From the NCBI GenBank assembly GCA_003645255.1, contig QNES01000009.1, positions 1 through 50,337 on the forward strand: a DNA stretch of 50,337 bases. The letters are read 5' to 3'. Under the pieces are notes generated by a model. It worked only from the letters and a program-made list of their open reading frames with translations. It did not search any database and was not told the origin of the DNA. This DNA is from Gammaproteobacteria bacterium. Lineage in GTDB: Bacteria > Pseudomonadota > Gammaproteobacteria > Beggiatoales > Beggiatoaceae. Shown here piece after piece: positions 1 to 50,337 of this stretch (the first letter of the stretch is position 1; each line of letters begins with the position of its first letter). A program made the translations under genes and the position numbers.

Positions 1-1071
1 ATACTCAACATTAAATCTAATCATTCCCATTTTTTACAAACACTCACTGGTTTTGGTTCCCGCCCTAATAAAAAAAGGGGGTTCGTTTTCGTGAGTAAAG
101 TATTAGGGCACCGTTATCCCACTAAACCTTCAGTGATGGAAAGCATATATGCACAATTAGCAGATCAGATTAGAAACCTGTTGGATGATCAACCAACTAT
201 GGTTATCGGTTTGGTGGAAGCCGCAGCTGGACTCGGCTATGGGGTTTATCATCATTTAGGTTTATCCAATGCTTTTTATATACACACAACTTATCATAAA
301 CTCTCGCAGCCGGTTTGGTTAAATTTTGAAGAAGAGCATAGTCACGCGCCTACTCACTTACTTTATGAGCTTGCTGACAGCAAATTACGTGATTTAAGGA
401 ACCAGGTGAAAAATGTCGTGCTGATTGATGATGAATTTTCCACCGGTCAAACTTTATCTAACCTCGTCAAGCCATTACGAAAGCAATTACCACAAGTGGA
501 GCGTTTTATTGGTGCTGCTATTTTAGATTGGATACCTTCTCAACTGCCGGGCATCACTTGTGTCAATTTGCATAAGGGCTATTATACTTTCGATTGGAAA
601 CCTGATTTACAAGTTAATAATCCTCATATCGCAAAAGGAACCAAAGTTTTAGATACTATTATTCCCTATAATTTTGGACGATTTGGTATCCAAAATCTGG
701 GTATCACTTGTTCAAATTATATTGATATTGAGCATTTTCGCGATAAAAAAGTATTAGTATTGGGAACAGGCGAGTGTATGTATCCTGCCTTTTTGATAGG
801 GCAATATTTGGAAAAAGGAAATGTGGAAGTTTATGTTCAAACCACTAGCCGTGCCCCTTATAATATAGATAATGATTTACAAGGGCGACTCCTTTTTAAA
901 GATAATTATCATGAAAATATTGATAATTTTTTCTATAATCCTAATCACTATGACAGCATTATTATTTGTTATGAAACAACTGTTTTACCGGATAATTATG
1001 ATTTACCCAAACAGTTAAAACACTACGCAAGTGAAGTCATAGAACTTTTTCTCACCCCAGCAACCTCATGA
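1..1071 (+). CDS. Ter-module phosphoribosyltransferase with C-terminal TRSP domain (5' partial)
   Basis: The reading frame is open from base 1 without a stop, and the residues before the first in-window start (about 20-30 codons, ending in KKRGFVFVSKVLG) look like the normal beginning of this family, so I read it as a gene whose start lies outside the window; GTG at 91 is only an internal codon. The first part is a type I PRTase fold: the PRPP loop is seen in VVLIDDEFSTGQT (about 110 residues after the GTG). The second half (from about HKGYYTFDWKP) matches the TRSP domain that follows PRTase_2 in Ter operons, with a Rossmann-like VLVLGTGECMYPAF. In such clusters the enzymes are thought to make a nucleoside-like metabolite in a stress response. 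It overlaps the next gene by 4 bases (ATGA), so the two are co-translated. Family assignment is from memory of the fold. Confidence 0.75.
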   Translation: MLNIKSNHSHFLQTLTGFGSRPNKKRGFVFVSKVLGHRYPTKPSVMESIYAQLADQIRNLLDDQPTMVIGLVEAAAGLGYGVYHHLGLSNAFYIHTTYHKLSQPVWLNFEEEHSHAPTHLLYELADSKLRDLRNQVKNVVLIDDEFSTGQTLSNLVKPLRKQLPQVERFIGAAILDWIPSQLPGITCVNLHKGYYTFDWKPDLQVNNPHIAKGTKVLDTIIPYNFGRFGIQNLGITCSNYIDIEHFRDKKVLVLGTGECMYPAFLIGQYLEKGNVEVYVQTTSRAPYNIDNDLQGRLLFKDNYHENIDNFFYNPNHYDSIIICYETTVLPDNYDLPKQLKHYASEVIELFLTPATS

Positions 1072-2150
1072 AAAAAAACCTGTTTTGTGGCAGTTATAAT
1101 CCAGATGACGTATGCTTTTTATTAAAACCCATATCTATGGCTTATACCGAAATATGGGAAAGGGAAAGAATCATGCAGCTTGAGGGCAAACATTATAGTG
1201 AAATGATTCCAAAAGAATACTTGCCTTCTACACAATATAAGGCGGTTTTTCAGACACTTTTTGCCCTCAATAAACACAAACTGGCACAACATATTTTAGC
1301 CCTAGCTAACCGACTTAATGAAAAAAAAGAGTTAGTACTCGTATCCCTTGCGAGGGCAGGTACACCTGTCGGTGTTCTTTTGAAAAGGACATTACGTGAT
1401 TTATTTAATCGCAACGTACCACATTATTCCGTTTCCATTATTCTTGATCGGGGTATTGACAAAAATGCCCTCCACTATATTCTGTATCAACATGATAAAC
1501 AGGGAACAGATATTGTATTTATTGATGGTTGGACCGGCAAAGGCGGTATTGCCAGAGAATTACAAAAATGGATCAGCATCTTTAACCAAAAACACGCTAC
1601 ACGTATTTCCACTGATCTCTATGTCATTGCCGACATAGCGGGTTATGCGACGGTTGCTGTTACAACGGAAGATTATATCATTCCCTCTTCCCTCTTAAAT
1701 GCCACTATTAATGGACTCATTAGTCGAACCATTCTCAATCAGGCGTATATTGGACCAAATGATTTTCATGGCTGCAAATTCTATTCTGAATTTCAAGAAG
1801 AAGATCTCTCTTTATGGTACGTTGATCAAATCATGGCAGAAATTAATACCATTGAAAAACCAAGCTTATGTGTTGACAATGTTAATCGGGAGCAATTACA
1901 AAAAACGAACAAGACATTTATCAATCAACTCTTGAAAAAATATCAGCTTACAGATATAAAATTGATCAGACCGGGTATAGGAGAAGCCATTCGAGTATTA
2001 CTTCGGCGCGTGCCAAACCTGATATTAGTCCAAAACAAAAATTTACCAGAAATAGCCCCCTTTCTCGTTTTAGCAAATGAAAAACAAGTACCTGTTAAAG
2101 AAATGAAAGATATGCCCTATAAAGCTACGGGAATTATTTCTGCTCTATAA
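1068..2150 (+). CDS. StiP-like PRTase with C-terminal Pelota-type RNA-binding domain (Ter module)
   Basis: 360 residues. The N-terminal two thirds resemble the PRTase_1/StiP family found next to PRTase_2-TRSP genes in tellurite-resistance-associated operons: LVSLARAGTPVGVLLKR (about residue 92) and the PRPP-binding-type segment DIVFIDGWTGKGGIAREL (about residue 149). The last ~90 residues (KTFINQLLKKYQL onward, with RVPNLILVQNKN) look like a small Pelota-type RNA-binding domain. It starts inside the stop of the upstream gene and is followed after 50 bases by a HAD phosphatase, the usual third member. The older name cysteine protease StiP is not supported by anything visible here; a phosphoribosyl transfer role is the likelier reading. 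No terD-like calcium-binding genes are in view. Confidence 0.7.
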   Translation: MKKNLFCGSYNPDDVCFLLKPISMAYTEIWERERIMQLEGKHYSEMIPKEYLPSTQYKAVFQTLFALNKHKLAQHILALANRLNEKKELVLVSLARAGTPVGVLLKRTLRDLFNRNVPHYSVSIILDRGIDKNALHYILYQHDKQGTDIVFIDGWTGKGGIARELQKWISIFNQKHATRISTDLYVIADIAGYATVAVTTEDYIIPSSLLNATINGLISRTILNQAYIGPNDFHGCKFYSEFQEEDLSLWYVDQIMAEINTIEKPSLCVDNVNREQLQKTNKTFINQLLKKYQLTDIKLIRPGIGEAIRVLLRRVPNLILVQNKNLPEIAPFLVLANEKQVPVKEMKDMPYKATGIISAL

Positions 2151-2153
2151 ACC

Positions 2154-2186
2154 AAACCTGACAGGTCTTCAAGACCTGTCAGGTTT
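2154..2186. repeat. Perfect palindrome of the CCTGACAGG family
   Basis: Two 16-base arms (AAACCTGACAGGTCTT and its complement) flank a single C. It lies 4 bases after the StiP-like stop and before the HAD start. Other copies or relatives occur in this window near 8171, 8645, 12214, 14682, 16817, 26271, 29811, 45288 and 45494. The RNA would fold to a stable hairpin; the T run after it is short, so terminator function is possible, not certain. Confidence 0.85.
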
Positions 2187-2200
2187 TTACCTATAACAAA

Positions 2201-2947
2201 ATGACACAAAATATCTGCCTATTTATTGACTTAGACGACACATTGTTCCAAACTCATCGGAAAAATCCAGCGGGTATGATACCTGCCACTCATAGTGCTA
2301 AGACTGGCAAAGGTTCATATATGACTCAAGCGCAGTATCTCTTCTTTGAACTCTTTAATGAATCAAAAAAAATCAAAATTATTCCCACCACTGCCCGAGA
2401 TTATCAACAGTATCATAACACCTTATTAAGTACATTCCCACGTATTGATACTGCCATTCTCTACTTTGCGGGCATGATTCTTAACCATAATGCAGAAGAA
2501 AAGCAATGGCAACAACATATTCAAAAAGCCTACCAGCAAATTGACTTACCCATTTCTCAACTGCTCATTCAAGTTCAAAACATTATCAGCCATCACCCCC
2601 AATTCATCGTTTACAATGTTGATGACTACTATATCACCGTCAAAGCCAAAGCAGAATGTCCAATAGCGATACGAGAAGCCTTTTTTTCACAGCTCAAAAC
2701 CTTAAAAACTTCAGAATATTTTATTCACCAAAATGATCGAGCACTGTCGCTGGTTCCAAACTTTATAAACAAACAATATGCGGTTCAATATCTGATAGAA
2801 AAATATCAACCTGAACTAACAATAGGTATCGGAGACAGCCTCACAGACTTGTCTTTCATGCAGCAATGTGATTTTCAGATGTTTCCAAGCGATACCCAAA
2901 TAGCCAAGTTTTTTGGTTGTGAAAATCCAAAGCTTCAGCTTCAGTAG
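2201..2947 (+). CDS. HAD-superfamily phosphatase (Ter module)
   Basis: 248 residues. HAD motif I is FIDLDDTLF at residues 8-16 (nucleophile and acid-base aspartates), motif II is in IPTTARDYQQY (about residue 60), and motif IV is GIGDSLTDLSFM near the C-terminus, the DxxxD pair that binds magnesium. The insertion between motifs II and IV is of the Cof type, which suits small phosphorylated metabolites. It is the third gene of a PRTase/TRSP, StiP, HAD row, the order known for Ter-associated nucleotide modules, so a phosphorylated product of the two upstream enzymes is a reasonable substrate guess. The ATG lies 50 bases after the previous gene, behind a palindrome. Confidence 0.75.
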   Translation: MTQNICLFIDLDDTLFQTHRKNPAGMIPATHSAKTGKGSYMTQAQYLFFELFNESKKIKIIPTTARDYQQYHNTLLSTFPRIDTAILYFAGMILNHNAEEKQWQQHIQKAYQQIDLPISQLLIQVQNIISHHPQFIVYNVDDYYITVKAKAECPIAIREAFFSQLKTLKTSEYFIHQNDRALSLVPNFINKQYAVQYLIEKYQPELTIGIGDSLTDLSFMQQCDFQMFPSDTQIAKFFGCENPKLQLQ

Positions 2948-3202
2948 GGTGCACAAAAACTCCCTTCCTACATATGTATGAATTAATAATTCAATTGGTA
3001 ATTAGAAATTAGAAAATTTATTTGGCTAAGTCGTTAATTATTAATTATTAGTGGAGCAAAAAATAGATATTTTTGAAGTCATATTTTTGGAAAAAACTGG
3101 GAAAAATGGTATTTTTAACTTGCAGGACTAATTTTTTTTTTGCTCTAATCACCCTATTTATAAGGCAGTGAAAAAATAAATGAAAATAAATGAAAAAAAA
3201 GC
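2948..3202. other. AT-rich spacer without a gene
   Basis: Roughly 250 bases of very AT-rich sequence with homopolymer runs between the HAD gene and the tRNA promoter. The short minus-strand frame here is Phe/Ile/Leu-rich low complexity and I do not accept it as a gene. No terminator-quality hairpin was found. Confidence 0.6.
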
Positions 3203-3230
3203 TTGCAAAGTTTGAAAAAGTGTGTATAAT
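3203..3230 (+). promoter_or_regulatory. Sigma70-type promoter of the tRNA gene
   Basis: A -35 hexamer TTGCAA (3203-3208) is separated by 16 bases from a perfect -10 TATAAT (3225-3230). The mature tRNA begins 19 bases after the -10 box. Confidence 0.6.
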
Positions 3231-3249
3231 ATTCATCATACTAACTAAT

Positions 3250-3323
<74 letters not shown>

Positions 3324-3462
3324 CCCATTTTTTTACCCATACATTGATATTGCTATCTATAAAGTTAGATAATAGATAATTGAATTGTGTGGAACTTGGT
3401 TACTTTTTTTCCTCCCCCCTGATAAATCTGCTCAATAGAAGGCAGATAATATTAATTAGAAT

Positions 3463-3501
3463 AGCGCTGAAGCATAATTAATGCGACAGCGCTTTTTTTT
3501 T
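3463..3501 (+). terminator. Rho-independent terminator-like hairpin
   Basis: AGCGCTG (3463-3469) pairs with CAGCGCT (3487-3493), with an inner GCAT/ATGC stem, followed directly by a run of nine T. It lies 140 bases after the tRNA and faces the + direction. The 3324-3770 gap that contains it otherwise holds AT-rich sequence, half-sites of the AAATCGGATTTCT repeat near 3599 and no gene. Confidence 0.6.
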
Positions 3502-3770
3502 GACTAGTTAATTCCATTCGTTTTTTTTATAAATCCCAACCCTGTTATTCTATGAACCTATCTGGCCCTATTCGTTTTTAATTTTCCTATTTTTTGAAAA
3601 ATCGGATTTCTTGACGCTTTTCTCAAAAATCAGAATATCTTTATTTATTTTTTACCATTAATTAATTGAATAGGGCAGGATAGGTTCGTTCAAAAAAATA
3701 ATTTCACCAGGGCGAACACTAAAGCCCCTACAAGAACAACATAGAATAATTTCAATTAGGAACCTTTATA

Positions 3771-5087
3771 ATGGATTATTTCATTTCATTATTCATTTTT
3801 TTGATTCTATTCTTTGGAAGTACCATGCCAGTAAAAACTCAAGCTGATCAAATAAGACTTAATGCGGCTTTATCAACTCCCGTAATGTTAGCTGATAAAA
3901 AACAAAGCGTCTATTTACGGGTAGGATTGACTGGGATTCGCCTTGAAACCGAAAAAGTGGCTCCTATCAATGTCGCGTTAGTCATTGATAAATCGGGTTC
4001 GATGCAGGGTGAAAAAATTCGCAGGGCTAAGGATGCCGCTCTGATGGCGGTTGATCAATTACGCAAAAACGATATTATGGCGGTGGTGACTTATAACCAT
4101 CATGCTGAAACGCTCTTACCAGCTACTTTCGTACAAAATCAGGAAATGATAAAAACGGCTATTAATAAACTAGTCGCCGGGGGAAGTACAGCACTTTTTG
4201 ATGGTGTAGAAAAAGGGGCTAAAGAAATTCGTCAATTTTTTGATAGGAAACGAGTCAATCGAATTATTTTAGTTTCTGATGGGCTTGCTAATGTAGGTCC
4301 CAGTACGCCCGAAGACCTGGGTGTACTAGGTGCTTTGTTGGGTCAAGAAAATATCGTTGTGACAACGATGGGTTTAGGATTAGGGTATAACGAAGATTTA
4401 ATGACCCAATTAGCGAAAAAAAGTGATGGTAATCATGCCTTTATAGAAAATGCAACTGATTTAACTCGCTTTTTTGACCATGAATTTAGCGATTTATTTT
4501 CGGTCGTTTCCCAGGAAGTGAATGTCACTATTATTGGTGTAGAGGGTGTCCAACCCATTCGTGTTTTAGGAAGAGAAGCGGAAATTCATGATCAACAAGT
4601 ATTAGTCAAACTCAATCAGCTCTATAGCAATCAGGAAAAATATGTATTAGTAGAACTAGAAGTGCCGCCTGCTAATCAAGAACGTGTAATTGCTGGTGTT
4701 GCCGTTATCTACCGTCATATTGAAACTGATGTGATGGAACGTCTGAGTAGCATGGTGAGTGCGACCTTCACTGATTCACCACAATTAGTGGAAAAAAAGA
4801 CGAATGCCACAGTCATGACGGCGGCGATAGAACAATTGGCGGTGAAAAAAAATAAGCTCGCCGTTAAACTACGTGATGAGGGCAAAATAAAAGAAGCACG
4901 GAAGCTGCTCTTAGATAATGCTAATCAGCTTGCAGAAGAAGCCGCTAAATATGAATCAAAATCCTTGGAAAAACTCAAAGATATTAACCTTGATGATGCC
5001 AAGAATTTGGATGAACAATCCTGGAAAAAACAACGCAAAATGATGCGTCGTGAACAGTATAAATTGGAAAAACAGCAAAAATACTGA
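3771..5087 (+). CDS. Exported VWA-domain protein
   Basis: 438 residues. A hydrophobic signal peptide covers residues 1 to about 25 (MDYFISLFIFLILFFGS, then QADQ). The von Willebrand A domain begins around residue 65 with an intact MIDAS motif, VIDKSGSMQGEK; the T and D of the site are supplied by AGGSTALFDG and IILVSDGLANVG. A beta-rich middle region follows, and the C-terminus (from about residue 355) is highly charged and probably helical (KLAVKLRDEGKIKEARKLL, then a Lys/Arg-rich tail). The protein probably acts in the periplasm or at the envelope through metal-dependent adhesion. The same layout occurs in VWA proteins of unknown role; no partner gene is adjacent, so no pathway can be named. 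The start is supported by AGGAA nearby (3758). Confidence 0.8.
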   Translation: MDYFISLFIFLILFFGSTMPVKTQADQIRLNAALSTPVMLADKKQSVYLRVGLTGIRLETEKVAPINVALVIDKSGSMQGEKIRRAKDAALMAVDQLRKNDIMAVVTYNHHAETLLPATFVQNQEMIKTAINKLVAGGSTALFDGVEKGAKEIRQFFDRKRVNRIILVSDGLANVGPSTPEDLGVLGALLGQENIVVTTMGLGLGYNEDLMTQLAKKSDGNHAFIENATDLTRFFDHEFSDLFSVVSQEVNVTIIGVEGVQPIRVLGREAEIHDQQVLVKLNQLYSNQEKYVLVELEVPPANQERVIAGVAVIYRHIETDVMERLSSMVSATFTDSPQLVEKKTNATVMTAAIEQLAVKKNKLAVKLRDEGKIKEARKLLLDNANQLAEEAAKYESKSLEKLKDINLDDAKNLDEQSWKKQRKMMRREQYKLEKQQKY

Positions 5088-5191
5088 TGAGTTGTGAATG
5101 AAAAACTTAGGGCAACCACAAGGGATTGCCCCTACAATATTGTTATTCTAGTTCCCACGCCGTCGCTTTGGTAACGAGAAAATTCCCCCAT

Positions 5192-6226
5192 TCACAATTC
5201 ACAATTCACAAATAACTTCACCCCCGCGACTTTTAAACTCAATCGCTGCAATTCAGTCCAAGGATTGCCACTTCCCATCCCTTTGATTATACGATCTATT
5301 TGTACCATTTCTTGCAAAAAATGTCGCCAAACGCTCGCTTGTGGATGTCTTTTAATGGCATTAGAAACCGCATTTTTACGTGTAGCCCATACGCGATAAG
5401 TTTTAAATACCTGCTCTTGACGTTTTCCTGTTTTGAGTGCATAAGTTATTTGAGATAAATTGCGTATTTCCCGATTTAAGGCATAAGCCACTAAAACAGG
5501 TTCCACCCCTTCAGCTTGTAAGCCCCCCAATTGACGAATAGAACGTTGTACATTACCTGCCAGCACAGTATCCACCCAATTAAACAATTCAAAACGGGCA
5601 CTATCAGCTACCGCATCTAACACTTGCGCCGTGTCAATCTGACCGGCACCATATAATAAATGTAACTTTTCAATTTCCTGGGCACAAGCCAGTAAATGAC
5701 CTTCAGAACGCTCCGCAATAATATTAATTGCTTCCTGGGAAGCCTGTAAACCATGCTTATTCAAACGTTTGCTTATCCATCCTGGTAACTCTGACAGGTT
5801 GAGTGGCCAAATTTGTATCACGATGCCCTGCTGATCTAAAATTTTAAACCATTTTGTTTTTTGTTTGCTGGCATCCAGTTTTGCAACGGTAATTAATAAA
5901 ACAGTATCGCGGGGCAAATGATTAGTATAAGCTAACAATGCTTTAGTACCCTCATTACCTGGGGATTTATTGCCTAAGCGAATTTCGAGCAAACGTTTAG
6001 TGGCAAATAAAGACAAGGTATTGGCATGTTGATCAAGGCTGCTCCAATCAAACCCGGTTTCTACCGTTAAAACGACTCGCTCCGTAAAACCTTGAGTACG
6101 AGCAAAAGTCCGCAAAGTGTCTGCACATTCCATCATTTGTAAAGGATCATCGCCGGTTAATAAATAAATAGCGGAAAGTCCTTGTTGTTTGAGGTAATAA
6201 TTAAGTTGGGCAGGTTTAAGTTTCAT
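5192..6226 (-). CDS. holA: DNA polymerase III delta subunit
   Basis: I choose ATG at 6226 (MKLKPAQLNYYL); the frame runs 34 codons further upstream, but that stretch is repeat-derived. The result is 344 residues, the usual HolA length. Seen: the N-terminal AAA+-like domain with AIYLLTGDDPLQMMECAD (about residue 18), typical of delta, which lacks a Walker A; and the C-terminal helical collar domain around GVEPVLVAYALNREIRNL and SGNPWTELQRLSLKVAG. HolA opens the beta clamp within the clamp-loader complex during replication. The gene is alone, not next to lptE/rlpB as in enterics. The C-terminus ends in a short tail (FVNCEL) encoded by a simple CACAATT repeat, so the original stop may have been lost. 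Confidence 0.9.
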   Translation of the reverse strand: MKLKPAQLNYYLKQQGLSAIYLLTGDDPLQMMECADTLRTFARTQGFTERVVLTVETGFDWSSLDQHANTLSLFATKRLLEIRLGNKSPGNEGTKALLAYTNHLPRDTVLLITVAKLDASKQKTKWFKILDQQGIVIQIWPLNLSELPGWISKRLNKHGLQASQEAINIIAERSEGHLLACAQEIEKLHLLYGAGQIDTAQVLDAVADSARFELFNWVDTVLAGNVQRSIRQLGGLQAEGVEPVLVAYALNREIRNLSQITYALKTGKRQEQVFKTYRVWATRKNAVSNAIKRHPQASVWRHFLQEMVQIDRIIKGMGSGNPWTELQRLSLKVAGVKLFVNCEL

Positions 6227-6259
6227 CGCAATCAAATCTGTGAAAATGTTGAACAGTAT

Positions 6260-6292
6260 AGAAATCCGATTTTTGGAAAAAATCTGATTTCT
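6260..6292. repeat. AGAAATCCGATTTTT hairpin repeat
   Basis: Imperfect palindrome AGAAATCCGATTTTT - GG - AAAAAATCTGATTTCT in the holA leader. Half-sites of the same family occur near 3599, 12764, 20719 and 38778. Confidence 0.7.
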
Positions 6293-6375
6293 AAAATTAA
6301 AAACGAATAGATAGTGGGATAGGTTCATTTATGAATTGGCTTGAAATGAACAATTTTCCCCATTTTTTTAGGCTA

Positions 6376-6408
6376 ATACTTGATAAATTTAGTATGATAC
6401 ATTATATT
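6376..6408 (+). promoter_or_regulatory. iscR promoter with candidate type-1 IscR operator
   Basis: A -35 TTGATA (6380-6385) and -10 TATATT (6403-6408) are 17 bases apart, 47 bases before the iscR ATG. Bases 6376-6400 match the published type-1 IscR site (ATASYYGACTRWWWYAGTCRRSTAT) at 19 of 25 positions by my count and cover the -35 box, the expected place for autorepression. Confidence 0.55.
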
Positions 6409-6455
6409 ACTTTTAATGTGGTTAAAAAAATACATTATAACAAAGGTAGTTATTT

Positions 6456-6926
6456 ATGAAGTTGACAACTAAAGGGCGGTATGCAGTCACCGCAATGTTA
6501 GATTTGGCTATTAACCATGATGAAGTACGAACCGTCACATTATCTGATATTTCACAACGACAAGGAATATCTTTATCTTACTTGGAGCAATTGTTTGCAA
6601 AATTGCGTAGTCAAGGATTGGTAAAAAGTACTCGTGGTCCAGGAGGCGGTTATTGTTTGAGTCGTCCAGCCAAAAAAATTGCACTTGATGAAATCATTAC
6701 TGCCGTTGATGAAAATATTGATACCATGCTTTGTCGAAGTTTCTTAAACTGTCATGATAGTCGTGCTATCCTCACTCAAGAACTGTGGGCGGATTTAAGC
6801 AAACAGATAATCAAGTTTTTAAATGGAATTAGTTTAGAACACCTTCTTAATCGACGTTCTAAAGATGTCACCAAAATTATACGCAAAATAGAAAAGGCGC
6901 GTCGGCAGAGAAGGAAAAAATCATGA
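6456..6926 (+). CDS. iscR: Rrf2-family iron-sulfur cluster regulator IscR, with altered cluster ligands
   Basis: 156 residues. The winged-helix DNA-binding domain is intact ([49 protein letters not shown]). In E. coli IscR the [2Fe-2S] cluster is held by C92, C98, C104 and H107. Aligned here without gaps, [20 protein letters not shown] keeps the first two cysteines but has Ile at the third and Gln at the histidine position. Cluster binding as described for IscR therefore looks impaired or different. The gene heads iscR-iscS-iscU, overlaps iscS by 4 bases, and has a candidate operator upstream, so autoregulation seems retained. The C-terminal tail is very basic. Assignment as IscR is firm from context; the ligand loss is seen directly. 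Confidence 0.93.
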
Positions 6927-8137
6927 ATTTACCTATTTACCTTGATTATTCTGCTACAACACCAGTCGATCCTCGTGTGGCAGAAAAAATGATGCACTAT
7001 TTGACTATACCAGGTCATTTTGGTAATCCAGCATCACGCTCACATCAATTTGGTTGGGATGCTGAAAAGGCGGTAAAAGAGGCACGGGCACAAGTAGCTG
7101 CTTTAATCAATGCCAATCCCAAGGAAATTGTCTGGACTTCTGGGGCAACCGAATCTGATAATTTAGCTATCAAAGGGATTGCGCATTTTTACCAGAAAAA
7201 AGGTAAACATATTGTCACCAGTCAAACGGAACATAAAGCGGTGCTTGACACCGCCCGTCAACTGGAACGCGAAGGATTTGAAATCACCTATTTAGAGCCG
7301 GAATCTAATGGGCTGATTGATTTGACAAAACTGGAAGCCGCTATTCGTAACGACACCATTTTAGTCAGTCTCATGCACGTCAATAACGAAATGGGTGTCA
7401 TTTCTGACATTGCTCAAATAGGGGAAATCACTCGCGCCCATAAAGTATTGTTTCATGTTGATGCAGCGCAAAGTGCAGGAAAAGTGCCTATTGACTTACA
7501 AACGATGAAAGTCGATTTAATGTCTTTTTCAGCTCATAAACTTTATGGACCAAAAGGCATCGGTGCCCTATATGTTCGGCGCAAACCGCGAGTGCGCTTA
7601 GAAGCTCAAATGCACGGCGGAGGACATGAACGAGGTATGCGTTCTGGTACTTTGCCTACTCACCAAATTGTTGGCATGGGTGAAGCCTTCCGTATTGCCC
7701 AAGCAGAAATGGTAGCGGAAAATGAACGAATCAGAAAACTGCGTGATCGTTTATGGAATGGCTTAAAAAATTTAGAAGAAGTTTATGTGAATGGCGATCT
7801 TGAACATCGCATTGCAGGTAATTTAAACTTGAGCTTTAACTACGTTGAAGGCGAATCATTAATTATGGCACTCAAAGATTTAGCAGTGTCTAGTGGTTCC
7901 GCCTGTACCTCTGCAAGTTTAGAACCATCTTATGTATTACGCGCCATAGGGCGCCGTGATGAACTGGCACACAGTTCTATCCGCTTTACTTTGGGACGAT
8001 TTACCACAGAAGAGGAAATTGATTACGCCATCCCATTGATTCGCGACAAAATTGAGAAATTGCGAAAACTCTCTCCGTTATGGGATATGTATAAGGAAGG
8101 CATTGACTTAGAAAGTATTCAGTGGAATGCACATTAA
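6923..8137 (+). CDS. iscS: Cysteine desulfurase IscS
   Basis: 404 residues, the normal length. A pyridoxal-phosphate enzyme that takes sulfur from cysteine and passes it to IscU and other acceptors. Seen: start [17 protein letters not shown]-stacking and aspartate region [11 protein letters not shown]; Schiff-base lysine in [13 protein letters not shown] (about residue 206); and the mobile loop with the persulfide cysteine, [20 protein letters not shown] (about residue 328). The C-terminal IscU-docking tail is present ([16 protein letters not shown]). It is translationally coupled to iscR through an ATGA overlap and followed 73 bases later by iscU. Confidence 0.97.
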
Positions 8138-8210
8138 GTTTATTTCATAAGAATTTTCAGAAAACTTTCAAAAACCTGCCAGGTATTCAAGACCTAAAAA
8201 GGTATCTTAA

Positions 8211-8615
8211 ATGAGTTATAGTGAAGCTGTATTAGATCATTACGAAAACCCCCGTAATGTGGGTAATTTGGATAAAGATGATCTGTCCGTGGGGACGGGT
8301 ATGGTTGGCGCACCGGCTTGTGGAGATGTGATGCGTCTTCAAATAAAAGTTAGTGACGAAGGTGTTATTCAAGATGCCAAATTCAAAACTTATGGCTGTG
8401 GAAGTGCCATTGCCTCAAGCTCTTTACTCACAGAATGGGTAAAAGGCAAAACGTTGGAAGAAGCCACCGCAATTAAAAATACTGAAATCGCAGAAGAATT
8501 AGCGTTGCCGCCTGTCAAAATTCATTGCAGCGTCTTAGCTGAATCTGCCGTCAAATCAGCTATTGAAGATTATAGTAAAAAGCAGCAATCAGTACAGGCA
8601 ACACAAAATAATTAA
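8211..8615 (+). CDS. iscU: Iron-sulfur cluster scaffold IscU
   Basis: 134 residues. The three cluster-assembly cysteines are in GAPACGDVMRLQ (37), YGCGSAIASS (63) and KIHCSVLAE (106), with the assembly aspartate in ACGD. The HscA recognition motif LPPVK directly precedes the last cysteine. The spacer between iscS and iscU contains a degraded CCTGNCAGG palindrome (8171-8204). The remaining isc genes (iscA, hscB, hscA, fdx) do not follow; the next gene is on the other strand, so the operon is short here. Confidence 0.96.
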   Translation: MSYSEAVLDHYENPRNVGNLDKDDLSVGTGMVGAPACGDVMRLQIKVSDEGVIQDAKFKTYGCGSAIASSSLLTEWVKGKTLEEATAIKNTEIAEELALPPVKIHCSVLAESAVKSAIEDYSKKQQSVQATQNN

Positions 8616-8644
8616 ATTAAGGGCAGACAAAGATTTTGGCCTAA

Positions 8645-8677
8645 AGACCTGTCAGGTTTCTAAAACATGGCAGGTCT
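8645..8677. repeat. Palindrome of the CCTGACAGG family after iscU
   Basis: AGACCTGTCAGGTTTC and its imperfect complement, 30 bases after the iscU stop, between two convergent genes. It may end transcription of both. Confidence 0.7.
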
Positions 8678-8744
8678 GATAGCTTTGACTTTTCTGAACA
8701 TCTATAGGTAAAGATATGTATCTTAAAAACGATAGAATTAAACA

Positions 8745-10871
8745 TTAATTCACCGACATTCTAACCTGTCCACTAGCTAAAGCTTGAAGTACCTTATCTT
8801 TTGCACCCATTGCAACTACTTGCCCACCATCCATCACAATCAAATACTCAACCAACGATAGCAATGAACTGCGGTGTGTAACTAATAAAAAAGTTTTTCC
8901 TTTCAAATAAGGTTGCAAACGTACCTTGAATTGTTCTTCGGCGCGATTATCCATTGAATTGGTAGGCTCATCAAATAGCAATAAAGGGGGATTATGCAAT
9001 AATGCCCTGGCTAAAACAATTGCCTGTCGCTGTCCACCAGATAAACCTTCGCCCCGTTCGTAAATAGGCATATCGAAACCTAAAGGGTGGCGATTGACAA
9101 ATTCATGGACTCCTGCTAGTTGGGCAGCGCGTAGCACGACGCTATCTTCTAAATAACTTGCGCCCATGACAATATTGTCTTTAACTGTGCCATAAAATAA
9201 TTCAATGTCTTGGGGTACATAACCAATCTGATGGCGCAATTCCGCTGGATCAATTTGGTTGTTGTCAACCCCATCTAGTAAAATACTACCCTGCTTAGGT
9301 TGATAGAGTCCAAGTATTAATTTAGCGATAGTGCTTTTACCTGAGCCAATGCGCCCGATGATTCCTATTCGCTGACCGGCTTGAATTTGAAAGGAGACTT
9401 TGGTGAGTGCCGGTAATGCTTGCTCTAGGTAACTGAAATCGACTTGTTTAAATTCAATGTTACCTTGCAAGGGAGGGCGGTTTAAAAACTTTGCGTCTCG
9501 CTCTAGCGGCATTTTCATTACCTGATTTAAGGCGCGTAACGCTGACAATGAATGATGATAACGGGTGAAAAGACTCGCTATTTGTGCTAATGGTGCAAGT
9601 GCTCGCCCAGTTAAAATGGTACAGGCAATCAATGCCCCCATCGTTAATTCACCTTCTGCAATCAAATAGACTCCATAAACAATAATCACTACAGTACTCA
9701 TTTGTTGGACAAACAAAGAAAAGTTGACGGATAATGCCGATAAAAAGCGTGATTTGAGCGAAAAATTCGCAATTTGTCCGATTAATTGTTCCCAACGTCG
9801 TTGTATTTCTCCTTCAGCCCTGGTAGTTTTAATAGTTTCCATGCCTGCGAGGGTTTCAACTAATAGGGCATGTTTTTGAGCACTGGCGCGAAAAGTGTGT
9901 TGTATCACTTTACGCAGTGGAAATTGTATGAGTATGCTGAAAGCAATTACTAACGGCATAGCATATAACGGAATAAAAGCTAACTCATGATGTAAAGCCC
10001 AGATAACAGCAATGAATAATAGGGCAAAGGGTAAATCAATCAGGGTGGTTAAAGTTGCCGAAGTGAAAAAATCGCGGAAGCTTTCAAATTCGTGTAAATG
10101 ATTAGCAAATGCACCAACGGAACGGGGATGCGCGATTCGCCTAGTGCCAAGCACCTGTTCAAAAATCATGCTACCTAATAAAATGTCCGTTTTTTTACCC
10201 GCGATGTCAACAAAATAACCGCGTAAGGTGCGTATGATGAAATCAAATCCAAATACGATAACCACGCCAATGGCTAATACCCATAAAGTTTCTATAGCAT
10301 GATTCGGCACCACGCGATCATAAACATTCATCACAAATAGCGGTGATGCCAACGCAAATAAATTAATCAACAATGAAGCAATGATCACTTCACTATAAAT
10401 AAACCAGGATTTTAATAAAGTTCCCCAAAACCAAGTATGGGGGCGGGGTATTAAGCTATCTTCAGTGCGAGCATCAAAGCTATAAGCGGAACGTGCCAAT
10501 AAAGCATAGCCACTATAATTAGCTTTTAAATCTTTAACGGAAAGTTCAAGCACCCCAGTTGAAGGTAAAATGATTTGTACATTTTTTTTATCAAGATAAT
10601 TGAGTAGTATGCAGGCTTGCCCATCTTTTAGTAGTAACACCGCAGGCAAAACTAATGCCTTCAATTTGGGAAGTCGGCGTTTGATGAGGCGGGCAGATAA
10701 ATTGGCGCGTTGCGCGGCGCGAATAAATAATTCAGGCGTAAAGCGATTATTAACCAGGGGCAAACCGGCTTTAAGTGCCTCCGCTGAGGTTGGTTGATTA
10801 AGCAGTTTACTTAAAATGACGAGACATTGTAATAAAGGATCGTCAAAGGTAGCATGTTTTTCATCTTTCAT
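8745..10871 (-). CDS. Type I secretion ABC transporter (LapB-like, fused permease/ATPase)
   Basis: 708 residues in three parts: an N-terminal C39-like domain (residues 1-130) in which no catalytic Cys-His pair is recognisable, as in exporters of RTX or large adhesin substrates; a six-helix membrane domain (about 150-440, starting near SWFIYSEVIIASLLINLFAL); and a nucleotide-binding domain with Walker A GRIGSGKST, signature LSGGQRQ, Walker B LLLFDEPTN and the switch histidine in VTHRSS. This is the LapB/HlyB class, which forms a channel with an HlyD-type adaptor and a TolC-type protein to export a large protein directly from the cytoplasm. Neither partner nor a substrate gene is adjacent. It is preceded by the minus-strand membrane pseudogene. 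Confidence 0.88.
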   Translation of the reverse strand: MKDEKHATFDDPLLQCLVILSKLLNQPTSAEALKAGLPLVNNRFTPELFIRAAQRANLSARLIKRRLPKLKALVLPAVLLLKDGQACILLNYLDKKNVQIILPSTGVLELSVKDLKANYSGYALLARSAYSFDARTEDSLIPRPHTWFWGTLLKSWFIYSEVIIASLLINLFALASPLFVMNVYDRVVPNHAIETLWVLAIGVVIVFGFDFIIRTLRGYFVDIAGKKTDILLGSMIFEQVLGTRRIAHPRSVGAFANHLHEFESFRDFFTSATLTTLIDLPFALLFIAVIWALHHELAFIPLYAMPLVIAFSILIQFPLRKVIQHTFRASAQKHALLVETLAGMETIKTTRAEGEIQRRWEQLIGQIANFSLKSRFLSALSVNFSLFVQQMSTVVIIVYGVYLIAEGELTMGALIACTILTGRALAPLAQIASLFTRYHHSLSALRALNQVMKMPLERDAKFLNRPPLQGNIEFKQVDFSYLEQALPALTKVSFQIQAGQRIGIIGRIGSGKSTIAKLILGLYQPKQGSILLDGVDNNQIDPAELRHQIGYVPQDIELFYGTVKDNIVMGASYLEDSVVLRAAQLAGVHEFVNRHPLGFDMPIYERGEGLSGGQRQAIVLARALLHNPPLLLFDEPTNSMDNRAEEQFKVRLQPYLKGKTFLLVTHRSSLLSLVEYLIVMDGGQVVAMGAKDKVLQALASGQVRMSVN

Positions 10872-10912
10872 TTTTTAGTTTTAATTATAGAGTGGGCAAC
10901 ACATAGCCTATC

Positions 10913-11839
10913 CTACCGCTCATTCTTTAATTCTTCATGTTGACGAATTTCATTAATTAAAATTTTCGTTTCGCTAATTTTATTTTTCAAATCGGTGACT
11001 TCTTCCTCTTTTTCACGTAGTTCATTTTTTAAAATGAGCAAATACCTTTGCGGGTTTTTACGTTGATAAAAACGTTTAACAATATCTATAATAATTAATA
11101 TCCGAATAAGTCTATTAATGACTGATCTGGCACGATAAATATTTAACATGTTTTGTATTTTGACAAGCCATAAAATATACGTGCTTTTTGAAATTTTTAA
11201 ATATTTGGTGATTAAAATAAATCTTGATAAAGCCAATAGTGGGAGAATGATGATAAAAAGTTCCAACCAGTGTTTTATCACATAATGGCCTTTTTTTTGC
11301 GTAATAGAAATCATAATAATAAATTCCGTCAAAAATAATCCCCAAATAACGGCATTACCCCAATTAATGATGTGATACAATAATGGGTGTATACTGGTTT
11401 TTTCAAAAATTTCCATTATCCAAAATGGTATCATAATAAGGGAAATGAGCAGAATGGGATATAAAAACTGTTTTTCAATACGCTGATATAATGATTTATC
11501 CACTAATTGCCAATCGCCGTTCTACCAAATATATTCTTTATCATCACAACGTCTAGCAGCAAGACGTAGTGGCGGTATAAGGGCAATAAAAAAATGGGCA
11601 ACATATTTTTTTTTATGGCAAATAATGAAAAATAAAAGTCTTTCTAAAAAAAAGATTGGCGATAAGATGAACAATAAATTAATGATTACCTGGGAAAAAG
11701 GTAGCCGTTCCAATCCACCTTCTACTTGTAAATATTGAATAGTGATAGCAAATAATGATATAAAAATGATGGTTAGAACAAACATCACTTTTGCAATATA
11801 CTGTTCAATATTTTTGTATAGTTTGTATAGTTGGTTCAT
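10913..11839 (-). pseudogene. Membrane protein gene split by an in-frame TAG
   Basis: Two frames, 11839-11522 (105 residues) and 11503-10913 (GTG start, 196 residues), lie in the same phase. Reading through the TAG at 11522-11524 gives one continuous protein of about 308 residues (DDKEYIW, stop, NGDWQLVDKSLYQ). The first part has two to three hydrophobic helices; the second has helices near its residues 13-30, 45-65 and 80-100, then a coiled coil rich in Glu/Lys (about residues 150-196). The layout resembles uncharacterised voltage-sensor or ion-channel-like membrane proteins, but I see no pore sequence. Either the gene is a recent nonsense pseudogene or two separate peptides are made. Confidence 0.7.
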
Positions 11840-11879
11840 GTTAAATATTAAGTGAACTAATTAATCAAGCCAGTGTGCT

Positions 11880-11911
11880 AGAAATACTATTTTTCAAAAA
11901 ATAGTATTTCT
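11880..11911. repeat. AGAAATACTATTTTT palindrome
   Basis: Perfect 15-base arms around CA. Relatives are near 27554 (AGAAATACTATTTCTTCAAGAAATCG), 41401 and 41483. Located upstream of rpsU. Confidence 0.8.
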
Positions 11912-11920
11912 AATACGCTA

Positions 11921-11948
11921 AAACTGATAATTAATAACTGATAACTGA
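11921..11948 (+). repeat. TAACTGA heptamers upstream of rpsU
   Basis: Two perfect tandem TAACTGA units (11935-11941, 11942-11948) after a variant, followed by AAGGAG and the rpsU start 20 bases on. Such heptamers upstream of genes are described for marine Beggiatoaceae; their function is unknown. Confidence 0.85.
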
Positions 11949-11967
11949 TAAGGAGATTACACCTTCA

Positions 11968-12183
11968 ATGCCTAATGTTCGAGTTAGAGATAATGAACCA
12001 TTTGAAGTTGCTATTCGTCGTTTTAAACGAGCCTGTGAAAAGGCGGGAATTTTAGCCGAAGTCCATCGTCGGGAATTTTACGAAAAACCGACGACTGTCC
12101 GTAAACGTAAAGCTGCCGCGGCTGTCAAACGACACATGAAAAGGCTCTATCGTGATACATTGCGCCGTGAACGCCTTTACTAA
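11968..12183 (+). CDS. rpsU: 30S ribosomal protein S21
   Basis: 71 residues, the standard bacterial length. [20 protein letters not shown] and the basic tail [20 protein letters not shown] are characteristic. S21 binds the small subunit near the anti-Shine-Dalgarno end and helps initiation. It is the first gene of the macromolecular-synthesis cluster rpsU-yqeY-dnaG-rpoD. AAGGAG lies about 13 bases before the ATG, behind tandem TAACTGA repeats. Confidence 0.97.
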
Positions 12184-12213
12184 AAATGGGTAGTTGCCCA
12201 CCTTTCACATTAT

Positions 12214-12246
12214 AAACCTGACAAGTCTTCAAAACCTGTCAGGTTT
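12214..12246. repeat. CCTGACAGG palindrome between rpsU and yqeY
   Basis: AAACCTGACAAGTCTT - C - AAAACCTGTCAGGTTT, one imperfect pair per arm, ending 10 bases before the yqeY ATG. It would put a hairpin in the leader of yqeY and may separate expression of rpsU from the genes behind it. Confidence 0.8.
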
Positions 12247-12256
12247 TGGAATACCA

Positions 12257-12709
12257 ATGTCTAATACCATTAAACCAAAAATCACTGATGATATGAAATC
12301 CGCCATGCGTGCTAAGGATAAGCAACGCTTAGGTGCAATACGTTTAATTCAAGCTGCGATTAAACAACGGGAAGTTGATGAGCGTATCAGTTTGGATGAC
12401 ACGCAGGTAATCGTTGTGCTAGATAAAATGCTTAAACAGCGGCGTGATGCTTTAGCGCAGTATGAAAAAGCGGAACGTAAAGATTTAGCAGAACAAGAAT
12501 CTTTTGAAATCAAACTGATACAAACTTATATGCCCCAAGCTTTGACTGAAAGCGAATTAGCTGAATTGATTGAAGCGGCTATCAGCGAAACCGGGGCTGT
12601 TTCCGTTAAAGATATGGGCAAAGTCATGGGGCATCTCAAGCCGAAAGTACAAGGACGTGCTGATATGAGATCACTCAGTGCTCATATTAAACAACGATTA
12701 GGTAAATAG
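12257..12709 (+). CDS. GatB/YqeY domain protein
   Basis: I choose ATG at 12257 (MSNTIKPKITDDMKSAMRAK), because the frame upstream of it is made of the palindrome; this gives 150 residues, normal for YqeY. Seen: KQRLGAIRLIQAAIKQREVD and the C-terminal helical domain LTESELAELIEAAISETGA, related to the tRNA-binding tail domain of GatB. Its exact function is not established; it may bind tRNA. In many gammaproteobacteria it sits between rpsU and dnaG, as here. Confidence 0.92.
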   Translation: MSNTIKPKITDDMKSAMRAKDKQRLGAIRLIQAAIKQREVDERISLDDTQVIVVLDKMLKQRRDALAQYEKAERKDLAEQESFEIKLIQTYMPQALTESELAELIEAAISETGAVSVKDMGKVMGHLKPKVQGRADMRSLSAHIKQRLGK

Positions 12710-12852
12710 TGCTTTTGCTTGCATAAGGGCAAGCATTCAGTCTTGCCCCTACAAATGTTCAAGAAATCCGATTTCTGAAATCAACAAAAACTGCCGGTCT
12801 TTAAAACCCGGTAGCTTTGGGAATCCATTAACCTATTGATAACTTACTCAAA

Positions 12853-14577
12853 ATGGTTGGACGCATTCCTCGTAGTTTCATCGACGAGTTAATAAACCGT
12901 ATAGATATTGTTGATTTAATTGATAGTTACGTGTCGCTACGCAAAACCGGTCGCAATTATAAGGCTTGTTGCCCCTTTCATACTGAAAAAACCCCTTCTT
13001 TTACGGTTAGTCCTGATAAACAATTCTATTATTGCTTCGGCTGTGGCGCACATGGTAGTGCGATAGGTTTTATGATGGATTATGCACATCTCAACTTTGT
13101 TGAGGCAGTGCATGAATTGGCTTCCAGAGCCGGTTTAGAAGTGGTGTATGAGCAAGGCTCTGCACCCACTCCAATCGCTGCTTTTGATGATTTATATGAA
13201 ATCATGGAGCAAGCGGCACAATATTATAGGCAACAGCTACGCCAATCACCAGCCGCCATAGATTACCTAAAAAAACGGGGATTGACGGGGGTAATTGCGC
13301 GTGATTTTGGTTTAGGCTATGCGCCTGCAGAATGGGATAACCTATTAAAAACATTGGGAACAGACTCAGATAGGCGAAATCGCTTACTTAAAACGGGCTT
13401 AGTTAAGCAAAATGAGTCCGGACGCCGTTATGATTGTTTTCGTGATCGGATCATGTTCCCAATTTGGGATCAAAGGAAACGGGTTATCGCATTTGGTGGG
13501 CGTAAACTATCTGAAAGTGAATACGAACCTAAATACCTGAATTCTCCCGAAACGCCCTTATTTCAAAAAAACAAGACATTATATGGTTGGCATTTAGCCT
13601 GTCAAACTCGCTCTTTGAAAAACCTTATTGTTGTAGAAGGTTATATGGATGTGGTGGCTTTGGCTCAATATGGTATATCTAATGCCGTCGCTACCCTGGG
13701 AACCGCTACAACGGATAAGCATTTGAATCGTTTATTTCGTCGTGTCGCAAAAATCATTTTTTGTTTTGATGGTGATTCAGCCGGGAAAAAAGCCGCTTGG
13801 CGTGCCTTAGAAACCGCTTTGCCATTATTACAAAGGGGGCGTGAAATTCATTTTGTCTTTTTACCACAAGGTTCAGATCCAGATAGCTTTGTTCGTCAAA
13901 ACGACACCAGTGGCTTTAATGCCTACCTTGCTAAAGCCATACCGCTCTCTGATTTTTTGTTTAACCACCTAAAGCAAGAAGTTAATTTGAATAGTCCCGA
14001 AGGAAGGGCGAGTTTAGTGGATAAAGCAATACCTGTTTTAAAACAATTATTGCCAGGGACTTATCGTGAATTAATGTTAAAAAAATTAAGCGAATTAAGT
14101 GGTGCTAATCTGAATGAGTTGAAAAATAAACCTATATCTAAGGGAGATACTTTTAAAAGATTGGGAGTCCCCAACAGCATAGGAGATCTTTCATTAGAAC
14201 ATCGAGCAATTATCTATTTATTACATAAGCCTACCTTATCTGAGAAGTTAAATGCTTCCACTCGTCAAAAATTATCTCAATTAAATCAACAAGATATAAA
14301 GCTCTTATTAAAGATCATTGAATTAACTAGGGGGAACCCTCAATTAAACTTAGGTAGAATTTGCGAAAAAATGCGAGGAACAGAATATGAACATATCATC
14401 AAATGGTTAAGTGGAACACCTATAGAAACTAATATCAATATAGATGACGAATTTTTCGGTGCTATTAACCGTTTATATAAAAATCAACGCAAAGCTTTTT
14501 TAACGCAAAAAATTACTCATTTGACGGCAGATGAAAAACAAGAATTGCAATCTTTCTATAGTGTTTCAGATAAATAA
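12853..14577 (+). CDS. dnaG: DNA primase
   Basis: 574 residues. The N-terminal zinc ribbon has its CHC2 ligands in CCPFHTEKTPSF and FYYCFGCGAHG (residues 37-67). The core holds DRIMFPIWDQRKRVIAFGGR and the Toprim catalytic part: glutamate in LIVVEGYMDVVALAQ and the acidic motif FCFDGDSAGKKAAWRAL. The C-terminal helicase-binding domain is more divergent. DnaG makes RNA primers at the fork under DnaB control. The start MVGRIPRSFIDEL is typical. The palindrome variant at 12787-12818 lies in the leader. It is the third gene of the macromolecular-synthesis cluster. Confidence 0.97.
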   Translation: MVGRIPRSFIDELINRIDIVDLIDSYVSLRKTGRNYKACCPFHTEKTPSFTVSPDKQFYYCFGCGAHGSAIGFMMDYAHLNFVEAVHELASRAGLEVVYEQGSAPTPIAAFDDLYEIMEQAAQYYRQQLRQSPAAIDYLKKRGLTGVIARDFGLGYAPAEWDNLLKTLGTDSDRRNRLLKTGLVKQNESGRRYDCFRDRIMFPIWDQRKRVIAFGGRKLSESEYEPKYLNSPETPLFQKNKTLYGWHLACQTRSLKNLIVVEGYMDVVALAQYGISNAVATLGTATTDKHLNRLFRRVAKIIFCFDGDSAGKKAAWRALETALPLLQRGREIHFVFLPQGSDPDSFVRQNDTSGFNAYLAKAIPLSDFLFNHLKQEVNLNSPEGRASLVDKAIPVLKQLLPGTYRELMLKKLSELSGANLNELKNKPISKGDTFKRLGVPNSIGDLSLEHRAIIYLLHKPTLSEKLNASTRQKLSQLNQQDIKLLLKIIELTRGNPQLNLGRICEKMRGTEYEHIIKWLSGTPIETNINIDDEFFGAINRLYKNQRKAFLTQKITHLTADEKQELQSFYSVSDK

Positions 14578-14906
14578 CTTCACATCTGAACATCTATACG
14601 TCGTGATCAAAGTTCACACTAATCAGTCAACAGTTATTACTTAGGAATGAAGCTTTAATAACATCCGAAACTTTCAAGCCAAACCTGACAGGTTTAGTTT
14701 TCGAGGTTTGAATTTTTTGAAGAAAAACTAAAACCTCGAAAGTATATTATTCAATTCTCATTTCTTAGGAATGTGCACCATTTCACCTTTAATTATAAAT
14801 TTAAATCTTAATTATAAATTTAATAATTTAAAAATTAAAATTAGGATTTAAAAATTGATAAATCATATTACAAGTTTCAGTAACAACTGATAACTTATAA
14901 CTGATT
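14578..14906. other. dnaG-rpoD spacer: dispersed repeat, inverted repeat and TAACTGA units
   Basis: No gene. From 14641 to about 14701 it holds a dispersed repeat whose 30-base core (GAAACTTTCAAGCCAAACCT, then GACAGGTTT) recurs inside the msbA-like gene at 26358-26387. A hairpin with arms TAGTTTTCGAGGTTT and AAACCTCGAAAG follows. AT-rich sequence leads to three heptamers (CAACTGA TAACTTA TAACTGA, 14884-14904) that end 2 bases before the rpoD ATG, where a Shine-Dalgarno sequence would be expected and none is seen. Confidence 0.75.
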
Positions 14907-16781
14907 ATGAACCAAGAACAACAGCAAAAACAAATTAAATCGCTCATTGCCAAGGGCAAAGAGCAAGGTTTTTTGACCTATCACGAAGTCAATGATCACT
15001 TACCTGATGATATTGTCGAACCTGAAAAAATTGAAAGTATTATCACTATGATTAATGACATGGGGATTGCCGTTCATGAATTTGCGCCAGATGCTGATTC
15101 TTTATTAATTACTGAGGCACCTATGGCAGACGAAGAAGCTGCTGAGGAAGCTGCCGCTGTTTTGGCTGATGTTGATGGTGAATTGGGTCGTACTACGGAT
15201 CCTATCCGTATGTACATGCGTGAAATGGGTTCGGTCAATTTATTAACGCGACAAGATGAAATTAACATTGCTAAACGAATTGAAGAAGGTTTAAGCCAAG
15301 CTTTATCAGCTCTCGCAACTCATCCTGACATTATCACAGCGTTCTTGCAATACTACGATAAAATTGAAACAGAGGAAATCAAACTCTCAGATATGATTAC
15401 GGGTTTTACCGACTATGTATCTCCAATACCTAAGTCTGAGATTAACCTTGATAATATTAATAATATTACCCCTCTTGATGATATCGCTCAAGTGATTGAT
15501 GAAGATAATGATGATGAAGACGATGATGAAGACGATGATGAAGTGGCTGCCACTTTTTTTGAAGAAAATTCGTTGGAGCAAGAAACCGCTCGCCTTCGCT
15601 TTGCCCATTTACGCGAATTACATACTCGCCTGATGCAAGCGGAAGCCACGCATGGTACTCAGTCGGCTGAATATCTGCGATTACGTAAAGAACTGGCAGA
15701 CTGTTTTTTACAATTTAAAATCGCCCCGCGTATGCTAGAAACGTTGACTGTTAAATTACGTAATACCGTTGTCATGATACGTGAGCAAGAATACCGGATT
15801 CGGGATATCTGTATTGACAAAATTGGTATGAATAAAAAAGAGTTTCTATCTTCCTTTAAAAATCATGCCACTAATCCCCATTGGGTAACCTTGCTATTAA
15901 ATACCGGTAAACCTTATGTTGAAAATTTAAAACAATACCAAGAAGAATTGATGCGGGTACAAGGCAGGTTAATTGATTTAGAAAGAAAAAACCGCTTAAG
16001 CCTTATAGAAATAAAAGACATCAATCGGCGTATGTCAATTGGTGAAGGGAGAGCGCGGCGTGCAAAAAGAGAAATGATTGAAGCCAATTTGCGTTTGGTG
16101 ATCTCAATTGCTAAAAAATACACTAATCGTGGTTTGCAATTCCTTGATTTAATTCAAGAAGGCAATATTGGCTTGATGAAAGCTGTAGATAAATTTGAAC
16201 ATCGACGTGGTTATAAATTTTCCACCTACGCAACCTGGTGGATTCGCCAAGCTATTACACGCTCTATTGCGGATCAAGCTCGCACTATTCGTATTCCGGT
16301 TCACATGATTGAAACGATTAATAAACTTAACAGGATTTCTCGGCGATTTTTGCAAGAAAAAGGTCGTGATGCGACCCCGGAAGAATTGGCTAAATGTCTT
16401 GAAATATCTGAAGAAAAAATACGCAAAGTGCTGAAAATTGCTAAAGAGCCTATTTCTATGGAAACGCCAGTAGGGGACGATGAAGAGTCACATTTAGGTG
16501 ATTTCATTGAAGATACCAGCATATTGGCTCCCATTGATTCAGCTACCACTGAAGGTTTGCGGCGTGCTACGCAGGAAATGCTCCAAGGTTTAACCCAGCG
16601 TGAAGCGAAAGTATTGCGTATGCGTTTTGGAATTGATATGAATACTGACCATACTTTGGAAGAGGTGGGTAAGCAATTTGATGTCACCCGTGAGCGTATT
16701 CGTCAAATTGAAGCTAAAGCCTTGCGTAAATTGCGTCATCCTAGTCGTTCCGATCCATTACGTAGTTTTATTGATATGTAG
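14907..16781 (+). CDS. rpoD: RNA polymerase primary sigma factor (sigma-70)
   Basis: 624 residues. Region 1.1 is at the N-terminus ([20 protein letters not shown]), region 1.2 is [20 protein letters not shown], then a non-conserved insert with a strongly acidic run (Asp/Glu, about residues 198-213). Regions 2.1-2.4 include [20 protein letters not shown] and the -10 reading helix [20 protein letters not shown]. Regions 3 and 4 follow, with the -35 helix-turn-helix [20 protein letters not shown]. It directs most housekeeping transcription. It is the last gene of the macromolecular-synthesis cluster, with its own 329-base leader. TAACTGA units reach to 2 bases from the ATG, so initiation may depend on something other than a standard Shine-Dalgarno. 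Confidence 0.98.
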
Positions 16782-16816
16782 TTTTATTGATATAGTTCAG
16801 AAAAATAAAAGTTATC

Positions 16817-16850
16817 AGACCTGCCATGTTTTGAAAACCTGGCAGGTCTT
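16817..16850 (+). terminator. Palindromic hairpin after rpoD
   Basis: AGACCTGCCATGTTTT - G - AAAACCTGGCAGGTCTT, a variant of the CCTGACAGG family, 36 bases after the rpoD stop and before a convergent gene. Probably serves as terminator for both, although no long T run follows. Confidence 0.6.
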
Positions 16851-16879
16851 AATCAGAAAACTTAAATGCTCTGAGAATA

Positions 16880-18073
16880 TTAGATTTGCGAACAATCAAC
16901 CACGACAATTTCAACTCGTCGATCAATAGCATCCTGCGCATCATCTGTACCAGAGCCAACCAGATTTTCACGAAAGCCTTTACCAAGTACCTTTGATATT
17001 TGCCCAATATTTGAAAAATCGGCTTGTAATCGCTGTTGGAAAATTCCAGCCCGTAAATAGGATAATTCATCATTATAAGCAACCGTTCCCGTTTTACTAC
17101 TATGCCCTACAATATGAAAACACGATTTATTCTTCTTAAAGTAGCGTGCAATAAGACGTAGCCAGAGTGAATATTCCTTTCTTAATTGGGGAGCATCTAT
17201 AAATTCTACTGAATTGACTTTAAACAAAAATTTAAAATTCAAGCGCCTATTTTTTTGTACGCTGAGTGCCAGTAATTGACTAAAAGCTTCTTCAGCATCC
17301 TGCGTTTGTTCCAATTTGAGATAGGTTTCATATAAACCGGCATAAGTTCTCATTAATTCTCCATCAGAACGTTTAGTCACTTCATTAAATAAAATCAAGG
17401 CGTTGTTAAAATCATTCTTTTCATAAACCGTTTCAGCTTCTACCAATAATGCTTTAGTTTCCAAAAAATTATAGTATGTATTATCAGCTAATTCACCAAC
17501 CGTTCTTTTTGCAGTAGTAATCAAACTTTCAGTATGATTATCTTTGATGTACATTGGAGAATCTTGATAAAATGCGACCGGTGTATAGTTCAAATTCTTA
17601 TCCAAAATCCAAATTTTGGAATCTGCTATTATCTTTCCTGTTTTCAAGCTCACTACTGATACAGACAGCCTGTAATATTTTTCTGGCTGTGCCTTATGAT
17701 TCACTGAATAATTTTCAAACTCAATGATGCCATTCATGACATACTGGGCATTTCGCAAATTTTGCGGCGTAATGAGACTGAGAGCAAAGTTAAAATTTTG
17801 AGCCTGTTCAAAAATAATTTGTTCAATTTGCTGACTGACTTTAATAACTTCAGCGCTGTTAGCATCAATAAACGGATCTATAACAATAACGGTTTGCCCC
17901 CAACTTGCCTTATGTTGGTTATCCCTGATTTGTTCCAACATATGATCAGCCAAAGTACGCACGGCGGCATCAAATGCTATCGGATATTTAGACAATACCG
18001 TTTTTTGTGCGGCGCATGAAGTTAAAAAAATAAAAACTAATATGACGAGTGAAACTTTAAAAAATGGATGCAT
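16880..18073 (-). CDS. Lipoprotein with LpoB/CsgG-like N-terminal region and C-terminal OmpA-like domain
   Basis: 397 residues. Lipoprotein signal: a hydrophobic stretch then lipobox LTSC (Cys about residue 20). Residues ~40-190 resemble the penicillin-binding-protein activator LpoB/CsgG type fold (QTVIVIDPFIDANSAEV, QYVMNGIIEFENY, GKIIADSKIWI). A helical, TPR-like segment follows (residues ~205-275: LVEAETVYEKNDFNNALILF). The last third is an OmpA-like peptidoglycan-binding domain (FHIVGHSSKTG, DELSYLRAGIFQQRL, VLGKGFRENLVG, DRRVEIVV). It is probably anchored in the outer membrane and contacts cell wall. Encoded alone between convergent rpoD and a DUF1015 gene. Confidence 0.8.
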   Translation of the reverse strand: MHPFFKVSLVILVFIFLTSCAAQKTVLSKYPIAFDAAVRTLADHMLEQIRDNQHKASWGQTVIVIDPFIDANSAEVIKVSQQIEQIIFEQAQNFNFALSLITPQNLRNAQYVMNGIIEFENYSVNHKAQPEKYYRLSVSVVSLKTGKIIADSKIWILDKNLNYTPVAFYQDSPMYIKDNHTESLITTAKRTVGELADNTYYNFLETKALLVEAETVYEKNDFNNALILFNEVTKRSDGELMRTYAGLYETYLKLEQTQDAEEAFSQLLALSVQKNRRLNFKFLFKVNSVEFIDAPQLRKEYSLWLRLIARYFKKNKSCFHIVGHSSKTGTVAYNDELSYLRAGIFQQRLQADFSNIGQISKVLGKGFRENLVGSGTDDAQDAIDRRVEIVVVDCSQI

Positions 18074-18226
18074 ATATTAATTGCTTCCGTTTGTTTTATA
18101 CAGAACATTTTTATTGTTTGAGCGAAGCTAATGTTTTTTGCAAAAACATTAACCTCGATCTCAGAATTGGCGGAAACGCAGTAACGAGTGAAACGAAATT
18201 ATTATCGTAAAATATCCTGTATAAAT
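18074..18226. other. Spacer with an AATGTTTTTTGC hairpin
   Basis: Contains an inverted repeat TAATGTTTTTTGCAAAAACATTA around 18130-18152; no gene seen. Confidence 0.5.
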
Positions 18227-19465
18227 TTACAATAAATGCGATACAAGCCCATCAGCCAGTTTAGGTTCAAACCAAGTCGATTTAGGTGGCATAATTTTGC
18301 CCGCATCGGCAACTGCCATGAGTGCTGGCATACTGGTAGGGTAAAGGGCAAAAGCGGCAGCCATTTCTCCACTATTGACTCGTTTTTCTAATTCTTGAAG
18401 TCCACGAATACCGCCCACAAAATCAATACGCTTATCACGACGCGGATCCGTAATATTTAATATCGGAGCCAATAGATGCTCTGTTAATAAACTCACTTCT
18501 AAGCTCGCAACCGGATCCTGGGTAGGTATTTTGTCAGGATGTATTTTTAATTGATACCATTTTCCTTGAATAAACAAACAAAATTCACCACCCTGTTGCG
18601 GTTTAAAAGCATGGCGACTATAATTAACTTCAAAGTTTTTAGCGACGCGCTCCAAAAATGTTGAAGCTGTCAATCCGTTTAAGTCCCGAACAACGCGATT
18701 ATAATCAAGAATTTGCATTTGATTATCCGGAAAAATCACGCTGAGAAAGTAATTATAAGGCTCATCACCTGTATGTTGAGGATTATGAGCACGTCGACTT
18801 GAAGCCACCCGTGAAGCGGCAGCGGAACGGTGGTGTCCATCAGCAATGTAAAGGCAATCCATACTATCAAAGGTGTGGGTAATGGTATTCATAAGCTTAT
18901 CATCACTCACTATCCACAATTGATGAATAATACCATCATCAGCAGTCAAGTCAACAATCGGTGGTTCCGCTATGACGGTATTGACTAGCTGATCAATGAC
19001 AGGATGATGTTTATAAGTTAAAAAAACGGGTCCTGTTTGTGCATTCAGTATATCAATTTGACGTACTCTATCATCTTCCTTATCCGGGCGAGTTAATTCG
19101 TGTTTACGAATACGATTTTTGTTATAATCATTAACATTAGCCACTGCCGCAAGTCCGATTTGTTGATGATCGCCCATAGTTAAACCATATAAATAGTAAC
19201 AGGCTGGAATATCTTGGTGGAGGATACCGGCATTGAGCATTTTTTGTAAATTTTCGACGCACTTAGCATAGACGGCATCGCTATGTGGATCCGTGCCAGG
19301 TGGTAAATCAATTTCTGGCTTGGAAATATGTAAAAAACTCCAAGGACGATCCTTCGCACGTAAACGAGCCTCTTCACTATTCAGAACATCATAAGGTGGT
19401 GCAATTACCTGATTTGTGTATTCAGGGAGAGGGCGTAAGCCCGCAAAAGGACGAATTAATGGCAT
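18227..19465 (-). CDS. DUF1015 family protein
   Basis: 412 residues, full length for the family. Signature segments: MPLIRPFAGLRPLPEY at the start, VIAPPYDVLNSEEA, the motif YYLYGLTMGDHQQIGLAAV, RIRKHELTRPDKEDDRVRQI, and YIADGHHRSAAASRVA, a conserved D-G-H-H-R motif resembling ParB/sulfiredoxin-type nucleotide-binding sites. The function is unknown; it is soluble and widespread. A gene with TAACTGA units in front of it diverges upstream. Confidence 0.9.
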   Translation of the reverse strand: MPLIRPFAGLRPLPEYTNQVIAPPYDVLNSEEARLRAKDRPWSFLHISKPEIDLPPGTDPHSDAVYAKCVENLQKMLNAGILHQDIPACYYLYGLTMGDHQQIGLAAVANVNDYNKNRIRKHELTRPDKEDDRVRQIDILNAQTGPVFLTYKHHPVIDQLVNTVIAEPPIVDLTADDGIIHQLWIVSDDKLMNTITHTFDSMDCLYIADGHHRSAAASRVASSRRAHNPQHTGDEPYNYFLSVIFPDNQMQILDYNRVVRDLNGLTASTFLERVAKNFEVNYSRHAFKPQQGGEFCLFIQGKWYQLKIHPDKIPTQDPVASLEVSLLTEHLLAPILNITDPRRDKRIDFVGGIRGLQELEKRVNSGEMAAAFALYPTSMPALMAVADAGKIMPPKSTWFEPKLADGLVSHLL

Positions 19466-19500
19466 TTATAACTCCTGGTGAATTTTGATTTTTGAATTAA

Positions 19501-19535
19501 TAATTAATAATTGATAACTGATAACTGGTAACTGA
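19501..19535 (+). repeat. Five tandem TAACTGA-type heptamers
   Basis: TAATTAA, TAATTGA, TAACTGA, TAACTGG, TAACTGA in exact tandem, ending 4 bases before the ATG at 19540. No separate Shine-Dalgarno is visible, so the array occupies the ribosome-binding position. Confidence 0.9.
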
Positions 19536-19539
19536 TAAT

Positions 19540-20673
19540 ATGCATGTTTCTGATCCCGTTTTAAAAAATAGAGTCGTACTCACAGGTGAGCTACATCCTG
19601 CTATTTTATGGAGTATGATAATTGGTTTTTTTGTTGTTCTTGTTGGAGCCTTTATGGCGGGTGCCTATATTTTTGGTGATAAAACTCAAACGGTTATATC
19701 TAATGAGACACAAGCCAAGGCTCCCCTACCGACTCCTTCCCAAATCACGATTTCTGCACCTGAAGAACCCCCACTAAAGGGTGCAAACATGCCGCAAGCG
19801 GTATCTTCTGATATTGTATCATTAGCCGATGTTTCATCAAGTATTGAATCAGAGCGAAAGCCCAAATATCTTCCGCCAACCGAACAACCGGAATCAGTGG
19901 TTGCCATGCCACCGATGGCAGCACCGCCTGAACCCGCTTCCGTCAAAAATCTATTAGCTAAAGCTAAAAAGCAAATAGCGAGAAAACGATTTACTTCACC
20001 TGCTGATGATAATGCTTATGACACTTACCATCAGTTATTAGAAAAAGCACCTGAGCAGGCGCAATCCGTATTAGACGATATTTTGGCTTGGTATTTCAAG
20101 CAAGCTCAGAAATACATTACCCGGGGCAGGTTTACTCGTCCCCAAAAGGGCAATGCTTACAAAATGTACCAAAAAATACGTGAAATTGCACCTCAACATC
20201 ACAATGTAGCCATCTTGTTCAATAATATCATTAACGGACTCAATGAACAAGCCACCCAACAACTCCAAAAAGAGAGGTTGACAAGTCCATCAAGCAATAA
20301 TGCTTATCTCACCTATCAAGAACTACTCACTCTCGCGCCTAACCATCAAAACACACAGAGTTTACTCAAAACCCTTATTGATCGTTTGCTTAGTCAGGCG
20401 AAAGAGCAAATGGAAAATAGACATTACACAAGCCCGAAAAATAACAATGCCGCTAAGACATATCAGAAAATTTTAACGATTTCGCCCAATAATACACAAG
20501 CTAAGCGTGGTATAAAAAAGATTGCTCAGGAATATTATCAATTAGCATTTGATAATAAAAAAGCAGGGCGATATATTTCCAGTATGACTTGGATTGAAAA
20601 GGGCTTGCGTGTCGATCCGGATAATGCCGCTTTAAATAGACTCAAACAAAAGGTGGAAGAACAAATGAAATAG
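19540..20673 (+). CDS. Membrane-anchored protein with four ~50-residue helical repeats
   Basis: 377 residues; I do not recognise a named family. A short cytoplasmic start is followed by one transmembrane helix (about residues 21-45, ILWSMIIGFFVVLVGAFMAG), a Pro/Ser-rich linker (55-125), then four repeats beginning near residues 135, 185, 235 and 285. Each reads roughly AKxQxxxxRxTSPxxxNAYxTYQxILxxxP with a following helix, plus a TPR-like end (AGRYISSMTWIEKGL, VDPDNAALNRL). The arrangement suits an envelope scaffold whose helical solenoid binds another protein in the periplasm. Downstream ftsW starts 77 bases later on the same strand, so a cell-envelope role is possible. Confidence 0.75.
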   Translation: MHVSDPVLKNRVVLTGELHPAILWSMIIGFFVVLVGAFMAGAYIFGDKTQTVISNETQAKAPLPTPSQITISAPEEPPLKGANMPQAVSSDIVSLADVSSSIESERKPKYLPPTEQPESVVAMPPMAAPPEPASVKNLLAKAKKQIARKRFTSPADDNAYDTYHQLLEKAPEQAQSVLDDILAWYFKQAQKYITRGRFTRPQKGNAYKMYQKIREIAPQHHNVAILFNNIINGLNEQATQQLQKERLTSPSSNNAYLTYQELLTLAPNHQNTQSLLKTLIDRLLSQAKEQMENRHYTSPKNNNAAKTYQKILTISPNNTQAKRGIKKIAQEYYQLAFDNKKAGRYISSMTWIEKGLRVDPDNAALNRLKQKVEEQMK

Positions 20674-20750
20674 TAACGAAAAATAGTATAACAGATTTTT
20701 TCTAGATTTTTAAGTGATAGAAATCCGATTTCTGCCATAAGGTTAAACCG

Positions 20751-21887
20751 ATGTCTAAACGCCATAAATCACCACGCCATCCTAAGTATGATATTGGCTT
20801 AATATTAAGCAGTTTTACCTTATTATTGTTGGGTTTAGTGATAGTGGCTTCAGCTTCTATTAATATTGCTCAAACCCAATTAGGTGAACCACTCTATTAT
20901 TTTTGGCGACAATTGGCTTATGCCAGTATAGGAATCATATTAGCCATTATTATTATCTTTATTCCTGTGCAAATCTGGCAACGTTTAAGTGTGTCACTTT
21001 TATTATTAGGTATGAGTTTGTTGATATTGGTACTTATCCCAGGAATAGGTTATGAAGTTAATGGGAGTATGCGCTGGATAAGGTTAGGGTTTATCCATTT
21101 TCAACCCTCTGAACCGATGAAATTATTTATGATTTTATATTTGGCGGATTATTTGACGCGCCGCCATGAAGAAGTACGTGAAACATTAAGTGGTTTTCTT
21201 AAACCTATAATGATTGTTTGCTTAATCACCTGTTTATTATTACTAGAACCCGATTATGGTGCCATCGTTGTATTATTCGCCACCGTATTAGGTATGTTAT
21301 TTTTAGCCGGTGTACCCATGCGACAATTTTTATTATGGATTATTATCGTGGCACTCGCATTAGGTGTACTCATCATGTTGGCACCTTATCGAGTACAACG
21401 TTTAACGACGTTTATGAATCCGTGGGCGGATCCTTTTAATAGCGGATTTCAGTTGACACAAGCGTTAATTGCCATTGGACGTGGAGAATTATTCGGAGTT
21501 GGATTAGGCAATAGTGTGCAATCTGTTGCCTATTTACCGGAACCCCATACCGATTTTCTATTTGCCATTTTAGCGGAAGAATTAGGACTCGTTGGCGTTG
21601 TTATTGTTATTAGCTTATTTGGTTTTATCGTATTACGAGCGTTCGCAATAGCTATTTATAGCGAACAAAAAGGTTTAGATTATGCCTCTCACCTAACTTC
21701 AGGCATTGGTTTAATGATTGGGCTACAAGCGAGTATCAATTTAGGCGTGAATATGGGATTACTACCCACAAAAGGTTTGACTTTACCACTAATGAGCTAT
21801 GGCGGTTCAAGTATGATAATCACCCTTATCATGTTGGTATTGATATTGCGTGCCGATTATGAAGTCAAAATGGGGGATAGGGAATAG
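20751..21887 (+). CDS. ftsW: SEDS-family peptidoglycan glycosyltransferase FtsW
   Basis: 378 residues with about ten transmembrane helices. SEDS signatures: GSMRWIRLG, FQPSEPMKLFMI, EPDYGAIVVL (the catalytic aspartate region), LPEPHTDFLFAILAEELG and MGLLPTKGLTLPLMSYGGSS. The last two are closer to FtsW than to RodA as I remember them, so I prefer septal peptidoglycan synthesis over elongation. It stands outside a dcw cluster, behind a membrane-anchored repeat protein; a RodA assignment cannot be fully excluded. An AGAAATCCGATTTCT half-site lies in the leader (20719-20733). Confidence 0.85.
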   Translation: MSKRHKSPRHPKYDIGLILSSFTLLLLGLVIVASASINIAQTQLGEPLYYFWRQLAYASIGIILAIIIIFIPVQIWQRLSVSLLLLGMSLLILVLIPGIGYEVNGSMRWIRLGFIHFQPSEPMKLFMILYLADYLTRRHEEVRETLSGFLKPIMIVCLITCLLLLEPDYGAIVVLFATVLGMLFLAGVPMRQFLLWIIIVALALGVLIMLAPYRVQRLTTFMNPWADPFNSGFQLTQALIAIGRGELFGVGLGNSVQSVAYLPEPHTDFLFAILAEELGLVGVVIVISLFGFIVLRAFAIAIYSEQKGLDYASHLTSGIGLMIGLQASINLGVNMGLLPTKGLTLPLMSYGGSSMIITLIMLVLILRADYEVKMGDRE

Positions 21888-21941
21888 GGAATGAGGAATT
21901 GGTAGGGCGAACTTGTGTGTTCGCCCTTCTTTGTGAAACTA

Positions 21942-22886
21942 TTATTTACACAACTTTTGATTATAAGCATTCATTTTCAGTTTGACGCTTTTTTGCCAAC
22001 TTTTGAAGGGTAAGCGGCGTGATAGAGCATCCTCTAAATACAATCTAAAAGGATAGCGGCGAAAACGAAACCATCTCTTAGTCCAACGATCAGATAAACG
22101 CATACGCCAACGCAACCAGGGAGTCATTTTAAGAAATGGCAAGCCACTTAGCTGATAACCCCGTTCTTTTAATAGGGTGCTAATTTTGCTTTCCGCTAAT
22201 TGTATCTCATAGTCGGAAAGTTTTTTACGCCATTGTTCGATTAAATGGGGTATAGGTAAATCGTAAGTGGAATGTTGTGCATAATCGTACATTGCCCTAT
22301 CAAAAGGCACACCGATAAAAGCACAGATTTGACTTAATACTTCATCAGTATTTTGAATCAATGCTTCATAATGTATTGTCAGTTTTTGTTCTGAAGCGAG
22401 TTGGATACTCAGTTTTTGCCAGAGTTGTTCTGCTTTTATCCAAAGATCAACTCCAATGAATATATTACCAGCCCACCCCATGGTGATATTGGAACGTGCT
22501 ACATCGCGCCCATCACGGATGATGTGGATAAATTTAGCCTGGGGCCAAATTCGCAGCAAACGATCAAAGTGATGGTGTACCGTTGCGCCGACGACTTGTT
22601 TCTTGTCACGCTCAATTTTTTGCAATAGAAAACTATTGATTAACTCTGGATAACTTAAATGCTTATCAATACTGAAGTGAGAATGTAAAAAAATACGGTT
22701 ATAAGATAAATATTCGTAATAACCTGGTAAATTGGGCCAATCCGTCGGATCGGTTATCTGAGATACCGTAAACTCAAATTCCTGTTGAAAAGCAATTTGT
22801 GGATGATAATCCAGCATTAAGCGTAATAAAGTCGTGCCGGATCTTTCAGCACCGACTAAAAAAATAGGATTTTTTAGCATTGTCAT
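21942..22886 (-). CDS. Sulfotransferase family protein
   Basis: 314 residues. The PAPS 5'-phosphosulfate loop is FLVGAERSGTTLLRLML at residues 9-25 and the 3'-phosphate site is FIHIIRDGRDVARSN (about residue 118). A later TIHYEALIQNTDEVLSQIC segment matches the GST-like sulfotransferase pattern (LRYEDLV). It would move a sulfuryl group from PAPS to a carbohydrate, lipid or protein; the acceptor cannot be told. The C-terminus is basic and aromatic (RWFRFRRYPFRLYLED), perhaps membrane-associated. Encoded alone, convergent with ftsW. Confidence 0.85.
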   Translation of the reverse strand: MTMLKNPIFLVGAERSGTTLLRLMLDYHPQIAFQQEFEFTVSQITDPTDWPNLPGYYEYLSYNRIFLHSHFSIDKHLSYPELINSFLLQKIERDKKQVVGATVHHHFDRLLRIWPQAKFIHIIRDGRDVARSNITMGWAGNIFIGVDLWIKAEQLWQKLSIQLASEQKLTIHYEALIQNTDEVLSQICAFIGVPFDRAMYDYAQHSTYDLPIPHLIEQWRKKLSDYEIQLAESKISTLLKERGYQLSGLPFLKMTPWLRWRMRLSDRWTKRWFRFRRYPFRLYLEDALSRRLPFKSWQKSVKLKMNAYNQKLCK

Positions 22887-22959
22887 ATTAGTTGCCCGTT
22901 TCTATTAGACTTGACACCGTCATAATTTGCGCTTTTGAAAAGACTCAACAATTGAAAAA

Positions 22960-23467
22960 CTATAATACCAAATTTCTCAGTGAACGTTCTTTTAAGAGTT
23001 GTTCGGTAGCCAAATTAATATCGTCTATGCCAAGTGAAATTAAAAACCGTTTCTATTTTATAGATAAGAGAAATAACGGTATACAGCAAAAAAACTATTC
23101 CAAGTGAACCAAGAACACCAACGTTCACATTTTCGACAAAACCAATGACTCGTGCTGTGATTTCAACACCCTTTTCACCTAACGGTGCCAAAAAATTAAG
23201 CATAAGAGGCTCTATTTGATTATGTACCCCAAGCCCTTTAAGCATAGAAAAACTCACAGCCAGTAGCGGCACCAGTGATAATAAAGTCGTATAAACAAGA
23301 CTCATCGCTTGGAGACTTAATTGTCCATGGGTTAAATCTCTCAAAACGGCATGTATAGTGCGTAATGTTCGTGTTAACCCAGTGCGTTTATAAGATGAAA
23401 GTACATTTTTAGCCCAAACCAGGCGATTAATGAATTTTTTCACTTTTCCAAATGTAAATAAGCTCAT
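22960..23467 (-). pseudogene. YihY/BrkB-type membrane protein with a large internal deletion
   Basis: The 23467-23015 frame gives 150 residues that match the N-terminal third of YihY/UPF0761 proteins (LSLQAMSLVYTTLLSLVPLL; SLIYKIETVFNFTWH). Full proteins have about 400 residues. Immediately at the break another frame encodes LGIDDINLATEQLLKERSL and a stop at 22960-22962, which looks like the native C-terminal end. So some 250 middle residues are missing and the ends are joined out of frame near 23025-23040. The remnant still encodes two or three membrane helices. The intact family has no firmly known function. Confidence 0.72.
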
Positions 23468-23698
23468 CAGTTATTTATTTCAAAGATAATAGACTTGCCA
23501 TTTTTAAATGAGAGAGGTGGGTGCTGCGAAGCTCTACCCACCCTACATATACACTGTTATTTAGGGAGAAGTCTAATAAAAAGTGGTAATGCAAGCATAA
23601 AAATCTTATTTATGATGATATACTTAAAACCGGTGTAACTATGTGCGATAGTGTTAATTTGTCGCATTTTTGAACTGAATTCTACAAGGTATAAATGT
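23468..23698. other. Spacer with GGTGGGT inverted repeat
   Basis: Between the yihY remnant and zipA. It holds GGTGGGTGCTGCGAAGCTCTACCCACC (23517-23543), one of the TAGGGTGGGT repeats common between 32 and 36 kb. No gene. Confidence 0.6.
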
Positions 23699-24496
23699 AT
23701 GAATATCTGGTTTGGAATTTTAGGTATCATTGGTATTGTTATTGGTGCGGTATTTTTATGGAAACATAATAAGCGTAAACGCCGCCACCGCCGAGTTGTT
23801 GAGATGGCGGATCGCCCGGAAAGCGATTTATATGCGGATCGTTATTTTGATGAGCCTTTGATTTCGTCTGAGACTAACAATTCTGGGGTTAATAATCAAG
23901 CTGAGTCTTTATATGATAACTCTATTGATAAATTAATGTCAATGCAGAATTTTGAAACCAGTTTCCCATCAGAGTTAGCATCAGAAATAAATTCGCCGAT
24001 AGAAAAAACCACGACGATTTCTTCAAAAAAGAAAGCTCGAACATCTGAAATGATTATTGCATTATATGTGGTTGCTCGGCGCGAAGTGGGTTTTGCGGGA
24101 AGCCATGTTTTAACATTATTAGAAGATTTAGGGCTTAAATATGGGGAAATGAATATTTTTCATCATTATGGTGTGGGTGATTTTAAAGTTCAACAGGCTG
24201 TGTTTAGCGTTGCTAATATGGTTGAACCTGGAACCTTTGAACCTCAGTATATGTCTGATTTAAGGACAGCAGGTTTAGCTTTATTTATGCGTTTACCAGG
24301 ACCATTTGGGGGGCGCGTCGCTTATGAATTAATGTTAAACAGTGCTCAACGCATTGCTGAATCGCTTGATGGTTTTTTAGAGGATGAAGGACATGCACCG
24401 CTTGATCAGAAAAAAATAAATATTTTGCGTGATAGAATTGCTAATTTTGAGCAACGGAATACGAATTTATCTATACCAAAGCGGTTTTCTTCATGA
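23699..24496 (+). CDS. zipA: Cell division protein ZipA
   Basis: 265 residues from ATG 23699 (AAGGT at 23686-23690; the frame upstream lacks similarity). N-terminal membrane anchor FGILGIIGIVIGAVFLW, a basic stretch KHNKRKRRHRRVV, a flexible acidic linker (residues 35-120), and the C-terminal FtsZ-binding domain (about 125-255: MIIALYVVARREVGFAGSHV, NIFHHYGVG, VFSVANMVEPGTFEP, FMRLPGPFGGRVAYELML). It tethers FtsZ to the inner membrane at division. It is not next to ligA as in many gammaproteobacteria. Confidence 0.92.
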   Translation: MNIWFGILGIIGIVIGAVFLWKHNKRKRRHRRVVEMADRPESDLYADRYFDEPLISSETNNSGVNNQAESLYDNSIDKLMSMQNFETSFPSELASEINSPIEKTTTISSKKKARTSEMIIALYVVARREVGFAGSHVLTLLEDLGLKYGEMNIFHHYGVGDFKVQQAVFSVANMVEPGTFEPQYMSDLRTAGLALFMRLPGPFGGRVAYELMLNSAQRIAESLDGFLEDEGHAPLDQKKINILRDRIANFEQRNTNLSIPKRFSS

Positions 24497-24529
24497 AAAT
24501 GCGTTATCGTCTTAGAATGAATTCTTACA

Positions 24530-24580
24530 GCTAAAAGCTAAAGTCGATTAAAACCGACACGGGTACTTTAGCAGTTAGCC
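24530..24580. repeat. GCTAAAGT hairpin between convergent genes
   Basis: Inverted repeat with arms GCTAAAGT(CG) and ACTTTAGC, plus outer AGCTAA / TTAGC. Placed between zipA and the PP2C gene; likely a bidirectional terminator or dispersed repeat. Confidence 0.6.
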
Positions 24581-24616
24581 GTCAGAACCAAAATTATTAT
24601 TTTTAACCCTAAGATT

Positions 24617-25483
24617 TTAAACGGATTTATCAACTTTTAAGTCGCACATGTCTGTATGATTTGATAGTTTATTTTCTAGCAAGGGTAACGTGGTAGGCGA
24701 TTTTAAAAAATGCCAAACATTGAAGATATTGACTCGTTTTTTAGCAGGTAATTGAGCGACAGCGATAGCTATATTATCTCCTTTTATGCCGCCTGCATCC
24801 AAAGTTTCATTTATTAAATTTTTAATCCGCTTTTTGATAGGCAATTCGGTTTGTCGTAATTTTTCTAACATTTTTTTGGGAGAAACATATTCCCAAAAGC
24901 CATCACTACAAAGTAGTAAACTATCGCCTGGATGCACTGAAACTTGTCCAACATCGGGCTTAAGCGGCTCATCACCGCCTAAGCCTTTGAATAAACGGTT
25001 TTGATCCGGATGCTTTGCCATATCTTTTTCTTCAATACGCCCTAAATCAACTAATAATTGTACGACGGAATGATCTTTAGTGCGGCGCAATAATTTTTTA
25101 CCCCGAAAATGATATAAGCGACTATCTCCAACATGTAGCCACCATGCTTTTTTGTTATAGATATATAATAAAACACAGGTACTACGGGAAGATATTTCGT
25201 ACTTTTTTCCTAATTCATTAATACCATGATGAGCCTTTTCACAAATCTGCAGCAAAAATTTAAGGGGAGCAGTTACCTTATAACCTTGTTGATATTTATT
25301 CCAAACTGATTGGGCTGTTCTAATAACAATTTGCGAAGCTTCACCCCCAGCATTATGCCCCCCCATTCCGTCGGCAACGACTAATAAATGGATTTCACCA
25401 TTAGGGCTTGAAAAGGTTGCGACACTATCTTGTTGTTCTTCTCGCCCCCCTATGTGATTACCTCTTGCAATTTCCCAATTCAT
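24617..25483 (-). CDS. PP2C-type protein serine/threonine phosphatase
   Basis: 288 residues. The PPM/PP2C metal-binding motifs are all there: REEQQDSV (about residue 14), VVADGMGGHNAGGEAS (34-49), WWLHVGDSRLYHFR, LLCSDGFWEYVS and IKGDNIAIAV. This Stp/PppA-like enzyme removes phosphate from Ser/Thr residues; in many bacteria it pairs with an Hpk2-type kinase or a type VI secretion system, but neither is adjacent. About 40 extra residues follow the catalytic domain. The leader contains two TAACTGA units. Confidence 0.9.
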   Translation of the reverse strand: MNWEIARGNHIGGREEQQDSVATFSSPNGEIHLLVVADGMGGHNAGGEASQIVIRTAQSVWNKYQQGYKVTAPLKFLLQICEKAHHGINELGKKYEISSRSTCVLLYIYNKKAWWLHVGDSRLYHFRGKKLLRRTKDHSVVQLLVDLGRIEEKDMAKHPDQNRLFKGLGGDEPLKPDVGQVSVHPGDSLLLCSDGFWEYVSPKKMLEKLRQTELPIKKRIKNLINETLDAGGIKGDNIAIAVAQLPAKKRVNIFNVWHFLKSPTTLPLLENKLSNHTDMCDLKVDKSV

Positions 25484-25493
25484 TATTTAGTTA

Positions 25494-25507
25494 TCAGTTA
25501 TCAGTTA
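25494..25507 (-). repeat. Two TAACTGA heptamers upstream of the phosphatase gene
   Basis: Two perfect tandem units on the minus strand, 10-24 bases before the phosphatase ATG. Confidence 0.85.
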
Positions 25508-25529
25508 TAAATGACGCAATGAACCCATT

Positions 25530-27383
25530 TCATTTTTGGTATAACTTTGCATAAATGCCTTGTTTTTCAACGAGTTGTTTATGTTGACCTATTTCAACAA
25601 TGCTGCCCTTATCCATGACAACAATACGATTGGCATGTGCAATCGTAGAAAGACGGTGGGCAATAATAAGCGTTGTGCGCCCTCGTTTAAGTTTATCCAG
25701 TGATTTTTGTACTTGATATTCTGATTGGGTGTCTAAAGCAGAAGTCGCCTCATCAAAAATAAGAATCGGTGCATCTTTTAATAAGGCGCGAGCAATCGCT
25801 AAACGCTGACGCTGCCCACCCGATAATTTAACCCCTCTTTCACCGATAATTGTATCTAAACCCTCTGGCATTTGTTCAATAAATTCCATTGCATAAGCTG
25901 CCTTAGCCACAGCTATTATTTTTTCCCGTGGCGCATCTGCCATCGCACCATAAGCAATATTAGCAGCAACAGTGTCATTAAATAATACAACTTCTTGACT
26001 GACTAAAGCAATATTTGCACGGAGATAAGTTAAAGGTAAATGATTAATATTGATTTCATCTATTAATAAATTGCCAGCCGTTGGGGTATAAAAATGCGGA
26101 ATTAAATTAGCTAAAGTCGTTTTTCCACTTCCGGAGGCACCTACAAAAGCGATGGTTTCACCAGACTCAATGGTAAGGGAAATGTCTTGCAGGGCGGGAG
26201 TAGTTTGCTCTTCGTAAGCAAAATAAAGATGTTGAAAAGTTAATTTGCCCGAAAATCGAGCATTAAAGTCAAACCTGACAGATTTTAAAAACATGTCATG
26301 TTTCGTTTCAGGTTTTATTGAATTTTCATCCCTTATGAAGGAAGACTTAATCACTGAAGAAACTTTCAAGCCAAACCTAACAGGTTTCGTTTCAGGTATT
26401 TTAGAAGGCATTTCAGAAATTTCTGAAGCCTGATCGATCAAATTAAAAACACTTTGCGCCGCTGCCAATCCTTGTTGTAATTGATCATTGACTTTCGTCA
26501 AGCGTTTAATGGGAGAAAATAGCATACCCATTGCCGTAAAAAGTGATACAAAGCCACCTACCGTAATATTATCAGCAGCGGATTGTAGGGCAGCAATATA
26601 AATAATCACGCCTAAAGCAGATGCTGTCAGCATTTGCACCATAAAGACACTAAAACCGGAAATAATTTTAGTTTTAACCTCAAAATGGCGTACCTGATTA
26701 GAAGTTAATTTAAACCGGTTTTGCTCATAATCATGCCCCCCAAATACTTTAACTAATTTATGCCCGCCTATTGCCTCTTCAAGCACCCGCGTCATATTGC
26801 CCATCGCATCTTGCATAGAAATATTCATTCCGCGTAGCCGCTTACTCACAATACGAATAATAATAATAATCGCCGGCACAGTGCTAAAAACAATTAAAGA
26901 AAGCATCCAATTCAAATAAAACATCCAGGCAAGTAAACCCAATACGGCTAAACTATCACGTACTAAAATCACTAACGCATCCGTAGCCGCTGCCATGACA
27001 CGATTAACATCATAAGTGACTTTAGATAACAACACGCCGACTGAAGTTTTATCAAATTCACTGGTAGGTAAGCATAAAATTTTACTAAACATCGCGGTAC
27101 GTAAATCCATCACCAAATGCGATGCCACATAAGTCATGCCTACGCTACTGGCTAACATTGCCAAGCCCTTAATTAAAATTAAGCTAATCAAAAAAATCGG
27201 TATCAGTTTTATCATAGCCGGATCTTTTTCGACAAATCCCCCATCTAACAAAGGTTGAATCAAAGCGGCTAAAACCGGATCAGTAATAGCCATCACAACT
27301 ATCGCAAAAATTGCCAGGGCAAATATACGCCAATAGGGCATAACGTAGCGTAAAAGGCGTAGGTAAAGTGTTTTACTACTCAT
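25530..27383 (-). CDS. msbA: MsbA-like lipid exporter ABC half-transporter with in-frame repeat insertion
   Basis: 617 residues. Six membrane helices (residues ~15-320) are followed by a nucleotide-binding domain with Walker A GASGSGKTT, signature KLSGGQRQRLAIARALL, Walker B PILIFDEATSALD and the H-loop IIAHRLST. The segment RTAMFSKILCLPTSEFDKTS is typical of lipid A flippases of the MsbA group. The linker between the two domains (residues ~329-371) contains about 40 extra residues encoded by a dispersed palindromic repeat (26271-26398), in frame and without a stop. The linker is surface-exposed in known MsbA structures, so function may persist. Four TAACTGA units precede the ATG. Confidence 0.85.
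   Translation of the reverse strand: MSSKTLYLRLLRYVMPYWRIFALAIFAIVVMAITDPVLAALIQPLLDGGFVEKDPAMIKLIPIFLISLILIKGLAMLASSVGMTYVASHLVMDLRTAMFSKILCLPTSEFDKTSVGVLLSKVTYDVNRVMAAATDALVILVRDSLAVLGLLAWMFYLNWMLSLIVFSTVPAIIIIIRIVSKRLRGMNISMQDAMGNMTRVLEEAIGGHKLVKVFGGHDYEQNRFKLTSNQVRHFEVKTKIISGFSVFMVQMLTASALGVIIYIAALQSAADNITVGGFVSLFTAMGMLFSPIKRLTKVNDQLQQGLAAAQSVFNLIDQASEISEMPSKIPETKPVRFGLKVSSVIKSSFIRDENSIKPETKHDMFLKSVRFDFNARFSGKLTFQHLYFAYEEQTTPALQDISLTIESGETIAFVGASGSGKTTLANLIPHFYTPTAGNLLIDEININHLPLTYLRANIALVSQEVVLFNDTVAANIAYGAMADAPREKIIAVAKAAYAMEFIEQMPEGLDTIIGERGVKLSGGQRQRLAIARALLKDAPILIFDEATSALDTQSEYQVQKSLDKLKRGRTTLIIAHRLSTIAHANRIVVMDKGSIVEIGQHKQLVEKQGIYAKLYQK
26271..26398 (-). repeat. Dispersed palindromic repeat inserted inside the msbA-like gene
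   Basis: Carries several CCTGACAG/CTGTTAGG-type sites and a 30-base core (26358-26387) that matches the dnaG-rpoD spacer copy (14667-14696) at 29 positions by my count. It is translated as part of MsbA. Confidence 0.75.
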
Positions 27384-27703
27384 TTCAGTTATCAGTTATC
27401 AGTTATCTCAGTTATCAGTAAGCTCATTAAAAAAGTGAAAATACTTTTGCATACCTACATAATTTGAAAGAAATTTGTTAGAATACTTATACTGAGTAAA
27501 TTAGAACATTATCATATTCTATTTTATGAAGTAAGTTTATTTCTTAGCGTGTTAGAAATACTATTTCTTCAAGAAATCGTATTTCTTTCTATTAAAGGCT
27601 GAGTAATAATGTTAATTTTATATTTTTGAAAATTTATCGTTTTTCAGATTGTTGGTTTTAGACTCTGATAACTGATAACTGAACTAAGGAGAATTAAATT
27701 ATT
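27384..27703. other. msbA-hppA divergent spacer with TAACTGA arrays on both sides
   Basis: On the msbA side there are four perfect units read on the minus strand (27385-27405 and 27408-27414) and one variant. On the hppA side there are two perfect units (27669-27682) before AAGGAG. In the middle, an AGAAATACTATTTCTTC repeat lies at 27554 and the rest is AT-rich. No gene seen. Confidence 0.8.
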
Positions 27704-29794
27704 ATGTCAATAGAACTATGGATCCCACTGGCTTGTGCAATTGGGGCACTGATATATGGTATCGTATCCATAAAATGGGTATTAGCACTACCGGCTGGTA
27801 ATGAACGTATGCAGGAAATCGCTTCTGCTATTCAACAAGGTGCCAATGCCTATTTGAATCGACAATATACCACAATTTCTGGAGTGGGTATTGTTATTTT
27901 CGCCATCATTGGTTTTGGGCTTGGCTGGCTGACTGCCATTGGTTTTGCCATAGGTGCTATCAGTTCCGCTGCCACAGGTTATATTGGCATGAATATCTCA
28001 GTGCGTGCCAATGTTCGTACAACGCAAGCAGCAAATGAAGGTTTAAGTCAAGCTTTAGGCGTTGCTTTTCGTAGTGGTGCCATTACTGGCTTGTTAGTCG
28101 TCGGATTAGGATTGCTCGGTGTGGCAGGTTATTATGCTGTACTGCAAACGATGTTGCCAGAAGGCGGCACGACTATGGTTGATCTTGCTCCCCTGATTGG
28201 TTTAGGTTTTGGTGGCTCCCTCATTTCTATTTTCGCTCGGTTAGGCGGTGGTATTTTCACCAAGGGTGCTGATGTCGGCGCAGACTTAGTCGGTAAAGTT
28301 GAAGCCGGTATTCCTGAAGATGATCCCCGTAACCCAGCCGTGATTGCTGATAACGTCGGTGATAATGTCGGTGACTGTGCTGGTATGGCTGCCGATTTAT
28401 TTGAAACTTATGCAGTGACAATTATTGCAACCATGCTTATCGGTGGTTTAGCTTTTATTGGTAGTAATGGAGAGGTTGATGAAGTAATGGCTAATAAAGC
28501 CATTTTATTACCCCTCGTCTTAGGTGGCGTTTCCATCATCGCTTCTATCATCGGTACTTATGCTGTGAAGGCAACTGATGGTAAAAAAATTATGTGGGCT
28601 TTGTATAAGGGCTTAATAGTATCTGCGGTTCTTGCCGCTATTGCCTTTTACCCCATCACAGTATGGCTGATGTCCGGCGTGGAAGCATTTACATTTACGG
28701 GATTTGCTGGAGATATAAACTATTCCGTGCTCAATATTTACGGTGCCGCGCTCATTGGTTTAGCTTTGACAGCATTATTGGTTGTCATCACTGAATACTA
28801 TACCGCCACTGAGTTTAGCCCAGTGCGTAAAATTGCTCAAGCTTCCACAACGGGGCACGGTACCAACGTCATTGCTGGTATCGCTGTTTCTATGGAATCC
28901 ACAGCTTTACCAGTATTAGCAATCTGTGCCAGTATTGGTGGCGCGTATTACCTTGCCGGTATTTATGGCATTGCTATCGCAGCCACTTCCATGTTATCCA
29001 TGACCGGTATTATCGTCGCACTAGACGCTTATGGTCCTGTTACTGATAACGCAGGCGGTATCGCTGAAATGGCTGGACTCGATGAAAAAGTGCGTAATAT
29101 CACCGATCCATTGGATGCCGTTGGTAATACAACGAAAGCGGTGACTAAAGGTTATGCCATTGGCTCTGCTGGTTTAGCCGCATTAGTCTTGTTTGCTGAC
29201 TACCAACATAAAGCCTCTGAACATCTGGGGGTGGATTCAATTGCTTTCGATTTGTCCGATCCGAGGGTCATTATTGGCTTATTTATCGGTGGTATGATTC
29301 CCTTCTTATTTGGCTCGATGGCTATGAAAGCGGTAGGACGCGCTGCGGCTAGTGTCGTTATAGAAGTCCGTCGCCAATTCAAAGAAATTCCAGGCATTAT
29401 GGAAGGAACAGCCAAGCCGGATTATTCCAAAGCAGTGGATATGCTCACAAAATCGGCGATAGCTGAAATGATAGTGCCTTCCTTATTGCCCGTGTTAGTG
29501 CCTATTATTGTGGGATATACATTAGGCATTGAAGCTTTGGGTGGTTTATTGCTCGGCACCATTGTCACCGGCTTATTTGTCGCTATTTCCATGACAGTCG
29601 GCGGTGGAGCTTGGGATAACGCCAAGAAATATATTGAAGATGGCAATCACGGTGGCAAAGGCTCCGACGCGCATAAAGCGGCAGTCACCGGTGATACCGT
29701 TGGCGATCCGTACAAAGATACGGCGGGTCCTGCCATTAATCCGTTGATTAAGATTATCAATATTGTGGCATTGTTGATTGTGCCGTTGTTGTAA
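27704..29794 (+). CDS. hppA: Membrane-bound proton-translocating pyrophosphatase, potassium-independent type
   Basis: 696 residues with about 15-16 membrane helices. The PPi/magnesium site shows [39 protein letters not shown] and, near the C-terminus, [19 protein letters not shown]. The potassium-dependence position is [18 protein letters not shown]; a Lys there, where potassium-dependent enzymes have Ala, marks the potassium-independent class. It uses pyrophosphate to pump protons, or makes pyrophosphate from the gradient; in large vacuolate sulfur bacteria a role in vacuole acidification has been discussed. AAGGAG lies 13 bases before the ATG. The last ~95 coding bases recur downstream (see 30673). 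Confidence 0.96.
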
Positions 29795-29804
29795 GTTGAA
29801 ATAA
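29701..29804 (+). repeat. hppA 3' end, original copy of a direct repeat
   Basis: The last 94 coding bases of hppA plus 10 following bases. Bases 30673-30776 repeat it with two mismatches in 104. Confidence 0.9.
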
Positions 29805-29810
29805 ACTTAT

Positions 29811-29856
29811 ACCTGACAGGTTTTGGATACGAAGTAACGAAGTAAACCTGTCAGGT
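29811..29856. repeat. CCTGACAGG palindrome after hppA
   Basis: ACCTGACAGGTTT and AAACCTGTCAGGT separated by 20 bases containing a GAAGTAAC tandem; possible hppA terminator. Confidence 0.7.
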
Positions 29857-29935
29857 ATGCCGTTTTCCTCAATTCGTTCCCGTCCCGTTTTTAGCCGTTC
29901 AAAGTATAACTATTTAGAAAAGGTATTAAATTGTT

Positions 29936-30179
29936 ATGAGTCAAATCACTTTACAAATTCCAGATGAATCATTAATTGCCTTAAACTGGCCTTTGGAAAC
30001 AGCTGGTAATACTTTATGTATGATTGCCGCGGTGAAACTCTTTGAATTAGGTGTTCTTTCTTCTGAAGCCGCAGCCAAATTAGCAGGAATTTCTCGTGTC
30101 CTTTTTTTGACAAAATTAACAGATTATGGAGTAGATACTTTTACTTTAAGCAAAGAAGAACTTGAAGGAGAAACCCGAC

Positions 30180-30187
<8 letters not shown>
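29936..30187 (+). CDS. UPF0175-family antitoxin-like protein
   Basis: 83 residues. The segment TLCMIAAVKLFELGVLSSEAAAKLAGISRVLFLTKLTDYGVD is the small helix-turn-helix-like core of UPF0175 proteins, which usually sit in front of a DUF3368 PIN toxin gene, as here. It probably binds DNA at its own promoter and neutralises the toxin. The downstream toxin frame begins within the last 8 bases of this gene. It lies between two copies of the hppA 3' end, so it came in with the inserted segment. Confidence 0.8.
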
Positions 30188-30776
<589 letters not shown>

Positions 30777-30890
30777 GCGTGAGGTGTGTCTTATGGTAGA
30801 ATGGTGCGTGGGACGCACTTTACACTTGCTAATAATTGTTATATCACTCTGAGTATTATAATCCTTATTTTCAATTCAAAGGAGTACACT

Positions 30891-32000
30891 GTGGATTTAA
30901 TAGACGAACTGAAAGCACTTTCCTCTAAAATTTTCAAAAAGCGGGAAGATATCCAAACTGAGGAAGCCACAAAAAATGCTTTTGTTATGCCCTTTATTAG
31001 GGCTTTGGGTTACGACGTTTTTGATCCGAACGAAGTTACACCTGAATTAACAGCAGACGTTGGCACCAAAAAAGGTGAGAAAGTTGATTACGCCATTCTC
31101 AAGGAGAATAAACCCATCATACTGTTTGAATGTAAATGGTGCGGCACGGATATTGAGAAAGAACATAAATCTCAACTTTATCGGTATTTTAGTGTCACTG
31201 AGGCTCGATTTGCGGTACTGACGAATGGCATCATTTACCATTTTTATACGGACCTTGAAGAACCTAACAAAATGGACTCCAAGCCTTTTATGGAGTTCAA
31301 CATGCTTGACATCAGAGAGTCTGTGGTTGAGGACTTAAAAAGATTTACCAAACCGTTTTTTGACCTCGCAACGAATTTGACAGCGGCAACGGAATTAAAA
31401 TATACGAGAGAGATTAAACGTATCCTAGCGGCGCAATTCGCCAAGCCATCTGATGAATTTGTTAGATTTTTTGCAGCCCAAGTTTACTCAGGCAGACTCG
31501 CCCCGTCTGTCAAACAACAGTTCACTGATTTCGTCAAAAAGGCACTACAACAATTTCTTAGTGATAAGATTAATGAACGTTTAGAGTCGGCTTTGGCTGT
31601 CGAAGAAGACTCTGAGCAACAACCCCAAAACCAATCCGAAACTCAAATAGCAGCTATAACAGAGGAAGCGAATACAAAAGAAGAAAGAAAAAAGGATAGG
31701 GAGAGCAGGATTGTGACTACTGAAGAAGAAATTGAAGGTCATAGTATTGTTAGGGAAATACTAAAGGAAACTATTGACCCGGAAAGAGTCGTTATGCGTG
31801 ATACCATCAGTTATTGTGGTATATTGTTTGACGATAACAATCGTAAACCAATTTGCAGATTATACTTCAATAACCCTAAGAGAAAGTATTTAGTTTTTTT
31901 TGATGATAACAAGAACGAAGAAAAAGTTCGGATCGCTGAACTCAATGAAATCTCTCAATACGCTGATAGGTTAAAGGAAACTGTCAACAGTTATTTATAA
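30891..32000 (+). CDS. PD-(D/E)XK protein with type I restriction HsdR-N-like domain
   Basis: GTG start at 30891 with AAAGGAG 6 bases upstream; 369 residues. The N-terminal domain holds the nuclease motif: Asp in KVDYAILKENKP and ECK in IILFECKWCG, about 16 residues apart, followed by QLYRYFSVTEARFAVLTNG. This matches the COG4748-type proteins that resemble the N-terminus of HsdR. A charged linker (residues ~245-285) leads to a C-terminal domain (SYCGILFDDNNRKPICRLYF). It could be a stand-alone DNase of a defence locus; no methylase or helicase is next to it. Its last 108 coding bases are duplicated at 35541-35648. Confidence 0.75.
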   Translation: MDLIDELKALSSKIFKKREDIQTEEATKNAFVMPFIRALGYDVFDPNEVTPELTADVGTKKGEKVDYAILKENKPIILFECKWCGTDIEKEHKSQLYRYFSVTEARFAVLTNGIIYHFYTDLEEPNKMDSKPFMEFNMLDIRESVVEDLKRFTKPFFDLATNLTAATELKYTREIKRILAAQFAKPSDEFVRFFAAQVYSGRLAPSVKQQFTDFVKKALQQFLSDKINERLESALAVEEDSEQQPQNQSETQIAAITEEANTKEERKKDRESRIVTTEEEIEGHSIVREILKETIDPERVVMRDTISYCGILFDDNNRKPICRLYFNNPKRKYLVFFDDNKNEEKVRIAELNEISQYADRLKETVNSYL

Positions 32001-32020
32001 TCGTGAGCCAAACCAGGTAG

Positions 32021-32063
32021 GTCGGGTTAGATTTTTTTGCGCAGCAAAAAAACGTAACCCGAC
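32021..32063. repeat. GTCGGGTTA...TAACCCGAC hairpin
   Basis: Arms GTCGGGTTA and TAACCCGAC enclose an inner TTTTTTTGC/GCAAAAAAA pair; likely terminator of the preceding gene. Related pieces at 35667 and 36331-36371. Confidence 0.7.
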
Positions 32064-32098
32064 ATTTACCTGCCTCATTGAAAAAAGTTAAGCAAGCG

Positions 32099-32211
32099 TA
32101 GGGTGGGTAGAGCGAACGCTCCACCCACCGTTTTCTTTTAAAAGGCGAACACACAGGTTCGCCACTACAGGCACGCTATTTTGTTTTTGGACAATGGTTT
32201 TCAATAGCAAT
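32099..32211 (+). repeat. ~100-base dispersed repeat, copy 1
   Basis: Starts GTAGGGTGGGTAGAGC, contains the inverted GGGTGGGTAGAGCG / CGCTCCACCC and ends TCAATAGCAAT. Copy 2 is at 33123-33223; shorter relatives at 33858, 33925, 35686 and 38601-38629. Confidence 0.8.
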
Positions 32212-32227
32212 CATAAGGAATCAAACG

Positions 32228-32435
32228 ATGTTTCTTGAAACTCAAAAAATACCTCATCTTACCCATCATCAACTCGAAAGCCTACAATATGGGGTAAATA
32301 TTCGTCAACAATTTTGAAACTCGTTACAACTGTTCATTACCAGAGTTAGAACAAAAATTGGAAAAACTTGAGATTGATGAACACCCGGCTTGGGAAGATT
32401 CCATTGAATGGCGAAATGGGAGCGAACAGTGTTAA
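32228..32435 (+). pseudogene. Small frameshifted ORF
   Basis: MFLETQKIPHLTHHQLESLQ... runs to QQF and a TGA at 32315-32317. Removing one T from the TTTT at 32312-32315 joins it to ETRYNCSLPELEQKLEKLEI ... SEQC and TAA at 32433-32435, giving about 68 residues. Family unknown; it sits directly before an AbrB-type antitoxin gene. Confidence 0.45.
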
Positions 32436-32491
32436 CGAAGGCGAGAACCAGCAATAAAACTTCATCAAAATTTAATAATGGATTATTTTTT

Positions 32492-32743
32492 ATGCAAACT
32501 ATAACTATTTCTCCAGAATCTAAAGTTGTCATTCCTCGTGAAATGATAGATGGACTCGCATTGAAACCGGGTCAAAAACTTCAAATTGAACAATTTGAAA
32601 ACAGAATAGAACTTTCCCCGGTTGATTCTCTGCGAAAAAAACCAGACTTTATGAAAGAAGGCATTGATAGAATAATGCAAGAAGCACAAGGTTTTTTAAA
32701 AGGGATTGATACCACTATTAAACGGGAGGCAGATAGATTTTGA
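32492..32743 (+). CDS. AbrB/MazE-type antitoxin
   Basis: 83 residues from ATG 32492; the longer frame upstream comes from the previous remnant. The swapped-hairpin AbrB motif is MQTITISPESKVVIPREMID with LKPGQKLQIEQFENRIEL. The C-terminal ~40 residues are charged and helical and would bind the toxin. It overlaps the VapC-like gene by 4 bases (TTGA), the normal antitoxin-first arrangement, and probably represses its own operon. Confidence 0.85.
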   Translation: MQTITISPESKVVIPREMIDGLALKPGQKLQIEQFENRIELSPVDSLRKKPDFMKEGIDRIMQEAQGFLKGIDTTIKREADRF

Positions 32744-33126
32744 ACGTTGTTGATTCATCCGGTTGGTTGGAATTCTTTGCAGATGGGACAAATGTAAACG
32801 TTTTTCGTGTACCTATTAGAAATACCTCTGAATTGATTGTTCCAGCAATTAGCATTTATGAAGTTTATAAACGACTCTTGCAACAAACAGATAAGGATAA
32901 CGCATTAAGAGCAGCTTCTTTAATGAAAATGGGAAAAGTAGTTGAATTGAATGCCTCATTAGCGATTGATGCCGCTGAAATTTCCTACGATTTAAAAATA
33001 CCAATGGCAGACAGTATCATTTTAGCCACTGCCCGCCAGTACAATGCCACACTTTGGACACAAGATAGCGATTTTCAAGGAATTGAGGGTGTTCGATATA
33101 TTGTAAAAAAAGCCAGCGTAGCGTAG
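32740..33126 (+). CDS. PIN-domain toxin (VapC-like)
   Basis: 128 residues, TTG start overlapping the antitoxin stop. The PIN acidic residues are visible: Asp in NVVDSSGWLEFF, Glu in ISIYEVYKRLL, Asp in IPMADSIILATA and Asp in TLWTQDSDFQG. VapC toxins are magnesium-dependent RNases that stop translation by cutting tRNA or rRNA. Together with the AbrB-type gene it forms an apparently intact module, the best preserved in this zone. A copy of the ~100-base dispersed repeat follows at once. Confidence 0.88.
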   Translation: MNVVDSSGWLEFFADGTNVNVFRVPIRNTSELIVPAISIYEVYKRLLQQTDKDNALRAASLMKMGKVVELNASLAIDAAEISYDLKIPMADSIILATARQYNATLWTQDSDFQGIEGVRYIVKKASVA

Positions 33127-33223
33127 GTAGAGCTCCACCCACCGTTTTCTCTTAAAGGGCGAACACACAGGTTCGCCCCTACAGGCATGCTATCTTGTTT
33201 TTGGACAATGTTTCAATAGCAAT
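33123..33223 (+). repeat. ~100-base dispersed repeat, copy 2
   Basis: Parallel to 32099-32211, with a small deletion in the GTGGGTAGAGC palindrome. The two copies bracket the AbrB/VapC module. Confidence 0.8.
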
Positions 33224-33277
33224 ATAGCCATATAGTTCTTATTGAAATTAAACAATCGAAATTCACCGCAAAAAATT

Positions 33278-33403
33278 ATGCCAACTCGAAACGAATTAAA
33301 AGAACTTGCTAAACTCAGACTGGAAGAAGCGGAAACTCTTTTTAATGCCTGTTTATACGATGGTACGGTTTACATTTGCGGATATGTCATTATGGAGTAT
33401 TGA
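33278..33403 (+). pseudogene. HEPN-domain gene reduced to its first 38 codons
   Basis: MPTRNELKELAKLRLEEAET...ACLYDGTVYICGYVI is the first helix pair of a HEPN-domain protein. It then reads MEY and stops, where the family continues with a second helix pair and the R-x4-6-H motif. The gene beginning 2 bases later is its usual operon partner. A deletion of about 90 codons that removed the rest of HEPN is the simplest explanation. Confidence 0.65.
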
Positions 33404-33404
33404 A

Positions 33405-33794
33405 ATGGATAATGAAATATTGGTAAAAGAATTTCGTCAAATGGTAAAAGTCTTTCAGCAAGAAAATGGACCCGTCTCATTATTTATGCTCAAAGCCTTT
33501 GATGCTGAGATTCCTCGTTGGAATATTATTATCAGCACACAAGTATATGATGATTTAAGTTTGAAAACGGCATTAACACATTTAATCACTGCGCTGAATA
33601 ATCATCTCAGTAAAAGTATCCTGAAACAGATTATCAGATCAACTGTTTTAGAAACAACCGATCCTTTTGTAAAGGAAATCAATCAAGCCTTCAATGTGAA
33701 AAATGCCGTAAAATATGTCTATTCATCTGTTATATCGGGTATTGAACTGGAAAAGGCGATTATTTTTGAGTCTCATCCTATTAAACGATCATAA
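33405..33794 (+). CDS. HEPN-operon partner protein, function unknown
   Basis: 129 residues from ATG 33405 (MDNEILVKEFRQMVKVFQQE). A small alpha/beta protein with WNIIISTQVYDDLSLKTALT and SGIELEKAIIFESHPI. Similar proteins, as I recall them, follow HEPN genes in cyanobacteria and sulfur bacteria, perhaps as an antitoxin or immunity partner. Here the partner toxin is destroyed, so this would be an orphan. No catalytic motif is evident. Confidence 0.55.
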   Translation: MDNEILVKEFRQMVKVFQQENGPVSLFMLKAFDAEIPRWNIIISTQVYDDLSLKTALTHLITALNNHLSKSILKQIIRSTVLETTDPFVKEINQAFNVKNAVKYVYSSVISGIELEKAIIFESHPIKRS

Positions 33795-33997
33795 GCCAAG
33801 CCAGCGTGGGTAGCCAGGTAGACATTTACCTGCCTCATTGAAAAAAGTTAAGCAAGCGTAGGGTGGGTAGAACGAACTCGTAAGCCGTATATGTTTGATT
33901 GAGCAATTGTCATTTGTAGCGAGCGTAGGGTGGGTAGAGCGAACGCTCCACCATTTTTTCCCACTTATAGTTTTCTGCCATTAACTTTTACATAACC

Positions 33998-34480
33998 ATG
34001 AAAAACTTAAAACTTTATTTGGAAACATCATCATGGAATTTTTACTATGCTGATGATGCACCGGAAAAGAAGGCAGTGACTCGTGAATTTTTTGATTCAT
34101 TGCCAAATAATCAATTTGAACTTTTTATTTCAGAAATTGTTTTAGAAGAAATTGATAACGCATCTAATGAAAAAACGACGCAATTGAGAAGTTTGATTGA
34201 GCAATTTCAGACGACGATTCTTGTTTGGGAACCGACTATGAAAAAGTTAACTGATGCTTATTTTGCTAACAAAGTCTTACCATTAAAGGCTTATCGTGAT
34301 GCACAGCATATTGCTTTTTCTACTGTTAACGAATTAGATTTTGTGATTAGCTGGAATTTACGACATATTGCCAACGTACATCGTCAAAAAAAAGTAAATG
34401 CAATTAATATGTTAAATGGTTATACCAAACCATTACAATTGATAACTCCAATGGAGGTAAGTTACAATGCTGAAAATTGA
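33998..34480 (+). CDS. PIN-like toxin family protein
   Basis: 160 residues. KLYLETSSWNFYYADDAPEKK at the start, FISEIVLEEID, KAYRDAQHIAFSTVNELDFVISWNLRHIAN and a terminal TPMEV motif match a PIN-superfamily group in which Glu replaces the first Asp. These are annotated as type II toxin-antitoxin proteins in many cyanobacteria and Beggiatoaceae. It overlaps the following small gene by 14 bases, which suggests one operon. A second, 5'-truncated member is at 34759. Confidence 0.75.
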   Translation: MKNLKLYLETSSWNFYYADDAPEKKAVTREFFDSLPNNQFELFISEIVLEEIDNASNEKTTQLRSLIEQFQTTILVWEPTMKKLTDAYFANKVLPLKAYRDAQHIAFSTVNELDFVISWNLRHIANVHRQKKVNAINMLNGYTKPLQLITPMEVSYNAEN

Positions 34481-34673
34481 CAAATCATTAGCTGAAGTGC
34501 TTGAATGGAAAGCAAAATCGCAAAAAGCGACTGAATCAATGTCAGCGGAAGAAGAAGGTGCTTATATTCATCAAAAAGCACAAAATTTCATGCGCCGACA
34601 TAATCTCAATTTAATGGCAACCGATTCAAGTGGTAGAAAAATGCCTTATCCTCCTCCTTTACATAAAGGTTAA
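34467..34673 (+). CDS. Small partner (probable antitoxin) of the PIN-like gene
   Basis: 68 residues, MLKIDKSLAEVLEWKAKSQK ..., charged and mostly helical with a Pro-rich end (PYPPPLHKG). It starts within the PIN gene, so the two are translationally coupled. No family recognised; the antitoxin role is inferred from position only. Confidence 0.6.
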   Translation: MLKIDKSLAEVLEWKAKSQKATESMSAEEEGAYIHQKAQNFMRRHNLNLMATDSSGRKMPYPPPLHKG

Positions 34674-34675
34674 TT

Positions 34676-34757
34676 TGTGCCATTGTTATAATTTGAAATA
34701 GGCGTGAAGTGTGTTTTGTGCAATACTGGTGCGTGGGACGCACCTTACGCTTGCTTA
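34676..34757 (+). repeat. Diverged copy of the hppA-tail/GTGGGACGCAC repeat
   Basis: TGTGCCATTGTTATAATTTG parallels the last bases of hppA; then GGCGTGAAGTGTG and GGTGCGTGGGACGCACCTTA. It precedes and seems to have cut the PIN fragment that follows. Confidence 0.75.
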
Positions 34758-34758
34758 T

Positions 34759-34980
34759 CTTTCGGAGAAATTAATTGCGCCGAGGGCTTTACCATCAAAA
34801 GCGGTAGAAGATGCACTCCACATTGCAGTGCCAACGATTCACAAAATGGATTACCTACTCACTTGGAACTGTAAACACATTGCCAATGCTCAAATGCGCT
34901 TGATAATAGAAAAGATTAATCACCAATACGGTTACCAAACACCTGTCATTTGTACACCTGAAGAACTTATTGGAGACTAA
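34759..34980 (+). pseudogene. 5'-truncated PIN-like toxin with remnant of its partner
   Basis: From about 34765 the frame reads KLIAPRALPSKAVEDALHIA ... MDYLLTWNCKHIANAQ ... CTPEELIGD, the C-terminal half of the PIN group seen at 33998 (compare DAQHIAF ... ISWNLRHIAN). The N-terminal half is replaced by the repeat at 34676. Four bases after its stop, ATGTGGACTGAC (34985) encodes MWTD, the usual start of the partner antitoxin, after which the sequence changes to the transposase remnant. Confidence 0.7.
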
Positions 34981-35017
34981 CATTATGTGGACTGACCTAG
35001 CCTGTCGAAATACTCAG

Positions 35018-35540
35018 CTACCCCGCTAATATTTTCCCCGCTTTTTGGCTTGCATTTTTAAAGAATTCGTGGCGTTTTTTTCGTATAGTATAAGGAATAT
35101 TCTTTTTCTCCCATTTTTCTAAATCGACTTGGGATGCTTCTTTTAATGCCTGAGCATACACGGTTTCTTCTCGACGACCACATAAGGCTGGAATCAATAA
35201 TACCGAGCGATTCATATCCGCTTGCGGACTGCGCTCAATAATGTGTTTATAATTACCAAACAGCGATTCAATAATGTCACTGCTGACTAACAGCGGTAGC
35301 TCGGTTAGTCTTTTTTGGATTTTAAAATGCTTTTTTAACCAAGTTTGCAAGCGTTTTTTGACTTTAGAATTTCTCGGTCGCGTTTTGGATAATCCATAAC
35401 ATTGTCTGTAGGTTATTTTGTTAAGTCCTTTATTTTTAATAATTTCCATTACTTCTGACACTATTTTTGGAGTGTGTGCAAAACGTTCAATAAAACTTTT
35501 CAGAAGTAAAAAATTAGGAAAGACAGTATTCGAGGATAAA
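35018..35540 (-). pseudogene. C-terminal fragment of a DDE-type transposase
   Basis: The minus frame encodes FIERFAHTPKIVSEVMEIIK ... VSSDIIESLFGNYKHIIE ... NIPYTIRKKRHEFFKN. The D/E-rich ESLFGNYK block resembles the last catalytic motif of ISNCY-like transposases, though I cannot name the family with certainty. No start region or N-terminal catalytic residues are present. Codons upstream of about 35540 are the antisense of the duplicated PD-(D/E)XK tail and not part of it. Confidence 0.5.
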
Positions 35541-35648
35541 GTTTTTTTTGATGAGAACAAGAACGAAGAAAAAGTTCGGATCGCTGAACTCAATGAAATC
35601 TCTCAATACGCTGATAGGTTAAAAGAAACTGTCAGCAGTTATTTATAA
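35541..35648 (+). pseudogene. 3' fragment duplicated from the PD-(D/E)XK gene
   Basis: Bases 35541-35660 match 31893-32012 with three differences in 120. It encodes VFFDENKNEEKVRIAELNEI ... SSYL and the same stop, without any upstream part of the gene. Confidence 0.9.
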
Positions 35649-35737
35649 TCGTGAGCCAAGTAAGTAGGTTGGGTTAGCGAGCGTTGGGTGGGTAGAGCGA
35701 TAGCGAAACCCACTGTTTTCTTTGCCATTAACTTGAG

Positions 35738-35838
35738 TATTGTGGCATTGTTGATTGTGCCGTTGTTGTAAGTTGAAATAAGCGTGAGGTGTGTTTTGCG
35801 GTAGGATGGTGCGTGGGACGCACTCTACGCTTGCTTTA
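35738..35838 (+). repeat. Third copy of the hppA-tail/GTGGGACGCAC repeat
   Basis: Parallels 30733-30835: TATTGTGGCATTGTTGATTG, then GCGTGAGGTGTG and GGTGCGTGGGACGCACTCTA. Confidence 0.85.
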
Positions 35839-35952
35839 CGAGTTGTGTGCATACAGTAGCCATCGGAGGCCGACTACTAAGCATTATCTACATCAAACGG
35901 AGATCACACTCAATTTGATCAAGTTGACAGATAAAAAAATTTAGCAATGGGG

Positions 35953-35981
35953 TTGACCTTTCCTGCTAAATACATTATTAT
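35953..35981 (+). promoter_or_regulatory. Promoter-like sequence without a following gene
   Basis: TTGACC (35953-35958), 17-base spacing, TATTAT (35976-35981). No coding frame follows for about 480 bases; the -10 box overlaps the edge of the MITE-like element. Confidence 0.4.
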
Positions 35982-36148
35982 ATACTTGATACCGCAATTT
36001 TTTACCCTGCAAGGGTTTTCAATGCGAAGTGATTTTTTAAATCAGTATAAAAATCAATAGGTTATTAAAATAAGACCTCATCGGGAACCCGCTTGTAACT
36101 CATTGATTTACATGTCATTTTTAAAAAAACTGCGATATTGAGTATATA
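35979..36148. mobile_element. MITE-like element with 26-base terminal inverted repeats
   Basis: TATATACTTGATACCGCAAT + TTTTTA at the left and its complement at 36122-36148 match at 22 of 26 positions, all differences being transitions. The 170-base unit has no coding capacity. The flanking 36149-36460 holds AT-rich sequence, an AATTCTTTATTGAATT inverted repeat and a TAACCCAACC half-site, but no gene. Confidence 0.6.
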
Positions 36149-36460
36149 GAACATATCGTATAGAAAACCTTTCATTAAGGTGTTAAAGTGACCCGTCTTG
36201 GTCACACTTGTCGGACGAAATGGCTAATTCTTTATTGAATTAGGAATTAGCTGTTTTGCTTGCATAACTGAATAAAATATGAATCAGAGTAAAATTATTT
36301 CTAACTAATCCTTGTTCCCTCTACTCTATGTTACGTTTTTTTTGCCGCGCAATCTAACCCAACCTACTTTGCTTAGAGAGTTATGTGCATAGAATAGGGG
36401 AAAAGAGGGAATGTTATCTGCAAACTATGGTCATCAATATGAAAAAACAGGAAGTTGCAA

Positions 36461-37438
36461 ATGAATGAAGTGATTGTTCACCAAGTAGATATTACACACT
36501 ACTGTTTGGTGGAACTCTCAAAACTTGCCGACCAGGCAAAACCCTTTTACGACTGGGTGGAAAAAACAGCAAAAAGGTTAACTGGCTCACACAAAGAGCT
36601 AAATGAAATCCTAATGTCAGCGAACAAAACTGACATCGTTTCCATTATTAATGCGTGCTATCACGAAGTAGAAGAAAAGCGCCCTTTGCTCTTTGATGGA
36701 ATTGGAAGGGTTTATCCCCACGCCAAGGCATGTTTCTATTTTTTTGCTTGGATTATTAGGGATGCCCCTCAACAAAGATTAGTACCTCTAATAGCCCGAA
36801 TGAGACAATTAGAAAATCTTGATAAGATAGTTGCGGAAACTGACACTCTGGTTGGGTTGATACTTGAATATAGGTCATCTGTCCGAAGTTTTTGCTGGTT
36901 AACAGTGCGAGAGGTGGTCATGGATCGCCTTGAAGGTTCTCGGCGCAGCATCAAAGGGCATCATCTTGAAGCCAGTATACGAACGGCCATAATTACAGCT
37001 TTTCAAAACTATTATTCGATTCATGGAAATTATGGCAAGTACAAGAAAGTTACTATTGCTGATAAACAAATAAAAATAGGTAATCACACTATTGATGTTT
37101 CCGTAGGACTGATGCCTTCAGATGATAGCCCAATACAAACACTCTTAATGCCAATTAAAACAAGAGAGACTGAGGGCGGAGGGCATTCACATATATTCAC
37201 AAGGGACATAATTGCTGCTGTTCGAGAACTGAAAGATGATAAGAGCAAATATCATATGATCGCGGTTATAGTAGCACTCAATTGGTCCATATCTGAACTT
37301 AGAAATATTGATAACCAGATTGATAAGGTTTTTCATTTCAATATGAATCCAAATAAGTTTGTAGGATTTGACGAAGCCTCTCAAATTGAGTTGAACAAGT
37401 ATATTCAAGGAATTTTGGATAATGGTCGATATCAGTAA
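36461..37438 (+). CDS. Putative type II restriction endonuclease
   Basis: 325 residues from ATG 36461 (AGGAAG 7 bases upstream; TTG 36455 is an alternative). It overlaps a DNA methyltransferase gene by 17 bases, the strongest argument for its role. A PD-(D/E)XK-like centre may be IDVSVGLMPSDD followed by LMPIKTRETEGGGHSHIFTR. The rest is helical at the N-terminus (residues 1-150). Of known families the closest in my memory is the XcyI/Cfr9I group (CCCGGG), but I cannot verify that. It cuts unmethylated foreign DNA if active. Confidence 0.6.
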   Translation: MNEVIVHQVDITHYCLVELSKLADQAKPFYDWVEKTAKRLTGSHKELNEILMSANKTDIVSIINACYHEVEEKRPLLFDGIGRVYPHAKACFYFFAWIIRDAPQQRLVPLIARMRQLENLDKIVAETDTLVGLILEYRSSVRSFCWLTVREVVMDRLEGSRRSIKGHHLEASIRTAIITAFQNYYSIHGNYGKYKKVTIADKQIKIGNHTIDVSVGLMPSDDSPIQTLLMPIKTRETEGGGHSHIFTRDIIAAVRELKDDKSKYHMIAVIVALNWSISELRNIDNQIDKVFHFNMNPNKFVGFDEASQIELNKYIQGILDNGRYQ

Positions 37439-38393
37439 AATAGTCAACAAGGTCATTCTTGGCGACATTCGTACTATCGCAGCAAGCATACCTGATAATC
37501 TTATCCAAAGCATAATAACTAGCCCACCCTATTTCGGACACAGAAATTACACTGGAGAAGAGGAATGCGAATATGAGATAGGCAGAGAAAGCAGCCTAGA
37601 GGATTATGTCGCAAATATCGTTTCGTGCTTTAGTGTGATAAAGTCAAAACTCTGTGATGATGGATTGCTTTGGCTTAACTTAGGAGACACATATCGAAAT
37701 AAAGAACTTCAAGGGGTTCCTTGGCGTGTAGCATTTGCTCTCAAGGAAAGTGGCTGGATTCTGCGTAGTGATATAATCTGGAAAAAGCCAAATGCTATGC
37801 CTTCTTCAGTAAAAAACCGACCCACCACGGATCATGAATACATTTTTCTTTTTTCCAAATCAAGCAATTACTACTATGATGCAGATTCCATAAGAGAGCC
37901 ACATGTTACATTTACAGAAAATTCAAAAATGAGGGGGGGAAGAAATCATTTAGGGAAACGGAATGGCACACCGGAAAATGGCAAAAATTCAGGTGACCAG
38001 AACTTACACAATGGTAGATGGGATCAAGCCTTTCATCCTAAAGGTAGAAATAAAAGGACTGTTTGGGAGATTCCTTTAGGAAAATTTATGGAGGCACATT
38101 TTGCCGTTTATCCTGAATTTTTGGTCGAAACTTGTCTATTAGCTTCGACTAGGAAAGGAGACATTGTTTTTGATCCGTTCGCAGGTTCAGGCACAACCGG
38201 TGTGGTAGCTATAAAAAACGAAAGGAGATTTATAGGTTGCGATCTTGTAAAGGAATATCAAGAAATGGCACAAAAAAGAATTGATGAAATCGTGGCTCAA
38301 CCAAGTCTCTTTTCTGCGGAACGGAATTTGCAATCCCGCCTTACGTTAGTTAAAACAGCTCAATTCGATGCGCCGTCCAAGATTAAAAATTAA
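37422..38393 (+). CDS. Beta-class DNA methyltransferase, probably cytosine-N4
   Basis: 323 residues. The catalytic motif TSPPYFGHRNY (about residue 34) precedes the AdoMet motif DPFAGSGTTGVVAIKNERRF (about residue 247), the order of the beta class; SPPY is typical of N4-cytosine enzymes. A target-recognition region lies between them (residues ~130-215). It overlaps the endonuclease gene, so both are expressed together; unlike many systems no C-protein regulator is seen. The start ATG is inside the endonuclease frame. It protects host DNA at the shared recognition site. Confidence 0.9.
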   Translation: MVDISKIVNKVILGDIRTIAASIPDNLIQSIITSPPYFGHRNYTGEEECEYEIGRESSLEDYVANIVSCFSVIKSKLCDDGLLWLNLGDTYRNKELQGVPWRVAFALKESGWILRSDIIWKKPNAMPSSVKNRPTTDHEYIFLFSKSSNYYYDADSIREPHVTFTENSKMRGGRNHLGKRNGTPENGKNSGDQNLHNGRWDQAFHPKGRNKRTVWEIPLGKFMEAHFAVYPEFLVETCLLASTRKGDIVFDPFAGSGTTGVVAIKNERRFIGCDLVKEYQEMAQKRIDEIVAQPSLFSAERNLQSRLTLVKTAQFDAPSKIKN

Positions 38394-38410
38394 ATTGAAC
38401 CTGGCCCCTT

Positions 38411-38590
38411 TTTGAACATGAATTTCCCGTTTATGCCAATTATAAAATCTATGGCGCAATTGGTTCATTGATTGTTTCAGAAGCCTTGGAACAAGAAGCT
38501 GAAAATGCCGGTTTATTTGTCTTTACCCAAAGCAAAGATGGCGGTGCGAGTATTGCCAATCCGCCAGACTTTCAGGCTAAAGTTTGGTAG
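38411..38590 (+). pseudogene. C-terminal fragment of an uncharacterised DUF3782-like protein
   Basis: The frame FEHEFPVYANYKIYGAIGSL ... AGLFVFTQSKDGGASI ... QAKVW ends at 38590 and has no start. It looks like the end of small PD-(D/E)XK-like hypothetical proteins common in Beggiatoaceae and cyanobacteria. GAACCTGGCCCCTTTTTG (38396-38413), a REP-like sequence, marks its truncated 5' end, and a GGTGGGCAA / TTGCCCACC hairpin (38598-38625) follows. Confidence 0.5.
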
Positions 38591-38626
38591 TGTTGGTTGG
38601 TGGGCAATAAAAACACGTTGCCCACC

Positions 38627-38752
38627 CTACATAGCTTTAGCGTCTTCGTTCATCACTTGCATAAATGCCCCAACCTGCATTAACAAAATGCAATCGGGGG
38701 CTTGTTGTTTGAGTTCGTGGTAATGTATGATTAATTTTTGGGAAATAGCCAT
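38627..38752 (-). pseudogene. MutS-domain-I fragment, DGR accessory (msl-like)
   Basis: 41 codons: MAISQKLIIHYHELKQQAPD ... ILLMQVGAFMQVMNEDAKAM, then TAG. It aligns with the first part of the MutS mismatch-binding domain (YxxxKxxxPDxLLxxxxGxFxxxxxxDAK). MutS-like msl genes are among the accessory genes reported next to DGR reverse transcriptases. The reading stops where a GGTGGGCAA palindrome (38598-38629) begins, so the end was probably lost by insertion or deletion. Confidence 0.6.
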
Positions 38753-38801
38753 TGCTTAATGTCCATGTAATTCATTAGAAATTCGATTTTTTCAAAAAAT
38801 T

Positions 38802-38810
38802 TGTTATAAT
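38802..38810 (+). promoter_or_regulatory. Extended -10 element in front of the template repeat
   Basis: TGTTATAAT, a perfect -10 with the TGN extension; the -35 region is weak. It lies about 75 bases upstream of the template repeat and could start its RNA in the + direction. Confidence 0.4.
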
Positions 38811-38881
38811 TTAGTGATACGTCAGATAGATCACCTTACCGATTTTTACTTTTCTCTCGGAGAGGGTAAAAACGGGGTAGG

Positions 38882-38976
38882 CACTTCCGAGTGCTGCGTG
38901 GTGGTTCGTGGAACAACAACCCGACCAACGCCCGTACCGACAACCGTAACGACAACTATGGTTTCCGTGTGGCTGC
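38882..38976 (+). other. DGR template repeat (TR)
   Basis: GC-rich block that would read FRVLRGGSWNNNPTNARTDN / RNDNYGFRVA, the end of an FGE-sulfatase-type (C-type-lectin fold) domain. It is not an open gene: the frame has a TAA at 38867-38869 shortly before and no start context. Seven AAC codons sit at the positions that vary in DGR targets. AAC in the template lets adenine mutagenesis reach many amino acids while avoiding stops. The 3' part TATGGTTTCCGTGTGGCTGC would be the initiation-of-mutagenic-homing counterpart. Ends are approximate. Confidence 0.7.
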
Positions 38977-39193
38977 GCTTACTCTTCATGGTCAGAGCCG
39001 GTTAATGCGAATTAGCCGGGCGTACAGGAGAAGAGTCCAGACCTACTCCGGTGATGAGGGCGACTTCATCCGAATATCAAACCTGATTGAGCGGCTTGGT
39101 AAGCATGATGCTGAAGACTCGTTCTAATCTTTTTCGTTCCCTTACGGCATTTTGGAAGCCTTGGCTACAAAATGGCTGTTCGGGAACGCCCTT

Positions 39194-40241
39194 CTAAAAA
39201 ATCAGCTTGTCAAAAATTTTTTCCCGCAATCGCCAAGTATCCCCATGTTCCAAATGCGCCACCCAACTACAAATAGACTGAGAAACCTCCCGAATGGTTA
39301 TTTTACCCTGGGCAAGATCAGCCTGTAAATGGCGTAATCGCCGCCTGGCACGTCGCAAATTTTCCCTGTACCCGAACACAATGCGGAAAAACGCGAAAAC
39401 CCAGGAAATTTGCACCGTGTTTAGCTTCAATAAACTGACTTTTAATAGGATGAATTTTTAACCTTAACGTGACAAGATATTCCTCAATAGCCAGTCGCGC
39501 CCTTTTAAGTAAAGCATCATCATCCGAAAATAACGCAAAATCATCAACATAACGCACATATTGGGTTATTTTTAAATTTTCCTTAATAAAATGATCAAGC
39601 CCATTGAGATAAACATTAGCAAAAAATTGGCTTGTCAAATTACCTATCGGCAGCCCATGTCGCCGACTTTGCGGCGTTAATAAATCATCCCCCGGAAAAA
39701 AAGCCACCACCGGTATTTGTGGATTACTGTTATCAATAATCTTATCAATCAACCAGAGTGTATCAGGGCATTTTATTTTACGGCGGATTAATGATTTTAA
39801 AATGGCATGATCAATACTTGGAAAATATTTTTGAATATCGCATTGTAAAATATAGCGATTAGAACGTGCAAATTTGATAAAACGCTGCAAAGCTCTATGC
39901 GTTCCAAAGCCCGTTCGATTAGCATAAGATTCTGTGACAAAAGTTCGCTCAAAAATAGGTATAATAATATTGCAAAGCGCGTGATGTACTACCCTTTCCC
40001 GATAGGGTGCGGCTGAAATTAAACGGGGCTTTGGTTCTTTAATTTCAAAAGTGGTATAAGCCCCAGGTTGATAAATTTTGGCATTTAACGCATTTTGTAA
40101 TTGAAATAGCGTATCTTCCAAATGGTGGTTAAAAGCTAACACATTGTTTTGATAACGCTTGCCCTTTTGCGCATTTTTGGCAGCAATTAATAAATTTTCA
40201 AATGCCGTGATTTTGGGAAATAAATGACCATATCGTTTCAT
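39194..40241 (-). CDS. DGR reverse transcriptase, frameshifted near the 3' end
   Basis: The first frame (40241-39318) holds the polymerase: [54 protein letters not shown] and [18 protein letters not shown], in place of QGxxxSP, is the motif of DGR reverse transcriptases. The frame breaks at GVFPHCVR; dropping one G from the GGG at 39371-39373 (C on the + strand) continues into [20 protein letters not shown] and on to the stop at 39194, for about 349 residues, a normal length. It copies TR RNA into mutated cDNA. The ATG overlaps the avd stop by 4 bases. The shift may be a real mutation or a read error. Confidence 0.88.
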
Positions 40242-40582
40242 CTATTTGCCCTCTGTTGTTGCTTAATCCATTGCCCCAGATTTTGACCGATTTCATGAAG
40301 GTGTTGCATCACATAGTGATAATGTTTAGTTGAAAGCAACTCAAAATCATGGAGTAAACGGGTTTGATAACGGAGGATACTTAATTTACCGTTTAGCGTT
40401 TTTAATAAATTTAGCTTGTTGATAGCATATTGCGCGGTAATGAATCCCTCTAATAAACCGTATAATTCGGTTATAATTCTATCACCTAGCCCAAATTTGT
40501 GATTTTTAGGCAAACGATTTAAAATAGGGATATACCATTTAATTAAATCATAAGTTTTTTGGATAACGGGTAAATCATTCAT
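40238..40582 (-). CDS. avd: DGR accessory variability determinant (Avd-like four-helix protein)
   Basis: 114 residues from ATG 40582 ([20 protein letters not shown]). Segments [20 protein letters not shown] and [20 protein letters not shown] are typical of Avd, a basic, barrel-shaped pentamer of four-helix bundles that binds the reverse transcriptase and template RNA. A longer frame upstream (to 40720) overlaps the divergent target-like gene and is not used. It overlaps the reverse transcriptase gene by 4 bases. The pair alone would make the core enzyme of the DGR. Confidence 0.87.
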
Positions 40583-40601
40583 TTTTTCAAAGGTAAAATT
40601 T

Positions 40602-41393
40602 ATGACACTCAAATTATTGATTTTAGCGGTATTATTTATTTTAAGTGGCGGAGCAGCCTTTTCCGAATATTTCAAAGGCCATAAATTGCTGTCTTTACTG
40701 GCGACGATAGTTGCTATCATTGCGACTTTTTATCTGTTTCAAGACATTTATGATGATCTCAAACAACCGAGTTCATCGACTCAATCACCAACTGTGTCAG
40801 AAATTGTTACGACAGTTGAACCAACTCTACAAGTCGTCAATCCACCCGAAGAAATCCCTATCAAGGTGACAGGCGATTTCGCGCCTTATTTTCAACCCAA
40901 GCAAGATATGTTTGAAACGACGGCGGCTTTTCAATCCCGACGGCATCAATTATTACAGCAATTTAATGCGCAAGTCAAGCAGCGCAATTTGGATTATCAA
41001 GCTGGTGTCTTGCGTTTAGTTCATTATAATGCGGATGCACAAACCTTTAAAGTCAATTTAGATTGGCAAGCCGCCTGGGTAAAGCCGTTTTTTGGAAAAT
41101 TGCAAAATAAGGGTACGGTTAAAGTGGGCGTTAAAGCCGCTAAACAGATTTATCAAGCGGGTCCAAACAAGCCCTTATTCATCACAGCGAATTTAAAGGA
41201 CAATCAAGTTGAAATACAAGGGCAGATGGTAGAACAAGGTCAAGCCTATTCAATTCTTTTAATCCCATTTCCCAAAATGGTAAAAATACCGGCAGGACGA
41301 TTTCGGATGGGCGATATTCAAGGTGCTGGTAATAGTAATGAAAAACGAATAATTGGGGTCAGAGTAAAATTCATAAGAATTTACAGCGCGTGA
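40602..41393 (+). CDS. DGR target-like membrane protein, cut off at its FGE-sulfatase domain
   Basis: 263 residues. Two hydrophobic helices at the N-terminus (LLILAVLFILSGGAAF; LLSLLATIVAIIATFYLF) are followed by a linker and a beta-rich region (PYFQPKQDMFETTAAFQSRR ... FKVNLDWQAAWVKPFFGKLQ). Near residue 225, VKIPAGRFRMGDIQG begins an FGE-sulfatase domain, the domain that carries variable repeats in many DGR targets. After NSNEK the reading leaves the family (RIIGVRVKFIRIYSA) because a GGGGTCAGAGTAAAATTC palindrome is inserted. About 200 residues including any variable repeat are missing. It is divergent from avd with 19 bases between start codons. Confidence 0.75.
   Translation: MTLKLLILAVLFILSGGAAFSEYFKGHKLLSLLATIVAIIATFYLFQDIYDDLKQPSSSTQSPTVSEIVTTVEPTLQVVNPPEEIPIKVTGDFAPYFQPKQDMFETTAAFQSRRHQLLQQFNAQVKQRNLDYQAGVLRLVHYNADAQTFKVNLDWQAAWVKPFFGKLQNKGTVKVGVKAAKQIYQAGPNKPLFITANLKDNQVEIQGQMVEQGQAYSILLIPFPKMVKIPAGRFRMGDIQGAGNSNEKRIIGVRVKFIRIYSA
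41351..41382. repeat. REP/RAYT-type palindrome end in the target gene
   Basis: AATTGGGGTCAGAGTAAAAT then TCATAAGAATTTAC; GTAAAATTC and GAATTTAC form an almost perfect stem. GGGGTCAGAGTAAAATT ends are typical of REP sequences handled by IS200-like transposases. Confidence 0.55.
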
Positions 41394-41765
41394 GCAGCCC
41401 TTAGAAATACTCTTTTTGGCAAAAATAGTATTTCTTGAAGTATCGATGTTTAAAAACAAGCCGAAAAAATATAGGTTGCCTTAGAAATACTATTTTTGGC
41501 AAATATTTCGGGCAAGCCTTTTAACTTTAAAAACTTGAATATCAAGTTAAAGCCCTTAGAACTTCACAAAATATTTATACTCAAAAATAATTTATTTACC
41601 ATGAATGACTTAATCTAAATTAAATCACCAGGCACCAATACTTCAGATGAAAGAACGATATACTTAAAAATAGGGACAGATCACATTTTAGCATAAAACG
41701 TGGTCTGTCCCCTCTTATTATTCGCTTTCAGTGAATTGCATCATTAATTATTAGACAGTCAATTT
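41394..41765. other. Repeat-filled spacer behind the truncated target gene
   Basis: No gene. It contains two AGAAATACTATTTTTGG-type repeats (41401-41436 and 41483-41505), AT-rich sequence, and a 40-base hairpin at 41674-41712 with arms GGGACAGATCAC and GTGGTCTGTCCC, a REP-like element. No FGE coding sequence could be found in any frame. Confidence 0.7.
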
Positions 41766-42797
41766 TCAACCCACCCGAATAACCCAAACATCACCCTTCA
41801 AATGGGTTTGCGTAATAGGCACGGATAGGAAGTAATGAATAGTTTCTATATTAGTCAAGGTATGACTACTCGGTGTTGTGGTAATCAATTCCCCTTCTCC
41901 GGCTAAGGCAAGCGGTAATAATAATTGATCCGCTAAATACGAACCCACGGGAATATTAGCCGCCATATAATCCGTCGCCATTTTAATGGCACCCTCTGCA
42001 ACGGCTTCTGCCCTAATGCCGCGTTGTCCAAAACCACTAAAGATTTCTGTAATATGCTCGCTTTGGATTTGCAATAGTAAAACATTGCCAGGTCCTTGAT
42101 TAGGTGGTAAGGCGCAATGATGTAAGCAGTCTTGTGACCAGGAAAGCTTTTCTGTTACTCGTTGCAATTCACGTAGAGCGATATGTTCGGGGAGACCGGC
42201 AGTTAGGGCAGTTGCTTGACATTTTACTATTTTACCACGTTCCATAAGGCTGAGTCCGCGCAGGTGAGTGGTGGGCGTGATATGGACTCTTAATCGTCCA
42301 CCGCCCTTGGGGAAAAAACCATAACGGTCAAGGGTTGCTGTCACTTGGACACCCATACGATTAAGAACAGGTAAATAAACCTGCGCTAAAAAATCATAAG
42401 GGGGTGCGTGGACATTGTGCGTACCGCCGGTCAAAGTTATGTGAGATTCGGCTGTTGCTAATAAAAGTGGATACAATACGGTTTGCAATACTAAAGTGGT
42501 ACTGCCGGCGGTGCCTATCGCAAAGTGGTATTTGCCAGGTTGTATTTCACCAGGCGCAAAGCTCACGGTGCTAGAACCAATTTCATCACCTTCAACTTGC
42601 GCCCCTGAAATATCACGAGCAGCATGGACGGCGGTAAGGTGTTGTTGTCGTAAGCCGGGTTTTTTACGTCCGGCACGAATATGGGTTATGCGAAATGGTT
42701 TACGGGTGCAAAGGGATAAAGCTAAAGCGGTGCGTAAAATTTGTCCACCGCCCTCGCCGATTGCGCCGTTGATTTCTAGGTAAGCTGTATTTTTCAT
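41766..42797 (-). CDS. rtcA: RNA 3'-terminal phosphate cyclase
   Basis: 343 residues, the usual length. Seen: EINGAIGEGGGQILRTALAL at residues 8-27, HIRAGRKKPGLRQQHL, TLVLQTVLYPLLLA, GGTHNVHAPPYDFLAQVY, and the nucleotidyl-accepting histidine in TTTPSSHTLTNIETIHYFL near the end. RtcA converts RNA 3'-phosphate to a 2',3'-cyclic phosphate through AMP intermediates and takes part in RNA repair together with the ligase RtcB, which is not adjacent. The gene is alone, 102 bases downstream of hypF on the same strand. Confidence 0.95.
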   Translation of the reverse strand: MKNTAYLEINGAIGEGGGQILRTALALSLCTRKPFRITHIRAGRKKPGLRQQHLTAVHAARDISGAQVEGDEIGSSTVSFAPGEIQPGKYHFAIGTAGSTTLVLQTVLYPLLLATAESHITLTGGTHNVHAPPYDFLAQVYLPVLNRMGVQVTATLDRYGFFPKGGGRLRVHITPTTHLRGLSLMERGKIVKCQATALTAGLPEHIALRELQRVTEKLSWSQDCLHHCALPPNQGPGNVLLLQIQSEHITEIFSGFGQRGIRAEAVAEGAIKMATDYMAANIPVGSYLADQLLLPLALAGEGELITTTPSSHTLTNIETIHYFLSVPITQTHLKGDVWVIRVG

Positions 42798-42899
42798 GAT
42801 TTATTATGGAATGAAAATGTAGGGCAATTTTTTGTGGTTGCCCCTAAGCTGTCTGAATCAGGCAAGGGTGAAAATTAGGATAAAAATTTAGGATATGAA

Positions 42900-45239
42900 T
42901 CACCTAAAATTAATTTTTGCCGTGTTTTTTGATGAATTTTTGAAGTCCATTGCCATCGTTTCTATAATCTGTCCAAAACTAAGGGCAGCATCATTAGCAG
43001 GTAACTGCTTCCCCAAAAAAACCTTAAAATTTTCAGCATGGAGTAATGAGAACACCCGTTCACATAAAACCCGATTTTGGAACACGCCACCACTTAAACC
43101 AATCTGTGTCACACCCTTTTCTTCACGGATGAGACAAGCTAAAGTTCGCAAACTGTCTGCTAAACTGGCCTGAAAACTAGCTGCCCTTGATGATACCGAG
43201 TCATGAGTATTAAGCAACTTATGTATAAGTGGCGCCCAATTTATTTCCTTTATACCCTGCTTTTTATCAATGGGTAAAGGGATAATTTCTCCCACTTCTT
43301 GACTCGCGGCTTCTAGCATCATGGGTCCTTGTCCTTCATAACTGGCATTTTTTAATAAGCCAGTCAACGCTGCTGCACCATCAAACAAACGTCCTATCGC
43401 CGAAGTTTGCGGACAATTCAGTCGTTTTTGCCAAGCTTGATAGAGTAAGGAGCTATCGAATATTTTTTCGCCTTCATTCCAATGATAGCCTGTTTCCCAG
43501 CATATTGCTAACGCGCTGCGCCAAAGTTCACGAGCAGCTTTATCACCGCCAAGTGGTGCAAAAGAACGTAAAGTGCCAACACGTTGCCATTGTCCAGGGT
43601 AACCATAAAATGCTTCACCGCCCCAAAGCGTCCCATCTTCACCTAATCCCACTCCATCCCAAGTAAAAACCAGCCAAGGTGTTTGGAAAGAAGAATAAAA
43701 CTCCCCTACCAGTGCTGCGGCATGGGCATGATGATGATAAACCTGATGGACCGGTAAACCGCTTAGCTTTGCCCAACGGCTACTACGGTAATGGGGATGA
43801 GCATCACAAACAATGCGTTCTGCCCGAACCGCATAGAGTTGTTGCAAATCACGAATAACCTGTTCAAAAACCGCTTGACTGCGTGGTGAAGCCAAATCAC
43901 CAATATGAGCAGAAATCACCACCCGATTTCTCCAAGCAAGTGCTACGGTATTTTTTTGTTGCCCCCCCACTGCCAGTGTCGGTTGGGATAATTCAAAGGG
44001 CAAAGTCAGTTCTGTGGGTGAACAACCGCGTCCTAAACGCAACGGGCGTGGCATACCTTGGATAAAACGAAAAACAGGATCATCAACCGGTCGAACAATG
44101 GGGCGATTATGATGCAGGAATTGTTGAGTGATATGCCCCAAGCGTTTTTTCACCTCTGTAGAGCTTGTCAAAATAGGTTCCCCACTGACATTAGCAGAAG
44201 TCGCAACTAGGGGACCCCCAAAAGCATCCATCAACAAAATATGTAAAGGGCTACACGGTAACATCATGCCCACCTCAGCTAAATCTGGCGCCATTTCACC
44301 AGACAAAGGCGTATTTTGAACCCGATTCACCATCACAATGGGACGCATAGCCGAACGTAACCAATCAATATGGTATTTTTCCAGAATGACAAAGGGTTTT
44401 AGACCGGACAAATCCTCGCTTTGATCATCAGGAAACAAAAGAGCCAAGGGTTTATGAGGACGGGGTTTGAGCTGTCGTAAACGTTTAACGGCTTTATCAT
44501 GGCAAGCATCACACATTAAATGATAGCCCCCAATTCCCTTTATTGCAACAATGTCGCCAGCCTGTAAGGCTTGTATACAAGCACTCAGTGCCGCCTCTGT
44601 ATTGTTAATCCAAGCGTCACCCTGTTGAAATGTTAGCCCTGGACCACACTCTGGACACGCCACCGGTTCAGCATGAAAACGGCGATTTTCAGGAACGGTA
44701 TATTCTGCCTGACACGCTGGACATAATGGAAATCCAGACAAGCTAGTATTAGGGCGATCATAAGGCAAGCATTTAATAATAGTGAAGCGGGGCCCACATT
44801 GGGTGCAGTTAATAAATGGATAACGGTAGCGCCGATCAGCAGGATCATATAGCTCTTTCAAACAATCCTGACAGGGCGCATAATCTGGGGGAACATGAAT
44901 CATAGCCTCCGTGTTTGAATCACTAGATAATATCTGAAATCCATTGAGGCGCGGCAGTTCAACTGTCTGGTAGGAGACAATTTTTGGTTTTGCTAGAGGG
45001 GGTGCTTTGGGAAGTAAAGCGTGAGCAAAAGCAGCTAGAAGGTGGGGATGACCTTGAACGACAATTTCGACTTCTCCCAATTGGTTTTTGATCCAACCGG
45101 ATAATTGAAATGTCGTAGCCAATCTATAAATGTAGGGGCGAAATCCAACACCTTGAACTTGTCCATTTAGAATCCAACGTTGGGTTTTCACTGTTTTTGT
45201 CACTATACTATAACTCAATTTTTTAGTTTTTAAAATCAA
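42900..45239 (-). CDS. hypF: Hydrogenase maturation carbamoyltransferase HypF
   Basis: 779 residues. Domains in order: acylphosphatase-like (residues ~18-105, GQVQGVGFRPYIYRLA), zinc fingers with CxxC pairs (CQDCLKEL, CTQCGPRF, CPACQ, CPECG), YrdC-like (about 205-390, IVAIKGIGGYHLMCDACHD) and the Kae1-like carbamoyl-transfer domain (about 400-770) with HPHYRSSRWAK and VYHHHAHAAALVGEF, the metal-binding histidines. It transfers a carbamoyl group to HypE for the cyanide ligands of [NiFe]-hydrogenase. Its presence implies such a hydrogenase elsewhere, since no other hyp or hydrogenase gene lies in the window. ATG 45239 is used; ATG-proximal sequence before TQRWILNG is weakly conserved. Confidence 0.95.
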   Translation of the reverse strand: MILKTKKLSYSIVTKTVKTQRWILNGQVQGVGFRPYIYRLATTFQLSGWIKNQLGEVEIVVQGHPHLLAAFAHALLPKAPPLAKPKIVSYQTVELPRLNGFQILSSDSNTEAMIHVPPDYAPCQDCLKELYDPADRRYRYPFINCTQCGPRFTIIKCLPYDRPNTSLSGFPLCPACQAEYTVPENRRFHAEPVACPECGPGLTFQQGDAWINNTEAALSACIQALQAGDIVAIKGIGGYHLMCDACHDKAVKRLRQLKPRPHKPLALLFPDDQSEDLSGLKPFVILEKYHIDWLRSAMRPIVMVNRVQNTPLSGEMAPDLAEVGMMLPCSPLHILLMDAFGGPLVATSANVSGEPILTSSTEVKKRLGHITQQFLHHNRPIVRPVDDPVFRFIQGMPRPLRLGRGCSPTELTLPFELSQPTLAVGGQQKNTVALAWRNRVVISAHIGDLASPRSQAVFEQVIRDLQQLYAVRAERIVCDAHPHYRSSRWAKLSGLPVHQVYHHHAHAAALVGEFYSSFQTPWLVFTWDGVGLGEDGTLWGGEAFYGYPGQWQRVGTLRSFAPLGGDKAARELWRSALAICWETGYHWNEGEKIFDSSLLYQAWQKRLNCPQTSAIGRLFDGAAALTGLLKNASYEGQGPMMLEAASQEVGEIIPLPIDKKQGIKEINWAPLIHKLLNTHDSVSSRAASFQASLADSLRTLACLIREEKGVTQIGLSGGVFQNRVLCERVFSLLHAENFKVFLGKQLPANDAALSFGQIIETMAMDFKNSSKNTAKINFR

Positions 45240-45542
45240 TTCAAAAAATACTATAGGTGTTCAGGTAAATAACTTCCAAAAAACTGTCAGGTATTCAAGA
45301 CCTAACAGGTTTTTAGTGTGAAATTATTTATCTGAACATCTAGATTTATGGCAAAAACACTATTTCTAATGGTCCTCTATGTTCCATAAAAGGTTAAAGT
45401 ATGCCAAGAGTTGCTTTTTTCTTTGGAATTTCGATTTACATCTATACTTCGAGTTGTCAAGTTTTCGGATTTTCGTAGGGTGGGCAAAAAAACACTGACA
45501 GGTTTTTAAAACCTGTCAGGTCTCACCGTTTGAATTATATTT
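45240..45542. other. hypF-flavoprotein spacer with two palindromes
   Basis: No gene. An imperfect AACTGTCAGGTATTCAAGAC / CTAACAGGTTTTTA palindrome is at 45283-45316, and CTGACAGGTTTTTAAAACCTGTCAG at 45495-45519, the latter just after the stop of the next minus-strand gene and likely its terminator. A TTCGTAGGGTGGGCA half-site lies at 45472. Confidence 0.7.
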
Positions 45543-46943
45543 TTAAACAACGACTTCTGACAAATCCTTATGAATCGCTGCCGCAGCATCTTTGCCAGCA
45601 CCGGCGGCAAGGATCACAGTGGCTGCACCGGTCACAGCATCGCCACCAGCATAAACCCATTTTTTAGAAGTTTGTGGTGTGTCATTTTTCATGATTAAAC
45701 ACCCGTGTTTGTTTTTCTCTAAGCCGGGCGTATTATTGACTAATAGAGGATTCGGCGAGTTACCAAGGGAAAGCACTATGTTGTCTAACGGTATGACAAA
45801 TTCCGAACCTTTGATAGGTATTGGGCGTGCTCTTCCGGATTCATCCTGTTTACCCAGTTCCATCCGCGCACATTTTACGCCCGTTACCATACCTTTATCA
45901 TTGCCGATAATTTCTATCGGATTTGTCAACCAATGAAATTCTACTCCTTCTTCAAGGGCATGATGGTATTCTTCCACCCGCGCCGTCATTTCTTTTTGGC
46001 TACGCCGATAGATACTCATACCTTTTTCTGCTCCTACCCGCAGTGCTGAACGTATCGCGTCCATAGCCGTATTACCTGCACCGATAACAGCGACTCGTTT
46101 TCCGATGTATAAGGGCGTGTCTGTTTCAGGAAACTTATAAGACTGCATCAGATTAATGCGGGTTAAAAACTCATTAGCAGAATAAACACCATTGAAGTTT
46201 TCACCTGGTATGCCCAGAAATTTTGGTAAGCCGGCACCTGTACCAATGAAAACGGCTGAGTAACCCATTTTGTCAAATAAATCATCAAGTTGGAGGGTTT
46301 TACCAACAACCACATTGCAAACGATTTCAACGCCAAGAGCTCTCAACTGATCAATTTCCCAGTCCAGAATTTCATTGGGTAATCTGAACTCAGGAATACC
46401 GTAACGCAAAACGCCGCCCGGCGCGTGTAGTCCTTCATAAATAGTCACTGGATAACCAAGACGTGCCAAATCACCTGCACAGACTAATCCGGCTGGACCC
46501 GCACCCACTACGGCAATACGTTGAGAGCGAGTAGGCTTTTTTGCGTCTTCAGATTTAGGTTGAGCGCGTTCCCAATCGGCGACGTATCTTTCTAAATAAC
46601 CAATGCCTACCGGTTTGAAGCGTTTAGCCATGTGACAGACTTTTTCACATTGATCCTCTTGGGGACAAACACGCCCGCAAACCGCTGGGAGTGGATTTGC
46701 TGAGCGCAAAATTTCTGCAGCCCTTGGCATATTGCCGGCGGCTATTTCATGGATAAACTCAGGAATAGGAATATGTACTGGACAACCTGCAACACATATT
46801 GGATCTTGACAGCGCAAACACCGTTCCGCTTCAAAAGCGGCTGCAGCCTTTGAATAACCTTCATTTACCTCCATAAAATCTGTTGCCCGAAGCTTAGCAT
46901 TACGTTCCAACATCGGGGTTTTCTTGATTCGCTTAGCTGGCAT
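45543..46943 (-). CDS. NADPH-dependent glutamate synthase beta-like / NfnB-SudA-type flavoprotein
   Basis: 466 residues. The N-terminal [4Fe-4S] domain has CLRCQDPICVAGCPVHIPIP (about 43-62) and VCGRVCPQEDQCEKVC. FAD binding is VVGAGPAGLVCAGDLARLG (about 148) and NAD(P) binding is RVAVIGAGNTAMDAIRSAL (about 285). The family covers the small subunit of glutamate synthase, NfnB and sulfide dehydrogenase SudA. Because the gene overlaps by 11 bases with an FAD/NAD subunit of the SudB/NfnA type, the pair most likely forms an Nfn-like enzyme that exchanges electrons between ferredoxin, NADH and NADPH. Last gene of the operon. Confidence 0.9.
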   Translation of the reverse strand: MPAKRIKKTPMLERNAKLRATDFMEVNEGYSKAAAAFEAERCLRCQDPICVAGCPVHIPIPEFIHEIAAGNMPRAAEILRSANPLPAVCGRVCPQEDQCEKVCHMAKRFKPVGIGYLERYVADWERAQPKSEDAKKPTRSQRIAVVGAGPAGLVCAGDLARLGYPVTIYEGLHAPGGVLRYGIPEFRLPNEILDWEIDQLRALGVEIVCNVVVGKTLQLDDLFDKMGYSAVFIGTGAGLPKFLGIPGENFNGVYSANEFLTRINLMQSYKFPETDTPLYIGKRVAVIGAGNTAMDAIRSALRVGAEKGMSIYRRSQKEMTARVEEYHHALEEGVEFHWLTNPIEIIGNDKGMVTGVKCARMELGKQDESGRARPIPIKGSEFVIPLDNIVLSLGNSPNPLLVNNTPGLEKNKHGCLIMKNDTPQTSKKWVYAGGDAVTGAATVILAAGAGKDAAAAIHKDLSEVVV

Positions 46944-47781
46944 GAGTTGCTTCCTCCATTATTTTTTGTTGCCGTTCAGCAGCCAATTTTTCCTCCTTGA
47001 CATACATCTTATTGCGTTTGACAGCTTCATCAAAATCTACCTTAGCAGCATCAAACAGGGGACCATCAACACAGGCAAATTTCACATCATCACCAACCGA
47101 AACGCGGCAACAGCCACACATCCCAGTACCATCGATCATTAGCGGATCCATGGAAACCTGAGTAGCAATGCCGGTATCACGAGTCGTATTAGCAATAGCT
47201 CGCATCATAGGCATAGGACCAATGGCTATGACATGATCGGGCTTACCAGGACCATCCATTAATTGTTGGAGCCGCTCGGTGACTAAGCCTTTAAATCCTA
47301 CAGAGCCATCGTCTGTACATAATTCTAAGTTGTCGCACACCTCACGCAATTCATCAATCAACAACAATAAATGATCATGGCGTGCACCTAATATGACAGT
47401 CGTGCGATCCCCTCGTTCTTTGAGTTCGCGCATGAGACACCATAAAGCGGCTGAACCAAAGCCCCCCCCAATTCCAACGACATGACCCCCTGGCGGGATA
47501 TGAGCCGGTTCACCCAGGGGACCAAGCACATCCAGAATATTATCTCCTACTTTGTGAGCACCTAAGATTCGACTAGTCACTCCCACTTCTTGCACCACAA
47601 TAGTGACGACACCTGATTTGGCATCAAAATCGGCAATGGTTAATGGTATACGTTCTCCGCCTTCTCGCACTCGCAGAATGACAAATTGTCCAGGGCGAGC
47701 AGCTGAGGCTATCATCGGTGCATCAAAGCGAAACATCTTGGTGATAGGTGTCAAGACTCGTTTTTCAATTATTTTTGGCAT
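46933..47781 (-). CDS. FAD/NAD-binding [2Fe-2S] subunit (NfnA/SudB, dihydroorotate dehydrogenase electron-transfer type)
   Basis: 282 residues. FAD-binding beta-barrel (RPGQFVILRVREGGERIPLT, about 30-49), NAD-binding domain (HVVGIGGGFGSAALWCLMRE, about 100) and a [2Fe-2S] cluster loop, DGTGMCGCCRVSVGDDVKFA followed by Cys (about 217-238). The C-terminal tail is helical and charged. This is the electron-input subunit of Nfn/sulfide dehydrogenase complexes and partners with the downstream flavoprotein, which starts within its last codons. It follows the 2-oxoacid oxidoreductase gene by 6 bases, so all are probably one transcript. Confidence 0.9.
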   Translation of the reverse strand: MPKIIEKRVLTPITKMFRFDAPMIASAARPGQFVILRVREGGERIPLTIADFDAKSGVVTIVVQEVGVTSRILGAHKVGDNILDVLGPLGEPAHIPPGGHVVGIGGGFGSAALWCLMRELKERGDRTTVILGARHDHLLLLIDELREVCDNLELCTDDGSVGFKGLVTERLQQLMDGPGKPDHVIAIGPMPMMRAIANTTRDTGIATQVSMDPLMIDGTGMCGCCRVSVGDDVKFACVDGPLFDAAKVDFDEAVKRNKMYVKEEKLAAERQQKIMEEATHAS

Positions 47782-47787
47782 TTTCTA

Positions 47788-50070
47788 TTAAAGTTCCTCA
47801 TGTTCGTGCATTGCCTTAATGCGTTTCCAGCGTCTTGCCACTTCCGCCTCAAAGGATTTCAGAATCTCAGCATTCTTAGGCTTGACTAAATGTTTGGTTT
47901 TCCCCAGTCTCTTGAGCCAGTTAGCAATGGGAATGCGAGTACCCAGAATATCCGGATCATAAGTAATCTGGGTATGACCCTTTTCTACCTCATAGAGAGG
48001 AAAGAAACAGCAATCAATAGCGGCTTGCATCACTGATTGGGCAAGATTATCTGGGGTTTGCCAGTATAACGGGCAGAATGACATGATTTTACCATACACT
48101 AATCCTTCGCGTTTGGCATACCATTGCGCTTTAGCGACTTTACGCATTAAGTCTTCAGGAAAACCTTCGCTGGCGGTAAATACATAAGGCAGGTGACAAG
48201 CCGCAAAAATTTGGGCAGTATCTTTATGGTGAAATTGTTTTCCAGACAGTACGCTACCTATTTCACTAGTGGCAGTGCGATGACCGATTGGGGTAGAATA
48301 AGATAGTTGAGAACCTGTATTCATTTGCCCTTGATTATCATATTCAATCATGATCATACGATGGTTACGATTCGCCGCCCCAATAGCGGGTCCCATGCCG
48401 ACATCCATACCACCATCACCTGTGATCATCAAAAATGTGAGGTCTGAAGATTCAGGTAATTCACCACGCCGCACTCTTTCATAATACATTTCAACCAACC
48501 CGGAAAGGGTAGCGGCACCGTTTTGGGATAAATTATGAATATAAGTGATTCTATGAGCGGTTTTTGGATAATCGGTGGTGACAACCATACCGCAACCTGT
48601 GTGAAATAGAACAACGAGATCGCCTTCTAAAACACTATAGATCTGATGTAGCATCGGGAAAATACCACAACTGGGGCAAGCACCATGCCCAGGGGCAATT
48701 CGACTTTTAACCCCTGCCATTGCCCATAAGGATTCAAGTTCTACATTTAATTTGCCTGTTTCCTGATTTTGTGTGACTTTCGCCATACCACGCGAAACTT
48801 CTTCAGCATCAATTGCCGGTAAACCTTTAATTGGGTGTTGATTGGCATCCCCTTTGTAGGTGCCATAATAGTCATAAGGTATCGCTTCATGACTGTTTTG
48901 GGCAAGTTCAAAAAAAGCTTCAGCATCAGCCTCATAGAAATCTTTGCCACCTAAACCATAAATACGGCTCAACACGACCGTTTTATTATTAGGAGCTTGT
49001 TGCAATGCTGCCCGTATTTCGAGTGACATATTGCCACCATCTGCTCCGTAAGAATCTGCTCGATCACCTACTACAATGGCTTTAACGTTTTTGAGTGCGT
49101 TTCTTAATTCGTCAGCCGGAAAGGGTCTTATGACATTGGGGGAAAGTACGCCAACTTTTTGACCTTTATCGCGTAGTTTATCCGCGACTTCTTTGGCTGT
49201 TTCAGCGGCAGAATTGAGCAAAACGACTGCATATTCAGCATCTTCCATGCAATAGGCATCTAAAATCGGATAATGTCGCCCCGTTATTTTTTCCAGTTCG
49301 CCTAATACTTCTGGAATGACACGACGGGCAGCTTCCATAGCGAGGGAATGCTGCTTTTTATTATTTATGGTGTCGGTGTCATGCATATATGCGCCGAAAG
49401 TAACCGGATTATTAGGATCAAGAGCCGTTATTTCCGTTGTCGGCTTACCTAAAAATGGTTGAGTCATTTCGGTATTATTAAATACTTGAAGGCGGCGTTT
49501 TTGATGACTGGTAAAAAATCCATCATAACAAACAATAACCGGTAACCGTACTTCTGAATGCTCACCTATTTTAACAGCCGCAAAGTTGAGATCATAAACC
49601 GCTTGCGGGTCCCTTGCCAGTAAAATAATCCATCCTGTATTCAACGTAAAATAGAGATCGGAGTGATCGCAACGGATGTTAAGGGGACCTGATACCGTGC
49701 TGGCAACGAGGTTAAGGACCATAGGGGCGCGAGTATCGGCTTGAACGGGAAGTTGCTCAAGTGCGTATAGCAATCCATTAGCTGAAGTGGTATTTAGGAC
49801 ACGCCCTCCACCCAGAGAGGCACCGTAACAAATACCAGCGGCTCCATGTTCACCGTCTCCAGCTATCATATCAATTTCATGTTCACCGTTTGCCAGCATT
49901 TGGGATAGATTGGTAGCTACTTCTGTAGAAGGGCTCGTTGGATAATATCCCATGACATGATAATTGATGTCCCGCGAAGCTTGGGCTGCGGCTTCATTAC
50001 CGTTTAAAAAATCGGTGTGTTGATGACCCTCTTTTGCCTCGGTTTTATTTAATGTTGCAGCATCACTCAT
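47788..50070 (-). CDS. 2-oxoacid:ferredoxin oxidoreductase, fused alpha and beta subunits
   Basis: 760 residues from ATG 50070; GGAGG 8 bases upstream fixes this start, although an earlier ATG (50085) lies inside the Shine-Dalgarno. Alpha part (residues ~20-420): FLNGNEAAAQASRDINYHVM, YYPTSPSTEV, DGEHGAAGICYGASLGGGRV. Beta part (from about 465): APGHGACPSCGIFPMLHQIY, FHTGCGM, and the thiamine-diphosphate motif ITGDGGMDVGMGPAIGAANR. It decarboxylates a 2-oxoacid (pyruvate or similar) with CoA and reduces ferredoxin, or runs in reverse to fix CO2. The ferredoxin-type subunit is encoded one base upstream. Confidence 0.9.
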   Translation of the reverse strand: MSDAATLNKTEAKEGHQHTDFLNGNEAAAQASRDINYHVMGYYPTSPSTEVATNLSQMLANGEHEIDMIAGDGEHGAAGICYGASLGGGRVLNTTSANGLLYALEQLPVQADTRAPMVLNLVASTVSGPLNIRCDHSDLYFTLNTGWIILLARDPQAVYDLNFAAVKIGEHSEVRLPVIVCYDGFFTSHQKRRLQVFNNTEMTQPFLGKPTTEITALDPNNPVTFGAYMHDTDTINNKKQHSLAMEAARRVIPEVLGELEKITGRHYPILDAYCMEDAEYAVVLLNSAAETAKEVADKLRDKGQKVGVLSPNVIRPFPADELRNALKNVKAIVVGDRADSYGADGGNMSLEIRAALQQAPNNKTVVLSRIYGLGGKDFYEADAEAFFELAQNSHEAIPYDYYGTYKGDANQHPIKGLPAIDAEEVSRGMAKVTQNQETGKLNVELESLWAMAGVKSRIAPGHGACPSCGIFPMLHQIYSVLEGDLVVLFHTGCGMVVTTDYPKTAHRITYIHNLSQNGAATLSGLVEMYYERVRRGELPESSDLTFLMITGDGGMDVGMGPAIGAANRNHRMIMIEYDNQGQMNTGSQLSYSTPIGHRTATSEIGSVLSGKQFHHKDTAQIFAACHLPYVFTASEGFPEDLMRKVAKAQWYAKREGLVYGKIMSFCPLYWQTPDNLAQSVMQAAIDCCFFPLYEVEKGHTQITYDPDILGTRIPIANWLKRLGKTKHLVKPKNAEILKSFEAEVARRWKRIKAMHEHEEL

Positions 50071-50071
50071 T

Positions 50072-50337
50072 TTATATTCCTCCATCCGGGAAAAGTTTAA
50101 CCCGTAATTTATCTGCCAAACCAGGCGTTTCCATTTTGCGTCTCAAGGCACCCGTTGAGCAGGTTTCTATACAACGGAGACAGCCCTTACAATATTGGTA
50201 ATCTATACCTTGTAAATGAACTTCATTATTAGCGGCGGGTTTCCAAACGAAACAAAGATCAGGGCAAACGACATCACATAAACCGCAATGAACACATTTT
50301 TCAATTTCAAAAACGGGTATCCGCCCAGTACGTGAAA
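50072..50337 (-). CDS. 2-oxoacid oxidoreductase ferredoxin-type (delta or gamma/delta) subunit, 5' partial
   Basis: The frame is open to the window edge (first complete codon at 50335) and ends at TAA 50072-50074, one base before the start of the alpha/beta gene. The 88 visible residues are a two-[4Fe-4S] ferredoxin domain: IEKCVHCGLCDVVCPDLC and YCKGCLRCIETCSTGAL, each followed by the expected Pro or small residue. It would carry electrons from the thiamine-bound intermediate to free ferredoxin. Since more coding lies outside, a fusion to the gamma subunit is possible. Confidence 0.9.
   Translation of the reverse strand, partial: SRTGRIPVFEIEKCVHCGLCDVVCPDLCFVWKPAANNEVHLQGIDYQYCKGCLRCIETCSTGALRRKMETPGLADKLRVKLFPDGGI

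Follow-up and report, generated by a model that had tools for sequence, protein, structure and literature searches.

An inverted, trans-acting DGR in a Beggiatoaceae-type bacterium, probably inactivated recently

The window analysed here is a 50,337-nt stretch of a genome assembled into 313 contigs (4.4 Mb, 96.67% complete). At 38.8-40.6 kb it carries a diversity-generating retroelement (DGR), a set of genes that deliberately varies parts of selected proteins, here made up of a gene for a reverse transcriptase (RT), an FGE-type template repeat (TR) and a gene for Avd. In window coordinates, the locus has these features:

38801-38886, + strand: 5' leader of the template RNA unit (box, hairpin, conserved stretch)
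38887-38978, + strand: TR, AAC-rich and FGE-type, coding RVLRGGSWNNNPTNARTDNRNDNYGFRVAA
38966-39132, + strand: conserved structured RNA (Sp-like) downstream of the TR, with covariation
39138-39192, + strand: 3' hairpin closing the template RNA unit, outer stem TTCCC..GGGAA, abutting the RT 3' end
39194-39365, - strand: RT C-terminus in a shifted frame beyond a 2-nt gap, well conserved
39318-40241, - strand: DGR RT open reading frame, 307 aa as read (full-length relatives, about 347-375 aa)
40238-40585, - strand: Avd (accessory variability determinant), with a 4-nt ATGA overlap with the RT start
40602-41393, + strand: truncated local target, the membrane-anchored N-terminal part of an FGE protein
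41347-41379 and about 41393-41440, unstranded: dispersed short repeats, at which FGE homology ends

The RT contains the motifs IGNLTSQ (39627-39647) and YVDD (39540-39551). Its top PDB match was the RT chain of 8ub7 (E 2.4e-46), 30 orders of magnitude ahead of the runner-up (2.5e-16); chain B of 8ub7 carries the name Avd, and we take the entry to be the BPP-1 bRT-Avd complex. In an RT tree, the window RT fell among RTs of DGRs with a TR and a variable repeat (VR), from Beggiatoaceae and cyanobacteria. The original prediction of a DGR RT with these two motifs is thus borne out by sequence, PDB match and tree position. The proposed coupling of an Avd gene to the RT also held, given the start overlap and a match to NCBIfam NF033474 (DivGenRetAVD) at 131.5 bits, above the cut-off of 80; the Avd further matched Pfam PF22296 (bAvd, E 3.3e-19) and, in the PDB, 4dwl and 8ub7_B.

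As assembled, the RT is not intact over its full length. A 2-nt gap relative to Candidatus Parabeggiatoa HSG14 abolishes the frame near 39366-39370, after residue about 292 of about 350, and may be an assembly error. Comparison with HSG14 gave a dN/dS of 0.09 for RT residues 1-291 and of 0.16 for Avd, values that point to purifying selection on both genes. Because of this low dN/dS, and because the tail beyond the gap is still conserved, the RT damage must be recent if it is not an assembly error. The shifted-frame tail is most likely what had been read as an msl-like remnant. That reading failed: none of the region's ORFs tested matched MutS in Pfam, and we rejected a MutS-like gene, as the coding stretch 39194-39430 (- strand) encodes the C-terminus of the RT itself, out of frame.

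The local target-like gene is cut just past the start of FGE, as had been predicted. It had no match in Pfam; residues 1-256 are 55-58% identical to three Thioploca proteins, one of which (L042) is DGR-linked, lying beside the Thioploca Avd and RT. A search of the own genome with 41340-41760 as query returned 54 matches, the window itself counted.

The TR occupies essentially the position at which an AAC-rich FGE-type template had been placed (38882-38976). Its leader holds a TATAAT-like box at about 38805-38810, which we would guess to be a promoter, a hairpin (TTTTTAC..CTCTCGGAGAGGG.TAAAAA) and a conserved GGGGTAGGCACTTCC from 38874; GGGGTAGGCAC and a 5' hairpin also stand ahead of the TR in HSG14 TR1 and TR2. 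Scans for promoters and terminators gave matches no more frequent than in shuffled sequences. The structured RNA shows compensatory changes at 21 of its 36 consensus pairs (21 sequences) and had no match in Rfam. With the model CM R1, the window copy, which was in the seed, scored 160 bits, among the best copies; the model found a single copy in the own genome, and 10 of the 58 genomes searched had copies. Counterparts of the 3' hairpin occur with HSG14 TR1 and TR2 and in Thiomargarita nelsonii.

No VR was found in the window. A search of the 4.4-Mb own genome with the TR matched the TR itself and sites on contigs C144 and C119, so that the RT locus and its two matches lie on three separate contigs. 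A pattern with the template-A positions left free retrieved exactly the TR, C119 and C144 from the 4.4 Mb, and the reversed-pattern control retrieved none. In the C144 VR, mismatches occupy 7 of 20 template adenines and 2 of 73 other positions (7/9 at A; hypergeometric p 2.2e-4); in the C119 VR, they occupy 10 of 20 adenines and 2 of 73 other positions (10/12 at A; p 1.2e-6). Non-A positions of the TR and the VRs are nearly identical, whereas many windows of the gene bodies show about 45-80% identity. The C119 target is a Ser/Thr kinase-FGE protein of 1028 aa and the C144 target a caspase-FGE protein, both with PF03781 (FGE) at the C-terminus and the VR at the FGE 3' end; the FGE gene family has 11 matches in the own genome. 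In HSG14, local VRs flanking the RT sit on the same two architectures, kinase-FGE and caspase-FGE (53% and 43% identical). Both C119 and C144 genes look sensor-like.

Two A-specific VR matches on other contigs mean that the cassette acted in trans on at least two genes. The search that the original prediction had proposed, for A-specific matches at FGE 3' ends, therefore gave two clear matches, and its claim of no local VR was correct. The genome has just one TR; DNA match, A-free pattern and RNA model each failed to find a second in it. A DGR without a local VR is thus shown by genome search to be trans-acting, a point that the window alone could not settle. By analogy with the family, RT and Avd would associate with the structured RNA transcribed from the TR unit (about 38.8-39.2 kb, + strand). 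They would then copy the TR into cDNA with errors at adenines, and this mutated cDNA would replace the 3' ends of genes elsewhere that encode FGE domains (C-type lectin fold). Because the TR is on the strand opposite the RT, the template RNA cannot be part of the RT mRNA and must come from a transcript of its own.

This layout, with TR and RNA on the + strand and RT on the - strand, recurs as an opposite-strand arrangement in the HSG14 and Thioploca orthologues. Among 46 RT-near RNA units in the clade, 40 lie after the RT and one before it, all on its strand; on the opposite strand, three lie downstream (window, HSG14 and Thioploca) and two upstream. The three downstream-inverted RTs are monophyletic (97/96), and the inversion was therefore inherited; across the RT tree, built without the published group 4 RTs (Shewanella, Vibrio, Photobacterium), inversion arose at least twice. 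Mismatches between VR and TR number 15 at A and none elsewhere in Thioploca, and 12 and 1, 16 and 2, and 16 and 3 in HSG14. Since the differences of several VRs from the TR are almost confined to A, the inverted layout works in both HSG14 and Thioploca, where the VRs look freshly written. We conclude that the DGR is real, trans-acting and inverted. In Thioploca (G021; L124-L128), some VRs (L126-L128) exceed the present TR by 6 nt, which suggests either a TR whose length shifts with time or the existence of further TRs. Inverted repeats at 38794-38809 and 39207-39222 were considered as a relic of the inversion and set aside; at 16 nt and 81% identity they are short and A/T-rich, and could be due to chance.

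Template units also occur without a nearby RT. Eighteen RNA copies in 14 of 35 genomes had no RT within 3 kb, some of them weak, near a contig end or without a TR. At least seven adjoin an N-rich TR with an A-mutated VR nearby (L195 = G034:C114, L182, L183, L184, L186, L180 and L196), and mismatches at the VRs of these seven units fall at A in 16/16, 15/15, 13/14, 11/12, 11/13, 14/17 and 6/7 cases. One such unit is C114 of HSG14, part of whose non-A signature is shared by three HSG14 VRs. These units would be satellite DGRs that need an RT in trans; RT-less DGR loci have been reported in Thiohalocapsa (PMC10907252). Taken with the conserved inversion, RT-less template units show that template RNA and RT can exist as separate units. 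Weaker RNA-model matches (L188, L189 and L191-L194) have no N-rich TR just upstream and are possibly decayed or dispersed copies, for which the 70 copies in Nodularia offer a comparison (PMC3610870).

Both VRs of the own genome carry 24 nt (8 codons, in frame) that the window TR lacks, with the gap at TR 38936-38940, and both have T where the TR has C at 38931. The SW-to-GFR spacing, counted in residues, is 24 in 31 of 40 clade TRs and 22-26 in all except the window TR, where it is 16; in the own FGE genes measured, both VRs included, it is 24-25. Internal TR deletions alone do not stop homing in BPP-1 (pMX-deltaTR23-96, PMC3240598), and a working cassette with the window TR is therefore expected to write shortened VRs. 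No VR lacking the 24 nt was found in the own genome, which suggests that mutagenic retrohoming has not taken place since the TR deletion. We infer that the TR and RT losses and the truncation of the local target postdate the last successful write: the TR would then have lost its 24 nt and the RT shifted its frame while the last products remained in the genome. RT and RNA had no match in the two other genomes searched in the genus, in keeping with ongoing loss of the system there. The RT frameshift, the 24-nt shortfall of the TR and the opposite strands of TR and RT had all escaped the original prediction.

The cassette is probably dead or dying in this genome. We hold with good confidence that this locus in a Beggiatoaceae-type bacterium represents the core of a trans-acting DGR, recently inactivated; we would then be seeing a DGR shortly after it broke, its last products not yet gone from the genome. 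The original prediction had offered trans action or decay as alternatives, and both apply; its MutS-like component was wrong.

Other readings of the locus were weighed. That it is not a DGR at all, the FGE-like stretch being a broken FGE gene and the VR match ordinary paralogy, might be suggested by the FGE family of 11 matches, but it is scarcely credible with mismatches at adenines and non-A positions almost identical against far more divergent gene bodies, an RT and Avd of DGR type, and a covarying DGR-linked RNA after the TR. The DGR might instead be fully active, with the 24-nt TR gap and the RT frameshift arising as sequencing or assembly errors: neither lesion is large, the TR gap keeps the frame, RT and Avd are under purifying selection, and the structured RNA still ranks among the best copies at 160 bits. 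We think this unlikely, as it needs two independent errors within 450 nt, the target is also truncated, at repeats spread across the genome, and the two other genomes searched in the genus are without RT and RNA.

The window TR might also be an old side copy, the C119 and C144 VRs having been written from another, unassembled satellite TR with the RT acting in trans. The two VRs do share the T at 38931 and the 24-nt stretch that the window TR lacks, HSG14 offers a parallel in its RT-less second TR (C114) and VRs with part of the C114 non-A signature, and similar RT-less units occur in several cyanobacteria. An assembly that is 96.67% complete in 313 contigs may moreover lack an intact second TR or RT. 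However, the own genome has only one structured RNA copy and one TR match, and we regard this origin of the VRs as improbable, preferring the reading of a recently inactivated trans-acting DGR.

A degenerate 7-8-nt CCCTTT-like pyrimidine repeat lies on the coding strand no more than a few tens of bases past nearly all VRs of the RT clade, and is absent after TRs and in distant DGRs. The repeat sites are:

L054 (C119), about 4066-4110
L053 (C144), about 9610-9670, - strand
L040-L102, VR flanks

The best 50-nt pyrimidine fraction was 0.754 in VR flanks (n=57, including outgroup RTs without the repeat), 0.542 in TR flanks (n=42) and 0.591 in the 3' flanks of the loci's other genes (n=600); the p value of VR flanks against these last, 1.9e-20, overstates independence because the loci are related. 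In the own genome both VR genes carry the repeat (fractions 0.92 and 0.84), and of the other own FGE genes measured only L010 comes near (0.78); it is perhaps a retired target. No conserved BPP-1-like hairpin was found directly after the VRs; a GGCA-loop hairpin after C144 was discarded, as C119 does not share it. Keyword searches of the literature found no mention of a VR-flanking pyrimidine repeat, which is weak evidence of novelty.

We propose that the pyrimidine repeat may be a homing signal. Tentatively, the clade's DGR may be modular and work in trans. Its template RNA (TR plus covarying RNA) would form a gene of its own, open to inversion, to separation from the RT and to multiplication at other sites, and its targets would be marked in the DNA by a CCCTTT-like repeat just after the VR, which would replace the BPP-1 hairpin/cruciform as homing signal. 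Should the repeat be such a signal, it would account for the ability of a single RT to reach many scattered targets in multicellular bacteria, and it would be a simple marker for locating them.

The kind of system is already known; what merits further attention are the RNA units found across the clade and the repeat that flanks the VRs. Inverted DGRs, a rare layout, form 'group 4' of DiGReF (Shewanella baltica, Vibrio, Photobacterium), in which RT and TR are transcribed separately (PMC3521204), and the window resembles them in its opposite strands and separate transcription. Group 4 nevertheless puts TR, VR and target together opposite the RT, whereas in the window the TR unit stands alone and converges on the RT, with VRs at remote sites. 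Yan et al. 2019 also list an RT-inverted pattern, G5 (PMC6642488). Cyanobacterial DGRs with remote variable proteins (PMC7517822; Nodularia DGR1, PMC3610870) have RTs about 70% identical to the window's and, as in the window, FGE/CLec targets with remote VRs. As in the window, the template RNA is probably its own transcript, with a strong start site 199 nt after the RT in Nodularia (PMC3610870). Nostoc punctiforme has an intact DGR of this clade that is expressed and diversifying (PMC12691664). The difference lies in the order, as the RNA unit of most relatives follows the RT on the same strand (40/46 RT-linked units).

Among the DGRs of multicellular bacteria, Thiohalocapsa PB-PSB1 (RT clade 5; PMC10907252) shares with the window conflict-type target domains, here caspase and kinase, as well as RT-less DGR loci and decay at MITE-like repeats. 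It has several RTs per genome, whereas the window genome has one RT, an inverted TR and damage inside the TR. The BPP-1 phage DGR (PDB 8ub7) has a homologous RT and Avd and a structured RNA 3' of the TR, but its order is Avd-TR-Sp-RT on one strand, while the window TR lies opposite the RT. In BPP-1 the VR is followed 4 bp away by a hairpin/cruciform (PMC3240598); here the pyrimidine repeat follows the VRs.

Adjoining the DGR at 36455-38393 is an intact-looking type II restriction-modification pair (PADLOC: REase_II, E 1.3e-81; MTase_II, E 1.4e-92). Ahead of the TR, 38600-38640 holds a short repeat, GGTGGGCAAT..ACACGTTGCCCACCCTAC, and repeats like it (GTGGGCAA..TTGCCCACC) occur in HSG14 (L112) and near the C119 VR.
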